This document shows, piece after piece, positions 1 to 64,000 of a DNA stretch of 64,000 nt. Made by a program: the position numbers and the translations under genes. Numbering within the stretch: the stretch's first letter is position 1; each line of letters begins with the position of its first letter. Source of the DNA: Candidatus Zixiibacteriota bacterium (GTDB lineage: Bacteria > Zixibacteria > MSB-5A5 > GN15 > PGXB01). The stretch lies in assembly GCA_016933955.1 (NCBI GenBank), contig JAFGTT010000027.1, forward strand, positions 1 to 64,000, written 5' to 3'. Below the pieces are notes generated by a model. The model was not told the DNA's origin. It did not search any database and saw nothing but the letters and a program-made list of their open reading frames with translations.

Positions 1-2604
1 CAAAACGACAAAGTCACAACTGTCAGATGCCGTCGGGGCAAAGAGCTCCTGGTCGAACAGAATGGTCGAATCCTTGGAGACGAAAATGCCCGAGTAACCA
101 TACTGGTAATCCGGATAAGTGCTGGAATCCGCCGAAGGACTAACCTGAGGACGGAAACCGTTATCAGACAACCAGGTGGCATCATACATGCCATAGTTCA
201 GGACGGTGTCGCCGCTCTTGATCAAACAGATGAAAGGACTCATGTCGTACAGGTAAACCCCGGCATGGTCATCCGAGCCGCTGTTGTTATCGGTTGTATC
301 GCAATCGTTGAAGTAGTTCAGGTTGTAACCGCCGTTGCCGTTCAAACCGCCGCCATCACCAACACCACCGGCGTTGCTGAAGGAGAGACGCACGCAGGCG
401 GTGCGGATTTCGGATTCCTCGGGGAACTGGACGGTATCGGCCACGATCAGGTTAACGCGGAGAGAATCGGTTCGGCCGCCAATCGAGTTGGAGTTGATCA
501 CGACATAACCTTCGAGAACAGCCGGCGCGGCCGTCACAACACCACCATCATTCATATACAAGTCGATGGTGGTAAAGTTGGGCGACAGGTGCGAAATCGT
601 AATCGGGCCATAGTTGCTGACATCAAGCCAGGCCGGATCGCCGGGTGTCAGGGCAATTGAAATGCTGTTAATCGTCAAAGGAGCGTTACCGACGTTTTCC
701 AGTTTAACCACAGTATCAAGCTGGACGGTGGGCTTGGTCCAGGTCGGTTCGTTAATTCTGCTGGGGGTAAAAGCCAGGACCGGGTTGGGAACCGGTTCCA
801 CGCAGGGAACCCTGAACCACTTAACCGGGTTGGTCGTCCAGATACCCGCATCCTGCTGAACCGAACCGGGGAATTTATCGTTGATGTAAAGAACATCGAG
901 ATAAAAATCACCGCTGTACGATCCGGATGGATCGACAACCGGAACACCGGTAAAGTCGCCGTCAACGACTTCCATACCGAAACGCGACATTGACGGGTAG
1001 TGATCGGATTCGCAGGGATTTTCGGTACCGGTAGCGGTATCGCATAACGGAGTATAGGTATTGGTCAGGTTGCGGGCAATATCCCAGTTATAACCGCCGT
1101 TATCGGAAACTGAAATATACAGTTCACCATTGGCGGTTCCGGAATAACCGGCACCTTGCCAGCGCAACAGGGCGCAGTCGTCATGGATACCATTGGCGAT
1201 GTCGAGGAACTGGACGAAGATGGTGTAGAACTTGCCGTCGCACTCAGAAATCTGAGGCTTAACAATACTTATTTCGTTCCAGGCGCCGCCAGTACAGGTG
1301 CTGTCATTGTAAGCCTCATCGGTAATATCCCAGTTGGCATCCTTGACGGTTCTGATTTCATCATTGAGTTCATCCCAGTGCAACAGACGAGAGCCATAGA
1401 AGGTGGTGTATTCACCGAGACCTTCATCGGCCGGGATAATTTCACGGGCCGACCAAACGATATGGAGATAATCATCGGAATCAATGAGGACACCCATATC
1501 ACCATGGCTAAGCCAGCCGCCCTTGGTTGAGTCATAAGCGCTCATATTGACCTTAGAACCCCAGCTGGCACCCATATCGGTCGAAATCATGTAATAAACA
1601 TCATTGGTCCGCTGGTTGACACCCAACCCCGGATCGAGCCAGTTACGTTCCAGAGATTCGGGATCGCCGGGGTACTGTCCTGGAGGGGCCTGCCAGACCA
1701 AAGCCACTTTGCCGCTGGCGCGAGAGGCGGTAACGGTCTGAGCAATAACCGGAACGGTATCAATGATAACCGGCGGATAATCCCAGGCGCCAACGGTATC
1801 GGAGCCGACCCGACGGAAATAATGAATCAGCGACGGCTCGGGATCCTTGTCTTCGGACTGCTGAGCAAATACGTGAGTCACGGTATCGTTGTTATAAACC
1901 TGATATTCATGAGACGGCCATAGGAATCTCCAGTCGCCGAGACTGATATCTGTGGTAGAAACGCCGTACTTCATGGTTGAATCAGGCACCGGTCGTTTAT
2001 AGGGGGAGAAGAAACATGAGCCGACATCGAAGTCATACCAAACGGTGGAATGATAGCCGGCACCTTCATTATGATGATTGGCAATAACGGCTTTACCTTC
2101 GGTGTCGATATCCAAGCTGATATAGCCGGAATAGTTGACACCCGGGCCAAGACGGGCATGAATGTCGCAACCGCCGCCGGTTCCTTCAAATATAAAGACT
2201 GCTTCATCGGCATCCCAGAGTTCGTATCCGGTTCCACGATCCAGAGTGGTGTTATCCTTTAAAGTCGATTTCATCCAGATCATGTGGACGTATTCGCTGC
2301 CGCGCCAGTCGATCTGGCGGTTCATGCGGGTATTACTCTGAAGATCATAGGTTGTAATACCAACCTGGAGACCAGGAGAAGTCGATTTGATTTCATCGAA
2401 ACCAAGATCCTGGGCACCGCCGGTATTGGGGGAATAACCGACATAGTTTTCCGCCCCGGCCAGCCTGGCCTTGGAATTCTTGGTCATCTTGATGCGCTGG
2501 TTCCAGATATTTTTATCGGCAGTCTTTGCGGCGAAAACTGTAATCGCCATAAAGGCAACTATTAGCAAAGAGAGGACAATAATTGCCGATAGTCTTTTGG
2601 TCAT
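1..2604 (-). CDS. Secreted BNR/Asp-box repeat protein, partial (C-terminus off left edge)
   Basis: Read on the minus strand from an ATG at 2604 with Shine-Dalgarno AAAGGAG just upstream; 868 codons are open to the window edge with no stop. Residues 1-27 form a signal peptide (Lys/Arg, then a long hydrophobic core, then FAAK). Residues about 250-560 resemble a sialidase-type beta-propeller: two Asp-box-like motifs are visible, STDMGASWG near residue 340 and SVSDNGGYNWD near residue 500. Residues about 605-725 look like an Ig/ASH-type domain (LENVGNAPLTINSI). The remainder is rich in Asp, Asn and Gly. Proteins of this layout in FCB bacteria usually end in a dockerin or YPNPFNP-type sorting domain; that part lies outside the window. 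No catalytic function can be assigned. All apparent plus-strand reading frames here are shadows. Confidence 0.8.
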   Translation of the reverse strand, partial: MTKRLSAIIVLSLLIVAFMAITVFAAKTADKNIWNQRIKMTKNSKARLAGAENYVGYSPNTGGAQDLGFDEIKSTSPGLQVGITTYDLQSNTRMNRQIDWRGSEYVHMIWMKSTLKDNTTLDRGTGYELWDADEAVFIFEGTGGGCDIHARLGPGVNYSGYISLDIDTEGKAVIANHHNEGAGYHSTVWYDFDVGSCFFSPYKRPVPDSTMKYGVSTTDISLGDWRFLWPSHEYQVYNNDTVTHVFAQQSEDKDPEPSLIHYFRRVGSDTVGAWDYPPVIIDTVPVIAQTVTASRASGKVALVWQAPPGQYPGDPESLERNWLDPGLGVNQRTNDVYYMISTDMGASWGSKVNMSAYDSTKGGWLSHGDMGVLIDSDDYLHIVWSAREIIPADEGLGEYTTFYGSRLLHWDELNDEIRTVKDANWDITDEAYNDSTCTGGAWNEISIVKPQISECDGKFYTIFVQFLDIANGIHDDCALLRWQGAGYSGTANGELYISVSDNGGYNWDIARNLTNTYTPLCDTATGTENPCESDHYPSMSRFGMEVVDGDFTGVPVVDPSGSYSGDFYLDVLYINDKFPGSVQQDAGIWTTNPVKWFRVPCVEPVPNPVLAFTPSRINEPTWTKPTVQLDTVVKLENVGNAPLTINSISIALTPGDPAWLDVSNYGPITISHLSPNFTTIDLYMNDGGVVTAAPAVLEGYVVINSNSIGGRTDSLRVNLIVADTVQFPEESEIRTACVRLSFSNAGGVGDGGGLNGNGGYNLNYFNDCDTTDNNSGSDDHAGVYLYDMSPFICLIKSGDTVLNYGMYDATWLSDNGFRPQVSPSADSSTYPDYQYGYSGIFVSKDSTILFDQELFAPTASDSCDFVVL

Positions 2605-3339
2605 TTTATCTCCTTTCAAAGACCTTTGGTCAAAGTTCCCAACTTATTCTCCTGAAGAAATTCCGATATCTCCGGAGAATCGGAAAATGGCAGAGGAACT
2701 GCCTGAAAACTATCCTATGTTCTCCGAACAACCACCTCCCTTCAAATGGCATAAGTTTAGATGTGGGGTTTGAATGCTATTTATAAACATCTCTTTACTG
2801 GTGATCAATCACCCAAAAACATCATTTTTATATTTTAAGCTTCGTGCTCTTGAGGTCTAATACAACCGCAAATTACACTTGCTTCCCACCCACCCTTTGC
2901 TACTGCCTTTCAGCGCATGAGGTAAATTGCAGAACGATTTAATATATATCAGTCAAAAGTAATTGTCAATAGCAAAAATCACCTAACTGACTTAAACCAT
3001 AAGGCTTTACAGCCTTCCTGAGTTTATCTAACAGCAAAAGTCTCCAATCGCAATAAAACACCATATCGCGATTTGAAATGTGAGATTATATATATTACGA
3101 AACAACAATCAACTAAAACAATTACAAATATCGAATATTTTTAAATAATTTGAATTATTATGGGGGGGCCATTTATGTCAACTTGCCTATGTGTGGATCG
3201 ACCGGCAACCATACAAATTCTGCTTGACATTCATTCGTATAAACTGTTGTTTGGCGGACAAATACGTGGATAAGAAGGTTGCCCGGTACCTCCGGACAGG
3301 ATTCAGATCAGTTGACGGATTCAGAAAGGATTATTTATT
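2605..3339. other. Intergenic region, 735 bases: divergent leader and promoter
   Basis: No protein gene with coding character was found. The left part (2605-2934) is the leader of the minus-strand secreted protein. It contains an imperfect palindrome at 2661-2685 (TTCCGAT and ATCGGAA arms around TCTCCGGAGA), a perfect 6-base-pair hairpin at 2800-2813 (GGTGAT-CA-ATCACC), and an orphan Shine-Dalgarno-like GGGAGGTGG (rc of 2732-2740) followed by a 33-codon frame starting with TTG at 2731. The right part is AT-rich, and no convincing plus-strand promoter for the acyl-CoA synthetase was recognised: the TTGACA near 3225 has no -10 box at a normal distance. Confidence 0.6.
2941..2969 (-). promoter_or_regulatory. 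Sigma-70-type promoter of the secreted BNR-like protein
   Basis: On the minus strand, TTGACA (2969-2964), a 17-base spacer and TATATT (2946-2941). The -35 is perfect and the -10 is a 5/6 match. The predicted start near 2934 gives a leader of about 330 bases. Confidence 0.75.
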
Positions 3340-5454
3340 ATGCAGGGTTTAGAATATATTTTTCGGCCGAAATCAGTGGCCGTTATCGGAGCCTCGGTCA
3401 AAAAAGGGACTATCGGACGAGAAATTCTACACAACCTGATTATCAACGAATTTAATGGCAAGGTTTTTCCGGTCAATCCCAATTACGATGTCATCCATTC
3501 CATTAAGTGTTATTCGACGATTCTTGATGTCCCTGATGCTGTCGATTTGGCCATCATGGTCATCCCGCGAGATAATATTCCGGAAGTGGCAGAGAAATGC
3601 GGTCAGAAGGGGGTTCGAGGAATGGTGGTAATTTCCGCCGGATTTAAGGAAGTCGGCGGAAAAGGAGTGGAACTGGAAAGACAGTTGATAGATATTTGCC
3701 GCAGGTATCGAATCCGCATGATTGGCCCCAACTGCTATGGGGTTATCAATACTGACCCGTCATTCAGCCTTAACTGCACCTTTGGAAAAACCAGTGCCCT
3801 GCCGGGCCGGGTAGGTTTTGTATCGCAGTCGGGCGGCCTGGGGGAAGCTATTTTAAATCATGCCCATGCTCTGGGTCTTGGTTTTTCGATGTTTGCCTCG
3901 ATCGGCAACAAGGCCGACATTTCGGCCAATGAGATATTGGAATTCTGGAAGGATGATCCCCGGACAGATGTCATTCTCCTCTACCTTGAAAACTTTGGTA
4001 ATCCCCGTCATTTCACGAAAATAGCCCGGGAGATTTCCCGTACCAAACCAATTGTGGCCGTGAAATCGGGCCGGACCAGTCAGGGGGCCCGAGCCGCCTC
4101 GTCGCATACCGGCGCTCTTGCGGAACTTGATGTGGCAGTGGATGCTTTATTTGATCAATGCGGAGTTTTGAGAGTCTCTTCGGTGGAGGAGCTTTTTGAT
4201 GTGGCGGCCGCCCTGGCCAATCAGCCGATACCCAAAGGAAACCGGGTGGCAATTGTTTCCAACGCCGGAGGTCCGGCTCTGCTGGCAACCGATGCTTTAG
4301 TGGGCCTGGGTATGCAGGTCGCTCCATATACGGGGGTGACCGCCAAAAAGCTAAAGGGCACCCTGTCGGGACAGGGGACGGTCAACAATCCTCTGGACTT
4401 GGTCGCCGGGGCGGGAGGAAAGCAATTTCGGGCGGCTCTTGAAGTGGTCAGGGAAGATAAAAATTTCGATACAATTATGCCGATTTTCGTTCCGCCCGTG
4501 ACGATCAATCAGATGGAAGTCGCCTCATCAATTCTCGAAGGGGTAAAAGGAACCGATAAAGCCATTCTGGCATGTTTTATGGGGGCCGGGATGGGTTCCG
4601 AGGGGGTTAATTTCCTCAAGCAGAACGGAATCCCTGTTTATCAATTTCCCGAGGCGATTGCCAAAACGCTGTCACTAATTGATGGGCATCGCCGCTGGCT
4701 GGAGCGGCCCCATGGAAAATATAAAAGCTTTAAAGTCAATCGGGCGGCGGTTCAAAATATCATCAATGAATCATTCGAGAATAATCAAACGGCCATAGTC
4801 GGTGAGAAAGCCCTTGAAATACTGAGCCAATATGGTATTCCGACCACAAGGAATGCCATCGCCACCACGGAAAAAGAAGCTTTGGCGGCGGCCGAGGCAA
4901 TAGGCTACCCGGTGGTTTTAAAGGTCAATACCCCCCAGATTCTACATAAAACCGATTTTGGCGCTGTGAAAATCGATTTGCGGACGGCACGCGAGGTTAA
5001 AAAAGCCTATTCGGTTTTGAAAAAAAATGTCGGCTCAATGAAAAAGGGCAAAAGCCGGGAGAAGTTTTCGGTCTTTGTCCAGGAAATGATATCGGGGGGA
5101 ATCGAGACGGTCATCGGCATGACTACCGACCCGGCCTTCGGTCCCTTGATCATGTTCGGGCTGGGGGGAATTTATGTGGAAATCCTCAAGGATGTTTCTT
5201 TCAGAATCAATCCCCTGACCGACAATAATGCTGATGAAATGATAAAAAACCTGAAATCGTATCGTCTGCTGACGGGCTTTCGGGGAAGCGAGGCGGTTGA
5301 TATGACAACGCTGAAGGATTCTCTTCTTCGGCTGTCGCAACTGGTTTCCGACTTCGATGTTTTTTCCGAGATAGATATCAATCCTTTTATTGCCTGTGCC
5401 CGGAAAAATCATTCCAAGGCAGTGGACGCCCGTTTTATATTGAATCCCCAGTGA
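3340..5454 (+). CDS. ADP-forming acetate/acyl-CoA ligase (fused alpha-beta)
   Basis: 704 residues, the usual length of single-chain NDP-forming acyl-CoA synthetases, which convert acyl-CoA + ADP + phosphate to acid + CoA + ATP and so conserve energy in fermentation. Order: CoA-binding Rossmann domain (residues 1-130, VAVIGAS near the start), succinyl-CoA-ligase-like domains (about 140-460), and a C-terminal ATP-grasp domain (about 475-704, IGYPVVLKVNTP). The phosphohistidine is visible as His256 in SSHTGALAE. Start ATG is preceded by AAAGGA at a somewhat long spacing. The gene stands alone, with its own promoter not identified. Acyl specificity (acetate, propionate, branched or aryl acids) cannot be read from sequence. 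Confidence 0.93.
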   Translation: MQGLEYIFRPKSVAVIGASVKKGTIGREILHNLIINEFNGKVFPVNPNYDVIHSIKCYSTILDVPDAVDLAIMVIPRDNIPEVAEKCGQKGVRGMVVISAGFKEVGGKGVELERQLIDICRRYRIRMIGPNCYGVINTDPSFSLNCTFGKTSALPGRVGFVSQSGGLGEAILNHAHALGLGFSMFASIGNKADISANEILEFWKDDPRTDVILLYLENFGNPRHFTKIAREISRTKPIVAVKSGRTSQGARAASSHTGALAELDVAVDALFDQCGVLRVSSVEELFDVAAALANQPIPKGNRVAIVSNAGGPALLATDALVGLGMQVAPYTGVTAKKLKGTLSGQGTVNNPLDLVAGAGGKQFRAALEVVREDKNFDTIMPIFVPPVTINQMEVASSILEGVKGTDKAILACFMGAGMGSEGVNFLKQNGIPVYQFPEAIAKTLSLIDGHRRWLERPHGKYKSFKVNRAAVQNIINESFENNQTAIVGEKALEILSQYGIPTTRNAIATTEKEALAAAEAIGYPVVLKVNTPQILHKTDFGAVKIDLRTAREVKKAYSVLKKNVGSMKKGKSREKFSVFVQEMISGGIETVIGMTTDPAFGPLIMFGLGGIYVEILKDVSFRINPLTDNNADEMIKNLKSYRLLTGFRGSEAVDMTTLKDSLLRLSQLVSDFDVFSEIDINPFIACARKNHSKAVDARFILNPQ

Positions 5455-5481
5455 TATCGGACAAATGATTGAATTTTAGGC

Positions 5482-5510
5482 TTGAGATGATCGGATCGGG
5501 TATTTATATT
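5482..5510 (+). promoter_or_regulatory. Promoter of the DUF3566-like membrane protein
   Basis: TTGAGA (5482-5487), 17-base spacer, TATATT (5505-5510). Predicted start near 5517 and leader of about 38 bases. Confidence 0.6.
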
Positions 5511-5554
5511 GCAACGAATCAATTTACGGAATTAATAAAATCTGCGAGGCCGTT

Positions 5555-6064
5555 ATGCGATATGAATTAAAAAAAGTCGGTTACTGGTCGGTTATCAAGG
5601 TAATGTTTATTCTCAATCTTATCGTGGGGTTTATCGGCGGCCTGTTTTTTGCCATTTTTATGGGCTTTATATTGGCAGTTTCAGAGCAGTTTGGCGGTGC
5701 AGTCTCACCCTACTTTTCTCAGGATTTTCAAACCCTCAGTTTCGGGGCGATGATACTTATCTATCCGATTCTATTCTCCCTTATGGGGGCCTTTGGCTAT
5801 ACTCTGATGGCCCTGATAGTCACATTCCTGTACAATATGCTGGCCCGATTCCTTGGCGGATTGGAGTTCGATCTGACTCATATTGCCCCTAAAGAGCCGA
5901 TATATCAACAACCACCAACATATCCACCTCAGCAACCGACCTATCAACAACCTCCTGAGCAATCGCTGTATTCGCCACCTCCACCACCGCCTCCGGTACA
6001 ACCCCTGCCCTCGGAAATGACACCCCGGCCCGAGGATGAGAAACCGAAAGATGATAATCCATAA
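5555..6064 (+). CDS. DUF3566-like membrane protein with proline-rich tail
   Basis: 169 residues. The N-terminus (residues 1-20, VGYWSVIKV) and two long hydrophobic segments (about 14-42 and 64-98) followed by ARFLGGLEFDL resemble the DUF3566 transmembrane family, whose function is unknown. After residue 110 the chain becomes a low-complexity cytoplasmic or periplasmic tail: repeats of YQQPPTYPPQQ, then a run of seven prolines, then an acidic-basic end. The tail could bind partners through polyproline contacts; that is inference. It lies 40 bases before gltX on the same strand and may be co-transcribed, although gltX also has a possible -10 box of its own. Family assignment is from pattern memory and is moderate. 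Confidence 0.6.
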   Translation: MRYELKKVGYWSVIKVMFILNLIVGFIGGLFFAIFMGFILAVSEQFGGAVSPYFSQDFQTLSFGAMILIYPILFSLMGAFGYTLMALIVTFLYNMLARFLGGLEFDLTHIAPKEPIYQQPPTYPPQQPTYQQPPEQSLYSPPPPPPPVQPLPSEMTPRPEDEKPKDDNP

Positions 6065-6104
6065 CTTTAACAATATACTGTAATTGCTTGTCATATAATA
6101 TCAT

Positions 6105-7553
6105 ATGTCAGATAAGCAGATACGAGTGAGAATTGCCCCGTCGCCCACGGGCTATCTTCATGTGGGTACTGCGCGGACAGCCATTTTCAACTGGCTGTTT
6201 GCCCGGAATATGGGCGGTCGTTTTCTGGTACGAATCGAAGATACCGACGCTGAGAGATCTCGGCCGGAATTGATTCAGCCGATCTTTGATGCTTTGAAAT
6301 GGCTCGGAATGGATTGGGACGAGGAGCCGATTTATCAATCGCAGCGAATGGAGCGATATACGCCTTATATCAGGAGATTGCTTGATTCGGATAAGGCTTA
6401 TCGGTGTTTTTGTTCGCCCGAGGAACTCCGGAAAGCCCGTGAAAAGGCCATGGCCGAGAAAAGTTCACCACAGTACAATCAAAAATGCCGCCATCTTTCC
6501 CAGGAGGAAATCGACAGGAATCTGGAAGACGGTGTCCCATATGCGATCAGGATCGCCATTCCGGAAGGTGAAACGAAGTATGATGATTTTATTTCCGGGA
6601 CAATTGTCAAACAGAATAGCGAAATCGAAGATTTCGTGATCGCCCGCAGTGATGGCTCGCCGGTTTATAATCTGGCGGTGGTGGTGGATGATCACGAAAT
6701 GGGGATTACCCATGTCATTCGCGGCAACGATCATATAAGTAATACATTTAAACAGTTACATATCTATCGGGGCCTGGGGTTGGAAATACCGGTGTTCGCG
6801 CATGTGCCACTAATTCTTCGACCGGATAAACGAAAAGTTTCCAAGCGACTGGGTGATAAGGACGTGGCCGAATACGCCCATGAGGGTATTCTACCCGAAG
6901 CCCTGTTTAATTTTCTCTGTTTGCTGGGCTGGTCGCCCAAGGATGACCGGGAATACCTGCCCCGAGAAGAACTGATCAGAATATTCAAACTGGAATACGT
7001 TAATAAGGCGAATCCCATTTTCGACGAGGAAAAGCTACTCTCGCTGAATGCCGAATATATCCGGAATACGCCAAGCCACCGTCTGGCCGATCTGGTAGCG
7101 CCGCTTCTGGTGGCGTCGAGTCAGACCACCAAATACTGGCTGGAAACACGCTGGCAATATTTGCTGGCGATTGTCGGGATGCTCAAAGAGCGTTGTCGCC
7201 GTCTGACCGATTTCGTGGATATGAGTGGTTATTTCTTCGATGGCCAATTCGAATATGATGCCTCCTCGGCGGAGAAGCAATTCACTATGGAGGGAAGGAA
7301 ATACCTGGTCAGCCTGGAATCAAAATTCGGTACGATCCGGGATTTCAATAAAGAAAATTTGGAAACCGCTCTAAACGCGGTCGCCGAGGAGATGAATGTC
7401 AAACGGGGGAAATTAATTCATCCCGTTCGTCTGGCAGTATCCGGCGCTCCCCATGGACCCGGTTTGTTCGATATACTGGAAGCTATCGGTAAGGACGAAA
7501 CCATAAAAAGAATTAACAGGGCTATTACCTACATTGATAACGGGGGGAAATAG
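6105..7553 (+). CDS. gltX: Glutamyl-tRNA synthetase
   Basis: 482 residues, normal for bacterial GluRS (class Ib), which charges tRNA-Glu with glutamate. The Rossmann signature HIGH appears as LHVG in SPTGYLHVGTARTA (about residues 13-26), and the KMSKS loop as KVSKR (about residues 243-247). RGNDHISNTF is also typical. The ATG at 6105 has no Shine-Dalgarno sequence; a perfect TATAAT (6094-6099) ends 5 bases before it, so a leaderless transcript is possible, though no -35 box is present at the right distance. GlnRS is also encoded in this window (glnS), so this enzyme need not be a non-discriminating GluRS. Confidence 0.97.
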   Translation: MSDKQIRVRIAPSPTGYLHVGTARTAIFNWLFARNMGGRFLVRIEDTDAERSRPELIQPIFDALKWLGMDWDEEPIYQSQRMERYTPYIRRLLDSDKAYRCFCSPEELRKAREKAMAEKSSPQYNQKCRHLSQEEIDRNLEDGVPYAIRIAIPEGETKYDDFISGTIVKQNSEIEDFVIARSDGSPVYNLAVVVDDHEMGITHVIRGNDHISNTFKQLHIYRGLGLEIPVFAHVPLILRPDKRKVSKRLGDKDVAEYAHEGILPEALFNFLCLLGWSPKDDREYLPREELIRIFKLEYVNKANPIFDEEKLLSLNAEYIRNTPSHRLADLVAPLLVASSQTTKYWLETRWQYLLAIVGMLKERCRRLTDFVDMSGYFFDGQFEYDASSAEKQFTMEGRKYLVSLESKFGTIRDFNKENLETALNAVAEEMNVKRGKLIHPVRLAVSGAPHGPGLFDILEAIGKDETIKRINRAITYIDNGGK

Positions 7554-7557
7554 GACC

Positions 7558-7725
7558 ATGGATAAAATTCAAAAGCTGGAATTGGAAATCGAGCGTCTTG
7601 AAGAGAAGATGGAAAAGAATCATTTCGGGGGGTTGTTCAATAAGGATGAGCGCAAGCGAGATGAGAACAAACTGAGGAAACTTAAAAGGGAACTCGAGCA
7701 ATTACAAAAAACTAAAAAGAATTAA
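7558..7725 (+). CDS. Small charged coiled-coil protein
   Basis: 55 residues beginning MDKIQKLELEIERLEEKMEK, four bases after the gltX stop, with the gltX end (GGGGGGAAATAGGA) serving as ribosome binding site. The frame is open further upstream to 7534, but the ATG at 7558 is better placed. Heptad-like Leu/Ile spacing with dense Glu/Lys over both halves (residues 3-20 and 33-50), broken by GGLFNKDERK, suggests an antiparallel helical hairpin or a dimeric coiled coil. No known family was recognised and no function is proposed. Likely co-transcribed with gltX. Confidence 0.65.
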   Translation: MDKIQKLELEIERLEEKMEKNHFGGLFNKDERKRDENKLRKLKRELEQLQKTKKN

Positions 7726-7787
7726 TTTTAGGAAACCTGTATCGACTGCCAGATACCGGCTGTTTTCCGAATATAAGGAGCCAAGCG

Positions 7788-8291
7788 ATGAATGATAATG
7801 TATTGAAAGATAAGGCAACCCTGTTAAAGAGCGCCATAAAAAGCGAAATCGACGGATATAACTTCTATGATTTACTGGCCAAACAGATTACCAATGTCGA
7901 GGCAAGAAAACGACTCGAGAATTTACGAAATGACGAGAGCCGGCATCGGTCGGTTCTAACCGGCTGGTATAAGAAAATAATCGGTGGAGAAGTGGGGGAA
8001 CTTCCGGAAAAGGGAATCAGCCCGCTTGAGGCCGCTTTCGATAAAGGCAACTTGAAGAAATTCAATAATGAAATCGAATATATCAACCTGGCCATGAAAG
8101 CGGAACTTGAGGCGACGAGGTTTTATAAGGAAGCCGCGCAGAAGATGGATGATGCCGAATTCAAGAAAATTCTTAAGGAATTTTCCGAAGAAGAAAACGG
8201 TCATTATGAAATTCTGATGGCCGAACGGGAAGCCATTTCCGGAAATTATTTCTGGTTTTCGGCCGATGGCACATCGCCTATGGAAGATTAA
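7788..8291 (+). CDS. Rubrerythrin-type ferritin-like di-iron protein (no rubredoxin tail)
   Basis: 167 residues forming one four-helix ferritin-like domain. Both halves carry the ligand pattern of a di-iron site: Glu20 with Glu50-x-x-His53, and Glu106 with Glu136-x-x-His139, each preceded by the helix pattern ExxxxxFY. Rubrerythrins reduce hydrogen peroxide in anaerobes using electrons passed through a rubredoxin-type iron centre. Here the chain ends without that centre; a 36-residue rubredoxin module is encoded 17 bases downstream. A GGAG Shine-Dalgarno lies 9 bases before the ATG. With the peroxiredoxin that follows, this forms an oxidative-stress group. Confidence 0.85.
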   Translation: MNDNVLKDKATLLKSAIKSEIDGYNFYDLLAKQITNVEARKRLENLRNDESRHRSVLTGWYKKIIGGEVGELPEKGISPLEAAFDKGNLKKFNNEIEYINLAMKAELEATRFYKEAAQKMDDAEFKKILKEFSEEENGHYEILMAEREAISGNYFWFSADGTSPMED

Positions 8292-8308
8292 GCCGGGTGG
8301 GATGAATC

Positions 8309-8419
8309 ATGAAATTCAGATGCGAAGTGTGCGGATATATCCATGATCAGGATCGTCCGCCTGAAGTCTGCCCGATATGCGGAGCCTCGTCGGAGCGATT
8401 TATCCCGGCGGAAGATTAA
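8309..8419 (+). CDS. Stand-alone rubredoxin-like domain, 36 residues
   Basis: A very small gene starting MKFRCEVCGYIH and ending PAEDstop. It has two CxxCG knuckles, CEVCG (residues 5-9) and CPICG (about residues 22-26), which bind one iron through four cysteines as in the C-terminal domain of rubrerythrin. True rubredoxins are about 52 residues; the short spacing and missing aromatic core make this the rubrerythrin-tail type. A purine-rich GGGTGGGA precedes the start. The gap to the ferritin-like gene is 17 bases, so the pair looks like a rubrerythrin split into two chains that are translated together. Confidence 0.85.
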   Translation: MKFRCEVCGYIHDQDRPPEVCPICGASSERFIPAED

Positions 8420-8444
8420 CCGTAATTAGACCGGATTTACAATA

Positions 8445-8927
8445 TTGTTTTCATTATTCAAAAAAACAATAAAAGTCGGGAGTAAGGCTCCCGATTTTAT
8501 TCTGCCGTCACATCTCGGCGGCAAGATCAGGCTGTCTGATTTCCGGGGAAAAAAGAATGTCATCCTGGCCTTTTACCCGATGGACTGGACCCCGGTTTGC
8601 ACCAACCAGATACCCGGCTATGAACAAAATCTCGCCCATTTCGAAAAATTGGACACCCAGGTTCTGGTTATCTCGGTCGATTCGGTACCTTGCCACCAGG
8701 CCTGGCAGAAGACCCTGGGGGGAATATCGTACCCCATGCTGGCCGATAATTCACCGCACGGTGAAGTGGCCCGCAAGTACGGGGTCCTGACCGCATCGGG
8801 TTACAGTGACCGCGTCATATTCATTGTCGATAAACAGGGGATAATTCGATTTATCGATCGCCCCGGTTTGCAGGTCCTGCCCGATAATAAACAGGTACTG
8901 GAAGAATTATCCCGTATTAATCAATAA
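8445..8927 (+). CDS. Peroxiredoxin (AhpC/TSA family)
   Basis: 160 residues with a TTG start at 8445; the frame closes upstream at 8427-8429 and holds no ATG. It reduces peroxides by a peroxidatic cysteine, Cys52, in the motif FYPMDWTPVC. A second cysteine, Cys83 in SVDSVPCHQAW, may be the resolving residue; the family usually has Ser or His there. The later part (YPMLADNSPHGEVARKYGV) is typical of the thioredoxin fold. It follows the rubrerythrin and rubredoxin genes within 25 bases, supporting a shared role against peroxide. The electron donor is not shown; a thioredoxin is encoded at 46474. Confidence 0.9.
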   Translation: MFSLFKKTIKVGSKAPDFILPSHLGGKIRLSDFRGKKNVILAFYPMDWTPVCTNQIPGYEQNLAHFEKLDTQVLVISVDSVPCHQAWQKTLGGISYPMLADNSPHGEVARKYGVLTASGYSDRVIFIVDKQGIIRFIDRPGLQVLPDNKQVLEELSRINQ

Positions 8928-8958
8928 AAAACAAGAGATGGATGATATCAGCCATCTC
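8924..8958 (-). terminator. Rho-independent terminator of glnS
   Basis: A hairpin with arms GAGATGG (8935-8941) and CCATCTC (8952-8958) around the palindrome TGATATCA; on the minus strand it is followed by TTGTTTTTTATTG. The T-run is on the glnS side, so it serves glnS rather than the peroxiredoxin. Confidence 0.75.
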
Positions 8959-8987
8959 CCGTGAATCCGGCCTGGCCGGAATTAATC

Positions 8988-10667
8988 TTATTTTTGTTCA
9001 ATCTTGGCCCAGGAATCGCGCAGTCCGACCGAACGATTGAAAATCAGGGCCTCGGGCCGTGAATCCCGGGAATCAACCACAAAATAACCCTGTCTCATGA
9101 ACTGGAAATAATCGCCCGGTGTTGCTTTCGCCAGCCCCGGTTCCAGCTTACAGTTATTCAGGATCTGAAGCGAATCACGATTAAGGTTGACTTTGAAATC
9201 ATCATCCTCTTCCGGGTTTTCCTTAAAAAACAATTTATCATAAAGGCGCACCTGAGCCGGGATGGCATGAGAAACCGACACCCAGTGTAGCGTCCCTTTG
9301 ACGCGACGCCCATCCGGCGCATCACCACCCCGTGTAGCGGGATCATATGTACAGCGTAATTCGACAATCTCGCCGGTCTTACTGTCTTTAATGACCTTGT
9401 TACAGATTATAAAATAAGCATGTTTCAGGCGGACTTCGGCACCCGGGGCCAGGCGGAAATATTTCTTTGGCGGATTTTCGCGGAAATCATCGCGCTCGAT
9501 ATAAACCTCTCGCGAGAAAGGCACCATGCGAGTCCCGGCCGTTTCATCTTCGGGATTATTAACCGCTTCCAGTTCCTCGACCTTTCCTTCAGGATAATTT
9601 TCGATAACGACTTTGATTGGATCGAGAACGGCCATAACCCGGACGGCCCGTTTGTTGAGATCCTCTCTCAGGCAGTGTTCGAGTAGAGCGATATCGACGG
9701 TACTGTCTTTCTTTGCCACCCCGATGCGTTCGGCAAAATTACGAATCGACTCCGAAGTATAGCCGCGCCGTCTCAGACCACAGACGGTCGGCATCCGGGG
9801 ATCGTCCCAGCCGCCGACATGTTTTTCCCGGACCAGCTGGAGGAGCTTGCGTTTACTCATGACCGTATAAGTCAGGTTAAGCCGGGCAAATTCGATCTGC
9901 CGCGGGGAGTGAATTTCAAGATGTTCGACAAACCAGTTGTATAGCGGCCGGTGATCCTCGAATTCCAGGGTACATATGGAATGGGTGATACCTTCGATCG
10001 AATCGGACTGGCCATGGGCCCAGTCGTACATCGGGTAAATGCACCATTTGTCACCGGTGCGATGATGCGGTGCATGAAGAATGCGGTACATAACCGGATC
10101 GCGCATGTTGAGATTGCCCGACGACATGTCTATTTTGGCTCGTAAAACGCGCGAACCGTCGGGGAATTCACCGGCTTTCATGCGTTCGAAAAGATCCAGG
10201 TTTTCCTCGATAGAACGATTGCGGTAGGGGCTTTCTTCGCCCGGTTCGGTCAGAGTCCCGCGGCGCCGGCGAATTTCATCGGCCGAGGAATCATCGACAT
10301 AGGCCAAACCCTTTTTAATCAATCTGACAGCATATTCATACAGGGTTCCGAAATAATCCGAAGCATAGAAAAGACGGTCATCCCAATCGGCCCCGAGCCA
10401 GCGGACATCCTCGATAATCGATTCGACATACTCGGTTTCTTCCTTGCTGGGATTGGTATCATCGAAACGAAGGTTGAACCGGCCATCGTAACGCCGGGCG
10501 ATGCCGTAGTTGAGACAGATCGACTTGGCGTGTCCGATATGGAGATAGCCGTTCGGTTCCGGCGGAAAACGGGTATGAACGCGGTGATCGTTTTTGCCCT
10601 GTTTGAGATCATCATCGATTATGTCGGTGATGAAATTCGAATTCGGAGCAGTCGCATTGTTTTCCAT
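8988..10667 (-). CDS. glnS: Glutaminyl-tRNA synthetase
   Basis: 559 residues, matching bacterial GlnRS, a class Ib enzyme that charges tRNA-Gln directly. The catalytic motifs are [15 protein letters not shown] (HIGH at residues 43-46) and VMSKRKL (KMSKS loop, about residue 270). The C-terminal anticodon-binding beta-barrels are present, ending with [15 protein letters not shown]. The ATG at 10667 has GGAG 11 bases upstream. Many bacteria lack this enzyme and use the amidotransferase route; its presence means direct glutaminylation here. It diverges from nadA, and its leader of about 109 bases contains two hairpins. Confidence 0.97.
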
Positions 10668-10782
10668 ATCCTATTATCTCCAGTAAAAACCCGTTTTGAC
10701 AACGTTATTCAATCATCGGCGAAAAAACCGGTTTTATTACACGGCCGCCCGGAATCAAAACCGGGCTGGTTTAAAAGTCGAT

Positions 10783-10811
10783 AATATATGACATACGGTA
10801 TTTCAAGGCAA
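10783..10811 (-). promoter_or_regulatory. Promoter of glnS
   Basis: On the minus strand TTGCCT (10811-10806), 17-base spacer, TATATT (10788-10783). The leader that follows has a GC-rich hairpin (GCCCGG/CCGGGC, 10747-10766) and the palindrome AAAACCGGTTTT (10724-10735) whose minus-strand end runs into six T residues. Confidence 0.6.
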
Positions 10812-10862
10812 TTGTTTTGGCAGGGCCTTTCGGAGAAACCGATGAATCGGTTTACGGAAACA

Positions 10863-10890
10863 TTGCGCATTCATAAAATGTTAGTATATT
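10863..10890 (+). promoter_or_regulatory. Promoter of nadA
   Basis: TTGCGC (10863-10868), 16-base spacer, TATATT (10885-10890). Predicted start near 10897, giving a leader of about 38 bases that contains the Shine-Dalgarno GAGGA. Confidence 0.55.
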
Positions 10891-10934
10891 ATGAATTCTT
10901 TCACGTATGGAGTGGAAATTGAGGAATTTTGTTT

Positions 10935-12014
10935 ATGTATTTTGCCTTGCCGAAAGAATATCGTGAATCGACAACGGAGGAGCTGAAAGACAGTATCCGA
11001 TCCGCCAGGGGAAAATTGGGTCGGAAGGCGATAATACTGACTCATCATTATCAGCGACCGGAAATAGTCGAGTCGGGAGATGCCGTGGGTGATTCTTACG
11101 GACTTTCCAAAATCGCGGCGGAACGTGATGATGTCGATCTGATAATTTTCTGCGGGGTTCATTTTATGGCTGAGGCGGCTTATATCCTGTCCAAACCGCA
11201 TCAAAAGGTTTACCTGCCCAATCCGCTGGCCGGTTGCCCGATGGCCGATATGGCTGAGATTGAGGAGGTTCTCGAAGCCTGGGAGGTTTTGAAAGCTTTC
11301 GGCGGCGATACACGAATTATGCCGATATCCTATATGAACTCGGCGGCCTCGCTAAAGGCTTTCGTGGGGGAACATGGGGGACTCATCTGCACCAGTTCAA
11401 ACGCGGATGCGGCCTATAAATGGGCTCTCGAACGGCGTGAGAAACTGTTTTTCTTTCCCGATCGCCATCTGGGCTATAACACCGGCATCAAATACGGCTT
11501 GTCTCGCGATGATATGGTCCTCTGGGATTTTGCCAAAGAGCAGGGCGGACTAAGCGACGAGCAAATTGAAAAGGCCAGAGTTATTCTCTGGAAAGGCCAT
11601 TGCCATGTTCATACCAATTTCCGCTCCCGGCACGTAACCGAAGTCCGGGGAAAATATCCGGATGTCAAAATCGTGGTGCATCCGGAATGCTCTCATACCG
11701 TGGTGGAGCAGGCCGATGCGGTCGGTTCGACCAGCTTCATTGTTAAATATGTGGAACAGCAACCGGCCGGTTCGGTGATTGCCATCGGGACCGAGATCAA
11801 CCTGATCAACCGGCTGGCCCATGAACATCCCGATAAAAAGATTTTCGAGCTTTCCGGTCAAACCTGCCCGGTTTGCGCCAACATGTACAGAACAACTTTA
11901 AACGACCTGGCTTATTGTCTTGAAAACTATGAAGATATGAAGACAATAACCGTGCCGGATGAAGTCCGACAGAAAGCTTATCTGGCTCTTGAGCGGATGC
12001 TTGAGGTGCACTGA
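10935..12014 (+). CDS. nadA: Quinolinate synthase
   Basis: 359 residues. NadA condenses iminoaspartate with dihydroxyacetone phosphate to quinolinate, the first committed ring of de novo NAD synthesis, and needs a [4Fe-4S] cluster. The three ligand cysteines are visible: Cys73 in FCGVHFMAE, the cysteine of HPECSH, and one in GQTCPVCANMYRT. The substrate motif LTHHYQ is near residue 36. The ATG at 10935 is preferred over a TTG two codons earlier because GAGGA lies 9 bases upstream of it. nadE is at 15370-16179. The nadB/nadC partners are not in this window. Confidence 0.96.
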   Translation: MYFALPKEYRESTTEELKDSIRSARGKLGRKAIILTHHYQRPEIVESGDAVGDSYGLSKIAAERDDVDLIIFCGVHFMAEAAYILSKPHQKVYLPNPLAGCPMADMAEIEEVLEAWEVLKAFGGDTRIMPISYMNSAASLKAFVGEHGGLICTSSNADAAYKWALERREKLFFFPDRHLGYNTGIKYGLSRDDMVLWDFAKEQGGLSDEQIEKARVILWKGHCHVHTNFRSRHVTEVRGKYPDVKIVVHPECSHTVVEQADAVGSTSFIVKYVEQQPAGSVIAIGTEINLINRLAHEHPDKKIFELSGQTCPVCANMYRTTLNDLAYCLENYEDMKTITVPDEVRQKAYLALERMLEVH

Positions 12015-12033
12015 TACGGCAGGGTATAAATTC

Positions 12034-12936
12034 CTACGATTGTCTTTCAATTCGATTTTCGGTTAATATCTTTTTCCGCGATAACTGAACAACCACAACT
12101 CCCAGAATAATCAATCCCCCTCCAAGCCATTCGATTGGGACGGGGAGACTCCGCAGGATGGCAAAGGCAAAAAGAGCGGTAAAAAGCGGGGTAGACTGGC
12201 TGATCAGGGCGGCCCGGGAGATATTAATTCGTTTCAGAGCCTCCATGTAGGTGGCTCGCCCCAGGACAGGGAGAAGCAGGGCCGCGATTAATATAAGCCA
12301 GAGGGTTTTGGCCGGCGGAAGATACAAGTTTTGACCTCGGATAAGCAGGATGACATACATGATAAATACCATGAAGATATTTCGATAGAAAAGGAATTTA
12401 ATAGTCCCCAGCCTTTTGATATTCTTCTTGATAATGACTTCTGCCACGGCAAATAAAAGCGAGGAAAGGACCATCAGGGTGGCGGCTTTTGAAATGGCCA
12501 GGTTGGTGTGATATTTGAGTATAAAAATACCACCCAGGGCAATCAACCCTCCGATTAATTCCACGGCCGTTAGTTTTTCTTTCAAAAGAAAAAAGGCCAG
12601 GATTACGGTTAATATGACCTCGAACCGGGAAAGAAAAGAAACCGTGGCCGGTTCAATCAGTTTCAGCGAGGTGATAAACAGGTAGAGAGCCAGGGCGAAA
12701 AGTATGGCCAGAACGAAAATAAGGCCCAGTATCCGGGGTGATACATTCAAAACTTCCCGCCGAGTCTTTTTTTCCAAAAGGAAAAAGGCTGACAGGATAC
12801 AGGCAAAAGAAAAATAATAGATATTAAAAATCTCCGGGGTTAATCCCTCGACGGCCACTTTAGCCGGGATATTTCCCAGCCCGCAGACAATGGCGCAGGA
12901 AAGGGCATAGAGATCACCGATCCGGTTTTCGTCCAT
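12034..12936 (-). CDS. EamA/DMT-family transporter
   Basis: 300 residues with about ten hydrophobic segments in two similar halves, the layout of drug/metabolite transporters with paired EamA domains. Family-like segments include FLSRFEVILTVILAFFLLKE (end of repeat 1, about residues 100-120) and LISQSTPLFTALFAF (repeat 2). Substrate is unknown. It is the last gene of the nadE operon: its ATG shares one base with the lgt stop (TAATG), so translation is coupled. It converges on nadA with only 19 bases between stops. Confidence 0.85.
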   Translation of the reverse strand: MDENRIGDLYALSCAIVCGLGNIPAKVAVEGLTPEIFNIYYFSFACILSAFFLLEKKTRREVLNVSPRILGLIFVLAILFALALYLFITSLKLIEPATVSFLSRFEVILTVILAFFLLKEKLTAVELIGGLIALGGIFILKYHTNLAISKAATLMVLSSLLFAVAEVIIKKNIKRLGTIKFLFYRNIFMVFIMYVILLIRGQNLYLPPAKTLWLILIAALLLPVLGRATYMEALKRINISRAALISQSTPLFTALFAFAILRSLPVPIEWLGGGLIILGVVVVQLSRKKILTENRIERQS

Positions 12937-13751
12937 TAAGCCCCTGCGGTCTGTTTATTTACCGTCCTGCGGTACTGGATGATATATATACCCAGACCCA
13001 GCAAAAACAGTGAAATCGATATCAGGTGGTTGTAGGTGGGATGCATGCCCAGGATATTGATATGCATGGCATCTTCATAATAACGAACATATTCGATAGC
13101 ATAACGGAAAATCGCCTCGACCATAAACAGCATGGCCAGGATCTGCCCCGGAAAGTGGCGATGTTTCAAGCGGTAGTGAAGAAAGACAAAGAGCAGTAAT
13201 CCATAAAGTGAGCTGTATATTTGCGAGGGGTGTAAATGAGCGGATCCAAAGATATAATACGGAATCGAACCCTCCGGGAAACTGACCCCCCAAGGCAAGC
13301 CGGTCGGGGTCCCGAAACAGCATCCATTGAGGAAACACCCGATCCGAGTAAAAATCAAACCCAGACCGATGGTCGGCGCGAAAATATCAAAGGTTTCCAG
13401 CACCGGGAGTTTTTTTGCCTTCAGGTAAATATAAGAGCAAATCACGGCCCCGATTATCCCGCCGTAGAGATTGAGACCGGCAATCCCGAAATGATCGGCA
13501 TGAAAGGGATTGACAGCAGAAAGCCAGTTGCCGCTGAATTCCTCTATATGAAAGAGAACATATGAAACCCTGGCCCCGACCACCCCAGTGAAAACCATGA
13601 TATAGGAAACGGTCAGGAAATATTCAAAGTTGAGTTTCTCCCGTTTGACAATTCGGCTAACGTAATAGACACCGAGGAAAAACGAAATCGCCAGCATGAC
13701 GCCGTAACTTCGGATGGCAATAGAACCAATTTTAAATAATTCAGGATACAT
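12936..13751 (-). CDS. lgt: Prolipoprotein diacylglyceryl transferase
   Basis: 271 residues, seven membrane segments. Lgt transfers diacylglycerol from phosphatidylglycerol to the lipobox cysteine of prolipoproteins in the inner membrane. Recognisable pieces are IRSYGVMLAISFFLG near the N-terminus, GLIFTRIGCFLNGCCFG (variant of the Lgt signature, about residue 130) and HPSQIYSSLYGL (about residue 175). Lipoproteins for it to act on are encoded nearby (23591, 24563 and 55313). The start overlaps the PAP2 gene end by 11 bases. Confidence 0.95.
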   Translation of the reverse strand: MYPELFKIGSIAIRSYGVMLAISFFLGVYYVSRIVKREKLNFEYFLTVSYIMVFTGVVGARVSYVLFHIEEFSGNWLSAVNPFHADHFGIAGLNLYGGIIGAVICSYIYLKAKKLPVLETFDIFAPTIGLGLIFTRIGCFLNGCCFGTPTGLPWGVSFPEGSIPYYIFGSAHLHPSQIYSSLYGLLLFVFLHYRLKHRHFPGQILAMLFMVEAIFRYAIEYVRYYEDAMHINILGMHPTYNHLISISLFLLGLGIYIIQYRRTVNKQTAGA

Positions 13752-14652
13752 ATTTTACAGCTTTCTCTTCCGTCTCACAGGTTTTGTCGGTGGTGATAAA
13801 CCATCGCTCATAATATTTCATAACTATAATTGTGACCACACTTCCGATGATTCCGCCGACGATAACATCGGAAACATAATGATACCGGCCATAAAAAGTT
13901 CCCAGCGCCATTCCGATATCGATTACCAAAAAAATAATAGCGGCTTTTTTGTAATATTTCAAACAGAAAATCAGCATCACCAGAGCCTCTCCGAAATGTG
14001 AAGACGGCATAGCCCCTCCATGGACTGAACCTTTGGCCTGAACCAGCTCCACCATTGGCCGGAAGATCGGTCCGCTGATGGAATTAATATATTTTTCGGC
14101 GAAGAAATAGCGCGGCCCCTCGATCGGATAGAAGATAAAAATCAGATAGCAGATAAAAAAGGTGAGACAGATGGCGGCCAGTGATTTTTCGATTACCAGA
14201 TACTCCTTTTTAATAAAGGCCATCAGGAGAAAAACGGGGATCATGGGGTAATACAGAAAATATGTCAGACTGAGGATTTCGGTCAGCCAGACATTTAATA
14301 AATTTCGGTCCAGCCAGAGAGTCGGATTGTCCCCGAAAAACGACCGCTCTAATCCGGTTAATTGATAATCCAGAAAATCAGGGAATATCAGATGCATCAA
14401 TCCGCCGGTCTCACGGTAAAAAAACGTAAACAACACGGCCGGATAGAGAAGCCGAAAGAGCAGGACTATCTTCCTGTCGGTGTCGGAGAGGTAACGGATA
14501 ATCATCAGAATCAGGGCGGTTATACCCAGATTGAACAGCAATTCATCGAAGTACAAATAAAGCGGTCGCCCGAATAATAATATCAGTATCGAAAGCAGTG
14601 AGAGATAGATGAGAATAATAATATCGAACGGGTAGATCTTACACTTACTCAT
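13741..14652 (-). CDS. PAP2-superfamily membrane phosphatase/transferase
   Basis: 303 residues with about six to eight membrane helices. The phosphatidic-acid-phosphatase signature is present as GGAMPSSHFGEAL (about residues 211-223) and GRYHYVSDVIVGG (about residues 252-264), containing the catalytic histidines. The arrangement is that of the PAP2_3/Aur1-like subgroup, which acts on lipid phosphates or moves phospho-head groups. Between rsmI and lgt in an operon with overlaps on both sides (8 and 11 bases). A role in phospholipid or undecaprenyl-phosphate metabolism is plausible from context but not shown. Confidence 0.85.
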   Translation of the reverse strand: MSKCKIYPFDIIILIYLSLLSILILLFGRPLYLYFDELLFNLGITALILMIIRYLSDTDRKIVLLFRLLYPAVLFTFFYRETGGLMHLIFPDFLDYQLTGLERSFFGDNPTLWLDRNLLNVWLTEILSLTYFLYYPMIPVFLLMAFIKKEYLVIEKSLAAICLTFFICYLIFIFYPIEGPRYFFAEKYINSISGPIFRPMVELVQAKGSVHGGAMPSSHFGEALVMLIFCLKYYKKAAIIFLVIDIGMALGTFYGRYHYVSDVIVGGIIGSVVTIIVMKYYERWFITTDKTCETEEKAVKYVS

Positions 14653-15361
14653 GCTGATTTTCTCTATCCCCGGCGGATTTTCCGGCTATTACCAGCACTA
14701 TCTCGCCTTTCAGTATTCGTCCCCTGGCTGTTTCGAGCAGTTCCGAGATACGGCCGCGGATAAATTCCTCATGAATTTTCGACAGCTCCCGGGCAATGCA
14801 GGCCTGTCGATTACCAAGGACTTCCAGAGCATCGGCCATAGTCCTTTCGATTCGATGCGGAGATTCATAGAAGACAAGGGTATGATCAAGCTCCTTCAAT
14901 CCTGATAACCGGTTTTTCCGGGCTCCGGATTTGGGGGGCAGAAAGCCTTCGAAAAAGAATCGATCGAGAGCCAACCCCGATCCGGTCAGGGCCGGAATCA
15001 GGGCATTGGGGCCGGGGAGAGGAGACACGGCTATATTATTTTCAATAGCGGCTCGGATAATCCGAAAAGCCGGATCGGACAGCCCCGGCGAACCGGCATC
15101 GGTGATAACACTGACAGTCCCCCCACCATTGAGTATTTCGAGTAATTGCGGGAGCCGTTTCTGTTCGTTGAAATCATGATAACTGAGCAGTTTTTTCTTT
15201 AATCCGAAATGAGCCAGCAATCGACCCGATAGACGGGTATCCTCACAGGCAACCAAATCTGATTCGGACAAAACCTCCAGGGCCCGTCTGGTAATATCAC
15301 CAAGATTACCGATAGGGGTCGGTACAAGGTACAAAACGCCTTTTTTCAGAATATCGCTCAT
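14645..15361 (-). CDS. rsmI: 16S rRNA (cytidine-1402-2'-O)-methyltransferase
   Basis: 238 residues of the tetrapyrrole-methylase fold. RsmI methylates the ribose of C1402 in the decoding centre using S-adenosylmethionine. Motifs: LYLVPTPIGNLGDIT (residues 10-24), VACEDTR, VSVITDAGSPGLSDP, SPLPGPNALIPAL, and FYESPHRI. All are family hallmarks. It begins eight bases after the nadE stop and overlaps the PAP2 start by eight bases. Confidence 0.96.
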   Translation of the reverse strand: MSDILKKGVLYLVPTPIGNLGDITRRALEVLSESDLVACEDTRLSGRLLAHFGLKKKLLSYHDFNEQKRLPQLLEILNGGGTVSVITDAGSPGLSDPAFRIIRAAIENNIAVSPLPGPNALIPALTGSGLALDRFFFEGFLPPKSGARKNRLSGLKELDHTLVFYESPHRIERTMADALEVLGNRQACIARELSKIHEEFIRGRISELLETARGRILKGEIVLVIAGKSAGDRENQHE

Positions 15362-15369
15362 CCCGCGGT

Positions 15370-16179
15370 TTATCCAATGACGACATTATCCGGTATGGGG
15401 TTAAGGCCTAAATCAGGAATCTCCGGAAGATGTCGTTTATAATGGAACTTGTTTATCAGAGTTACGGCCCGGACTATAAAAGCATCGCTGAAACCGGCCC
15501 GCGTGAGTTCCAAACGTTTAGTCAGGCCCTGTTCGATTATCATGAACAATAACCGATCCACTTTTTCGTATTCCAATCCCAGTTCACCTTCATCGGTCTG
15601 ACCCGGCCAGAGATCGGCCGAGGGGGTTTTTGTAATTATGCTCCCCGGAATATCGTAATAACGGGCCATCTGTCGGACCTGCGTTTTATAAAGCATACCC
15701 AGCGGGTTAACCGAACAGGCCATATCGCCGTACCATGTACCGTATCCGAGGCAGATTTCGGTACGGTTGGAGGTGCCCAAAACGAGACAGCCCATTTCAT
15801 AGGCCCGATCGAACAGGATCGACATCCTTTCCCTGGCCATTTTATTGCCCAGCCGGACTTTATTAACGATTGACACATTTTTATAATAGTCATCAATCAT
15901 CGGGCTTATTTCAATTGTCTCAGAGCTTATACCCAGTTGTTTAACCAGCCTCTCAGCATCGGCCAGCGAATCGCCCGAGGAATGTTTATAAGGCATCATT
16001 AAACCATGAATTTGATTGGCTCCGATCGCCCGAGCGGCAATGGAGGCGGCCAGCGATGAATCAATCCCGCCTGAGAGACCGAGGATATAGCCTTTTAATC
16101 CGGAATTGACCAGCTTATCCTTAAGGAATTTTTCCAGGGTGGTTGCCAGCGCCCGTTCATTTGAGATTATTATATCCAT
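15370..16179 (-). CDS. nadE: NAD+ synthetase, ammonia-dependent type
   Basis: 269 residues from the ATG at 16179 (the frame is open to 16251, but GAAGGGG lies just before this ATG and the protein start [10 protein letters not shown] fits). NadE amidates deamido-NAD to NAD. The ATP-pyrophosphatase P-loop is SGGIDSS (residues 36-42); [18 protein letters not shown] and [13 protein letters not shown] are typical. No glutaminase domain is fused, so it should use free ammonia or a separate glutaminase. First gene of the nadE-rsmI-PAP2-lgt-EamA operon. Confidence 0.96.
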
Positions 16180-16205
16180 ATCCCCTTCGCGTAATTTTGT
16201 TGATA

Positions 16206-16235
16206 ATAATACGATTGACAAAACACAACAAGCAA
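16206..16235 (-). promoter_or_regulatory. Promoter of the nadE operon
   Basis: On the minus strand TTGCTT (16235-16230), 18-base spacer, TATTAT (16211-16206). Predicted start near 16199, about 20 bases before the nadE ATG. Confidence 0.55.
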
Positions 16236-16259
16236 AATCTTTGCAATCCACAGATGTTA

Positions 16260-16288
16260 TTGACAGGGAGGGAAACGGCCATTATATT
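16260..16288 (+). promoter_or_regulatory. Promoter of ssb
   Basis: TTGACA (16260-16265), 17-base spacer, TATATT (16283-16288): a perfect -35 and a 5/6 -10. Predicted start near 16295, leader of about 31 bases. Confidence 0.8.
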
Positions 16289-16325
16289 CATCCAAACGAT
16301 TCCAACATTCAAAGGAAGGATACCC

Positions 16326-16754
16326 ATGGCAGGAATAAACAAGGCAATCCTTATCGGTAATCTTGGCAAGGATCCGGAACTTCGTTATACACCGGGGGGA
16401 CAGGCGGTCGCCTCTTTTTCTATGGCGACATCGGAGAAATGGCGGGACAAAGACGGCGTTATGCAGGACCGGACCGAGTGGCATAATATTGTGGTATGGG
16501 GTCGGCAGGCGGAAATTGCCAAGGAATATCTGGCTAAAGGCCGAACGGTGTATGTTGAGGGAAGAATCCAGACCCGCTCATGGGAGGATAAGGACGGCAA
16601 TAAGCGATATACGACCGAGATCGTCGCCCAACGACTTCAATTCCTGGGCGGCCGCGATCAGGGCGCCGGGCAGCCGGCCCAGAGCACGGAGATGCCACCC
16701 GAGGCGCCGCCGGCGGGTGATTTAAGCGGCGAGGACGATGATTTGCCGTTCTAA
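16326..16754 (+). CDS. ssb: Single-stranded DNA-binding protein
   Basis: 142 residues from the ATG at 16326 ([20 protein letters not shown]), preceded by AAGGAAGGA; the frame is open upstream but that part is not SSB-like. An OB-fold domain (about residues 1-108) includes [18 protein letters not shown] and [14 protein letters not shown] short Gly/Pro/Ala linker leads to the acidic tip EDDDLPF, which recruits replication and repair proteins. Single gene with its own strong promoter and a terminator at 16784-16810. Confidence 0.97.
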
Positions 16755-16783
16755 AGCGAATTACGCAAATTGCATTGATCCAT

Positions 16784-16810
16784 AAAAAAGGCGGGATGTC
16801 CCGCCTTTTT
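16784..16810. terminator. Bidirectional terminator between ssb and lpxD
   Basis: Perfect 7-base-pair hairpin GGCGGGA (16790-16796), TG loop, TCCCGCC (16799-16805), flanked by an A-run on the left and TTTTT on the right, so it can end transcripts from both sides. Confidence 0.85.
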
Positions 16811-16825
16811 CAATTGCAGAAAATA

Positions 16826-17848
16826 TTATTCCTGATCGGGATTGACTTTTTTTTCCAATTGGTTGACGCGTTTGAGGAGTTCCGGAAGTCTATTGATACA
16901 GGCCTCAATTCTTTTCTGGCGGCCTATTTCCCGGGCCGGATAACCGAACATATTTTGCCCGGAGGGAACGGAGCTTTTAATACCTGATTTGGCTCCAACC
17001 ATAACGCCATCGCCAAGCTCAATATGCCCGACAATTCCGACCTGGCCGGCCAGAATCACACCCCGGCCCAGTTTGGTGGATCCGGAAATACCGGTTTGGG
17101 AAATAATGATCGAGAAATCTCCGATTTCCACATTATGGGCAATTTGAACCAGGTTGTCGATCTTGACCGAATTACCGATTCTGGTCGGACCCAGCGCACC
17201 CCGGTCAATGGTCACATTGGCTCCGATTTCAACCTCGTTGCCGATTTCCACCCATCCGACCTGTTTGACCTTTTTAATACCGCTTTCGTGCCGGGCATAT
17301 CCGAAACCATCAGAGCCGATTACGGTTCCACTGTGAACGATGACATTATTTCCTATGTGCGTATCATCAAGTAGATTAACGCCCGGATGGATTTTGCAAT
17401 TATTCCCCAGCATGACATTTCGCCCCAGATAGACTTTCGGCATAATTGCGGTGTTTTCACCGATGATGGTATTTTCACCGATATAAGACAGCGCCCCAAC
17501 CGATGAACCCTGGCCGATGGCGGCCGAGGATGCCACAACGGCGGTAGGGTTAACCCCCGGTTGCCCCTGACCGGATTCCGGGTAAAGGATATCGAGAATA
17601 AGAGCAAAGGCGAAATAGGGGTCTTTGTGGAAAATAACGGGGAGACGATCAAATTTCTGGTCTGGAGACAGAACGACCGCCGAGGCGGCGGTCGTTTCAA
17701 GAAATTTCGCATATCTGTTATTGGCGACGAAGGTTATCTGCCTCGGCCCGGCAGAATTGATCGGGGCCGCGGATTCAATAATCAGATTGCCGTCGCCGGC
17801 CAGTTTACCACCGGCGATTCGGGCCAATTCTTTCAGTTTAATGCCCAC
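16826..17848 (-). CDS. lpxD: UDP-3-O-acylglucosamine N-acyltransferase
   Basis: 340 residues, GTG start at 17848, 14 bases after the skp stop. LpxD adds the N-linked hydroxyacyl chain in lipid A synthesis, so the cell should make lipopolysaccharide. An N-terminal uridine-binding domain (about residues 1-100, ITFVANNRYAKFL) precedes a left-handed beta-helix of hexapeptide repeats (about 105-300: IGENTIIGENTAIMPKVYLG, HIGNNVIVHSGTVIGSDGFG). The active-site histidine region is VQIAHNVEIGD. A C-terminal helix with Leu/Lys heptads (LPELLKRVNQLEKKV) is the usual trimer coil. Last gene of rplU-bamA-skp-lpxD. Confidence 0.96.
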   Translation of the reverse strand: MGIKLKELARIAGGKLAGDGNLIIESAAPINSAGPRQITFVANNRYAKFLETTAASAVVLSPDQKFDRLPVIFHKDPYFAFALILDILYPESGQGQPGVNPTAVVASSAAIGQGSSVGALSYIGENTIIGENTAIMPKVYLGRNVMLGNNCKIHPGVNLLDDTHIGNNVIVHSGTVIGSDGFGYARHESGIKKVKQVGWVEIGNEVEIGANVTIDRGALGPTRIGNSVKIDNLVQIAHNVEIGDFSIIISQTGISGSTKLGRGVILAGQVGIVGHIELGDGVMVGAKSGIKSSVPSGQNMFGYPAREIGRQKRIEACINRLPELLKRVNQLEKKVNPDQE

Positions 17849-17862
17849 ACCGGATTACCCCT

Positions 17863-18390
17863 TTATTGTTCTTCCAGAATATCCAGTACATTATCGGTAA
17901 TGTCAAAATCCTGCTTGGCATAGGCAAGGCCCCCGGAATTGAAGATAAAATCATAATTGCCTTCGGTGGCCACGCGTTCAATAGCGGTGTTGATTTTATC
18001 CAGCAGGGGCTTGACCAGCTCGCTTTGTTTTCGCTCGGCGCGGCCACTGGGTCCGAAAACATCGCGCGTAAAAGCATCCAGGCTCTGGCGTTTGGCCTCA
18101 ATAGCGGCTTCTCTTTCCTTTTTCTTGTCGGGCGAGAGAATCAACTGCTGTTTTTCGTATTCCGTCGTCATATCTTCATAGGCCTTTTGCATTTCTTTGG
18201 CCTCATCATCCCAGGCCTTGTACAACGTGTTGAATTCTTCCTGAGCTTTGGCCCAGTCCTTGTATTCGGCGAAAATGCGATCGGAATCGATATACCCGAC
18301 CTTACCTATTTGAGCCTGACCCGGGGTTGAAAGAGCCATTATCAGCAAAACTGCCAATCCGGTTAATAAAAACGATTTACCTTTTAACAT
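17863..18390 (-). CDS. skp: Skp/OmpH-like periplasmic chaperone
   Basis: 175 residues. A signal peptide (residues 1-26, LLTGLAVLLIMALSTPGQA) leads to IGKVGYIDSDRIF, the typical first beta-strand of the OmpH family, then a long charged alpha-helical arm (about residues 45-130) rich in Glu, Lys and Gln, and a return strand ending in ITDNVLDILEE. Skp trimers hold unfolded outer-membrane proteins on the way to BamA. The gene sits between bamA and lpxD, the classic order. The ATG has GAGGAGAG just before it. Confidence 0.92.
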   Translation of the reverse strand: MLKGKSFLLTGLAVLLIMALSTPGQAQIGKVGYIDSDRIFAEYKDWAKAQEEFNTLYKAWDDEAKEMQKAYEDMTTEYEKQQLILSPDKKKEREAAIEAKRQSLDAFTRDVFGPSGRAERKQSELVKPLLDKINTAIERVATEGNYDFIFNSGGLAYAKQDFDITDNVLDILEEQ

Positions 18391-18419
18391 TTCTCTCCTC
18401 GTATGTTAAAATTACATAA

Positions 18420-20927
18420 TTATCTGAATGTTGTGCCTACCTGAAAATGAGGTTTCCATCCCTTGCCATCATCGCCGTGTTCATCCAGGGCATAACCGAA
18501 GTCGAATCCGATGGTGCCTATACCGGGGACAACCAGCCTGAAACCGAGCCCGACCCCTCGATAAAGGTTACTCAGGTTGATATCGGATTGATGCAGCCAG
18601 GAGTTGCCGATATCGAAAAAGGCCAGACCATACAACTGGTTTTCGATAATGGGTAGTTGCAGCTCGAAGTTCCCAACCAGCATGTACTTACCACGCACCC
18701 GAGTGGTGTAAGTAGTGGTGTCGATAACCGTTTCGACAAGGATACTATCGGATCCACTGGTGGCATCATAATAATTGGTGGTGACATATCTGGTTATGGT
18801 CGAGTCGGGCGTCAGGGAGCCATCATCATAACCGCGGATAATACCGCTGTAGCCGGTTCCGCCGGGGGAGAAGCGTTCCGATTCGAGAATAGTGGTATCG
18901 GCCCCGGGCGAGGAGACCAGCCCTGCCGTAACCTGGCTGGCCAGGACGAATTTCCAGAGCAGCGGAATGAATTTGGAAACAGTCAGAACATGTTTCTGAT
19001 ATTCCCAGAATCCGCCCAGAATCCCACCGGATTGTTCCAGCGAATAGGAAATAATCGAGCCCCTGGTGGCGAACTGGGGAAGATCACGGCTGTCCCTGAT
19101 GACTGATAATTCAACACTCGACAGGGTCAGCCAGTTTTTATTGAATCTTTCCAGAGAACCTACGAGAGGTGATCCATATTCATAATTATAGGTGGTATCG
19201 AGAGTATAATCGATAATAATCGTACCGGAAGTATCATAAACGGGAACATATTCCTCGTAAGCGTCAATCGTCAATTCCGAATGCGATGCGGTATAACTAT
19301 CGCTGAAATCATAGAAACGGTCCCCTTCGATACGGTAACGGGCATAGGCGCGGAAATAATTGTCCGGCCATCGCAACCGGCGGCCGATTCGAATGGCACC
19401 GCCGCGCCGCCCTTCGGTATAGTCGGAATACCATTCGCGGTTGGTGGAATACAAATCCACACCAACTGAGGTCGGGGTGGAGAAAGCCCATGGTTCGGTG
19501 AAAGAAAGGGAATAGGAATTGGTGGTACTTCCGATATCCATATTAAGCGACAGATTCTGTCCCATACCACGGAAATTGGGAATACCCAGACCAAACGTGC
19601 CGACGAATTTATCGACTCCGGAGTAACCGGCCCCGGCCGAAACCTGGGCGGTGGGTTTTTCCTCGACAGTGACGACGACATCGACATCACCCGACGGCAG
19701 ATTGGTGATATCCGGAGTAACATTGCCGAAATAATTCAGCTGCATAATATCGCGAACCGATCGGATTAACAGCGAGCGATGGAAAACTTGTCCCGGTCGA
19801 ATCGACATTTCCCGGCGGATGACTTTTTCTTTGGTCCGGGTGTTACCGAGAATACGAACCAGGTTGATTTCAGAAGGTAAACCCTCGACGATATCAAAAG
19901 TTATATTAATCAGGCTGTCGCTGGTTTTTCTATCATCGATAACGCGGACATGGAGATGCCCTTTTTCCTGGTAGAGGAAATAAATTTCGTAAATCGACTC
20001 ATCGAATTTCTCGTTGTCGAAAACCGCGTTTTCCTTGTATTTTAGAACACTCGCCAGAATTTCATCGGGCAGGACCTCATTGCCGGTGAACTGAGTCGTC
20101 CCGAAATAGTACCGCGGTCCTTCATAAATATCAAGATAAATGGTCATGCGATTGCGGGCGCTGTCAATGGCAATGGAATCCGACTTCAGGTAAGCGTCGA
20201 TAAAACCTTTATTATGCAGGTAAGTGATTATTTTTTCCATATCCTCAGGGTACTTTTCTTTATCGAAATTGGAGGATTTAAGCAGTCCGCGTTTTCGATT
20301 GCGCATTTTCCCGATGATATCCTTGGCAGGGACTCGCTCGTTGCCGGTCAGAACGACTTTCTCCACTTTGACCTTGGAACCCTCGCTGATATTATAAGTC
20401 AGATCGGCTATCGAGGAATCCTGACTGTACTGAAGACCGAAATCGACCTGAACCAGATAGTACCCTTTTTCACCATAAATATCAGTTATTTTATTTCTTT
20501 TTTCATAGATAAGATTCTGGGACAGGTAACTGCCGCCGGTCAGGTTTAGTTTTTCCTTGATATCATTGGTTTTGATTTCTTTGTTGCCGGTGAACTTAAG
20601 AACCCCGAGTTTGGGTAATTCGGTCACCTTGATTGTCAGGTTCAAGCCGCCGGTAACTTCTTCGGCCAGAATTTCGATATCACGAAAAAAGCCCAGTCCA
20701 TAGAGGCGGCTGACGGCTTCCTGGGTAACGGAGGCGGTCAGTTCATCCCCTTTTTTTATTCCGGCGACCGACAGGATAAGACTTGTTGAGGCGACTTTAT
20801 TGCCGACCACATTGACATTAACAACATTAAAAGTCTGTGCCCGGAGTTGGGGTAAGAAAATAACCATCGCCACCACAGCCAGCACAAAAGGCCGGATCAT
20901 CCGTGATGCCGGCCATTTCCGTGTCAT
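18420..20927 (-). CDS. bamA: Outer-membrane protein assembly factor BamA (Omp85)
   Basis: 835 residues from the ATG at 20927. A TTG at 20948 in the same frame overlaps the rplU stop as TTGA and is the alternative start. Signal peptide (about residues 1-31, ending LRAQ), five POTRA-type repeats in the periplasm (about 32-420, e.g. VNVNVVGNKVASTSLIL, GNERVPAKDII, FTGNEVLPDEIL, ILGNTRTKEKVI), and a 16-strand beta-barrel to the end. The barrel shows VRGKYMLVGNFELQLPI, a VRG motif as in lid loop 6, although IIRGYDDGS also occurs, and ends in an aromatic-Arg strand (HFQVGTTFR). It inserts beta-barrel proteins into the outer membrane. Confidence 0.96.
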   Translation of the reverse strand: MTRKWPASRMIRPFVLAVVAMVIFLPQLRAQTFNVVNVNVVGNKVASTSLILSVAGIKKGDELTASVTQEAVSRLYGLGFFRDIEILAEEVTGGLNLTIKVTELPKLGVLKFTGNKEIKTNDIKEKLNLTGGSYLSQNLIYEKRNKITDIYGEKGYYLVQVDFGLQYSQDSSIADLTYNISEGSKVKVEKVVLTGNERVPAKDIIGKMRNRKRGLLKSSNFDKEKYPEDMEKIITYLHNKGFIDAYLKSDSIAIDSARNRMTIYLDIYEGPRYYFGTTQFTGNEVLPDEILASVLKYKENAVFDNEKFDESIYEIYFLYQEKGHLHVRVIDDRKTSDSLINITFDIVEGLPSEINLVRILGNTRTKEKVIRREMSIRPGQVFHRSLLIRSVRDIMQLNYFGNVTPDITNLPSGDVDVVVTVEEKPTAQVSAGAGYSGVDKFVGTFGLGIPNFRGMGQNLSLNMDIGSTTNSYSLSFTEPWAFSTPTSVGVDLYSTNREWYSDYTEGRRGGAIRIGRRLRWPDNYFRAYARYRIEGDRFYDFSDSYTASHSELTIDAYEEYVPVYDTSGTIIIDYTLDTTYNYEYGSPLVGSLERFNKNWLTLSSVELSVIRDSRDLPQFATRGSIISYSLEQSGGILGGFWEYQKHVLTVSKFIPLLWKFVLASQVTAGLVSSPGADTTILESERFSPGGTGYSGIIRGYDDGSLTPDSTITRYVTTNYYDATSGSDSILVETVIDTTTYTTRVRGKYMLVGNFELQLPIIENQLYGLAFFDIGNSWLHQSDINLSNLYRGVGLGFRLVVPGIGTIGFDFGYALDEHGDDGKGWKPHFQVGTTFR

Positions 20928-20944
20928 GTGTACTTCGCCGTGGT

Positions 20945-21265
20945 TCAATTTTCGGGTGGAGTGATTTTCTTAATCTTGATTTCCGTGTATTTCTGGCGAT
21001 GCCCCTGGGCCTTACGATATTTGGTTCTTTTCTTGAATTTATAAACATCGATTTTTCTGGCCAGACCTTCATTTAAAACTTCGGCCTCAATGCTGGCCGA
21101 TTCCAGATAGGGGGATCCGACAAACGACTTCTCGCCATCATTGACCAACATGACTTTCTCGATCGAGATCATTTCGCCGGGTGTCGCAGTCATATGGGGA
21201 ATTTTTATCTGCGTGCCCACTTCAGCGCTGAATTGCAATCCTCCGGTTTCAAAAACAGCATACAT
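20945..21265 (-). CDS. rplU: 50S ribosomal protein L21
   Basis: 106 residues. The ATG at 21265 is chosen because GGAGG lies eight bases upstream and L21 proteins start MYAV; a TTG five codons earlier is unlikely. Hallmarks are MYAVFETGG and the rRNA-binding end KFKKRTKYRKAQGHRQKYTEIKI. L21 is usually followed by rpmA (L27), which is absent here; instead bamA follows. A TTGACA lies about 75 bases upstream of the start with no convincing -10 box. Confidence 0.96.
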   Translation of the reverse strand: MYAVFETGGLQFSAEVGTQIKIPHMTATPGEMISIEKVMLVNDGEKSFVGSPYLESASIEAEVLNEGLARKIDVYKFKKRTKYRKAQGHRQKYTEIKIKKITPPEN

Positions 21266-21486
21266 TTCAAGATCCTCCAATACAATATATAGAACCCTAA
21301 CAATTTGGAATTCTATAAGTTATTCTTTTAATCACGGGTGTCAAGATAAAATTTGCCCTAACATATTATACGCTCTTTAATCCTGCCATGTTACGCTTTA
21401 TCTTCACTTTATTAAACCCCCCAACAGACAAGCGGTTCCAATTCAAATGTAAACATTATGATGTGATGGCTCGTTTATAATTAGAT

Positions 21487-21514
21487 TGCGATATTGGCAG
21501 GTAAATATATATTG
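21487..21514 (+). promoter_or_regulatory. Promoter of uvrB
   Basis: TTGCGA (21487-21492), 16-base spacer, TATATT (21509-21514). Predicted start near 21521, only about 10 bases before the first in-frame ATG. No LexA-type palindrome was recognised. Confidence 0.55.
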
Positions 21515-21530
21515 AGAAAACGGCAAAAAT

Positions 21531-23585
21531 ATGAAGATGACAAGGAAAATCGATACAAACATTTCCATGAAAACCGGCAGTAACCGATCCCCTTACCAGT
21601 TGGTTTCGAAATACACGCCGCGGGGCGATCAGCCGCAGGCCATCCGGGAATTGACGGCAGGGCTTCACCGCGGCGATAAATTCCAGACCCTGCTGGGTGT
21701 TACCGGTTCCGGCAAAACCTTCACCATGGCCAATGTCATCAAGGAGTATGGCCGTCCGGCCCTGGTGATATCACATAATAAAACCCTGGCGGCCCAGTTA
21801 TACGGGGAATTGAAAGCCTTCTTCCCGAAAAACGCCGTGGAGTTTTTTATCAGTTATTACGATTATTATCAGCCCGAGGCTTATCTTCCGACCACCGACA
21901 CTTATATCGAAAAAGACACCTCAATGAATGAGGATATCGACCGGCTCCGTCTTCGGGCAACAGCTTCACTTCTGGAAAGAGACGATGTCATTATTGTCGC
22001 TTCGGTTTCGTGCATTTACGGATTGGGATCTCCAGAGGATTACCGGAATCTCCTGCTGTTTCTGGAAGTGGGGCAAAAGGCGGATCGCGATGAAATCATT
22101 CGGTCCCTGATCGATATTCACTATAATCGTAACGATATCAATTTCGCCCGAGGTAATTTCCGTGTCAAGGGAGATACTATCGAGCTGATTCCGGCCTACC
22201 AGGAAACGGCCCTGAGGCTGGAGATGTTTGGAGATGAGATCGAGCGGATAACCGAAATCGATCCTCTGACCGGTGAGATATTGAATGAACGGCAAAAGGT
22301 GGCCATTTACCCGGCCAAGCATTTCGTAACTACCCGGCCGCAACTCGATCGAGCGATAAAACAGGTCGAGGAAGAACTGGCGGGAAGACTGGCGGAACTC
22401 CGCGCCGCGGATAAACTTCTGGAGATGCAGCGGTTGGATTCGCGGACTCATTATGATCTGGAAATGATGAAGGAAATCGGTTATTGCAGTGGTATCGAAA
22501 ACTATTCCCGGCATCTGACCGGGCGGCTTCCGGGTGAACGACCAGCCACCCTGATTGATTTTTTCCCCAAGGATTTCCTTTTAATAATCGATGAATCACA
22601 TCAGACGGTGCCGCAGATCAGGGGGATGTTCGCGGGGGATCGTTCGCGCAAGGAAGTTCTTGTGGAACATGGTTTTCGGTTACCCTCGGCGCTTGATAAC
22701 CGGCCGCTTTTTTTCGATGAATTCGAATCGCTTATAGATCGGGCGGTTTTTGTCTCGGCCACCCCGGCCGATTACGAACTGGAGAAATCCGGGGGAGTGA
22801 TTGTGGAACAGGTAATCCGGCCGACCGGCCTGGTCGATCCCAAAATCACGGTCAGACCGCTGGCAACTCAGGTGGATGATTTGATCGACGAGATTCGAAA
22901 ACGCGTAGCTGGCCACGAGAGAATTCTGGTGACGACTCTGACCAAACGGATGGCCGAGGATTTGACCAACTATCTGGCCAAACTGAATATCCGGGTTCGT
23001 TACCTGCACAGTGAAATCGACGCCATCGACCGGACCGAAATTATCCGGGATTTACGTCTGTCGGAATTCGATGTTCTGGTCGGGATAAATCTACTCCGGG
23101 AGGGATTGGACCTTCCGGAAGTCTCACTGGTGGCAATCCTTGATGCCGATAAGGAAGGCTTTTTAAGATCGGAACGGTCATTGATTCAAACGGCCGGGAG
23201 AGCGGCACGAAATAAAAACGGGGAAGTGATATTTTACGCCGACAAGGTTACCGATTCGATGAGGAAGGCGATCGAGGAAACCGAGCGCCGCCGGTTGAAG
23301 CAGTTGGAATATAACAAAGAGCACCATATTGAACCGGAGACGATATTCAAAACCCGGGATGAGATATTGAAAGCGACTCAATTCGCCGATTCCCGGACGG
23401 CTGATGACGAGCAGGTGATCGAGAAACCTGATTATTTCGCCCAGATGACGGCCGAAGGACAGATTAACTTCCTGATGGCGGCCATGAAAAAAGCCGCTCA
23501 GAATCTGGAATTCGAAACGGCCGCGGCTCTCCGCGACGAGATCAAGAATATCAAAGATACCCTGAGAAACAGGAAAAAGAGGTAA
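21531..23585 (+). CDS. uvrB: Excinuclease ABC subunit B
   Basis: 684 residues, normal for UvrB, the helicase-like damage-verification subunit of nucleotide excision repair. Walker [10 protein letters not shown] (about residues 57-65), the beta-hairpin [21 protein letters not shown] region (about residues 108-128), the Walker B-type LIIDESH (about 350), helicase motif VI in QTAGRAARN (about 550) and a C-terminal UVR domain (about 640-680) that binds UvrC. The start is uncertain: ATGs occur at 21531, 21537 and 21567, none with a strong ribosome site; conservation begins around residue 22. Confidence 0.97.
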
Positions 23586-23590
23586 TATAA

Positions 23591-24460
23591 ATGTCTGCCT
23601 TTAACCGTTATGTACTTATGGCCGTTCTTTTCTCCCTGATGGTTATTTCAATATCATGCAGTCCCGATGATCCGGATAAAACGACATATTTCGATGAGAT
23701 GCGCTCTTTTATCGAGGAATCTGTCGACGGAAGAGAATTGTATACCATCAATCTTTACCCTGAAGATTCCTATTACGCCGATGATACCCTCCGGGTAATG
23801 GTACATATTGATTCCACTATCAGATATTATGACTGCGACATCGATACGATTCCACGTGATATCGGTGGATTTGATCAGATTTTGAATGCCGTGATTGAAA
23901 TCCATGATTTCTTTTATGGCCGGGTCGACACGATCGGAAATAGCGATACGGCATTTTACCATTACATGGAAAGCTGGGTTACCAGGCGGGCATATTTTCT
24001 AAAACTATATGATGACAACTATGAATATCACGGCTGGCGTTTCTGGGGATATTCATGTGTAACAACGGCCGCCGCCGCGGTCGGCGAATTCAAATCTTCA
24101 GGCGGAGAGGCATTTTCAACGTTACCGCCCGACACCATGTATATTATGTATATTCCACATATTAAATTTTGGAAATATTTCAATAAAAACAATGTTGTGA
24201 TTATTTCTCCGAAGGATTCGATAGTATTCACGACCGATCAATCGCTGAATGTCTTTCCTCTGGTCGGAGGAAAGGTAATCGGAAGTTTCAGGACGGTACT
24301 TTCCGGCGACAAATATACAACGGGTTGGCGTTTACCATCTTCAAGCGAGGCATTTTTCAACCTGTTTATTGTTGACGGTTCATGGGTACTGGATAATGAT
24401 TCGACACTGGTTAAAAAGGTCGATCAGGCAATACCATTTAAAATCAATAATTCAAAATAA
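23591..24460 (+). CDS. Unrecognised lipoprotein
   Basis: 289 residues, five bases after uvrB. Residues 1-23 are a lipoprotein signal with lipobox ISISC, so Cys23 should be lipidated and the protein anchored at the envelope. The mature part is acidic and rich in Tyr, Asp and Phe, with two Asp/Thr-rich stretches and no motif I recognise; WRFWGYSCVTTAAAAVGE (about residue 148) is its most unusual segment. Only two cysteines follow the lipidated one. It may be read through from uvrB, but no functional link is apparent. Confidence 0.8.
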   Translation: MSAFNRYVLMAVLFSLMVISISCSPDDPDKTTYFDEMRSFIEESVDGRELYTINLYPEDSYYADDTLRVMVHIDSTIRYYDCDIDTIPRDIGGFDQILNAVIEIHDFFYGRVDTIGNSDTAFYHYMESWVTRRAYFLKLYDDNYEYHGWRFWGYSCVTTAAAAVGEFKSSGGEAFSTLPPDTMYIMYIPHIKFWKYFNKNNVVIISPKDSIVFTTDQSLNVFPLVGGKVIGSFRTVLSGDKYTTGWRLPSSSEAFFNLFIVDGSWVLDNDSTLVKKVDQAIPFKINNSK

Positions 24461-24562
24461 TCCCGATTTTTGCCTTGTATTAAATCGCGCCTCTTTGTAA
24501 CATTCTTACGGGACCATTTAAAGGGAATTAATCAATTGTAACATTTATAACATGGAGGTCTT

Positions 24563-25381
24563 ATGTTTGATCGTCATCTCAGGGCACACCGGCTGTTACC
24601 GCTGTTATTGATCTTGGTTTTTATTTCCGGGATAATCGGTTGCGGGACCCAGATTCCATCGGGACATCGGGGGGTATTCTATTATAAATTCGGCGATGGA
24701 ACGGAGATGGGGAAGATTTATGCTGAAGGTTTCAACTGGCATTTCCCATGGAATACCATGTTCGTTTACCAGATTCAGCTTAATGAAAGCCGCGAGGATT
24801 TGCATGTGCTTTCGGCCGACGGCGCCTCAATCGGACTTGAAGTTACCATCTGGTACCGACCGGTGGCCGACAAGCTGGATTCGCTCCAGATAACGGTTGG
24901 TAAAAATTATTTTAATATTGCCGTCGCCCCGGCTATGCGCGGAGTGGCCCGGGCGGTAGTGGGAAAATACAAACCCGAAGAAATTTACTCCTCCAAAAGG
25001 GAAGCGATTGCCAGTGAAATTCTATCGGAAATGCAGGGGTTGATGGTTCAGAAGTTCATATCAGTTGAAAATATAATCATCAGGAATGTGGTTTTGCCTC
25101 AGAAGATAACTGAAGCCATCAATGCCAAGCTGGAGGCCGATCAGGAGGCACAGAAAATGGAATTCGTTCTTCTGAAGGAAAAGCAGGAGGCGGAGCGGAA
25201 ACGGATCGAGGCCCAGGGTATTGCCGATTTCCAGAAAATCGTTGCCTCCGGGGTGACACCCTCGCTTTTGACCTGGAAGGGAATCGAGGCGACTCAGAAG
25301 CTGGCGGAATCGCAGAATACCAAGATAGTTATTATCGGCGATTCAAAACATGGTCTTCCGGTTATCCTTGGCGGCAATTAA
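24563..25381 (+). CDS. Band-7/SPFH (prohibitin-like) lipoprotein
   Basis: 272 residues with a clear lipobox (ISGIIGC) and a GGAGG ribosome site. After the cysteine comes the band-7/prohibitin domain (about residues 30-215): IPSGHRGVFYYKFG at its start, then GLEVTIWYRP, and a helical stretch EAQKMEFVLLKEKQEAERKRIEAQGIADFQ that should form the coiled coil for ring assembly. The end (TKIVIIGDSKHGLPVILG) is typical of prohibitin-like proteins. In bacteria these proteins scaffold membrane domains or regulate FtsH-type proteases; which side of which membrane it faces here depends on the lipoprotein sorting rule, which is unknown for this group. Confidence 0.88.
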   Translation: MFDRHLRAHRLLPLLLILVFISGIIGCGTQIPSGHRGVFYYKFGDGTEMGKIYAEGFNWHFPWNTMFVYQIQLNESREDLHVLSADGASIGLEVTIWYRPVADKLDSLQITVGKNYFNIAVAPAMRGVARAVVGKYKPEEIYSSKREAIASEILSEMQGLMVQKFISVENIIIRNVVLPQKITEAINAKLEADQEAQKMEFVLLKEKQEAERKRIEAQGIADFQKIVASGVTPSLLTWKGIEATQKLAESQNTKIVIIGDSKHGLPVILGGN

Positions 25382-25392
25382 TTAATCTTGTC

Positions 25393-25429
25393 AAAATCCC
25401 GGTCTTTTCTGTAAAAGGACCGGGATTTT
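25393..25429 (+). terminator. Terminator after the band-7 gene
   Basis: Arms AAAATCCCGGTC (25393-25404) and GACCGGGATTTT (25418-25429), extended inward by TTTT/AAAA; the closing strand ends in TTTT. Symmetric A and T flanks could also stop minus-strand transcripts. Confidence 0.85.
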
Positions 25430-26066
25430 ATAAAATTGTATGAATATCCATTAACAAAAGCCTGCATAATCATGCATATTATTCTGTTTTAATCCTCAAG
25501 AGTTGATACCCCGCCGCAATATTTTAATATTTCTGTCTTGGATGGAACAATTGTCAGAAAATCGCACAACAGCCTAACCCACTAATTAACAGTAACTTAG
25601 ATAGCCTTCTGACATAATTGTATCAGATTGGGGAGATGCCTGCCATCCAAAATTGGGAAGAATCAAGCTTCATATTAAAAAGGCAAGGATATTGCATATA
25701 CGGAAGTTGCATGGTTTCAACCTGTACGAATAAATACGCATATCGGTACGGGTCAAAGGCAAGACGGAGGTTTTCCATGCGGATTTGTTCAAGTGGCGAT
25801 AAGAGAATGTTAGAAAACAATTTCGGGCCGGTAAACCAGACCAGAAATACCTTGACTTATTGGCGAATAAGAATATATTATCAATGGTTTTGCAGCAGTA
25901 CTCGCCTTTTACAACAGGGTCTTATTAACACGCGAATTATTATCTGGGCCAGTACAGTTTTGATGAAGGTTAGCGTAACTGAAAATGACTATAGTCTAGT
26001 CTCCTTATGCCCTTTACCGCCATTGTCATAATAATTAGGAGCGACTATTGAACTTATGGAGGAAGG
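25430..26066. other. Intergenic region, 637 bases, upstream of the giant repeat gene
   Basis: No credible gene. A 137-codon frame at 25618-26031 has arginine/cysteine-rich composition, no ribosome site, and runs across the promoter at 25852-25879, so it is treated as chance. From the promoter a leader of about 180 bases runs to the giant gene. The remaining sequence is AT-rich without a recognised structured RNA. Confidence 0.55.
25852..25879 (+). promoter_or_regulatory. Promoter of the giant repeat protein
   Basis: TTGACT (25852-25857), 16-base spacer, TATATT (25874-25879); an 18-base spacing to TATTAT is the alternative. Predicted leader of about 180 bases. Confidence 0.6.
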
Positions 26067-29000
26067 ATGATTAGGTTGCAACTCTTTGTAAAAGTTGCGG
26101 TTTCCATAATCATTTTAAGCATTGCTTTAGCGTATGGGTCTTTTGCGGAAACCGGCAGCCACCGCCTGCCATATTATGATATTGCCGCTGAGGCATACCC
26201 TGGCAGCGGCTACAAGGCGGATTCGAAGAACTCCGATATTACTGATGATGGCACGATGACTTTAATCGGGGTTATGGGTGATGGTGAAGGGGCAACCGAT
26301 AATGCGACGCCTCCATCATCGAATCCCTATTTTTATAATTTTCTCGACTTTGAGAGTTTCTATTTTTGTGATTTTGGTACTATCTCTGACACTTTCGTGG
26401 TCAAGGATACCAATTTCAGCCGGGTTATAACCATAACTCAGCTGTCCGGACCGGGATCGATATCAACGCAATCCGGACCTTCCCCGGTTGAGGTTATCTA
26501 TGAATATACGCCGGCCGGTTCCGGCGATTTCGACATCGCCCTGATGGCCAAAGACAGCGAGGGCGATTCGGTTATAGTCACCAAATCATATACTGTCGAT
26601 ATCAACGGTTCGCCGCAGATCACCTCCAGCGATACCACCGTATTATTATGTTCGACTCAGGGTTATGTAACCATCCTGGTCGAAGCTTCGGATCCCGATG
26701 GCGATCCGCTTACATTCAGACGGGTATCATGTGAGGGAACACTCGACAGCCTGACCGGTTCATTGAAATTCTGGTCCAAGGAACCGGGGATATATTGCCA
26801 TACGATTATGGTCAGCGACGGATATTGCACCGATACGGCCGAAATATGTGTCACTGTGGGTGTCAACACTTCGCCGTCGTTCGACAATCCCGATCAAAAG
26901 TTTTATATTTGCCAGCCGGATTCGATTTGTTTTGAAATATTTGCGGCTGATCCCGATGCCGGCGATATAATCGAAATAATCCAGTGGAGTGGTCCCGGGG
27001 TTTTCAGCATGACCGGCGCTTTATCCGGGATAACCTGTTTTCTTCCGGACGATGTTGATTCGGCCGATTATACATTCATTTACGAAGCGACCGATAAATG
27101 CCTTCGCGGCGAATATACCAAGGATGATGCCTGTCCTCCCAATCCGAGAGATACGGTCATTATCACTGTGGTCAAAGGGGAAACATTCAGCCTGAATTGT
27201 CCCGGTGACACTTCGGTCTTCATCTGCGGTCCGGATACCATTTGTTTCGATCCGGGTGAAATTCCTCCTGATGCCGAAATAAGTGTATCTCCGCCATCGG
27301 CCTGGTATGATGCCGAGGCCGGAAAGATTTGTTTCTTCACCAATTGCACTGTGAAAAAAGATCTCAAGGTTGTGGTTGATACGGAATGCGGCCGGGACAG
27401 CTGTATGTTCCAGGTTGATGTGACGATGAACTCGGCCCCGCTGGTCATTCTGGCGCCGGATACGACTGTCAAATTATGCGATCTTGATGAAATTTGTCTT
27501 CCGGTCGGTATCAGCGATATCGACGATAACTTGTCCGAGATCATCATTACCCCGCAAGGAAGTTATAATGAGACGACCGGGAAAATCTGTTTTACGCCTG
27601 AAACGGCCGGTTTTAACACGATTTATGTTCAGGCCATTGATGACTGCGGTGTATCGGATATAGATTCTATCGAGGTCTTTGTTGAGTTGAATTCCGCGCC
27701 GGTGGTGGAATTAACTCCCGAGGCTTCATTCTTCCTCTGTGATCTTGAAGAAATATGTCTGCCGGTTTCGATCTCCGATCCCGATGACAACCTGTCATCG
27801 GTTACCGTCAGTTCGCCAGGGTATTATAATTCCGAAAGTGGCATGATCTGTTTTACTCCCGATGATACGGGCGGTGTTTATAAAATCGAAATTACGGCCA
27901 TCGATTCGTGCGGTCACAAAAATACCGCTCTTTCAATGGTCACCGTAAATTATAATCGGCCGCCTCTTATATCGATGTCCGACAGCACTGTCTTTCTCTG
28001 CGCCTCGGCTCAGACATGCATTCCGGTTGCAGTCAATGATCCGGATGATAATCTTGAGACGGTCAATCTGATTGGTACCGGGACATATTCCGGGGGATTT
28101 ATCTGTTTTACACCCGAACAGGCGGGAGAATATGATTTTGTCCTGGAGGCGGTTGATGAGTGCGGTGCTGTCTTCCGTGATTCGATAACGGTTACGGTGG
28201 AAATTAATTCTCCTCCCGTGGTTACTGGACCGGAAAATCTCGATGTCTTTCAGTGCGTTTTTGAAGAAATTTGTTTCGATATAGATGCCAATGATTTTGA
28301 TGGCAATCTTCAGACTATATCGGCCAATCCGGGATATTACGATTCTGAAAATGGCCGGGTATGTTTTACGCCGCCCGGCGCTGGTGATTATCAGATTATC
28401 ATAACCGCTTCCGATTCATGTTACGCCTCCGATGAGGATACGGTAGTTATCAGCGTAGCCACCGGGGAAAGCGCCAATATCATTTGCCCTGAGAATCCGA
28501 TTGACATGAGTGTCTGCAGCCAGACAACAATCTGCTATCCTCTGGAAATATCGCCTGCTAATACAAATGTTACGGCTTCATATGGTGAATATACTGATGG
28601 TCAATTATGCTTTCTGGCCGACACGACGGGAACTTATGTGATCGATGTCATTGCTGATGCTCTTTGCGGTTCAGACACCTGCCAGCTGACATTTAATATT
28701 GAAATTGGCCAGACTCCGGTTATAATCTGCCCGGATGATACGACGATCGAATTATGCGGCCCCGATCAGGTTTGTCTTCCGCTGGAAATCACGCTCGATG
28801 AAGTTAGCATCAATATCTGGCCAATAGGTTCTTACTCCGATGGCGAAATTTGCTTTCGGGCTGATTCCTCAGGTCACTATGTAATCAATGTTTCTGCCGA
28901 GGCCGAATGCGGTGTTGACACCTGTTCATTCGCTGTCGATATCACTTTTAACGCCTCTCCTGAAATAACATCCGGGAACGGTGACTATTTTGAATGCCTG

Positions 29001-32000
29001 CCCGGTCAGATAATAAGCTATTATATCCTGGCGGTTGATCCCGAGGATGACCCGATAACATTCTCTCTGATCAGCAGTGATGGGACAATTGATCCGGAAA
29101 CGGGTATTCTTACGTTTGATGCCGATACTGCCGGAACTTACTGCTTCGATATTACCGCGGCCGATATGTGCGGTAGCGATACTGCGACCGTTTGTATCAA
29201 TATCCAGCTTAACACCCCGCCGGTGGTCACCTCCGGACCGGATACGAGTCTGACTACCTGTACCTGGGAAGATGAAATATGTATCCCGGTGGCGGTTACC
29301 GACGGAGATAATAATATCGTCTCGATAACCAGCAACATCGGCACATATTCCAACGGTTTCGTTTGTTTCACGCCTGAATCGGCCGGTGTCTATTATATTA
29401 TTACCACCGCCTACGACGCCTGCGAGGCATATGATAAAGACACGACCATTGTGACGATAGAGACAGGTCAGCCGATTACGCTGGAATGTCCCGGAAATAT
29501 CTCCGAATTTATCTGCGCCGCCGATACTCTCTGTTATGAGATTGGCGGAATACCTGAGGATGCCGACGTGACTGTTTATCCGGCATCAGCCTGGTATGAT
29601 CATGGCAGCCGCACGATCTGTTTTTATACCAACTGTTCGGTCACAAAAAATCTTAAAATAGTCGCCGAGAACGAGTGCGGCAAAGATAGTTGCCAGTTTA
29701 CCGTGAATGTAACTTTGAATTCAAGACCGCTGGTAATTATGAATCCGGATATGAATGTTTCGCTGTGCGGCCCCGAACAAGTTTGTATCCCGGTCGGTAT
29801 CAGCGATGTCGATAATAATATCGTCCGAATCGTTGTAACCCCGGGAACGATCTATAATGCCATAACCGGGCGTATCTGTTTTACACCCACGACCCCGGGC
29901 CGATATGCCATTGTTGCCATGGCGATTGATCGATGCGGCAAAACCGACTATGATTCGACCGTTGTTTATGTTGAAATGAACAGCGCACCGGACGTAGTAT
30001 CTGCCCCGGATTTCGATGAATTCCTTTGCGGCCTGACTGAAATCTGCTTCCCGGTCGATATCAGTGATGCCGATGATAATATTGAGTCGGTAACGGTCTC
30101 GCTAGATGGAAATTATGATTCCGCCACCGGTCGGGTTTGTTTCATGCCGACTCAAGCCGGAAATTATAATATTATTACTACCGCAGTCGACGAGTGCGGG
30201 CTCACCAAGGCCGATACCACCCAGGTTAACGTATATCTCAACAGCAATCCCGAAGTGGTGCTGGGCGATGACACCACCGTTGTAATATGTGAGTGGGATC
30301 CGATCTGCATACCGGTTACCATTACCGATATCGATAATAATCTTAAATCGATAACAGCTTACGGCGGGCAGCTGACTAATGGTTATGTCTGTCTTGAAGA
30401 TTATGAAGCCGGTTCACATACGATTATTGTCGAAGCCATCGATTCATGTAATGCCATAGACGCCGATACGGTTGTTATAAATGTTATCGAGAACAGAAGT
30501 CCATCAGTCACTTCGGCAGCTGATTTCGATGTTTTCCAGTGTGTTTTTAATGAAATCTGTTTTGGTGTCGTGGTAGTTGATCCCGATGTCAACATCGAAT
30601 CTATTTCCACCAATATCGGTTATTATGACAGTGAAACCGGCCGGGTTTGTTTCACTCCGACCACGGCTGGAGTCTATACTATTATTACCACCGCTACCGA
30701 TGAATGTTATCTCTCGGCCAGCGACACGACCATAGTAACCGTGTCCACCGGTGAAGCGGCTGTAATTGATTGCCCGGCCGAACCGATTTATAATTTCCTG
30801 TGCGGCCCGGAAACCGTTTGCTATGAACTCGGGATCAGTCCGCTTAATGCAACCGTAACACCTTCATACGGTACTTTTGCCGATGGGCAGTTGTGTTTTG
30901 AAGCTGACACTTCCGGAGTTTACTTGATTGAAATTACGGCCGAGGCTGAATGCGGCAGTGATGTCTGTCAGTTAACATTCGATGTTGAAATCGGACAACC
31001 TGCCCAGATTACCTGCCCCGAGGACACCTCCGTATTCCTTTGTGGACCTGAAGCAGTCTGTTTGCCGATAGATATCATTCCCCAGGATGCCGAGGTCTCA
31101 ATCAGTCCCGTGGGCAGTTTTGAAAACGGGGAGATCTGTTTCATGGCTGATACCGAGGGCATATACGACCTGACTATTGCGGCGGAATCCGAATGCGGGG
31201 CTGACACATGTCACTTGAGTATTGCGGTCGTATTCAATCACGCTCCCGTGGTCTCAGCAGGGCCGGATACCGGTGTTTTCCAGTGCAATTATGAGGAGGT
31301 CTGCATCCCTGTCGAAATCATTGATCGGGATAATGCTCTTGATTCCATAGTTGTTTCGCCTATGGGTTATTACGATTCAGAAGCCGAAAAAGTCTGTTTT
31401 ACGCCGGAGAATGTTGGTAGTCACTGCCTGATTATTTCGGCTTATGATGAATGCCAAGCGGTCGGTCGGGATACGGTTTGTGTAACGGTAACGACCGGAG
31501 CGGTGGCTGTAATCGATTGTCCGGCCGAACCTATCACCAAACATCTCTGTGATCCGGGACAACTTTGTATCCCGATTTCAATTAGCCCATCGACGGCCGA
31601 AGTGATCGCCACCTATGGCATCTATGTTGATGGCGAATTATGCATGTATGTCGATACTTCCGGTCATTACGAGTCAATGATAATTGCCACCGAAGACTGC
31701 GGTGCCGACACCTGTATTATTGAAGTCAATGTCATTATCGATCAGTATGCCGGTATTATATGTCCCGATCTGCCGGTGGCGGTATCTCTATGTTCCCCCG
31801 GTACGGTGAATCTTCTTCTGCCGATTACACCGAGTTCGGCCTCGGTAAGTATTCTTCCTTACGGTACATACAATTTTACAACCAAAACCTTTTCCTTCAT
31901 GGCCGATACTACCGGTCATTATATGTTTACCATAATTGCGGCGACTCCATGCAACATCGATACCTGCCATGTGGAAGCCGACATCGTTATAAACGAAATT

Positions 32001-34031
32001 CCGGAGTTAACCTGTCCGGGTGATATCGATACCCTGGTCTGCCTGGCGGAAGTCGATGAAGTATGTTTCAATGTCGGTGTGGTTGGCGCCGAAGCGGAGG
32101 TCACGGTTCTTCCTGAAGGGGAATACTCCGGCGGGATGGTTTGTGTACCGGTGTCGGAGGCCGGTCTTCACGAGATAACCATTATTGCCTCATCCAATTG
32201 CGGCGCGGACACCTGCGAACTTAATCTTACGATTATTCAGGATGATCCGCCGGTTTTGACAGTTCCGGAAGATGTTATGATTCCGTGGTGTGATGATGAT
32301 GAAGGCCAGATTTGCATTGACGGTATCTTTGCCGAAGATTCGGGCGAGGGAGAATTAACCATAACCCAAACCTGCGGTCCCGGCGAATATTTCGCCGTCT
32401 GCGATGACAGCGGTTATGTCTGTTTCACTCCCGACAACATGGATACGACCTACGAATTCTGTTTCCGGGCCAGTGATGGCTGCTCGATTGACGAAAAGAC
32501 ATTCCAGGTAACGGTATTCCCGTCGGCCGCCTGTTCGGTATGTGTCGAGGTCGCTATTGAAACTGATTCCTGCTTTGTGGTCGGATCCAGGGTTCCTGTG
32601 TATGTTACGATTGATACCCGTGAGGAAATCGGTGGTTTTGATCTTCTGATTGGCTATGATGCCTCGGCTCTGATCTTCATGTATGCATCTCAGGGCTCGG
32701 CCATCAGTGAATGGGAGTACTTCATTTATAATATTCCCAGCGAAGACTGCGGATCAGGATGTCCATCGGGTCTAGTGCACCTGGTCGGTATTGCCGATCA
32801 AAACGATGGACCGTACCACCCGCCTTCGGAACAGCTGAGTCCCGACGGGATTCTATCGCAATTATTAATGCGTGTGGTCAATGATCAAAATCTTGGCGGC
32901 CAGTATTTGCCGATCGGTTTTGTCTGGGCCGATTGCGGTGACAATTCCTTCTCCAACACCATCGGTGATATTCTGTATGTCGATTCCAGAATATACGGCC
33001 CCTTCGGAAGTGTTATCTGGGATGAATCTGATGACATCCACTTCCCTGAAAGCGCCCGTCTCGCTAATACCGGCGCTCCCGATAGCTGTATGGTTGGAGA
33101 TAAGACAAAACCGGTCCGTTGCGTTTATTTACACAACGGCGGGATATGCGTTAAACATCCCGAGGAAATCGATGACCGGGGCGATGTCAATTTGAACGGC
33201 GTGGCCTATGAGATCGCAGACGCGGTGGTTTTCACCAATTATTTCATCCACGGTCTGGCGGCATTCGTTGTCAATGTGGATGGTCAGATTGCGGCGACCG
33301 ATATAAACGCCGATGGTTATGCCCTATCAGTGGCTGACCTGGTTTATTTGATCCGGGTCATTATCGGTGATGCCACCATGATCCCCAAAGTCTCGCCGCA
33401 TAATCTGAATATCGATCTGGCGGTTGGCGACAACCATGGCTCACTCAGTGTCGAAGCCCGGAGCGCCTGTGCCGCCGGAGCCGGATTCCTGGTCTTCCAG
33501 TACGAAGGCCTGGTTCCGGAACCGCCGCAACTCGGCGATCTGGCTGATGGTATGGAACTGGCTTACAGCATTTCCGATTCGGAAATCCGAATCCTGATAT
33601 ACAGTTTCGAGCCGAGCCGCACAATTAAGAGCGGAACCGGTGAACTTCTGAAATTATCCTACAGCGGGCAGGGGAATATTACCCTGGTGGAAACCTCATT
33701 TGCCAGTTTCCATGGCGAAGCCATGACCTCCAGCAACACCCTCAAACTGTTGCCGGAAGATTTCATGGTTTCACAGAATTATCCCAATCCGTTCAATCCG
33801 ATTACGACTATTGATCTGTCGTTGCCGGTCGCCTGTCACTGGGATATGACGATTTATAATGTTAATGGTCAACTGGTCAGACAATTCGGCGGTGATTCCG
33901 ATCCTGGTGTGATTTCGATTACCTGGGACGGCACCGGGTCCGATGGACGGACGGTCGCCTCCGGAATTTACCTGTACAAGGTCACGGCCGGGCAGTTCAA
34001 GACTACCAGGAAAATGACCATGATAAAATAA
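26067..34031 (+). CDS. Giant secreted Ig-repeat stalk protein with cohesin-like, dockerin-like and C-terminal sorting-type domains
   Basis: 2654 residues; GGAGGAAGG precedes the ATG. A signal peptide (1-27) leads to an entry region and then about 23 Ig/cadherin-like repeats of about 86 residues (roughly 181-2155). A repeat reads approximately C-x3-x2-CIPV-x-I-x-D-x-DNN, G-x-Y, ICFTP-x-x-AG-x-Y, A-x-D-x-CG. Each has three or four cysteines, suggesting internal disulfides. Then come a cohesin-like domain (about 2160-2310, VGSRVPVYVTID and IGGFDLLIGYD), a dockerin-like pair of calcium loops (about 2368-2437: GDVNLNG and TDINADG), a further beta domain, and a C-terminal FlgD/T9SS-type Ig domain (about 2565-2654, NYPNPFNPITTI, SGIYLYKVTAG). 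It should be exported and form a long surface stalk. Binding partners are unknown. It stands alone between terminators. Confidence 0.9.
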   Translation: MIRLQLFVKVAVSIIILSIALAYGSFAETGSHRLPYYDIAAEAYPGSGYKADSKNSDITDDGTMTLIGVMGDGEGATDNATPPSSNPYFYNFLDFESFYFCDFGTISDTFVVKDTNFSRVITITQLSGPGSISTQSGPSPVEVIYEYTPAGSGDFDIALMAKDSEGDSVIVTKSYTVDINGSPQITSSDTTVLLCSTQGYVTILVEASDPDGDPLTFRRVSCEGTLDSLTGSLKFWSKEPGIYCHTIMVSDGYCTDTAEICVTVGVNTSPSFDNPDQKFYICQPDSICFEIFAADPDAGDIIEIIQWSGPGVFSMTGALSGITCFLPDDVDSADYTFIYEATDKCLRGEYTKDDACPPNPRDTVIITVVKGETFSLNCPGDTSVFICGPDTICFDPGEIPPDAEISVSPPSAWYDAEAGKICFFTNCTVKKDLKVVVDTECGRDSCMFQVDVTMNSAPLVILAPDTTVKLCDLDEICLPVGISDIDDNLSEIIITPQGSYNETTGKICFTPETAGFNTIYVQAIDDCGVSDIDSIEVFVELNSAPVVELTPEASFFLCDLEEICLPVSISDPDDNLSSVTVSSPGYYNSESGMICFTPDDTGGVYKIEITAIDSCGHKNTALSMVTVNYNRPPLISMSDSTVFLCASAQTCIPVAVNDPDDNLETVNLIGTGTYSGGFICFTPEQAGEYDFVLEAVDECGAVFRDSITVTVEINSPPVVTGPENLDVFQCVFEEICFDIDANDFDGNLQTISANPGYYDSENGRVCFTPPGAGDYQIIITASDSCYASDEDTVVISVATGESANIICPENPIDMSVCSQTTICYPLEISPANTNVTASYGEYTDGQLCFLADTTGTYVIDVIADALCGSDTCQLTFNIEIGQTPVIICPDDTTIELCGPDQVCLPLEITLDEVSINIWPIGSYSDGEICFRADSSGHYVINVSAEAECGVDTCSFAVDITFNASPEITSGNGDYFECLPGQIISYYILAVDPEDDPITFSLISSDGTIDPETGILTFDADTAGTYCFDITAADMCGSDTATVCINIQLNTPPVVTSGPDTSLTTCTWEDEICIPVAVTDGDNNIVSITSNIGTYSNGFVCFTPESAGVYYIITTAYDACEAYDKDTTIVTIETGQPITLECPGNISEFICAADTLCYEIGGIPEDADVTVYPASAWYDHGSRTICFYTNCSVTKNLKIVAENECGKDSCQFTVNVTLNSRPLVIMNPDMNVSLCGPEQVCIPVGISDVDNNIVRIVVTPGTIYNAITGRICFTPTTPGRYAIVAMAIDRCGKTDYDSTVVYVEMNSAPDVVSAPDFDEFLCGLTEICFPVDISDADDNIESVTVSLDGNYDSATGRVCFMPTQAGNYNIITTAVDECGLTKADTTQVNVYLNSNPEVVLGDDTTVVICEWDPICIPVTITDIDNNLKSITAYGGQLTNGYVCLEDYEAGSHTIIVEAIDSCNAIDADTVVINVIENRSPSVTSAADFDVFQCVFNEICFGVVVVDPDVNIESISTNIGYYDSETGRVCFTPTTAGVYTIITTATDECYLSASDTTIVTVSTGEAAVIDCPAEPIYNFLCGPETVCYELGISPLNATVTPSYGTFADGQLCFEADTSGVYLIEITAEAECGSDVCQLTFDVEIGQPAQITCPEDTSVFLCGPEAVCLPIDIIPQDAEVSISPVGSFENGEICFMADTEGIYDLTIAAESECGADTCHLSIAVVFNHAPVVSAGPDTGVFQCNYEEVCIPVEIIDRDNALDSIVVSPMGYYDSEAEKVCFTPENVGSHCLIISAYDECQAVGRDTVCVTVTTGAVAVIDCPAEPITKHLCDPGQLCIPISISPSTAEVIATYGIYVDGELCMYVDTSGHYESMIIATEDCGADTCIIEVNVIIDQYAGIICPDLPVAVSLCSPGTVNLLLPITPSSASVSILPYGTYNFTTKTFSFMADTTGHYMFTIIAATPCNIDTCHVEADIVINEIPELTCPGDIDTLVCLAEVDEVCFNVGVVGAEAEVTVLPEGEYSGGMVCVPVSEAGLHEITIIASSNCGADTCELNLTIIQDDPPVLTVPEDVMIPWCDDDEGQICIDGIFAEDSGEGELTITQTCGPGEYFAVCDDSGYVCFTPDNMDTTYEFCFRASDGCSIDEKTFQVTVFPSAACSVCVEVAIETDSCFVVGSRVPVYVTIDTREEIGGFDLLIGYDASALIFMYASQGSAISEWEYFIYNIPSEDCGSGCPSGLVHLVGIADQNDGPYHPPSEQLSPDGILSQLLMRVVNDQNLGGQYLPIGFVWADCGDNSFSNTIGDILYVDSRIYGPFGSVIWDESDDIHFPESARLANTGAPDSCMVGDKTKPVRCVYLHNGGICVKHPEEIDDRGDVNLNGVAYEIADAVVFTNYFIHGLAAFVVNVDGQIAATDINADGYALSVADLVYLIRVIIGDATMIPKVSPHNLNIDLAVGDNHGSLSVEARSACAAGAGFLVFQYEGLVPEPPQLGDLADGMELAYSISDSEIRILIYSFEPSRTIKSGTGELLKLSYSGQGNITLVETSFASFHGEAMTSSNTLKLLPEDFMVSQNYPNPFNPITTIDLSLPVACHWDMTIYNVNGQLVRQFGGDSDPGVISITWDGTGSDGRTVASGIYLYKVTAGQFKTTRKMTMIK

Positions 34032-34065
34032 TCCATTTAACTGCGGTACGCTTTCCTTCATAAGC

Positions 34066-34100
34066 GAGCCGGTCGGCCATACGCCGATCGGCTCATTTTA
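34066..34100 (+). terminator. Terminator of the giant repeat gene
   Basis: 12-base-pair hairpin GAGCCGGTCGGC (34066-34077) and GCCGATCGGCTC (34083-34094), one G-U pair, five-base loop, followed by ATTTTATTTAT. It overlaps the last bases of rlmH on the other strand. Confidence 0.85.
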
Positions 34101-34568
34101 TTTATGGTATTTGCCGCCTGAAAGAATGGAAAAGGCCCGGTACAACTGCTCCAGAAGAACCGGACGAATAAGCTGATGCGACATGGTCATGGGGGAAAGG
34201 GAGAGAGTCTCACGGCAAGTAATGAGAATTGACTTATCCAATCCATGGATGCCGCCAATGATGAAATCCACAGATCCGCCGGAGGTCATCATCAATCCGC
34301 TAATGTACTCGGCGAATTCTTCAGAGGTGTAAGTTTTCCCCTTATCTACTAAGGCCACGGTACAGGATGATTTTATTTTTTTAAAGATCAGAGGCGCTTC
34401 CAGACGGGGGAGTTCGGGATTATCAAGCTCCCGGCTCTTCTTGAGGTCCGGGATATATATGAAAGATACCGAGGCATGCCTGGCAAGCAGTTTAAGATAG
34501 TGATTGATCGCTTCTTCAACCCAGGTTTCCTTATTCTTGCCGACCGCAATAATGTTGATTTTTAACAT
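34098..34568 (-). CDS. rlmH: 23S rRNA (pseudouridine-1915-N3)-methyltransferase
   Basis: 156 residues from the ATG at 34568, which shares one base with the yjbQ stop (TGATG); E. coli RlmH is 155 residues. SPOUT fold methyltransferase acting on helix 69 of 23S rRNA. Hallmarks: INIIAVGKNKETWVEEAI at the start, ALVDKGKTYTSEEFAEYI, VDFIIGGIHGLDKS, and the knot end MSHQLIRPVLLEQLYRAFSI. Last gene of the dtd-rlmH run. Confidence 0.96.
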   Translation of the reverse strand: MLKINIIAVGKNKETWVEEAINHYLKLLARHASVSFIYIPDLKKSRELDNPELPRLEAPLIFKKIKSSCTVALVDKGKTYTSEEFAEYISGLMMTSGGSVDFIIGGIHGLDKSILITCRETLSLSPMTMSHQLIRPVLLEQLYRAFSILSGGKYHK

Positions 34569-34984
34569 CAGCCGGATAATGCCTTTAAGTATAATTTTCT
34601 CTTTCGCGGCCCATCGAATTCGCAAAAATAAACGGCCTGCCAGGTTCCCAGCAAGAGCTTGCCGCTGTCGACGATCAGGTTCAGGGACGGACCGAACAGG
34701 GAGGACTTGATATGGGCATCGGAATTACCCTCACCATGATGGTAATTATCCTGCTGTGGATACTCTCTTTCCATTTTAAAGAGGATGTCCCTGACCACAT
34801 CAGGATCGGCATTTTCGTTAATTGTTAAAGCGGCGGTTGTATGCGGCACCCAGAGAATAATCACACCGTCATCCAGATTGATTCGGTCGATATATTCCTG
34901 GATCAATCGGGTAATATCCAGTAGTTCGTTTCTCCGGTGAGTAGTGACCTGTATCTGTTCAACTTTCAAAAAGGGCCTCGACAT
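34568..34984 (-). CDS. YjbQ/UPF0047 family protein
   Basis: 138 residues, the length of the YjbQ family (annotated as secondary thiamine-phosphate synthase enzyme on genetic evidence; true role unsettled). Family motifs: VPHTTAALTINENADP (about residues 46-61), the histidine pair in NYHHGEGNSDAHIKSSLFG (about residues 78-96) and LGTWQAVYFCEFDGPRKRKL near the end. The conserved His residues suggest metal binding. Its start lies 26 bases inside the end of ftsY, so the two are translationally coupled. Confidence 0.92.
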   Translation of the reverse strand: MSRPFLKVEQIQVTTHRRNELLDITRLIQEYIDRINLDDGVIILWVPHTTAALTINENADPDVVRDILFKMEREYPQQDNYHHGEGNSDAHIKSSLFGPSLNLIVDSGKLLLGTWQAVYFCEFDGPRKRKLYLKALSG

Positions 34985-35876
34985 AATCCCGGGAATTGAA
35001 GGGTTGCAGGTCTTCGATTTTTTCCCCGATACCGATGAAATCGACCGGAACTGATAATTCCTCGGCGATAGCCACTATAATACCGCCCTTGGCGGTACCA
35101 TCCAGCTTGGTAACAATAAGCCCGTCGCAACCGACGGCATCGGCGAAAACCTTGACCTGGGAAAGAGCATTCTGACCGGTTGTGCCATCTAAAATCAATT
35201 TGGAAAAGATATATTCGGAAGGAATCACTTTTTCGGTTACCCTTCGGATTTTTTTCAATTCCTCCATCAGGTTGGCCTTGGTGTGAAGACGTCCGGCGGT
35301 ATCGACCAGCAGAAAATCAATATTCCGGGATTTGGCGGCATTGGCGGCATCAAAGGCCACCGAAGCTGGATCGGCCCCGGTATGGGCACGGATAAAATCA
35401 ACCCCGGAACGCTGAGCCCAGATTTCCAGTTGTTCCACCGCCGCCGCCCGAAAGGTGTCGCAGGCGGCAATCATCACCGATTTGCCGTTATCTTTGAAAT
35501 AACGGGCCAGCTTCCCAACGGTGGTGGTCTTGCCGGTCCCATTGACTCCGGTGATTAGCCATACCACTGGCTTATGATTGTTATCCAGAAATGATCCGAT
35601 GAGGTTTTTTTCGAGTATGTCCGATATTTCTTTTTTTAATAGACTGAAGACATCCTCCGATTGCGAGATTTTTTCCTGGCGGGCCTGCTCGCGGAGATGG
35701 TCGATTATACGGTCAGTCGCTTCAACCCCAAGATCAGCTTTGAGTAAAATCTCTTCGATCTCTTCGAGAAGATCATCATCTATTCTGCGGCCGCCGATAA
35801 GCTGGCCGATTTTCCCGAAGATATTACTGCGCGTCTTGCTCAGGGATTCCCTGAGTCTCTTCAATTTAGAGAACAT
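34959..35876 (-). CDS. ftsY: Signal recognition particle receptor FtsY
   Basis: 305 residues. The GTPase that docks SRP-ribosome complexes at the membrane translocon. A short N-terminal region (no long acidic A-domain) leads into the NG domain: four-helix N domain (about 1-100), P-loop GVNGTGKT (residues 110-117), DTFRAAAVEQLE, LLVDTAGRLHTKANLMEEL, and TKLDGTAKGG, all SRP-GTPase motifs. It lies directly after smc, as in many bacteria, separated by 20 bases. Confidence 0.97.
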   Translation of the reverse strand: MFSKLKRLRESLSKTRSNIFGKIGQLIGGRRIDDDLLEEIEEILLKADLGVEATDRIIDHLREQARQEKISQSEDVFSLLKKEISDILEKNLIGSFLDNNHKPVVWLITGVNGTGKTTTVGKLARYFKDNGKSVMIAACDTFRAAAVEQLEIWAQRSGVDFIRAHTGADPASVAFDAANAAKSRNIDFLLVDTAGRLHTKANLMEELKKIRRVTEKVIPSEYIFSKLILDGTTGQNALSQVKVFADAVGCDGLIVTKLDGTAKGGIIVAIAEELSVPVDFIGIGEKIEDLQPFNSRDYVEALFES

Positions 35877-35896
35877 AGTTTATTTTAAATCCTGGA

Positions 35897-38800
35897 TTAT
35901 TCGGTTTCATCGGTACTGCCGATATTGACCTGGCTGGTCATTCGCTCTCTGACGGCCTCCGGGATATCCGGCTCCACGGCAGGTTTCTCATCACGTACCG
36001 CAGTGTCGATTATACGCTCCTCATCTTCGTCATTGAAACGTACCGAGAGGACTTTCGAGATACCGGGCTGTTCCATGGTAATACCATACAGGATATCGGC
36101 CGCCTCCATGGTGATTTTGTTATGGGTGATGATAATAAACTGGGTTTGCTCGGAGAAGGTGCGGATAATTCTTAAAAACCGATGGATGTTGGCATCATCC
36201 AGCGGGGCATCGATTTCATCCAGAATACAAAACGGCGACGGTTTCGCCAGATATATGGAGAAAAGAAGAGAGATTGCGGTCAGAGCTTTCTCGCCACCCG
36301 ACATCTGGGCAATCGAAAGCAGTTTCTTGCCTCGGGGGCGGGCGGTGATTTCAATCGGCGATTCGAGCGGATCCTCGATATCCACCAGGTTGATATCAGC
36401 CTCGCCGCCGGTAAAGAGCTCCTCGAAAACCTCTTTGAAATTCTGCCGCACTTTTTCGAAGGTTTCCATAAACAACCGTTTGGCAGTCTGGTTGATTTTC
36501 GAGATAGTCGACTGGAGAGTCGATTTGGCACTCAGCAGGTCTTCCATCTGAGTGGTCAGGAATTCCTGGCGTTCCCGGGCGGTATCATATTCCTCCAGGG
36601 CCAGTAAATTGACTCCGCCGAAATCTTTTAATCGTTCCTTTAACTCCTGCATCCGTGCCGGATGTTCTTCGACCGGGACATTGGGATCAGGCGGCTCAGC
36701 CGTAATTTCTTCGAGATCAAGATCATATTCTTCTTGAATTTTCTGCCGGACATTCTTCGCCTCCGAATCGATTTCAGTCATCCTGATTTCGATATCATGA
36801 AGATTATTGCCGGCTTCTTCGCGTGATTGCCGCGTGGTTTTAATTTCCCTTTCGCGATTATCAATCTGTTCCTGAAGTGCCGAGTACTCGTCACGGATCT
36901 TGTTCTGGCGCTCGGATATTTCGGACCGGGCGTCGAAAGCCGCCTTCAGGTTGATTTCCAGTTCATTGATTTTGTCGCCGACATCCCGGGTATCGGATTC
37001 GACCCGAACAATCTCGTCGGATTTATCGCGGGAATTGCTGTCGATTTCAAAAACCAATTCATTGGTATGTTTGATCTGGCTCTGCAATTGCTGTTTCTTG
37101 CTTTTAAGTTCGATCTGCCGAATCTGGAGATTGGAATAACTCGCCTCGGCTTCATCGGATCCGGTTTCAAGAATTTTGATCCGTTTATCCTGCTCCTGAA
37201 GCTCGGCGGTAATATTGTCTTTTTCCCGGGCCAGTTGATCGTAATTCAAATCCAGGCTGTACTGCCGATTCTGCAGTGATTCCAGCTTGACCGCGAGTTC
37301 TTTCCGATCCCTTGCAATCCGGTGCATTTCGCCGGCCGTCATCTCGATTTCATATTTTCTGGCGGTTATTTCGCGCTCGCTTTTTTCGATTTCCTCCCGC
37401 AGAGATTCCAGACGATTGTGTATATCTCCTAATTCCGCCTGGCGGGCGCCCACCGATGAGGTTATCCGGTTGCGCGATTCCCGCTCGATATTCAACTTAT
37501 CTCGGAGATCATTTATAAGTTGCTCCTGCTCCCGGATTTTTTCTTTACGGCCAAGTAAAGATACACCCTCACGCGATCCGCCCGAGACAACAGCTTTCCC
37601 CTGGAATTGTTTCCCTTCAGGCGTCACCAATGTGAAAAAGGGCGGAAGCTGAGCCATGATACGTTCGGCGGCTTCGGCCTGAACCAGAGCAATCCGGGAG
37701 AGTATCAATTTTGCCAGCGGTTTGAAATCGTCCGGGGTCGCCACATAATCATCAGCCCAGCCGATAAATCCCTCATCATGCAAATGGGGCCTGGTCGGGG
37801 GATTCTCGGAATCCGCCATCTCGGCTATAAGAAGACCAGCTTTGCCTTTCTTTTCGTTTCTCAGGTAGGCAATGATATCCTCGGCGGTCGTCCGATCATG
37901 GCAGATCATAAATTCAGCCAGTTCCCCCAGAGCGGTTTCGACAGCTTCTTCAAAACCCGGCCGGGGAGTAAAATTATCGGCCACGGTTCCCACCAGCCCC
38001 GGCCATCGTTCCCGAATATCCATGACCGCCACGACTCCGGAACCGTAACCCTCGTACTGAGTTACCATTTCCTTGAGGAGATGACATCGGGCCTCGGCGG
38101 CCTCGAGAGAAGCGGTTAGATCGAAAATATTCCCCGAGACCTCTTCTGCCTGTTCGTTCAGGGTAACGACAGTCTCTTCCAGTTCAGTCCGTTCCGACTG
38201 GAGAGTGATCATTTTTTCTCTGAGAGAAGTCAGTTCCGTTTCCAGTGCTGATCGGCTATCAACCAGGCCATTTCTCCTGTTATTCAATTCCTCGGTGCGA
38301 ATGTCATAATTGGCCAGACCGGAATCAATTTCGGACTTCTGCTCCTTGAGGTTAGAATCATCGCTGCGTCCTGCCGTCAACTGGTTTTCGACCGCCATCA
38401 GTTTTTTGTGGATTTCATCGCGATCGCGTCGGGCCGCGAGAAGTTCCTCATCGACAGATGATAGACTGACCCGGGCATTTTCCGTTTCGCGGTCGGTTCG
38501 GGCCAGTTCCTCATCAAGTGAAACCAGATTTTTTTCTATTTCATCGATTTGTTCATACAAAATGCTTTTGCGTTTTTTGAAGGCCTCGATATCAAGCAGA
38601 TTTTTTTCGCGAGTTTGCCGGGCATGATCACGTCTTTCCCGAAGCTGGGTGATTTCCATCTCAACGGCATGGGCCTCCTCGGATTTAATATAGATTTCAT
38701 TGCCGGCTTCGGTCAGCAGGCGGTCGATATCGGTCAACCGCTTACGGTCTTCTTCCTGAATGGCGGACAGGCGGTCGATATCGGTATCAGCCTTGATTTT

Positions 38801-39562
38801 GATATCGGAGGCCTGATCGCGCTTTATCAATAACTCATGCCGTTCCCGGGCCAGTTGTGTCAGGTTGTTTTTACTTAAGAATATCTCCCAGGCTTTCAAT
38901 TCCTCGGACAGGCTTTTGTATCGCTGGGCTTTATTCATCTGTCGTTTGAGGGCGTTGACCTGACTGTTGACCTCGGCCACAATATCTTTCAGACGAAGCA
39001 GATCGCCCTCGGTAGCATCGAGTTTCCGCAGAGCCGCTTTCTTGCGATTCTTATACTTGGAAATCCCGGCCGCTTCCTCGAAAAGAAAACGCCGTTCATC
39101 GGCTTTATCCGAAAGAATGGCCTCAATCATATCCTGCTGGATAACCGAATATATATGCGAACCCATGCCGGTATCCATAAGTAACTCCTGGATGTCTTTC
39201 AACCGGCAGGGGACCTTGTTCAACAGGTACTCGGATTCACCGGAGCGAAAAAGGCGGCGGGTGATCTGAACTTCGTTATACTCGGTGGGTAGAACCCCTT
39301 TATTATTCTGGACAACCAGGGTCACTTCGGCCATGCCAAGCGGTTTGACATCGCGGGTACCGTTGAAAATTATTTCTTCCATCTTGGTTCCGCGGAGCAG
39401 AGACACTTTCTGCTCGCCCAGAACCCAGCGAATGGAGTCGAGAATATTGGTTTTGCCGCAACCGTTAGGGCCGACGATGGATGTGACTCCGGGTGTGAAT
39501 TTGATGATTGTTTTATCCGGAAATGATTTAAAACCCAGCAATTCCAATCTTTTCAGGTACAC
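35897..39562 (-). CDS. smc: Chromosome segregation protein SMC
   Basis: 1221 residues. N-terminal ABC half with Walker A GPNGCGKT (residues 31-38), a first coiled coil (about 170-500), a hinge (about 510-650, GYGSGVVAVMDIRERW), a second coiled coil (about 670-1030), and the C-terminal half with signature QMSGGEKAL (about 1085) and Walker B ILDEIDAPLDD (about 1115). The C-terminus after residue 1170 is a short acidic extension. SMC dimers with ScpA/B organise chromosomes; scpAB are not in this window. Confidence 0.97.
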   Translation of the reverse strand: MYLKRLELLGFKSFPDKTIIKFTPGVTSIVGPNGCGKTNILDSIRWVLGEQKVSLLRGTKMEEIIFNGTRDVKPLGMAEVTLVVQNNKGVLPTEYNEVQITRRLFRSGESEYLLNKVPCRLKDIQELLMDTGMGSHIYSVIQQDMIEAILSDKADERRFLFEEAAGISKYKNRKKAALRKLDATEGDLLRLKDIVAEVNSQVNALKRQMNKAQRYKSLSEELKAWEIFLSKNNLTQLARERHELLIKRDQASDIKIKADTDIDRLSAIQEEDRKRLTDIDRLLTEAGNEIYIKSEEAHAVEMEITQLRERRDHARQTREKNLLDIEAFKKRKSILYEQIDEIEKNLVSLDEELARTDRETENARVSLSSVDEELLAARRDRDEIHKKLMAVENQLTAGRSDDSNLKEQKSEIDSGLANYDIRTEELNNRRNGLVDSRSALETELTSLREKMITLQSERTELEETVVTLNEQAEEVSGNIFDLTASLEAAEARCHLLKEMVTQYEGYGSGVVAVMDIRERWPGLVGTVADNFTPRPGFEEAVETALGELAEFMICHDRTTAEDIIAYLRNEKKGKAGLLIAEMADSENPPTRPHLHDEGFIGWADDYVATPDDFKPLAKLILSRIALVQAEAAERIMAQLPPFFTLVTPEGKQFQGKAVVSGGSREGVSLLGRKEKIREQEQLINDLRDKLNIERESRNRITSSVGARQAELGDIHNRLESLREEIEKSEREITARKYEIEMTAGEMHRIARDRKELAVKLESLQNRQYSLDLNYDQLAREKDNITAELQEQDKRIKILETGSDEAEASYSNLQIRQIELKSKKQQLQSQIKHTNELVFEIDSNSRDKSDEIVRVESDTRDVGDKINELEINLKAAFDARSEISERQNKIRDEYSALQEQIDNREREIKTTRQSREEAGNNLHDIEIRMTEIDSEAKNVRQKIQEEYDLDLEEITAEPPDPNVPVEEHPARMQELKERLKDFGGVNLLALEEYDTARERQEFLTTQMEDLLSAKSTLQSTISKINQTAKRLFMETFEKVRQNFKEVFEELFTGGEADINLVDIEDPLESPIEITARPRGKKLLSIAQMSGGEKALTAISLLFSIYLAKPSPFCILDEIDAPLDDANIHRFLRIIRTFSEQTQFIIITHNKITMEAADILYGITMEQPGISKVLSVRFNDEDEERIIDTAVRDEKPAVEPDIPEAVRERMTSQVNIGSTDETE

Positions 39563-39577
39563 GTTTCCTCCGGAAAA

Positions 39578-40159
39578 TTAATTCGCACTTGTATCGATTC
39601 CAGCAGATGCAGGATTTTTTAATTTATCGATAGTGGAGATGATTGATCGGTATATATTTTTCTCATCTCGAATAAACTTGGTTTTGATCTCGATATTGTA
39701 ATACGGAGCGCCGAGACTGTTTCCCTTGCCAACCTTAATGGCTTTGGGGAATTCCAGAAGAACTGATTGCACAAAGGAATTGGGAGCCAAATTCAAATCG
39801 AGAATCAGGTCATACTTATTCTCCCGGAGCAGGGCGATATATTTTTTGCTGGCCAGACCGTTCCAGCCGACATGGTCGGTGGACGGGGTCATAATGCGAT
39901 AACCTTTACGCGGGAAGATATCATATACGGTGCTCCCCGGCGAGGCCATCAGATAAATTTCGGATTCAGCAAAGGTTTTTGAAAGGTCGGGCAAAAATTG
40001 TTTGATCATGGTCAATTCGCGCTGACCCGGCGGCAGACAGATGAGAATGTTTTTTAACCGGCGTAGATCATCGGGAAGGGATATCGGCGCTGATTGATAA
40101 TGACGGCGTTTCATCCGTAATTTCATCCCGGCCGATAGTCTTTTCAGTCTCTTCAACAC
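39578..40159 (-). CDS. GT9/heptosyltransferase-like single-domain protein
   Basis: 193 residues starting MLKRLKRLSAGMKLRMKRRHY, strongly basic. Residues about 35-160 look like the N-terminal Rossmann half of family-9 glycosyltransferases: KNILICLPPGQRELTMIKQFL, then ESEIYLMASP, then YDLILDLNLAPNSF. A full GT9 enzyme is about 340 residues with a second nucleotide-sugar domain, which is missing, and the catalytic Asp region is not obvious. It may be a degenerate or regulatory relative (DUF6913-like proteins have this shape). Embedded between the rodZ-like gene and smc, one base from the former. Function unknown. Confidence 0.5.
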   Translation of the reverse strand: MLKRLKRLSAGMKLRMKRRHYQSAPISLPDDLRRLKNILICLPPGQRELTMIKQFLPDLSKTFAESEIYLMASPGSTVYDIFPRKGYRIMTPSTDHVGWNGLASKKYIALLRENKYDLILDLNLAPNSFVQSVLLEFPKAIKVGKGNSLGAPYYNIEIKTKFIRDEKNIYRSIISTIDKLKNPASAGIDTSAN

Positions 40160-41014
40160 CTATTCCTCTAACTGCAGATAATAATTTTTCTGATTTTCGC
40201 GGCTGATCATAACATCCTTGATCGGCCGACCACGGGGAGAGAGAGGACGAAGCAACTGACCGTTCAGAGTCAGTTGAACACCATTGGGATTTCCCAGAGA
40301 AATAAGGAATACCTCGGCCGCACGCACGGTACGCGTCATCCCGGAATCGAGATTATCCTCGAGCACGATATTTCCATCAGCGACAACTTGAACCCAGCTC
40401 AGTTCATTTACCATGATTCCCATCTTAAGGGAATCCGGCTGATGGTTAACCGTCAGCTTCGGGATAACCGAATCGGTTTTAACCTTTGATTCCATCGAAT
40501 CGATCGGCAAACCGGTTGTCACGATAGAGTCGGATGCGGCCGATTCGATTTGCAAGGCATCTCCGGTGGTAACGGATGGTGTCTCATTCACATCTCCTTT
40601 TTTACCGCCGGTTCGGGATAAAATCAGGACAACCACAAAAATAACCACCACCACCGCCGCCAGCCAGAGACCGATTTTGTAAAGGGGGGTTTCTCCATAA
40701 GGCCTTTCCGGCCCGGCGGTAGATGATACCGGCGATGTTTCCCCGTTTTTATCGCCCTCCGGTTTTTCTTCAGCAGTATCCATGCTTTCCAGCAGTTCAT
40801 CCGGATCAAGTCCCAGTTCACGGGCGTAGGATCGAACGAACAGGTTATAATATATTTTGGTATTGGAAGGCAACTCATCGATCTGCCCGGCTTCAATGGC
40901 CAGGAGATATCGTTCAGCGATTTTCAGAACTTCGGCCAGTTGTTCGATTTCACGATTCTGCTCTTCTCTTGTCTTTTTTAGAAGAGCGCCGATTTCTTTA
41001 ATGTCCAATACCAT
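40160..41014 (-). CDS. RodZ-like membrane protein (HTH_25 + TM + DUF4115)
   Basis: 284 residues from the ATG at 41014 (AAAGGGC before it). An N-terminal helix-turn-helix (about residues 1-75, IGALLKKTREEQN and RYLLAIEAGQIDELP), an acidic linker, one membrane helix (about 115-135, IGLWLAAVVVVIFVVVLIL), and a C-terminal beta domain of the DUF4115 type (about 200-284, WVQVVADGNIVLEDNL). This is the layout of RodZ, which links MreB to the cell wall machinery; mreBCD are not here, so the name is by architecture. The start overlaps maf by 17 bases. Confidence 0.82.
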   Translation of the reverse strand: MVLDIKEIGALLKKTREEQNREIEQLAEVLKIAERYLLAIEAGQIDELPSNTKIYYNLFVRSYARELGLDPDELLESMDTAEEKPEGDKNGETSPVSSTAGPERPYGETPLYKIGLWLAAVVVVIFVVVLILSRTGGKKGDVNETPSVTTGDALQIESAASDSIVTTGLPIDSMESKVKTDSVIPKLTVNHQPDSLKMGIMVNELSWVQVVADGNIVLEDNLDSGMTRTVRAAEVFLISLGNPNGVQLTLNGQLLRPLSPRGRPIKDVMISRENQKNYYLQLEE

Positions 41015-41630
41015 ATAAGCCCTTTTTAACAGCCATCTTAGCCGCCAGATTATCCAACAAATCACGGGGCAGACCGATTACATTATCAATATTTCCGATA
41101 ACCCTGTCAACCAAAAAAACGCCCTGTTCCTGTATCCCGTAGGATCCGGCTTTATCGAGAGGCTCTCCTGTCGCCACATAATTCCGTATGGCTTCCGGGG
41201 AAACATCCCGAAAATAGACGTCGGATAGTTCATAAGCGCTTTCTTCATTTCCATCCCTGTCAACCAAGGCCACCCCGGAACAAACGGTATGCTTCTGCCC
41301 GGAAAGACGGTTTAACATCCGGAAAGCCTCATCGGGTGATGACGGTTTTCCCAAAATATGTCCTTCAAGAACCACCAGGGTATCACATCCCAGAGCGATT
41401 TCATCGGATCCCATCCGGTCGAGAATAGCCTGAGCTTTTTTTAAGGCCAGAAGGGTGGCCAGTTCATGGGGATCGATATGAGCATTGTTGTCTTCGTGAA
41501 TATCGGGAATTATCTGGCGGTAGGTAATCCCGATTTCATCAAGCAGAAAAATCCGGCGGGGTGAACCGGAGGCCAGGACCAAGCAATAATGATCCAGCAG
41601 ATGGGCAAGATTTTTATATTTCCCGATCAT
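40998..41630 (-). CDS. maf: Maf-like nucleotide pyrophosphatase
   Basis: 210 residues from the ATG at 41630 (a TTG directly before it is in frame). Maf proteins hydrolyse non-canonical nucleoside triphosphates. Family signature LVLASGSPRRIFLLDEIG (about residues 17-34), then ALGCDTLVVLEGHILGKPSSPDEAFRML, HTVCSGVAL and YVATGEPLDKAGSYGIQEQG. All are characteristic. It overlaps dtd by 17 bases. Confidence 0.94.
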   Translation of the reverse strand: MIGKYKNLAHLLDHYCLVLASGSPRRIFLLDEIGITYRQIIPDIHEDNNAHIDPHELATLLALKKAQAILDRMGSDEIALGCDTLVVLEGHILGKPSSPDEAFRMLNRLSGQKHTVCSGVALVDRDGNEESAYELSDVYFRDVSPEAIRNYVATGEPLDKAGSYGIQEQGVFLVDRVIGNIDNVIGLPRDLLDNLAAKMAVKKGLYGIGH

Positions 41631-42060
41631 CAAGCAGTATTGTCACCGGACCGTTGTTGATCAGGCTGATATCCATTTTGGCACCGAAAATGCCCCTTTC
41701 GACGGTCAGTCCCGATTTTTCAAACTCATCCAGCAAGAGGTTGTATAAATGCTCCGCCGGCTCGGGGGGCAAACTGTTGGTGAAGCTCGGACGACGTCCC
41801 TTGCGGCAATCGGCATACAGCGTAAATTGCGAGATCACCAGAAGTTGTCCGCCGACATCCTGAAGCGAGCGGTTCATCTTCCCCTGTTCATCTTCAAACA
41901 CCCTCAGGTTAAGGCACTTATCCGCCAGCCGTGGAATAGCCACTTCGTCATCACCGGCGCGAAAACCGGCCAGAATCAAAAATCCGTGACCAATTTCGCC
42001 CACAATTCGATTATCCACCGTTACTGAGGCGCGGTTGACTCTTTGTAATAGCAAACGCAT
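41614..42060 (-). CDS. dtd: D-aminoacyl-tRNA deacylase
   Basis: 148 residues. Dtd removes D-amino acids and glycine from mischarged tRNAs. The two active-site motifs are SQFTLYADCRKGRRPSF (about residues 77-93) and the Gly-cisPro loop NNGPVTILLD (about residues 135-144). First gene of the overlapping run dtd-maf-rodZ-like-GT9-like-smc-ftsY-yjbQ-rlmH; it has AAGGAT before the ATG. A promoter in the short gap to the divergent activase gene could not be pinned down. Confidence 0.95.
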   Translation of the reverse strand: MRLLLQRVNRASVTVDNRIVGEIGHGFLILAGFRAGDDEVAIPRLADKCLNLRVFEDEQGKMNRSLQDVGGQLLVISQFTLYADCRKGRRPSFTNSLPPEPAEHLYNLLLDEFEKSGLTVERGIFGAKMDISLINNGPVTILLDDREI

Positions 42061-42077
42061 ATCCTTAACAATACGTG

Positions 42078-42160
42078 AATATATGGTATATACTATATTA
42101 AGGAAAGGGGTAAAAATCTTTTAATTAATGATTGCATTTAGGGGGTAAAAATCTTATCAA
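42078..42160. promoter_or_regulatory. Regulatory region with paired 14-base direct repeats
   Basis: GGGGTAAAAATCTT occurs twice, at 42107-42120 and 42142-42155, same orientation, 35 bases apart. The second copy lies between a weak -35 (TTGCAT, 42132-42137) and a weak -10 (TATCAA, 42155-42160). An imperfect AT palindrome at about 42080-42098 adds to the control region. The arrangement suits a regulator binding both sites. Confidence 0.5.
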
Positions 42161-42185
42161 TCATTTTACTCAGGAATAATCCAGG

Positions 42186-45100
42186 ATGGAGAATATGAAA
42201 TTATCAATAGGGATAGATATTGGATCGGTATCGGTTAAAATAGCCGTTCTGAACCAGACCGGCCGTATTTTAAAGACTATATACCGGCGTTTTCACGGCC
42301 GACCGTACCAGACGCTTAAAGAAATACTCGATACTCAATTTACCGAATTTACCGGTCAACCGGTACGACTGGGGTTTACCGGAATCGGGGCCAAAACCGG
42401 CGCCAATATCCTGGGCGGAAAATGTTTTGGAGAAATAAATGCTATCAGTACTGCCTCATTTACTCTTACCCCCGAAGTGGTTACCATTATCGAAATGGGT
42501 GGGGAAGATTCGAAATTCATCCAGATTGATCCGCATAAAAAAGTCGTTATTGATTTCAGCATGAATAATCTATGCGCGGCCGGAACCGGGTCGTTTCTCG
42601 ATCAGCAGGCCGGGCGTTTGAAAATTTCCATCGAGAACGAGTTCGGTCGACTGGCCCTGAAATCAAAAAATCCCCCGAGGATTGCCGGTCGTTGCTCGGT
42701 TTTTGCCAAATCGGACATGATCCATTTGCAACAAATTGCCACTCCCGATTATGATATCGTGGCCGGTTTGTGTTTCGCCGTGGCTCGTAATTTTAAGGGA
42801 GCCATTGCCCGAGGTAAGAAATTCATCCCCCCGGCGGCCTTTGTCGGAGGTGTAGCGGCTAATCCGGGGGTTATTCGGGCTTTTACCGAAATTCTGGAAT
42901 TCGAGCCGGGGCAATTGATTATCCCTGATTTGTTCAATGTCATGGGAGCGGTCGGGACAGCCTTGCTGGTTCGGGAATCAGCAGATTCGGAAATGGTTCT
43001 GATTGATACCGGAAAAATAGCAGGCTATTTGAAATACCGTGGGGTCCCTTCGGCCGGACGGGAAAGGTTGACCTTTGATTATCCGGCATCCAAACATTAT
43101 GATATTACCAATAAAAAATACAGCCGTGAATTCGATAATCTTGACGTTTATCTGGGAATTGATATCGGTTCGCTGTCAACCAATCTGGTTTTGATTGACC
43201 AGGATAAGAATGTGGTGGCCCGGCGTTATTTGATGACCGAGGGGAGGCCGATTGAAGCGGTCCGGCGCGGATTGGCGGAAATCGGCGAGGAAGTCGGCAC
43301 CAGAGTAAATATTTTGGGAGTGGGAACAACCGGCTCGGGTCGATATTTGATCGGTGACTTCGTCGGGGCCGATACTATAAAAAACGAAATTACGGCGCAA
43401 GCCACTGCGGCCATCAATATCGATCCAACCGTAGATACTATCTTTGAAATCGGGGGGCAGGATTCCAAGTACATCTCGCTCAACAACAAAACCGTTATTG
43501 ATTTCGAGATGAATAAGGCCTGCGCCGCCGGAACCGGGTCATTTCTCCAGGAGCAGGCGGAAAAACTGGAAATTAATATCGAACGGGAATTCGGGGACCG
43601 AGCCCTGGCGGCCGAATGCCCGGTGGGATGCGGCGAAAGGTGCACGGTCTTTATGGAATCGGATCTGGTCAGCCATCAGCGGGCCGGAGCCGGTACCGAT
43701 GATTTGATAGCCGGGTTGGCTTATTCCATTGCCTCCAATTACCTGACCAAGGTGGTGGGGGATCGCCGGATAGGGAACAATATTTTTTTCCAGGGAGGAG
43801 TCGCCTGGAATAAAGGCGTTGTGGCGGCCTTTGAAAAACTGACCGGGAAAAACGTCACCGTCCCGCCGCATCATGATGTCACCGGAGCTATCGGGGCGGC
43901 CATTTTGGCAATGGAAGTTGATAACGGGCAAAGTCGTTCGAAATTCAAGGGCTTCGATCTTTCCAAACGGCAGTACAGCCTCAGCAGTTTCACCTGCGAA
44001 GATTGCTCTAACATGTGCGAAATCCATAAGGTTGATGTGGAGGGCGAGGAGCCGCTGTATTACGGGAGTCGGTGCGAGAAATACGATGTCGCCAGAAGGG
44101 AAAGCCCGGTTAAATTACCCGATTATGCCAATTTGCGTCAGCAATATCTCATGAAACGTTATATTAAAGTCGATCCGAATAAATTAAACCGTGGTCGGGT
44201 GGGAATACCGAGAGTATTGCATTTCTTCGAGTATTACCCGTACTGGAAGGCGTTTTTTGAAACGCTCGGTTATGAAGTCGTCAACTCCGATCTTTCCAAT
44301 CATGAGATTGTCGAAAATGCGCTTGAGAAATTCGCCGCCGAAACCTGTTTTCCGGTCAAGATGGCCTTTGGGCATGTCGAGAACCTGATTAAAAAACAGG
44401 TTGACTATATTTTCCTGCCGGGAATTATCAGATTTACCGACAACAAGGATGACGATTATGGCAGCTATATCTGTCCCTATGTCCAGTCGATATCAAATAC
44501 TGTCGGGACGAAATTCGATTTCGACACGCCGGGCATCAGGTTTATCGGCTTCCCAATCAGCATTCTTCGTGATATTCCCAAGATGCTCAATCAATTACGA
44601 CCATTAATTAAAGCAATGGGTTTACCTGACAAGGATGTTCGAACGGCTGTCATTAATGGTATGAAAGCTTATGACAGTTACCGTGATAATTTGCTTTCCA
44701 AGGGAAAGGAAATTCTGGATTCGATAGAGAAGGATGAGAAATGTATTATCATTGTCAGCCGGCCGTATAACGGTTTCGACCGAAGACTGTCGCTCGAAAT
44801 CCCATCCAAAATCCGCAAGATGGGGATCAGGACAATTCCGATGGATTTTCTGCCGTTGGATCTGGGGACCGAGGATCTGGCCACCATGTACTGGTTGTAT
44901 GGAAGAAAAATTCAATCGGCGGCCAATTTTATCCGCCGTCATCGCAATCTTTACGCCGTTTATATTACTTCCTTTGCCTGCGGACCGGATTCGTTTATTT
45001 CCCATTTCTTCCGCCGCCAGATGGCTGGAAAACCTTATTTACAGCTTGAGGTTGACGAACATTCGGCCGATGCCGGCATGATTACCCGGATTGAGGCCTT

Positions 45101-46370
45101 TCTTGACTCCTTGCGCTTTTATGAATACAAACCCCCGGTAACGGAATTCTCCCCGGCCAATAAGAAATTCACGCCTGAGGAAAAAGTCGTCTATATCCCC
45201 AACATGTGCGACCATGCCTACGCTGTTCGGGCCGCACTGGCACGATGCGGGGTCAGGGCGGAGGTAATGGAGGAGCCCGATGAGGAAAGCCTTGTTTACG
45301 GTAAGAAATTTACTTCCGGCAAGGAATGTTTTCCCTGTGTTGTAACTACCGGTGACATGATAAAGAAGATCCATTCCCAAGATTTCAATCGTGACCGGGC
45401 GGTCTTTTTTATGCCGGGGGCCGACGGCCCCTGCCGGTTTGGCCAGTATCGCCAGTTTCATCGCATTGTCCTTGATGAACTTGGGTACCACGATGTTCCT
45501 ATCTATTCGCCCAGCTCGGAGAATTCTTATGCCGATTTCGGCTTAAAAGGAACCGATTTTCGAAAGATAAGCTGGAGAGGGGTTCTGTTCGTTGATTGCC
45601 TGATAAAGTGTCTTCTTCGTACCAGACCCTATGAAAGACAGGCCGGTGAATCCAACCGCGTCTATGATATATATCTGAAACAACTCGATGATTACATTCT
45701 TCATGATGAAGATATTCGGCAATTGTCCGAGAAGGCGGCCCTGGCTTTCAGCCGAATTGAATGTGATTCCATTAAAAGACCGGTGGTTGGACTGGTAGGT
45801 GAAATTTATTTGCGAAACAATCGGTTTTCCAACAATCATCTGATCGAGAAAATTGAAAAACTCGGCCTGGAAGTCCGCCTGGCCACTTTTACCGAGTGGG
45901 TCAATTCGACCACGTACACCTACAAACTCGATTCCATTGCCGATAAAAGCCTTAAAAAAATCGCCAGCGCCTACCTGCAGGAAATTTACCAGCATCGCGA
46001 GGAAACCCGGATCGAGAATAAATTTCGCAAATATATACCTATTGATTCGGAACCGCATATCGCGGAAATTGTCCGGATGGCTTCGCCATACCTGCCGGTT
46101 GCCATCAGGGGAGAAGCGGTTCTCTCGATCGGCAAAGCTATCGATTTCCGCCGCCGCGGGGCTTCGGGAATCATCAATTGCATGCCATTTAACTGCATGC
46201 CGGGAACAATCGTTACCTCACTCTCAAGTAAAATATCGCATGACCTGGGTGATGTCCCCTGGCTTAATATCAGTTATGAGGGTCTTCAGGATACGGGCGA
46301 GGAAACCCGGCTGGAGGCTTTCGTCGACCAGGTCAAAAATTGCCGCCTGATAAACCTGGAAAGAATCTGA
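42186..46370 (+). CDS. Giant acyl-CoA dehydratase activase-type protein (BcrAD_BadFG x2 + DUF2229 + HgdB-like)
   Basis: 1394 residues. Two ASKHA-fold ATPase domains in tandem (about 4-270, start GIDIGSVSVKIAVL; about 320-585, GIDIGSLSTNLVLI), each with CAAGTGSFL and a later cysteine (GRCSVFAKSD near 168; GERCTVFMESD near 482) that in HgdC-type activases bind a shared [4Fe-4S] cluster. A cysteine cluster follows (FTCEDCSNMC, about 602-611), then the DUF2229 region (about 673-880) and an HgdB-like tail (to 1394) with GKECFPC and NCMPFNCMPGT. HgdC-type activators use ATP to inject a low-potential electron into 2-hydroxyacyl-CoA dehydratases or benzoyl-CoA reductases. For this giant family the partner is unknown, and activator and component may be one chain. 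Confidence 0.9.
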   Translation: MENMKLSIGIDIGSVSVKIAVLNQTGRILKTIYRRFHGRPYQTLKEILDTQFTEFTGQPVRLGFTGIGAKTGANILGGKCFGEINAISTASFTLTPEVVTIIEMGGEDSKFIQIDPHKKVVIDFSMNNLCAAGTGSFLDQQAGRLKISIENEFGRLALKSKNPPRIAGRCSVFAKSDMIHLQQIATPDYDIVAGLCFAVARNFKGAIARGKKFIPPAAFVGGVAANPGVIRAFTEILEFEPGQLIIPDLFNVMGAVGTALLVRESADSEMVLIDTGKIAGYLKYRGVPSAGRERLTFDYPASKHYDITNKKYSREFDNLDVYLGIDIGSLSTNLVLIDQDKNVVARRYLMTEGRPIEAVRRGLAEIGEEVGTRVNILGVGTTGSGRYLIGDFVGADTIKNEITAQATAAINIDPTVDTIFEIGGQDSKYISLNNKTVIDFEMNKACAAGTGSFLQEQAEKLEINIEREFGDRALAAECPVGCGERCTVFMESDLVSHQRAGAGTDDLIAGLAYSIASNYLTKVVGDRRIGNNIFFQGGVAWNKGVVAAFEKLTGKNVTVPPHHDVTGAIGAAILAMEVDNGQSRSKFKGFDLSKRQYSLSSFTCEDCSNMCEIHKVDVEGEEPLYYGSRCEKYDVARRESPVKLPDYANLRQQYLMKRYIKVDPNKLNRGRVGIPRVLHFFEYYPYWKAFFETLGYEVVNSDLSNHEIVENALEKFAAETCFPVKMAFGHVENLIKKQVDYIFLPGIIRFTDNKDDDYGSYICPYVQSISNTVGTKFDFDTPGIRFIGFPISILRDIPKMLNQLRPLIKAMGLPDKDVRTAVINGMKAYDSYRDNLLSKGKEILDSIEKDEKCIIIVSRPYNGFDRRLSLEIPSKIRKMGIRTIPMDFLPLDLGTEDLATMYWLYGRKIQSAANFIRRHRNLYAVYITSFACGPDSFISHFFRRQMAGKPYLQLEVDEHSADAGMITRIEAFLDSLRFYEYKPPVTEFSPANKKFTPEEKVVYIPNMCDHAYAVRAALARCGVRAEVMEEPDEESLVYGKKFTSGKECFPCVVTTGDMIKKIHSQDFNRDRAVFFMPGADGPCRFGQYRQFHRIVLDELGYHDVPIYSPSSENSYADFGLKGTDFRKISWRGVLFVDCLIKCLLRTRPYERQAGESNRVYDIYLKQLDDYILHDEDIRQLSEKAALAFSRIECDSIKRPVVGLVGEIYLRNNRFSNNHLIEKIEKLGLEVRLATFTEWVNSTTYTYKLDSIADKSLKKIASAYLQEIYQHREETRIENKFRKYIPIDSEPHIAEIVRMASPYLPVAIRGEAVLSIGKAIDFRRRGASGIINCMPFNCMPGTIVTSLSSKISHDLGDVPWLNISYEGLQDTGEETRLEAFVDQVKNCRLINLERI

Positions 46371-46473
46371 CAGCGTGAACCATATCGAGTACAGCAACCT
46401 CGCCCGGGAACAAATAAAGGCTTAATTTGTTTTTTATAATCAGTTAATATTACAATGATGAAGGAGTATAGTT

Positions 46474-46800
46474 ATGAGTAAACCGGTAGAGATCAGCGAC
46501 GGTACCTTTGAATCGGAAGTATTGAAATCAAGTGTTCCGGTTATTGTCGATTTCTGGGCCCCCTGGTGCGGACCATGCAAAATGATAGCCCCGATACTTG
46601 AGGAGCTGGCCTCAGAACATGATGGTAAGCTAAAGATAGCCAAAATGGATGTTGATAAAAACACTCAGATCGCCAGTCAGTTCAGGATTATGTCGATCCC
46701 GTCGTTGCTCTTCTTTAAAAACGGAAAACTGGTGGACCAGGTGGTGGGGGCCCTACCCAAGGCACAGCTGACCGGTTATGTGGAGAAAGTGCTGGGTTGA
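46474..46800 (+). CDS. trxA: Thioredoxin
   Basis: 108 residues, a full-length thioredoxin with the active site WAPWCGPCKM (about residues 30-39), cis-Pro in MSIPSLLFFKNG (about 75) and no signal peptide, so cytoplasmic. It reduces protein disulfides and could supply the peroxiredoxin at 8445. A GGAG lies just upstream of the ATG. It follows the activase by 103 bases and precedes the CoA-binding protein by three. Confidence 0.95.
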   Translation: MSKPVEISDGTFESEVLKSSVPVIVDFWAPWCGPCKMIAPILEELASEHDGKLKIAKMDVDKNTQIASQFRIMSIPSLLFFKNGKLVDQVVGALPKAQLTGYVEKVLG

Positions 46801-46803
46801 TTT

Positions 46804-47247
46804 ATGCCTGTTTACGGCCCCGAGGGTAACGGCTGGAAAAATCCATCGGCTGAAAAAATCCGGGAATTACTGGAAAAGGCCCGGACGGTAGCGGTTGTGG
46901 GTTTATCATCGCGGCTCGGCCGACCCAGTCTCGGAGTCGCCCAATATCTTCAAACCCGCGGATATCGGATTATCCCGGTCAATCCGCGGGAGGAAACCAT
47001 TCTGGGTGAAAAATCCTATCCCGATTTAAAGTCGATTCCCGATAAAATCGATATTGTCGATGTTTTCCGACGGTCCCGCGAGGCTTATGACATTGTCGAA
47101 CAGGCCATTGAGATCGGAGTCGGGGCGGTCTGGTTGCAGGAGTCGGTGGTATCACCGGAGGCCTTTAAAAAAGGAGATGAGGCCGGTTTGATAATGGTAA
47201 TGGACAGGTGTATGTACAAAGAGCATCGGCATTTGTTACCGGGATAG
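46804..47247 (+). CDS. CoA-binding Rossmann domain protein (YccU-like)
   Basis: 147 residues, a single CoA-binding domain as in succinyl-CoA synthetase alpha but free-standing. The nucleotide loop AVVGLSSRLGRPSLGVAQYL (about residues 28-47), YRIIPVNPREE, SIPDKIDIVDVFRRS and AVWLQESVV are the family marks. Three bases after the thioredoxin stop, so co-translated. Precise role is unknown; some members bind CoA tightly. Two cysteine-free halves mean no direct thioredoxin target is visible here. Confidence 0.88.
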   Translation: MPVYGPEGNGWKNPSAEKIRELLEKARTVAVVGLSSRLGRPSLGVAQYLQTRGYRIIPVNPREETILGEKSYPDLKSIPDKIDIVDVFRRSREAYDIVEQAIEIGVGAVWLQESVVSPEAFKKGDEAGLIMVMDRCMYKEHRHLLPG

Positions 47248-47260
47248 AATCGGGTGATAA

Positions 47261-47356
47261 ATGGATTTGTACGATCTTGCCTTTTTAATACTCCTCCTGG
47301 TTATCTGGTTTGTTCTGGTCAGAATTATTCTGCCCCAAATGGGTGTTCATACGTGA
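47261..47356 (+). CDS. Possible single-pass membrane microprotein, 31 residues
   Basis: A 31-codon frame 13 bases after the CoA-binding gene, with GGGTGAT before the ATG (a good match to the 16S tail but close to the start). It begins MDLYDLAF; residues about 7-25 are uninterrupted hydrophobic (LLLVIWFVLVRIIL), followed by PQMGVHT. It has the shape of small regulatory membrane peptides. No family can be named and chance is not excluded. Confidence 0.35.
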   Translation: MDLYDLAFLILLLVIWFVLVRIILPQMGVHT

Positions 47357-47463
47357 ATCGGGCCATCCTGCGATGTCCAGTTGGACAAAAATAAGACCAG
47401 CCAGTCGGAATCATCCTCCAAATCGGGGACATCACAAAATGGTTCCGGTCTTTAAGCTAAGTA

Positions 47464-47492
47464 TTGACTTTGGCTTCGACACTCCTTAAATA
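47464..47492 (+). promoter_or_regulatory. Possible promoter of the rhomboid gene
   Basis: TTGACT (47464-47469), 17-base spacer, TAAATA (47487-47492); the -10 is a poor match although the region is AT-rich. Leader of about 35 bases. Confidence 0.35.
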
Positions 47493-47533
47493 TATAGTTT
47501 AGAGCGAAAAAGCATTTGCCGATAGGTTGAATA

Positions 47534-48385
47534 ATGAGGCCGTATAATGCGCAATTCGGCGGACCGGGGTCCCTTCGGATCGGACCCGGAACAATCAGTC
47601 CGGTAATAAAATATCTGCTGATTATCAACACCGCCCTGTTTGTAATTGAATACCTTTTTCGCGTTGATCTGTCAGGCGTTTTCGGGCTGGTTCCATCGCG
47701 GTTTTTCCCCGATTTTCCCAATACCATTTACCAGCCGCTGACATACATGTTTCTCCATGCGAATTTTATTCACCTGTTTTTCAACATGTTTGTTCTGTGG
47801 ATGTTCGGAACGGAGATCGAACGCACCTGGGGTTCGAAATCGTTTTTGAAATTCTATATATACTGCGGTCTTGGCGGGGCACTGCTGTCGCTTATTTTTC
47901 AGTCCGGGGGAGGAGGCTATTCCAATGTCAGCGGGATACCGGTTCCGATTCGAATAATCGGCGCCTCGGGAGCCATATATGGTGTTCTCACGGCCTACTG
48001 GTTGATGTTTCCCAGGCGTATTCTGCTGTTGTTTTTTTTCCTTCCCATGCAGGTTAAATGGGCGATTCCGCTTTTATTCGTGCTTAATTTTCTCGCGGCC
48101 GGGCCCAATGTGGCTCACCTGGCCCATCTGGGCGGGGCGCTGGTCGGATTTGCCTATTTGAAACTGGATTGGCGTCTGCATAGGCCGATACACTGGTTAA
48201 GAAATATTAAAAACCGTCGCAAGGAAGCCAGACTGAATAAAAACCGCAAAGAGGCCGAAGAAATAATGTCCCGGGTGGACCGAATTCTTGATAAAATTAA
48301 TGAAGTCGGGATCGAAAATATATCCAGGGAAGACAGGAAATTTCTGGAAGACGCCAGCCAGATTCTGTCGAAGAAGGATAAATAG
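47534..48385 (+). CDS. Rhomboid intramembrane serine protease
   Basis: 283 residues with six to seven membrane segments. The catalytic serine is Ser145 in GASGAIYG and the catalytic histidine is His198 in AHLGGALVG; the upstream signature HANFIHLFFNMFVLWMFG (about 76-93) and the WR-type loop variant (ERTWGSKSFL) also fit. After residue 215 there is a cytoplasmic charged tail with a helical end (RVDRILDKINEVGIENIS), as in FCB rhomboids carrying DUF6576. It cleaves membrane-spanning substrates, which are not known here. Confidence 0.93.
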   Translation: MRPYNAQFGGPGSLRIGPGTISPVIKYLLIINTALFVIEYLFRVDLSGVFGLVPSRFFPDFPNTIYQPLTYMFLHANFIHLFFNMFVLWMFGTEIERTWGSKSFLKFYIYCGLGGALLSLIFQSGGGGYSNVSGIPVPIRIIGASGAIYGVLTAYWLMFPRRILLLFFFLPMQVKWAIPLLFVLNFLAAGPNVAHLAHLGGALVGFAYLKLDWRLHRPIHWLRNIKNRRKEARLNKNRKEAEEIMSRVDRILDKINEVGIENISREDRKFLEDASQILSKKDK

Positions 48386-48404
48386 ACAAAAGTAAGGCGG
48401 GATT

Positions 48405-49694
48405 ATGCGTAAAAAAATACTTATTGCCGAAAAATCGGACGCCATCAGGAGTATTGCGGAATCGTTACTGCATCAGAACGGTTATGACGTTGTGTCCGCC
48501 AGCGGTGTTGTCAAAGCAAAGGAACTGATCGTAACATCCCGGCCAAATATGGTTATAATCGGGGCCGATTTGAAGGATGATCAGGGTCAGTATCTATACG
48601 ACTCGATCGAAGAAAACGAGCAAACCGCTTCGATTCCTTTACTGCTGATTGCCGATCCCGACGGACGGCAGTTATCCTATCCCGAGGAGGTCATTCTGCC
48701 GCGCCCTTTCGATCCCAAGGACTTCATGGATAAGGTTCGGCTTTTTGTCGGGGGAGGATTGGAAAATGACGCTGATCGCGTGACGACCGCTTCCCCCTTC
48801 ACGGATAATGCCGTCGATGAGGAGTTTCTGGATTCGGCTCTCGGGATCGATAGAATCGAAGTCGAAAACTCCGAAGTCATGGATAAAACAACCCAGGTAA
48901 AAATACCCAAGGCGGCAATAAAAAAGGATTCCAATAGTGATTATGGTATTCATCAGCCGGAAATTGAAGGTAAAGATACCGGAGACAGTGACAGGGTCGA
49001 ATCCCTGATGATCAGGGATGACAGTCAACCGGTCAAACAGAAAAAGGATGAATCTCTCAATGAAGATAATTCATCCTCGGCTAGACTCGAAATTGCCTCC
49101 GACCAATATGGCCTTTTAAATCCCGATGCAGAACCGGAAATCGAACCGATTATCAAGCCCAACAAACCGCCTGAGAATCATGATTACGACTGGTTTTTAA
49201 AAGAGATGCAGAAAGATGTCGCCCCTCCCGATCCGATCGATAAAAGCGTCTCGGATCAGGATCAAAAAATAGAATCGCGGCCGACCAGCGATGCCATTGA
49301 ACCGATAAATCCTCCGGGATTCAAGAAGACCGACGATTCTGAAAAATCTGAAGCATTTATAAACCCGGGGGGGGTCGAGCAATTCATTTCGAAATTCAAA
49401 GAAGAGATCGAGCATATAGCATCGGAATCATCATCCGGGCGGAAGAATCAACCTCATCAGGGTAAGGCGGCAACTGTGGTAAACCATCAGGTATCTCCGG
49501 ACCGGACTGCCGAATCGCCATCGATAAATCTGGATCCCGATGATGTCCGGCATTTTATGACGCATCTGGTACAGATCCTCTCTGAAAAACTGGCTAAGCA
49601 GATTGTCGACAAACTCGACCAGGACGAAATTTATGCCATGATTAAAGATGATCTGGTGCAGTTGCTGATGGAAAACAAGTCCGAGATCAAATAG
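48405..49694 (+). CDS. Pseudo-receiver domain protein with disordered linker and helical C-terminus
   Basis: 429 residues. Residues 1-118 have the receiver (CheY) fold pattern (KKILIAEKSDAIRSIAESLL) but the phosphorylation site is lost: the expected Asp in MVIIGADL is Gly53, and the conserved Lys before PF is Arg in LPRPFD. Residues about 120-375 are polar, acidic and low in hydrophobics, probably disordered. The last 55 residues (DDVRHFMTHLVQILSEKL on) form amphipathic helices, likely for oligomerisation or partner binding. A ribosome site AAGGCGGG precedes the start, 19 bases after the rhomboid gene. Possible scaffold or localisation factor; function unknown. Confidence 0.75.
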   Translation: MRKKILIAEKSDAIRSIAESLLHQNGYDVVSASGVVKAKELIVTSRPNMVIIGADLKDDQGQYLYDSIEENEQTASIPLLLIADPDGRQLSYPEEVILPRPFDPKDFMDKVRLFVGGGLENDADRVTTASPFTDNAVDEEFLDSALGIDRIEVENSEVMDKTTQVKIPKAAIKKDSNSDYGIHQPEIEGKDTGDSDRVESLMIRDDSQPVKQKKDESLNEDNSSSARLEIASDQYGLLNPDAEPEIEPIIKPNKPPENHDYDWFLKEMQKDVAPPDPIDKSVSDQDQKIESRPTSDAIEPINPPGFKKTDDSEKSEAFINPGGVEQFISKFKEEIEHIASESSSGRKNQPHQGKAATVVNHQVSPDRTAESPSINLDPDDVRHFMTHLVQILSEKLAKQIVDKLDQDEIYAMIKDDLVQLLMENKSEIK

Positions 49695-49737
49695 CCGGAT
49701 AATCTCAGGATAGATAAAACAGAAATATTTTGCCGAA

Positions 49738-51663
49738 TTACCTGATTTTCCTCATTTCAGCTACCATATCTTCCGGTTCGACTACGCCCTGCAGAGTACG
49801 TTTTATGTTACCGCCGGAATCAAGAAGCAGAACGGTCGGAAGGGAGTAATGTTTCAATCCGAATCGGTCCATAAATTCCCTTGAAATATCCGAACCGGCT
49901 GTTTCCAGTTGAATCCTTAGTGGATAAAACCGTTCCATTTCGGTCACAACAGCGGGATGTGCGAAGGTTTTCTTATCGAGAACACGGCAATTGGCGCACC
50001 AGGTGGCCCAGGTATCGATCAGAACCGGACGGCCTTCCTCACGGGCCCGGACCAGTCCCGATTCCAGGTCGGTTCTCCAATCAATCGATTTCTCGCTATT
50101 GGTATGGGCTATCCCGGACGATGGAATCCGGTCAGATAACTTTGATGACATGAAGCCGTGATTTATCATGACCCCCAGCAACAGGTACAACCCGAAAATA
50201 AAAGCCAGCAACCCAAGAAGTTTTTTGAGTCGCGGAAGGAATTTATCTTCACTGCCGAGCCGGTCGAAACCGCCGCCGAAAACGGAATAGACAATTAAAA
50301 GCAGGCCCATCAGAATGGTATAAATTTCGCCAGAAATGATGGTCCTTAAGAAATAAAGAGCCATCACCAGCAGGACAAATCCGAAAAACTTCTTGACCGA
50401 TTCCATCCACATCCCGGCTCCCGGCAGGGCACTGATGGCCGAAGAGAATGTCCCGATGATTAAATAAAGTGTTCCCAATCCGATGGCAAAAATAAACAGC
50501 ACCAGAAAGCCGAATACCGGTGAACCATAGGTGGCGATATAGAGCAGGATACCGGCCACGAAAGGACCGACACAGGGTGAAACCACCAGGGCGGCGATAA
50601 TGCCGAGAACGATCGACCCGCCGACCCCGCCTCCAGTCTGTCTGGCGCCCAGTCTCTGCCGCAGGGAAGAGGGAACCTGAAGTTCGAAAAGCCCGAACAT
50701 TGACAGCGCGAAAATCACAAAGACCGCGACAATTCCGATTACCACCGGAGGGCTGGCCAGCCAGGCGCCGAAAACACCTCCGACCAGAGAGACGATCAGT
50801 CCCATCAAACCGTACATTATCGCCATTGAGCCCACATAAAACAGCGACAGAATGAAACCGCGTCCCAGACTGCGATTCTGTCCGGCAAAAACCGAAACCG
50901 TAATCGGTATCATCGGGTAAGTACAGGGCGAAAAAGAAAGCAATACCCCGGTCAGATAAGCCAATCCGAGAGCAAGGAAATAACCCCAGAATCCAAAGTT
51001 GCGGATCAGGCTTTCCAGTGTTGATTCGGTTTCGGGATTCTTTTGAACCTCATTAGCGGTCAGGTATTCCTCACCGCCGGTAATATTATTCTCGACCTGT
51101 CCGAAGATATCGGGACTCAAAATTCGTCCTCCGGAACCAACCGTTACCATAAGATCGACCGCCTCGGTTTGGGGAGCGCGGCATTCACGATCATTACAGG
51201 CCTGATAGGTGAATCGAAGCGGCAGTATATAGTCACCCGATGTTGCCTCGGGAGATGTCGAAACTGAGAAACGGATAATGACATCGCCGTCGAAAACCGC
51301 CATTTTCTCGCCGAGTAAATCTATATCGGAAGCGGCCGGAAATTGAATGTCTTGCGGTATTAATTCCGAAAGAGTATCAATCTCCAGATTCGCCGGAATA
51401 AGGTAATCCTGGAGCGGTCGGTCGGAATTAATATGCCAGCCGGGAGAAACGGTCACTTTCAGGGCGGCGTCACAGGTATTCCCGGGTTCGACGGCGGATC
51501 GCGAAATAACCGGCGCCATATGAACCAGGTCGACCTCCTCGGACATTTCGAAAGTTTGCAATCCAGTGGACCATGCCTGACCCGCAAACGAAAAGGCCAG
51601 TATCATCAACAAGAAAGCGGTTAAGAACCTATTCGTATTTTCCGGTCGAATCCGATTTTTCAT
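49738..51663 (-). CDS. dsbD: Thiol:disulfide interchange protein DsbD
   Basis: 641 residues. Signal segment (1-32), periplasmic DsbD-alpha domain (about 40-190, with CNDRECRAPQ carrying the reactive cysteines), eight-helix transmembrane domain (about 230-500, cysteines in SFSPCTYPMIPI and VVSPCVGPF), and a C-terminal thioredoxin domain (about 530-641, WATWCANCRVLDKKTF). It passes electrons from cytoplasmic thioredoxin to the periplasm for disulfide isomerisation and cytochrome maturation. AGGAGG lies 16 bases from the ATG, unusually far, but an in-frame TAA excludes a longer protein. Confidence 0.95.
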   Translation of the reverse strand: MKNRIRPENTNRFLTAFLLMILAFSFAGQAWSTGLQTFEMSEEVDLVHMAPVISRSAVEPGNTCDAALKVTVSPGWHINSDRPLQDYLIPANLEIDTLSELIPQDIQFPAASDIDLLGEKMAVFDGDVIIRFSVSTSPEATSGDYILPLRFTYQACNDRECRAPQTEAVDLMVTVGSGGRILSPDIFGQVENNITGGEEYLTANEVQKNPETESTLESLIRNFGFWGYFLALGLAYLTGVLLSFSPCTYPMIPITVSVFAGQNRSLGRGFILSLFYVGSMAIMYGLMGLIVSLVGGVFGAWLASPPVVIGIVAVFVIFALSMFGLFELQVPSSLRQRLGARQTGGGVGGSIVLGIIAALVVSPCVGPFVAGILLYIATYGSPVFGFLVLFIFAIGLGTLYLIIGTFSSAISALPGAGMWMESVKKFFGFVLLVMALYFLRTIISGEIYTILMGLLLIVYSVFGGGFDRLGSEDKFLPRLKKLLGLLAFIFGLYLLLGVMINHGFMSSKLSDRIPSSGIAHTNSEKSIDWRTDLESGLVRAREEGRPVLIDTWATWCANCRVLDKKTFAHPAVVTEMERFYPLRIQLETAGSDISREFMDRFGLKHYSLPTVLLLDSGGNIKRTLQGVVEPEDMVAEMRKIR

Positions 51664-51699
51664 AGCCCTGGTATTTTATCCTCCTGTAAATAGTTTAAT

Positions 51700-51728
51700 A
51701 AGCTACATGACCCGACTATATTTGTCAA
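51700..51728 (-). promoter_or_regulatory. Possible promoter of dsbD
   Basis: On the minus strand a perfect TTGACA (51728-51723), 17-base spacer, then TAGCTT (51705-51700), a weak -10. Leader of about 30 bases. Confidence 0.45.
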
Positions 51729-51893
51729 GTTTTTTGCCCTGACGGAAGGATGGTTCGCCGCACGATTCATTATATTTTATGTTACTTCCACACCCTAATC
51801 TATTCCGGAATGATTAATAATATTAATTAAATCGTTATAATTGGCTGATATTTAAAGGCGCACGGAAGAGAGAAAAAAATAGCGTTGCATCTA

Positions 51894-51922
51894 TTGACGG
51901 GACAGCCGCCTCAACTTATATT
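51894..51922 (+). promoter_or_regulatory. Promoter of the DUF2064 gene
   Basis: TTGACG (51894-51899), 17-base spacer, TATATT (51917-51922). Predicted start near 51929 and leader of about 32 bases. The rest of the 297-base gap between dsbD and this gene is AT-rich and empty. Confidence 0.7.
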
Positions 51923-51960
51923 GGCCGAAAAGAAATTTATAAAAATGCAGCCAAATAGTG

Positions 51961-52704
51961 ATGCCAAAAAATAATAAGAATGATGCGGTTCTTGCCATCT
52001 GCGTGCAGGAAGTCAAGGAAGATGGTTCGGAATTAAATATCGGCAATTCGATAAGTCCAACCGATCTTGATTTCCTTCATCAGGCTTTTCTGGCCGATAC
52101 CATAGTCAACGCCCTGGGCCTGACCAACCTTGATTTTCACTTGTTTTACGCTGATCTGCCAAACACCAAAAAGGCGGTGGCCACGATCCTGAAATATCTG
52201 GGTAAACGACTCAAAGGCAAGAAAGCGCGCCTGCTGAAAGAGGATTTGGCAGTCACATCTCTTCCTGCCGAACGCTGGGGCGTGAAAATGGAATCAGTCT
52301 TCTGTCGTTGCCTTGACAACGGCTATAATCATGTCCTGTTCATTGGAAGCCGCACCCCGACTTTAAAACCATCGATGCTCAAGACGGCCCTGAAGCTGCT
52401 TAAAAAATCCGATGCTGTTTTCGGACCGACCGTGGAAGGACGTTATTATCTGCTGGGAATGACCAACAAGTGCCATGTGCCGATGTCTTCATTCGATTGG
52501 AAATCGCCCAATATCTATTCCGAGGTCGCCAGCTATTTCCGCGAAAAAGGATTGTCATGGTCAGAACTGGAGTTGTGGTACGCCGTCGAGCATCCCGAGG
52601 ATGTCGAGTACCTGGTTCGCGATATCAATCAGTACCGCCTCGAGGGTGACGAGGAGTCGGCCAAGGAAACCGAACTGGTGCTTCAGAGAATTCTTAACCG
52701 ATAG
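51961..52704 (+). CDS. DUF2064/TIGR04282-like nucleotidyltransferase-fold protein
   Basis: 247 residues from the ATG at 51961 (GTG directly before it is an alternative). The GT-A/nucleotidyltransferase-type fold is suggested by AVLAICVQE, then FLADTIVNAL, HVLFIGSRTPTLKPSMLKTALKLLKKSDAVFGPTVEGRYYLLGM, the region that in this family carries the active-site loop (usually DxP and GPxxDGGYxLxG). Here SRTP replaces the Asp motif and EGRYYLLG the DGGYYLIG motif, so activity may be altered. It is nine bases from the creatininase-family gene and presumably co-transcribed. Confidence 0.7.
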   Translation: MPKNNKNDAVLAICVQEVKEDGSELNIGNSISPTDLDFLHQAFLADTIVNALGLTNLDFHLFYADLPNTKKAVATILKYLGKRLKGKKARLLKEDLAVTSLPAERWGVKMESVFCRCLDNGYNHVLFIGSRTPTLKPSMLKTALKLLKKSDAVFGPTVEGRYYLLGMTNKCHVPMSSFDWKSPNIYSEVASYFREKGLSWSELELWYAVEHPEDVEYLVRDINQYRLEGDEESAKETELVLQRILNR

Positions 52705-52712
52705 GGTGATCC

Positions 52713-53441
52713 ATGGAGAGAGAATATCAAAAACTGACCTGGAAAAATATCCGTGATCTGGTGCCGGATAAAATCGACACCGTAATTTTGCCGATCGGGA
52801 CGGTGGAGGCCCACGGAGCCGCGGCCCTGGGAACCGATAATTACATTCCCGAATCGATAGCCGCCTATCTGGCTGAAAAAATAAACGCCCTGATTGTTCC
52901 CACGCTTAATTACGGGATCACCAAATCGCTCTATGGTTATCCCGGTTCCATGACGGTAAGAACCGAGAATTTCGAAAACTTCGTGGCTGATATTTTAAAA
53001 TCACTTTACGATGTCGGCTTTCGGAAGGTCATCATCATGAACGGTCACGGCGGCAACAATGCCTCGCTTAAAAAAGCCGCTCACGATTTCTTTTATAATT
53101 ACCGCGTCAAGACGGCCGTCATCCACTGGTGGGAACTGTGCGAGGAGGCCGTGAAGGAAATCTACGGAGAAGACGGGGGCCATGCCGCCAACAACGAAAC
53201 GGCCATGGTTCAGGCTATCGATGAAGCGCTGGCCGACAAGACGCTGTACGATGACAATATGCCCTATTTTTACCGATCCGGCGCCGATATCTATCCCGTT
53301 CCAGGTTCTATATTGCTATACACCAAAGGCGAAGGTTTACCCGATTTCGATCCCGATCGGGCCCAAAAATATCAGCAACTGGTTTTTCGGCAGGTCGAGG
53401 AATTCGTTAAGATGATACTTTCCCGCTGGGAAAAGATATAA
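52713..53441 (+). CDS. Creatininase-family amidohydrolase
   Basis: 242 residues. The family fold with metal ligands: GTVEAHGAAALGTDNYI (about residues 29-45, Glu, His and Asp ligands), NGHGGNNASL (about residues 109-118) and GGHAANNETAM (about residues 152-162). Members hydrolyse cyclic amides such as creatinine or act on RiPP precursor or F420-type intermediates (MftE, ArfB); substrate is not determined here. Coupled with the DUF2064 protein. Confidence 0.88.
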   Translation: MEREYQKLTWKNIRDLVPDKIDTVILPIGTVEAHGAAALGTDNYIPESIAAYLAEKINALIVPTLNYGITKSLYGYPGSMTVRTENFENFVADILKSLYDVGFRKVIIMNGHGGNNASLKKAAHDFFYNYRVKTAVIHWWELCEEAVKEIYGEDGGHAANNETAMVQAIDEALADKTLYDDNMPYFYRSGADIYPVPGSILLYTKGEGLPDFDPDRAQKYQQLVFRQVEEFVKMILSRWEKI

Positions 53442-53467
53442 AAAAGGCGGTCATCTCAGGCCGCCTT
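53437..53467 (-). terminator. Terminator of the FadL-like operon
   Basis: Arms AAGGCGG (53444-53450) and CCGCCTT (53461-53467), ten-base loop; on the minus strand the stem runs into TTTTTTATA. It can also weakly end the plus-strand creatininase transcript. Confidence 0.75.
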
Positions 53468-53496
53468 CGCTACTCTGAAATAATTTATCCAAAATA

Positions 53497-54783
53497 TCAG
53501 AATCGGTAAGCTCCGGTGATATAGATTCGCCTTAACGAGGCATCCTCGGAAAAAGCGATATCATTGTCGAAATAATCACCAATATCTCCCTGCGGCGTCA
53601 AAATAATATCACTCGTATAACCGGCCGAAACATACGCTACATCGATCATGAGTACCTGATCGACCAGGAAACCGAGTCCAAAGGTGAATCCGTCGCGCCG
53701 CCCGGGATCATAGGTTGCATCATTCTCGTATGGCAGGGGAACATTAAAATAACCCGCTCGAAGTGACAGGCCCATTTCAGGGAAAGTATATTCACCACCC
53801 AGCCGGAAGCTCAGGGTCTCCCGGTAGAAGCGGTTGAAAAGGTCGTTATCCTGCTCCATGGCTGAATTGTCGCCGTACGATAATTGGGTCCAGTCGATAT
53901 ATTTGAGATCGAGAAACAGGCTGGTATTATTTAGTCGGGTGATCAGCCCGGTGGCAAACGTGAACGGTCGTTTGATATCGTATTCGACTGTTTCGTAATA
54001 ACCGGGGTCAGCGTAATTGACACTGTATGAACCGTTGTTTTCAACATTGAAACTGACCGGTGATTCCACCGTTATTCCCAGGCCCACATATCGCGATAAC
54101 TGCATGGCCAGACCGACCCTGGCGCCCAGTCCGAGATATTTATCCTCGATTATTTCCTGCTCCTGCCTTAAAACGGTGCCCGAGGAATACACCTCGTATT
54201 CCGAATTCGATTCATGGCGGCCATGATAGAAGGATAAGGAACCGCCGAAAGAAATCCGCGGTGAGAGATCAATTCCCAATCCCGCCGACCATTCATAAAG
54301 GCCGCCCGATTCCAAAACCTCAAGAGCCATTTCGTAATCTTCCTGGTAGTCAAAGGTGGTCAGCCGGTCGAAATCGGCAACACGGGCCACCCCGAAACCG
54401 AAAACCAGAGAGCCGCGATAAGTCGGGTAGGGTACGGTCAGGACGGCGGAATTCAAACGGGTATTGGTTTTATCATCTTTGGCGGAAAATACGGGTGCCG
54501 ATGATAACCCAAAGGCACTGGTTATACCCTCATCGGTAAATTTCTGATATGACAGGCCCAGATTGAGTTCGATTCTGGGAATACGGGCCAGGTTAGCCGG
54601 ATTATAGTACAATGCCATCCCATCCATCGACATGATTCCGACCCCGCCCATAGCCATCTGGCGGGCGCCGTAGCCGTACAAGTTTTCCGCGATGACTTCC
54701 CTTGGATAATTAAATATTCCTGCCCCGGCCAGTTCCGGGAAAACAGCCATAAATGCCGCAATTAATAAAACGATTTTTTTCAT
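53497..54783 (-). CDS. FadL/OMPP1-type outer-membrane beta-barrel protein
   Basis: 428 residues from the ATG at 54783 (GGCGGAAG before it; it overlaps the preceding gene in an ATGA). Signal peptide about 1-22. The mature start holds ARQMAMGGVGIMSMDGMALYYNPANLARI, the N-terminal plug/hatch pattern of FadL-type transporters, followed by alternating strands and a C-terminal aromatic strand ending GAYRF, the outer-membrane insertion signal. It could import hydrophobic compounds or be a PorV-like shuttle; neither is shown. Confidence 0.82.
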   Translation of the reverse strand: MKKIVLLIAAFMAVFPELAGAGIFNYPREVIAENLYGYGARQMAMGGVGIMSMDGMALYYNPANLARIPRIELNLGLSYQKFTDEGITSAFGLSSAPVFSAKDDKTNTRLNSAVLTVPYPTYRGSLVFGFGVARVADFDRLTTFDYQEDYEMALEVLESGGLYEWSAGLGIDLSPRISFGGSLSFYHGRHESNSEYEVYSSGTVLRQEQEIIEDKYLGLGARVGLAMQLSRYVGLGITVESPVSFNVENNGSYSVNYADPGYYETVEYDIKRPFTFATGLITRLNNTSLFLDLKYIDWTQLSYGDNSAMEQDNDLFNRFYRETLSFRLGGEYTFPEMGLSLRAGYFNVPLPYENDATYDPGRRDGFTFGLGFLVDQVLMIDVAYVSAGYTSDIILTPQGDIGDYFDNDIAFSEDASLRRIYITGAYRF

Positions 54784-55313
54784 TTCTTCCGCCACCCCCC
54801 GGTCGTGCTTTGGGATTTCCCGTCATCCTGTTTTTCATCTTTGGTTTTGGTTTCGGTTTCACCGCTGTCGCTCTTGGTGGTTTTTTCTTTGGCACTGCTG
54901 GAAGCACTGCCCGATGATGATGACGATGAAGATGATGAACCCCGGGTAATGCTCGTTGTTCCACTGCCGCTATTCGGTTGCCACCCGGCATCAATACGAT
55001 TGGCTTTTTGCCCGTGGGAAGAACGCGGCGAGCCGTCGGCATCATACTCGTTACCATCATTATAATATTCATATTCCCACCACCAGGGCGTGGCATAATA
55101 ATGCCCCCAGCGTGGGTAAAGACTCCAGTAGCCGGGATAATAATAATGGCTGTAACCGTAATATTCGTTATAGCCTTCATCTTCGCCGTATTGCTCCTGG
55201 CCGCTGGGAATCTCTTCGGTCGGCCTCAGAACTGTGTAGCATCCGGAAGATAAAAACATTATAACGACAACGGATATAAGTAGTAAGGCATATTTAAGCA
55301 TGTTATCATTCAC
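54780..55313 (-). CDS. Lipoprotein with Tyr/Trp-rich core and serine tract
   Basis: 177 residues. A lipoprotein signal with lipobox LSSGC (Cys25). Residues about 45-80 are dense in Tyr, Trp, Gly and His (YGYSHYYYPGYWSLYPRWG, then YATPWWWEYEYY), a composition found in surface or matrix proteins. Residues about 125-140 contain a run of nine Ser, then a Lys/Glu/Thr tail ending GGWRKK. The middle looks disordered. No family recognised. Middle gene of the three-gene envelope operon, coupled to the FadL-like gene by an ATGA overlap. Confidence 0.75.
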   Translation of the reverse strand: MNDNMLKYALLLISVVVIMFLSSGCYTVLRPTEEIPSGQEQYGEDEGYNEYYGYSHYYYPGYWSLYPRWGHYYATPWWWEYEYYNDGNEYDADGSPRSSHGQKANRIDAGWQPNSGSGTTSITRGSSSSSSSSSGSASSSAKEKTTKSDSGETETKTKDEKQDDGKSQSTTGGWRKK

Positions 55314-55325
55314 CTCGGTTTCCTT

Positions 55326-56138
55326 TTAAAAGAACTCTATGTAAGTAAAACGTAATTCCCGTCCAAAAGTAGTCGCATCCTGTTTTCGATTCTGAAGCAG
55401 ATCATTGAACAACAACTCCAGCTCCAGGTTGTCGGAATACATCCATTTTATACCGACATTCAAATATCCCCGGCCACGGGCGTAATTCTGAGAGGCACGG
55501 TCATCGTTTAGGGCCATATCATATTCGAAAGCCATGGCGATATTATTATTAAACCGCGTATCCAGCCCGAAAAACACCGTCGGTTCCTTATCATTATCAA
55601 CATCATTTTCAAGTGAATAGTTCACGCCAACATGCCCCCCGGCGGTCAAATAGGAAGTCATAAAATTACGACTGATAACGGCGAAAAAACCTTTTGACTT
55701 ATAGGTATAACGTTCCCGGTCTTCCAGATAGGCCCCGTAACCCTGCGAATTATACCCAACCGCAACCGCAGGCAGCAGATAATTCTCATCAATAATCCGG
55801 AGTCGGATATTAAACTCGATTCCAGGATTACTGTCGGCCGAGTAATCCGATATAATTTTTTCAGCTCCATATGACATTCCCACCATCAGCCGGTTTGAAA
55901 GCCCGATGGCGGTTTCTCCCAGCATTCCGCCGCCGTTATAAACCCGCATGACGATATGAAAGCATCCCCTCGGAAGCGTTCCCGCCGTCGCCGCATTGAT
56001 CAGATATCGCGGCGGCATCTCATAAAGAGAGCGAGCCGCTTCATCGGTCCTAAAATAAGTCTGCTGGGCATTGACCCGGGTTCCGCCCATTCCCAGAAAG
56101 GCGGCAATTATGATAAACATGCTTATGGCTCTGGTCAT
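55326..56138 (-). CDS. Unrecognised outer-membrane beta-barrel-type protein
   Basis: 270 residues from the ATG at 56138, which has GGAGG upstream; the earlier ATG at 56150 lies across that site. Signal peptide about 1-25 (FLGMGGTRVNAQQ). The rest alternates short amphipathic strands with turns (PRGCFHIVMRVYNGGG, GIEFNIRLRI, YLTAGGHVGVNYSL) and ends RFTYIEFF, an aromatic C-terminus typical of barrels. About 12 to 14 strands would fit. First gene of the operon with the lipoprotein (12-base gap) and FadL-like gene. Function unknown. Confidence 0.72.
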   Translation of the reverse strand: MTRAISMFIIIAAFLGMGGTRVNAQQTYFRTDEAARSLYEMPPRYLINAATAGTLPRGCFHIVMRVYNGGGMLGETAIGLSNRLMVGMSYGAEKIISDYSADSNPGIEFNIRLRIIDENYLLPAVAVGYNSQGYGAYLEDRERYTYKSKGFFAVISRNFMTSYLTAGGHVGVNYSLENDVDNDKEPTVFFGLDTRFNNNIAMAFEYDMALNDDRASQNYARGRGYLNVGIKWMYSDNLELELLFNDLLQNRKQDATTFGRELRFTYIEFF

Positions 56139-56180
56139 CAAATCCTCCATGATTAAACCTGCCTTGTTACTTTACCGGCG

Positions 56181-56209
56181 ATAATAGCGGTCAAACCCGT
56201 TCGGGTCAA
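56181..56209 (-). promoter_or_regulatory. Promoter of the envelope operon with embedded inverted repeat
   Basis: On the minus strand TTGACC (56209-56204), 17-base spacer, TATTAT (56186-56181); leader of about 36 bases. The inverted repeat ACCCG-TT-CGGGT (56195-56206) overlaps the -35 and spacer, and GGTCAA occurs twice, at 56189-56194 and 56204-56209, so an operator is possible. Confidence 0.6.
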
Positions 56210-56388
56210 CATAAAATTAAGCAGTTCAATCACTACCGAATTTATAGCAATTTTCATACCTGCCGCGGATGGGGCTCAACACATTGATTACCGGGGACTT
56301 GTGATTGATACTCAGGATCCGGCGCACAATTATTGGGCCGGATGACCGGGTCATGCACTTTTACTATTCAGATAAACCTTTGATTTGA

Positions 56389-57231
56389 TTACCGGTTGCG
56401 GGCTTCAATATAATCGAGGAACATTTTTTTCAACTCAAGAGTGAGGGGTCCGACTCTGAATTTATATGTCTTTTCGGCTTTAATCGAAATAACGGGAATA
56501 ATTAATTTAAGAGATGATGTTACGAAGACCTCATCGGCTTTAAGGAGATCATTTAGTTTTATATTACGAATGCGGCAGGGGATATTCCGGTGTTCGGCCA
56601 TTTCAATAATGTGTTTGCGTGTCATTCCGTCCAGGCACCCGGCTTCCAGCGGAGTGGTGAACAGTATTCCGTTTTTAACCCAAAAGATATTGGCCGAAGT
56701 TGTCTCGGCCACGTTTCCCGATCGGTTGAGAAGGATACCGTCATCGAATCGAGAGCTATAGGCCTTCTTGCGCGAGGTCATTTCGATGATAAAGGAAAGG
56801 GTTTTAACATTGCGGAAGGGCGAATCCTGATCAACCTGATAGGGCGAGACGGTAAGGCGAAATGGCTGAATCGGAAAACTGTATTCGGTGACAATAATCA
56901 GTATTCGCGGTTTGGACTTTTTCCCGGCCCAGAAAGCCGAATCACCGGCTGTCAATGTCACCCGGATTTTCTTGATCGGGGCAGTGTTTTTCTTATTGGC
57001 GGCCATTATCCAGCGGCGAATCCTATCCCGGGAGCAGGGGAGAGCCAGGCGAATCAGCCTGGCGCCTCTTTCCAGCCGGTCAAGATGATCTTCGATAAAG
57101 ATGACATTATCGCCGATGGCCGCAAAAGTCTCGAAAAGCCCATCGGCGTAAAACAGGGAATTGTCAAAAATGGATATACGGGCTCTTTTTTTTGGGATCG
57201 ATTGACCGTTTATAGAGCAGTTAATTTTCAT
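56389..57231 (-). CDS. Class IV aminotransferase (BCAT / aminodeoxychorismate lyase-like)
   Basis: 280 residues; PLP enzyme of fold type IV. The cofactor lysine is in FRNVKTLSFI (about residue 143) and the second signature GNVAETTSANIFWVKNG (about residues 173-189) positions PLP. It starts with INGQSIPKKRARISIFDNSLFYADGLFETF. It could be a branched-chain or D-amino acid transaminase or PabC; the sequence does not separate these. The ATG at 57231 is preferred (a GTG precedes it). There is no Shine-Dalgarno site; the -10 box ends eight bases before the ATG, suggesting a leaderless mRNA. Confidence 0.88.
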   Translation of the reverse strand: MKINCSINGQSIPKKRARISIFDNSLFYADGLFETFAAIGDNVIFIEDHLDRLERGARLIRLALPCSRDRIRRWIMAANKKNTAPIKKIRVTLTAGDSAFWAGKKSKPRILIIVTEYSFPIQPFRLTVSPYQVDQDSPFRNVKTLSFIIEMTSRKKAYSSRFDDGILLNRSGNVAETTSANIFWVKNGILFTTPLEAGCLDGMTRKHIIEMAEHRNIPCRIRNIKLNDLLKADEVFVTSSLKLIIPVISIKAEKTYKFRVGPLTLELKKMFLDYIEARNR

Positions 57232-57239
57232 CACGGAGT

Positions 57240-57268
57240 AATATATATTGTTTCAATGAGTCGGACAA
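57240..57268 (-). promoter_or_regulatory. Promoter of the aminotransferase, leaderless type
   Basis: On the minus strand TTGTCC (57268-57263), 17-base spacer, TATATT (57245-57240). Eight bases separate the -10 from the ATG at 57231, so the transcript should begin at or next to the start codon. Confidence 0.6.
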
Positions 57269-57289
57269 TCAATAATATTTGCCTGTGTA

Positions 57290-57317
57290 TTGACACCATC
57301 GGCCCGGCCAATATATT
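57290..57317 (+). promoter_or_regulatory. Promoter of the DUF401 gene, leaderless type
   Basis: TTGACA (57290-57295), 16-base spacer, TATATT (57312-57317). Nine bases separate the -10 from the ATG at 57327, leaving a leader of about 2-4 bases. Confidence 0.7.
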
Positions 57318-57326
57318 GGCGGCAAT

Positions 57327-58547
57327 ATGATTGAATTTCTGAAACTGGTTGTGATTTTCACGGTGATTGTGGTCGGATTGCGGCGGAAAATCTTTGTCGG
57401 CTATCTTCTTTTCGGGGCCGGAATTCTGACCGCGATATTATATGGGGCGGCCTTTGATGAAATTCTCCGGGCCTATACTCATCTGCTGATTTCGACTGAT
57501 TTTCTGGCTCTTTATGCCATAATTATTCTGATCACTTTTCTTGGCCGGTTCCTGAGAGAAATCGGGTATCTGGATCGTCTGGTTAAAGCCAGCGAGGAGA
57601 TTATCGGCGGCGCCCGAACCGCTTCGGCCGTATTGCCGGCCATGATCGGTTTGATGCCGATGCCGGGCGGGGCGCTTTTATCGGCCCCGCTGATCGGTCG
57701 AGTTCTAAAAGATAAGAAATATTCCCCGGAGTTTAAAACGGTCGTCAATTACTGGTCCCGCCATGTGATTGAGTTCTGCTGGCCGGTTTACCCCGGATTG
57801 ATTCTCTCGGCGACCATTACCTCTCTCCCGGTGGGGACTGTCTCGCTCTTGCAGATGCCCATGACTCTGATTATGATCCTGATCGGAATAGTCTTTTTCA
57901 TCCGTAAAATAGACCCCAGTAACGGCCCCGGGGGGAAATTGATAAAGCCGCTATTTAGTATATTGGTAAATATCTGGCCAATTATTCTGGCCATCTTAAT
58001 CCATGCCATTTTTGAAATAAAACTGGTTTTCTGCGTATTGATAGCCCTGATATTGCTGTTATTAATCGAGCGGCCAACTCCGGCCAGACTTCTCCCGGTG
58101 GCCAAAGAGGCCTTTTCGCCGCGATTGCTGGTCCTGGTTTACGGGGTACTCTCATTTAAGGCCGCGCTGGAGGTCACCGGAGCGGTGGGATCAATTCCGA
58201 AATTGACCGCCGAACTGGGATTGTCTCCGCAGATTATGATTATCCTGGTGTCGTTCCTGTCTGGATTACTAACAGGTATTCTGTTTGCTCTCATAGGCTT
58301 AGCCTACCCGCTTCTGGCCGCATTTCTATACCAGCCGGATATTAATCTGGCCAATATTTTTCTGGCTTTTGTTTCCGGCTATGTGGGTATGATTTTCTCG
58401 CCGACCCATTTTTGCCTGATTTTAACCAATGAACATTTTAAATCTCATCTGGGCAAGGTCTATCGGTTATTGACCCCGCCCCTTCTGCTACTTTTCCTGA
58501 CCGCTGTTTTTTTATACCTGATCGGGTATCCCTGGCATATTTTTTGA
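57327..58547 (+). CDS. DUF401 family membrane protein
   Basis: 406 residues, about ten to twelve membrane segments. The family region is IGLMPMPGGALLSAPLIGRVL (about residues 107-127), with NYWSRHVIEFCWPVYPGLIL next to it and FSPTHFCLILTNEHF (about residues 356-370) near the end; such paired conserved loops are typical of ion-transporter-like folds related to the GntP/citrate permease group. Substrate is unknown. Divergent from the aminotransferase. Confidence 0.85.
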   Translation: MIEFLKLVVIFTVIVVGLRRKIFVGYLLFGAGILTAILYGAAFDEILRAYTHLLISTDFLALYAIIILITFLGRFLREIGYLDRLVKASEEIIGGARTASAVLPAMIGLMPMPGGALLSAPLIGRVLKDKKYSPEFKTVVNYWSRHVIEFCWPVYPGLILSATITSLPVGTVSLLQMPMTLIMILIGIVFFIRKIDPSNGPGGKLIKPLFSILVNIWPIILAILIHAIFEIKLVFCVLIALILLLLIERPTPARLLPVAKEAFSPRLLVLVYGVLSFKAALEVTGAVGSIPKLTAELGLSPQIMIILVSFLSGLLTGILFALIGLAYPLLAAFLYQPDINLANIFLAFVSGYVGMIFSPTHFCLILTNEHFKSHLGKVYRLLTPPLLLLFLTAVFLYLIGYPWHIF

Positions 58548-58646
58548 TTACTTATATTGTTGAATAGTTGCCTGAGCCAACTAAAAAATGATATTTATGG
58601 AACTCAAAATCGCGACGATTGTAACATTAATAAAGATGGGTGGCTT

Positions 58647-59252
58647 GTGAAAGCAAAAGAGACTGAAAAAGATATTGATTACGCCCTGATGAAAAAGGTT
58701 CAGGGCGGCGACATGGTTGCTTTTAACCAGATTGCGGAACGCTATAAAGACCGCCTGATGAATATCATAATGCGGATGCTTCATAGCCATGAGGAGGCCG
58801 AGGATATCGTCCAGGAAACATTTGTTCGGGTTTATCAGCACCGTGATTCCTTCGATTTCAGGCACTGTTTTTCAACCTGGATTTATACAATTGCCCTGAA
58901 TCTGGCCAGAAATGAACTTCGCAAGAGAAAACGGTTTAAATTCTTTGATATTTTCGACATGCAGGGAAAAGAGGCTGAAATAGCAGTGGAGATGGAACTC
59001 CCCACCAATATGCCCAAGGCAATAGAATCGGCCCTGACCGCCCTGCCGGAGAAATATAAAATGGCCTTTGTCTTAAGAGATATCCAGGAACTTCCGTACG
59101 AGGAGGTAGCCAAGATTATGAATATACCTCTGGGGACGGTTAAATCTCGTGTTAACCGGGCCAGAGCCATGCTTCGAGATAAATTACGACCGAGAATGGA
59201 GGAATATAATGCGTTGTCAAAGGGTACGCTCCTACCTGTCAGCCTACTGTAA
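58647..59252 (+). CDS. ECF-family RNA polymerase sigma factor
   Basis: 201 residues from a GTG at 58647 (GGGTGG just upstream; MKAKETEKDIDYALMKK is a normal ECF start). The frame is open to a TTG at 58557, so the start is uncertain. Sigma region 2 (about residues 15-85: FNQIAERYKDRLMNIIMRML, then EEAEDIVQETFVRVY) and region 4 (about 135-190: ALPEKYKMAFVLRDIQELPYEEVAKI, then GTVKSRVNRARAMLRDKL) are complete. Overlaps the anti-sigma gene by 44 bases. No auto-regulated promoter was recognised. Confidence 0.93.
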   Translation: MKAKETEKDIDYALMKKVQGGDMVAFNQIAERYKDRLMNIIMRMLHSHEEAEDIVQETFVRVYQHRDSFDFRHCFSTWIYTIALNLARNELRKRKRFKFFDIFDMQGKEAEIAVEMELPTNMPKAIESALTALPEKYKMAFVLRDIQELPYEEVAKIMNIPLGTVKSRVNRARAMLRDKLRPRMEEYNALSKGTLLPVSLL

Positions 59253-59910
59253 ACAGGAGTTGACAGGCCGCCGGCTTAGGGCTGTTCGGGAACATCTGGA
59301 TGGATGTCCGGAATGCCGGCGTGAGGAAGCCCTGATTAATGAAATTTCCGGTGCGACGGCCGGTCTTCCTCGATATTCCGTTTCCTCGGATTTTAACAGC
59401 AAGCTGTTAAATCGAATTGCCCGGGAACGGTTCCAGGAGACGCGGACCAAAGCCTATATACCCAAACGGATCCCTCTGTTTGGCTGGGCTAAATTGATTC
59501 CGGCGGTGGCTTCGATAACCATGGTTATCGCACTGGTTTTTTATGGCGGATTGGGGGGCTTGAACACCCCGCCCGATCAGGGTGTGATTATCGCCGATAA
59601 TACTGATGATGGTGACGGTCTGGATGATCGCTACAAATATGTTCAGCCGGAATCGAACCATGTTTTAAATCAGCATGTCAATTCGGAATGGGCTTTCAAA
59701 AAACAGGTGGCTCGGGCCAGCCGCATCAGGGCGCTGATGAACAGTCTGGCCAGTCAGACTGATTTCAAACGCGATAATATCCAGTTTGCAACCAGTCAGA
59801 ATTTTCCGATGAATCAGGGATTTTTCATCAGACTTCCATTGGATGGCATGACCATGAACCGGGCCTATAATCTGGTACCGGCAGTCGAGAATGCAAGCAG
59901 TAGCCGTTAG
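59209..59910 (+). CDS. Zinc-finger anti-sigma factor, membrane-anchored
   Basis: 233 residues from the ATG at 59209 (GGAGG before it). N-terminal zf-HC2/ZAS domain: CQRVRSYLSAYC then HLDGCPECRRE, an H-x3-C-x2-C motif that binds zinc and holds the sigma factor. One membrane helix (about residues 105-123, LIPAVASITMVIALVFYGG) separates it from an extracytoplasmic part (about 124-233) with an acidic stretch and a basic helix, probably the signal-sensing side. The signal is unknown. Translational overlap with the sigma gene fixes their stoichiometry. Confidence 0.88.
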   Translation: MRCQRVRSYLSAYCKQELTGRRLRAVREHLDGCPECRREEALINEISGATAGLPRYSVSSDFNSKLLNRIARERFQETRTKAYIPKRIPLFGWAKLIPAVASITMVIALVFYGGLGGLNTPPDQGVIIADNTDDGDGLDDRYKYVQPESNHVLNQHVNSEWAFKKQVARASRIRALMNSLASQTDFKRDNIQFATSQNFPMNQGFFIRLPLDGMTMNRAYNLVPAVENASSSR

Positions 59911-59954
59911 GAGGTTTTGATAATTCTATCGATAAAGTTCCGATAATGTCTGTT

Positions 59955-59992
59955 ACCGGGATATTGGCACCGCCCAGTATCCCGGTTTTTTT
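59955..59992 (+). terminator. Terminator of the sigma/anti-sigma operon
   Basis: Perfect nine-base-pair stem ACCGGGATA (59955-59963) and TATCCCGGT (59978-59986), 14-base loop, then a run of T residues to 59992. Confidence 0.88.
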
Positions 59993-60050
59993 ATGGGTAT
60001 CCGGAACAGATATGACCCGGAGATTGATTCAAAATCAAGATAGTTTGATA

Positions 60051-60080
60051 TTGGCATTTGGCCATCAAAGAAATTATAAT
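60051..60080 (+). promoter_or_regulatory. Promoter of the CMD-tamB genes, leaderless type
   Basis: TTGGCA (60051-60056), 18-base spacer, TATAAT (60075-60080, perfect). Seven bases separate the -10 from the ATG at 60088, so transcription should start at or beside the start codon. Confidence 0.7.
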
Positions 60081-60087
60081 AGAAGTC

Positions 60088-60768
60088 ATGATGACGGGGT
60101 CGGATTTTTGCAGGTATATTGACAACCTCTCGATCGGTGATGATGATCGGCGGGTTCGATATCTCTCGCTGTTTTCTGCAATCATTGCGGTTGGCGATGA
60201 ACATTTGACGGAGTCGGCCATTGGCTGTCTGTATGAACGCGGTATGGATCGCGAAGCTCTTTATGAAGCCATTTTGCAGAGTTATCTTTTTCTCGGATTT
60301 CCCAGAATGATCGAGGCGGCTCTGGCTTTCAACCGGGTCATAGGTAATATGACCGGGCATTGTTCTCTGGAAGCGGTGACCCCGGAGGAATCCGGGGAAT
60401 GGTTTGAGCGGGGGATTAATCTCTGCCGACGGGTTTATGGGAAAAATTACGAAGTTTTAAGAAAACGGTTTCTTGAGGTATCGCCCGAGATTTTCCGCTG
60501 GATGGTCATCGAAGGATATGGTAAAGTCCTCTGCCGACCCGGAATGACTCATATTGAACGCGAACTGGCCGAAGTGGCGGCCCTGATTGTCGATCGACGG
60601 GAACGTCAACTTGTTTCCCATATTCTTGGCAGTCTCAATGTCGGCGCTGAAATGCCATTGATAAGAATCATCAACCGGGATATCAGACCTCTGGCTGGAG
60701 AAACCGCCCATGAACTGGCGAATCGGGTTATCCGGCGAATCCAGGAGAAGTATGAAACTCAGATATAG
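60088..60768 (+). CDS. Carboxymuconolactone decarboxylase-like protein, two CMD-like halves
   Basis: 226 residues from the ATG at 60088; a second ATG follows at once. The first half (about residues 20-95) reads like a CMD/AhpD-type helical domain: LTESAIGCLYERGMDREALYEAILQ then SYLFLGFPRMIEAALAF. The second (about 140-215) repeats the pattern: HIERELAEVAALIVDRRERQLVSHILGSLNVGAE. The CxxC pair used by AhpD peroxidases is absent, so a redox role is unlikely and the activity is unknown. Leaderless-type start. Ends 17 bases inside the tamB-like gene, hence coupled to it. Confidence 0.72.
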   Translation: MMTGSDFCRYIDNLSIGDDDRRVRYLSLFSAIIAVGDEHLTESAIGCLYERGMDREALYEAILQSYLFLGFPRMIEAALAFNRVIGNMTGHCSLEAVTPEESGEWFERGINLCRRVYGKNYEVLRKRFLEVSPEIFRWMVIEGYGKVLCRPGMTHIERELAEVAALIVDRRERQLVSHILGSLNVGAEMPLIRIINRDIRPLAGETAHELANRVIRRIQEKYETQI

Positions 60769-63700
60769 ACTGCTTCTGGCCCCGATAGTCTCGGCCTTCA
60801 TTTTTTTCCTGACGACTTACCTGGCCATTTTTCATTTCGGTTTGGTGGAATATATGGCCAATCGCGAGTTGAGAAAGCAGATCGGCGCCAATCTGCCTAT
60901 CCGCGTCCATATCGGTGAAATAACCGGAGATTATTACTCCCGGCTGAAATTGGAAGATGTTTTTGTAATTTATGATGACGGTACCACTATTTATACCATG
61001 GCGGCCGTCCCGATCATTGAGATTAGATATTCTCTTTCCCGATTCTGGAGAGGACTTTTGTATTTCGAATCGATTGAAATTGATTCGGCCATCCTGACTA
61101 TCAAGCAATCAACGGAGCGAAAATGGCTGGTTCCGAAACCGCTGTCGGAATCAAAAAGAAAGGAGGCCATCCTTGATTTCGAAATCGATCGATTTAATTT
61201 GCGTAATTTAAGTCTGCGCCTGTTTCAGCCGGATGACACTCTGATTTTCAGCGATGTTGCTTTTGGCGCCCGGTTTCGGGGTCGCGAAAAAACCTATACG
61301 GCTCAGATAGACAGTCTCAGGTTCAAATCCACCGATGATCGGCTTGGATATCTGTCGGCCAGCGGCCGGATCACGCTTACCGGAAACCATTTGATGTACC
61401 AGGACCTGTCCGTCAGTACCGATTCCACCGATATCACCCTGAACGGGCTTTTAATTCTGGAAGACACCATACAGAACAATTGCGAATTCGAGGCCCGACA
61501 TTTGAATATCGCGGAAATTGCCTCGTTTGTCAATGTTCATCTGAACGGTCATATCGCCGCCGGAGGCGCTTTTTCATATGGCGCCGGTAAACTTGAAGGC
61601 AGGATCGAATTAAGCGGTGATTTTATGGATCGCAAATTCGATTCGTTATCCATGTCATTTGAGTACCATGACCGCCTGCTCATGCTTGATACCCTGATCG
61701 GCCATATTTTTGAAGGTTGCTACCTGGAAGGACACGGGCAACTGGATCTCCGGCAGAAGCCGGAGCAGTACAAATATATCGGTATGATCAAAAATTTTAA
61801 TCTCGACAACCTGGCGAATAATACCTTTTATTCCGATTTAAGCGGCATAATAAATTTGACCGGTTCCGGCCTGAAAAAGGAAAATCTCCTGATCGATGCT
61901 ATTGTCAATCTGGATGAATCCTGGTTCGATCGATATCATATGCACCATTCGATAGGGGAGATGACCATTACGACCGACAGCCTCCGATTTTATGATTCAT
62001 TCGTCTTCAAATATTACGATAATACGATTACCTTCGGCGGCCGGATGGATTATCACGGATTACTCGAAATCGCCGGTCATGCCGCCTTCAAAAACCTGTC
62101 GGTATTCAACGGGCAGATTTTCATCGCCAGGATGGGCGGACGGGGGGAAGCCGATTTTCGTCTTGGCGGCCTTCTCAGGAACCCTGATTTACAGGGTATT
62201 TTCCAATCCGATTCCCTCTGGCTATATGATTTTTATTCATCGCATTCTCAATTCGATGTCAATGTCAGAAGATTTCTGTACGATCGGGAAGGTTATGTCA
62301 ATATGACCCTTCTGGATGGTTCGGCCTATAATATTCCGTACGATACTATCGCTCTGCTGATGACCCTCGATTCTCAGTACGTTTTTATCGACAGTTCCCA
62401 TGCTTACAACAGGTACGCCGATATCCGGGTCGGGGGAAAGTTGGATTATTATAATTACCCTCAATGTTTGGCCCTTGATGATGTCCGGGTCGATATCCTC
62501 GGGCTGGATTCCCATAATGCCGATACCATGGTGATCGAGATCGACAGTCTGGGATACGATATCAGGCAGGGACGGCTGGATCGTGAGGAAGGATATATCG
62601 ATGGGCGGGGGAGAATCAATTATGATCAGTCGATGAATTTTCAGATTAAGGCCGCCGGTGTCGAGATCGGTCCCTGGGTGGCCCTGTTTAATGATCAGTA
62701 CAATATCACCGGCAGGATTTACGGTCAGGCCCGGCTAGGCGGGAATTTCGATAAACCTCTGATAAAATACCGGGGCGGGATTGATTCCCTGGGTTACCAG
62801 GGTTTAAATCTGGGAAATCTTTTTGCCGATTTCGATTATGGAGAACAACGGGTTGCATTCGATTCGGTCACTCTTAAAAGCCGGGAAGGATATTATCATG
62901 CCGTCGGATATTATCCTCTGGACCTGGCATTTGCCCGTATTGATGACCGTTTCCCCGACTATGATCAGAATATCGATATATTGATTTATGATAATCGTTT
63001 CGATCTGGTCAGCCTGCTTCTAAACGAGGTCGAGGACTTGACCGGCGAGTTTAAGGCCCAGTTCAAGTTGACAGGAACCCCTCTGAAACCTAAAATCGAT
63101 GGCGAGGCTTCGATCCGCAAGGGTCGGTTAAAGCTGTATGACCTGGTTCAACCGCTTGAGAATCTCCGGGCCGATATGAAAATGATTAATCATACGGTTT
63201 ATCTGGATTCGCTCTCGGCCATGTGCGAAAACGGTTCCGGAAGCATGGGTCATGTTGGCGGTAACGGCATAATCCAGATTAATTCCATCGACAGGTTCGA
63301 CTATGACGTGATGATTACGGCCAAAGAATTCCCGATAAAATATGAACTGGGAGACATTACCGGATCGGTCAATGCCGATCTGGCGGTGAGGGGAGAGACC
63401 CCGCCGACGGTTGAGGGCGATGTCGAAATCATCGCACTTACTTATCGCGAGAATTTCGCCGCTGAGAATGAGGGTTGGAGTGTCCTTTCGGCCCTCCAGA
63501 GTGAAAACAGCTGGGATCTTAATCTTAATGTCGAAGCCATTTCAAATTTATGGATCAAGAATGATGATATTGATGCCGAATTCTCGGGCAATCTCAATTT
63601 CATCAGGGAGCAGGGGAAATATCGTTATATCGGGCAGATGGAAATTCTTCGGGGTAAAGGCTACTGGGCCGATCGAACTTTCCGAATCGAACCCGGGGCG

Positions 63701-64000
63701 ACCATCAATTACGAAGATATCGAATATCCCAATCCCACCCTGGATATTTATGCATCGACCAGGATCAGGGCAACGGCACCATCGGCGGCCGGCGATGAGA
63801 AACTGGAGACCACCAATATTGATCTAATGGTTCATGTTACCGGCACCCTTGAAGAGCCGATAATCGCCACAGCCGAGGGTTCGCAATACTCTACGGAAGA
63901 ACTCCTTTCTATTATTTTTCTAAATGATTATCAGACCGGAACCAATACGGAACAGAGAATCGGCGATCGGCTGACAGCGGGACTGGCGGAATATGTCGGA
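60752..64000 (+). CDS. tamB: TamB-like (DUF490) translocation and assembly protein, partial (C-terminus off right edge)
   Basis: 1083 codons open to the right edge; ATG at 60752 with AGGAGAAG upstream, overlapping the CMD gene. One N-terminal membrane anchor (residues about 7-24, LLAPIVSAFIFFLTTYLAIF) followed by a long periplasmic chain of amphipathic beta-strands, as in AsmA/TamB-type bridge proteins thought to move phospholipids or help barrel assembly. The last part (from about residue 870: GEFKAQFKLTGTPLKPKIDGEASIR, VEGDVEI, GTLEEPIIATAEGSQYSTEELLSIIFLND) matches the start of the DUF490/TamB C-terminal domain. The rest is outside the window. Confidence 0.88.
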   Translation, partial: MKLRYRLLLAPIVSAFIFFLTTYLAIFHFGLVEYMANRELRKQIGANLPIRVHIGEITGDYYSRLKLEDVFVIYDDGTTIYTMAAVPIIEIRYSLSRFWRGLLYFESIEIDSAILTIKQSTERKWLVPKPLSESKRKEAILDFEIDRFNLRNLSLRLFQPDDTLIFSDVAFGARFRGREKTYTAQIDSLRFKSTDDRLGYLSASGRITLTGNHLMYQDLSVSTDSTDITLNGLLILEDTIQNNCEFEARHLNIAEIASFVNVHLNGHIAAGGAFSYGAGKLEGRIELSGDFMDRKFDSLSMSFEYHDRLLMLDTLIGHIFEGCYLEGHGQLDLRQKPEQYKYIGMIKNFNLDNLANNTFYSDLSGIINLTGSGLKKENLLIDAIVNLDESWFDRYHMHHSIGEMTITTDSLRFYDSFVFKYYDNTITFGGRMDYHGLLEIAGHAAFKNLSVFNGQIFIARMGGRGEADFRLGGLLRNPDLQGIFQSDSLWLYDFYSSHSQFDVNVRRFLYDREGYVNMTLLDGSAYNIPYDTIALLMTLDSQYVFIDSSHAYNRYADIRVGGKLDYYNYPQCLALDDVRVDILGLDSHNADTMVIEIDSLGYDIRQGRLDREEGYIDGRGRINYDQSMNFQIKAAGVEIGPWVALFNDQYNITGRIYGQARLGGNFDKPLIKYRGGIDSLGYQGLNLGNLFADFDYGEQRVAFDSVTLKSREGYYHAVGYYPLDLAFARIDDRFPDYDQNIDILIYDNRFDLVSLLLNEVEDLTGEFKAQFKLTGTPLKPKIDGEASIRKGRLKLYDLVQPLENLRADMKMINHTVYLDSLSAMCENGSGSMGHVGGNGIIQINSIDRFDYDVMITAKEFPIKYELGDITGSVNADLAVRGETPPTVEGDVEIIALTYRENFAAENEGWSVLSALQSENSWDLNLNVEAISNLWIKNDDIDAEFSGNLNFIREQGKYRYIGQMEILRGKGYWADRTFRIEPGATINYEDIEYPNPTLDIYASTRIRATAPSAAGDEKLETTNIDLMVHVTGTLEEPIIATAEGSQYSTEELLSIIFLNDYQTGTNTEQRIGDRLTAGLAEYVG

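Follow-up and report, generated by a model that had tools for sequence, protein, structure and literature searches.

The stretch of DNA analysed here (the window) is the opening 64 kb of contig C27, which belongs to a 3.38-Mb genome assembly, and one of the genes in this stretch encodes a 2654-residue protein that ends in a cohesin, an atypical dockerin, a second cohesin-like domain and a T9SS tail, in that order. This cohesin-dockerin-cohesin block is one evolutionary unit, kept through almost the whole phylum Zixibacteria. The features of the gene are as follows.

26067..34031, plus strand: whole gene, 2654 aa, a single open reading frame
26169..32513, plus strand: Ig-like stalk with some two dozen repeats as counted by eye, recognised by Pfam Big_9 and a GxICFTP-type motif
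32532..33158, plus strand: cohesin domain, residues 2156-2364, its last strand preceded by an insertion, from AF2 models and structure match
33177..33374, plus strand: atypical dockerin, residues 2371-2436, with two 13-residue calcium loops, from ligand conservation and alignment to 4dh2_B
33183..33221, plus strand: calcium loop 1, DVNLNGVAYEIAD, from ligand conservation
33300..33338, plus strand: calcium loop 2, DINADGYALSVAD, from ligand conservation
33405..33740, plus strand: second cohesin-like beta-sandwich, residues 2447-2558, from AF2 strands and a profile match to 2xdh
33774..34028, plus strand: T9SS type A C-terminal sorting/anchoring domain, residues 2570-2654, from TIGR04183

Read from its N-terminus, the protein comprises a signal-like segment (recognised by eye only), a Cys-rich Ig-like stalk, the block and the T9SS tail. 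The stalk scores above the Pfam Big_9 cut-off and slightly below that of a K319L-like PKD family, and the GxICFTP-type motif recurs along its length. The initial annotation had placed the cohesin and dockerin on the end of this stalk; the module does come after the stalk, but the second cohesin-like domain and the T9SS tail still follow. The tail scores 43.8 bits against TIGR04183 (cut-off 23) and is thus a T9SS type A sorting domain. The genome also encodes the T9SS translocon protein SprA (SprA_N, E 3.5e-28, in a 1981-aa frame), and T9SS tails occur in 50 of its frames; four of its five block proteins end in such a tail and the fifth in an ordinary dockerin. A cellulosomal scaffoldin has several cohesins and a CBM and gathers dockerin-bearing glycoside hydrolases, and a Pfam search of the 2654-residue protein revealed no CBM. 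Elsewhere in the window lie a BamA-like Omp85 protein with five POTRA domains (18420-20948, minus strand) and, at the right edge, a TamB-like protein (60710-64000, plus strand).

We found that residues 2156-2364 are predicted to adopt the nine-strand cohesin beta-sandwich fold, with the AF2 model matching 5nrk_A at a VIA Z of 15.5-15.9 and an rmsd of 2.0 Å over 140 residues, and the Archaeoglobus fulgidus cohesin 2xdh at a Z of 13.7; among the best 50 PDB entries for this model, nearly all are cohesins. Structure prediction, which had been proposed as the check on a cohesin at about residues 2160-2310, therefore upheld the fold (Z 15.9) but not the boundary, since the insertion carries the domain about 50 residues further, to about residue 2364. 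Profile searches, proposed alongside, were less generous to the window copy taken alone, for which the cohesin is sub-threshold (PF00963, E 0.012, 15-16 bits versus a cut-off of 24.1) and the dockerin is absent from the Pfam and NCBIfam results (PF00404, E 0.43, 11.3 bits versus a cut-off of 22.9), because of sequence divergence and an extra residue in the dockerin loops. Paralogues in the same genome exceed the PF00963 cut-off (36.1 bits for the one on C22), 21 of 35 aligned copies match PF00963 with an E of 1 or less, the best being 6e-8, and the cohesin domain, searched as a profile against the PDB, leads to the clostridial cohesins 3l8q (E 1e-4) and 3ul4 (E 5e-4). Residue D2192, kept in 177 of 207 aligned copies, is aligned with D39 of the Clostridium thermocellum cohesin.

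Two dockerin calcium loops had been read at about residues 2368-2437, and we could place there a dockerin-like domain (residues 2371-2436) whose calcium ligands are near invariant. Among 207 aligned copies, the loop 1 ligands are kept in 206 (D2373), 205 (N2375), 199 (N2377) and 206 (D2385) and the loop 2 ligands in 186 (D2412), 202 (N2414), 205 (D2416) and 207 (D2424). The AF2 model shows helices at 2383-2399, 2404-2410 and 2422-2433, with a helix after each loop. Alignment with the dockerin 4dh2_B opens a one-residue gap, both loops being 13 residues long compared to the canonical 12, and this additional residue in each loop accounts for the weak PF00404 score. Because the domain has the two calcium loop-helix repeats and the ligands expected of PF00404, but neither the 12-residue loops nor a score above the profile cut-off, we label it dockerin-like rather than Dockerin_1. 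It is the most conserved part of the block, with a mean entropy of 1.23 bits versus 2.13 and 2.69 elsewhere, and its classical recognition positions hold I-A/V-A where clostridial dockerins have S-T.

The sole significant PDB profile match of residues 2447-2558 is again the A. fulgidus cohesin 2xdh, at an overall E of 9e-4 that is made up of two collinear stretches, the better of which reaches only 0.18 by itself. A Pfam search with this domain gave no match, and hhalign found no relation between its profile and that of cohesin 1, so we limit its name to cohesin-like; an origin by recent duplication of cohesin 1 is left unsupported by the same hhalign result. The domain is poorly conserved among the aligned copies.

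Across the order, orthologues are 44-63% identical along the entire block, and those relatives of the block that carry names come nearly all from Zixibacteria genomes. Among 233 distinct copies, a set pooled from whole-block and dockerin-only search matches so that its fractions are not free of selection, cohesin 1 lies upstream of the dockerin in 218 and the second domain downstream in 227, with a median gap between dockerin and cohesin 2 of 12 residues (9-20). Searching with the dockerin alone, which does not force the neighbours, still recovers the same block. The profile search found the atypical dockerin in 121 of 132 Zixibacteria genomes and in 70 of the 78 good ones, at 1-22 copies per positive genome, and recurrence of the same domain profile in 121 genomes of the phylum means that the dockerin-like match is not due to chance. 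Cohesin 1 and the dockerin are not strictly tied, since 15 copies are without the first cohesin. Such copies occur at L169 (2630-3563, minus strand), L170, L177, L179 and L196; the variants include a short dockerin-cohesin-2 protein that bears a lipobox-like LPAGC, and proteins in which dockerin-cohesin-2 is doubled and an ordinary dockerin forms the end. Some proteins carry several blocks in tandem, with up to four dockerins (L168). One 1040-aa protein of the present genome (L189, 7788-10907 on C7), situated in a cluster of dockerin-bearing genes, has two blocks and an ordinary dockerin replacing the T9SS tail.

An AF2 run on 409 residues with 119 sequences and the tail left out produced a mean pLDDT of 92.5 and a pTM of 0.81; a first run on 505 residues, with 35 sequences and the tail included, had reached a pTM of 0.49 with poor domain placement. 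By our own estimate, cohesin 1 alone, about half of the chain, could support a pTM of only about 0.55, so that at least one further domain must be placed relative to it, and a pTM of 0.81 is too high for independently floating domains. The junction between cohesin 1 and the dockerin has a pLDDT of 84-94 compared to 68 for that between the dockerin and cohesin 2, which marks the former as the firmer joint, and only about 10 residues separate the last cohesin strand (2358-2362) from the first calcium ligand (D2373). These junction values point to cohesin 1 as the domain that holds the dockerin, and the model makes a self-packed unit likelier than a link in a chain-forming assembly, with cis packing read from the pTM only and from a one-chain prediction, in which a swapped dimer and cis packing look identical. 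The initial annotation had envisaged self-association into chains and, with it, an undescribed extracellular assembly system; the test it set, whether the loops pack inside their own chain, tends to the opposite answer, the three-domain block reaching a pTM of 0.81, which leaves such an assembly possible yet not the best reading.

Pairing in trans, in which the dockerin would bind a cohesin on a second copy or on a paralogue and so cross-link the stalks into chains or a coat, would fit the presence of both partners on one chain in most copies, the up to 22 atypical dockerins in a positive genome, the retention of D2192, the residue aligned with D39, and the tandem blocks of proteins such as L168. 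We nevertheless consider it unlikely, as the high-confidence one-chain model and the very short linker favour cis and our analyses furnished no positive evidence for trans. Covariation was assessed by ridge inverse covariance on 207 sequences (Neff 185) and recovered mostly within-domain pairs. For the classical cohesin face, pairs of interface and recognition positions were not significant (p=0.26), and interface against all dockerin positions gave p=0.04 by one of three measures; in dockerins without cohesin 1, recognition residues were not specifically relaxed in comparison to equally divergent controls (p=0.5). The recognition positions that differ from clostridial ones and the poor conservation of the second cohesin-like domain could also mean that the folds are vestigial and now serve as plain beta-sandwiches, structural or carbohydrate-binding, whose cohesins and dockerin make no contact, but we hold this to be highly improbable given the near-invariant calcium ligands, the strong conservation of the dockerin and the rigid arrangement in the AF2 model.

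The reading that we prefer, and to which we give an even chance, draws on the conservation of the block, the deep-alignment model, the short linker and the T9SS tail and SprA; in it, the region is the end nearest the membrane of a stalk protein exported by T9SS and anchored at the surface, with the cis-packed, calcium-stabilised block as a pedestal. T9SS would export the protein and the tail would then anchor it to the outer membrane; the calcium-loaded dockerin would pack in cis against the domains on either side of it, the first cohesin above all, and the packed block would serve as a rigid, calcium-stabilised pedestal holding the Ig stalk off the cell. A cohesin face left free could hold the ordinary dockerin of another secreted protein. 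More tentatively, the block may be a phylum-wide "self-clasped" unit, in which the 13-residue-loop dockerin is locked in cis to its own cohesin and acts beneath T9SS-anchored surface proteins as a calcium-dependent switch or rigid pedestal, opening to trans contacts when calcium or force changes.

A count of dockerin-bearing proteins, called for by the initial annotation, showed that there are many in the genome, with 76 PF00404 matches to ordinary dockerins in 73 frames. Among the contigs of this genome (G000), only one frame (C28, 979 aa) carries both an ordinary dockerin and a T9SS tail, and we suggest that the two are alternative ways of surface attachment. Proteins with a T9SS tail and one or two plain cohesins are also encoded (L191 on C30, 298 aa; L190 on C4, 447 aa; L188 on C22, 901 aa) and are candidate anchoring receptors for the ordinary dockerins. 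By analogy, the genome looks like it holds a T9SS-anchored display system similar to that proposed for Cloacimonadota (PMC8542988). A further secreted protein opens the window.

1..2619, minus strand: first 873 aa of a secreted protein that is truncated at the contig start and whose homologues end in an ordinary dockerin

The C-terminus of this protein is missing because the contig starts there. It had been named as a candidate partner should the lost end carry a dockerin, and this guess gains support from its homologues, as an ordinary dockerin closes all 11 of those whose C-terminus is complete (identified by pattern and by eye). Judged from these sequences, the protein probably ends in a dockerin, its role as a partner being only possible. 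A copy with 79% identity also runs off the start of contig C30, and another with 76% identity lies on C17; the copies probably form a repeat family at which the assembly breaks.

We compared blocks with ordinary dockerins across 15 genomes. Both cohesins of the block might receive the ordinary dockerins that some 70 secreted proteins carry, with the atypical dockerin only shaping or regulating the site. Such a display role would be consistent with the dockerin-terminated homologues of the neighbouring protein, and the overlap of the 73 dockerin frames and 50 T9SS-tail frames in a single frame is as it predicts, although few shared frames are expected anyway when both are C-terminal modules. 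However, three genomes of genus g32 (G041, G044 and G055) have 22-42 ordinary dockerins with neither atypical dockerin nor block, which shows that ordinary dockerins do not require the block, while G017 has nine blocks and only 12 ordinary dockerins, and the simpler T9SS-tailed cohesin proteins on C30, C4 and C22 are at hand. The comparison lends no support to the block as an obligatory receptor for ordinary dockerins, and the g32 genomes show that it is not their general one; we regard the display reading as a whole as doubtful. The tested f6 and f17 genomes are nearly without both blocks and ordinary dockerins.

Clostridial scaffoldins differ from the protein described here in their long linkers, canonical 12-residue loops, role in cellulose degradation and lack of T9SS, and their dockerin recognises cohesins of another type. 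In A. fulgidus, a cohesin and a dockerin occur together in one protein; this system shares with ours a non-cellulosomal cohesin (2xdh) but is archaeal, without a T9SS tail, and has ordinary dockerin loops. Binding within the A. fulgidus cohesin-dockerin pair has been demonstrated (PMC9705933). The initial annotation took the presence of both domains on one chain to be unusual, which it is not: scaffoldins that combine cohesins with a dockerin in a single polypeptide are standard, for example in Acetivibrio cellulolyticus, and clostridial scaffoldins resemble the present protein in this respect (PMC3413522), while in proteins of ANME archaea a single dockerin is accompanied by as many as five cohesins (PMC9012536). 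Those ANME proteins are likewise found outside cellulosomes and their function is open, but being archaeal they are without a T9SS tail, and a fixed cohesin-dockerin-cohesin block is not described there (PMC9012536). Candidatus Stygibacter of the Cloacimonadota is, like the present organism, FCB-type, and has a cohesin scaffoldin with a T9SS-type C-terminal domain together with dockerin-tagged enzymes; its scaffoldin, in contrast, joins tandem cohesins with CBMs, and no cohesin-dockerin-cohesin block is described (PMC8542988). Altered calcium loops are also seen in the ScaA and CttA dockerins of Ruminococcus flavefaciens, where one loop has an insert of 12-13 residues, compared to the single extra residue in both loops here (PMC5934362). 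As far as the searched literature shows, the fixed tripartite block, the 13-residue length of both loops, the T9SS tail directly behind and the spread through the phylum are new; that search found no paper joining Zixibacteria with dockerin or with T9SS.

Cohesins and dockerins are widespread outside cellulosomes, and the block offers a clean, abundant and phylum-wide case. Because its domains adjoin at fixed spacing and are predicted to form a rigid body, cis versus trans pairing can be tested with one recombinant construct. For the uncultured Zixibacteria, these results suggest a cell surface decorated with cohesins that T9SS anchors there and with dozens of secreted proteins that carry a dockerin tag.
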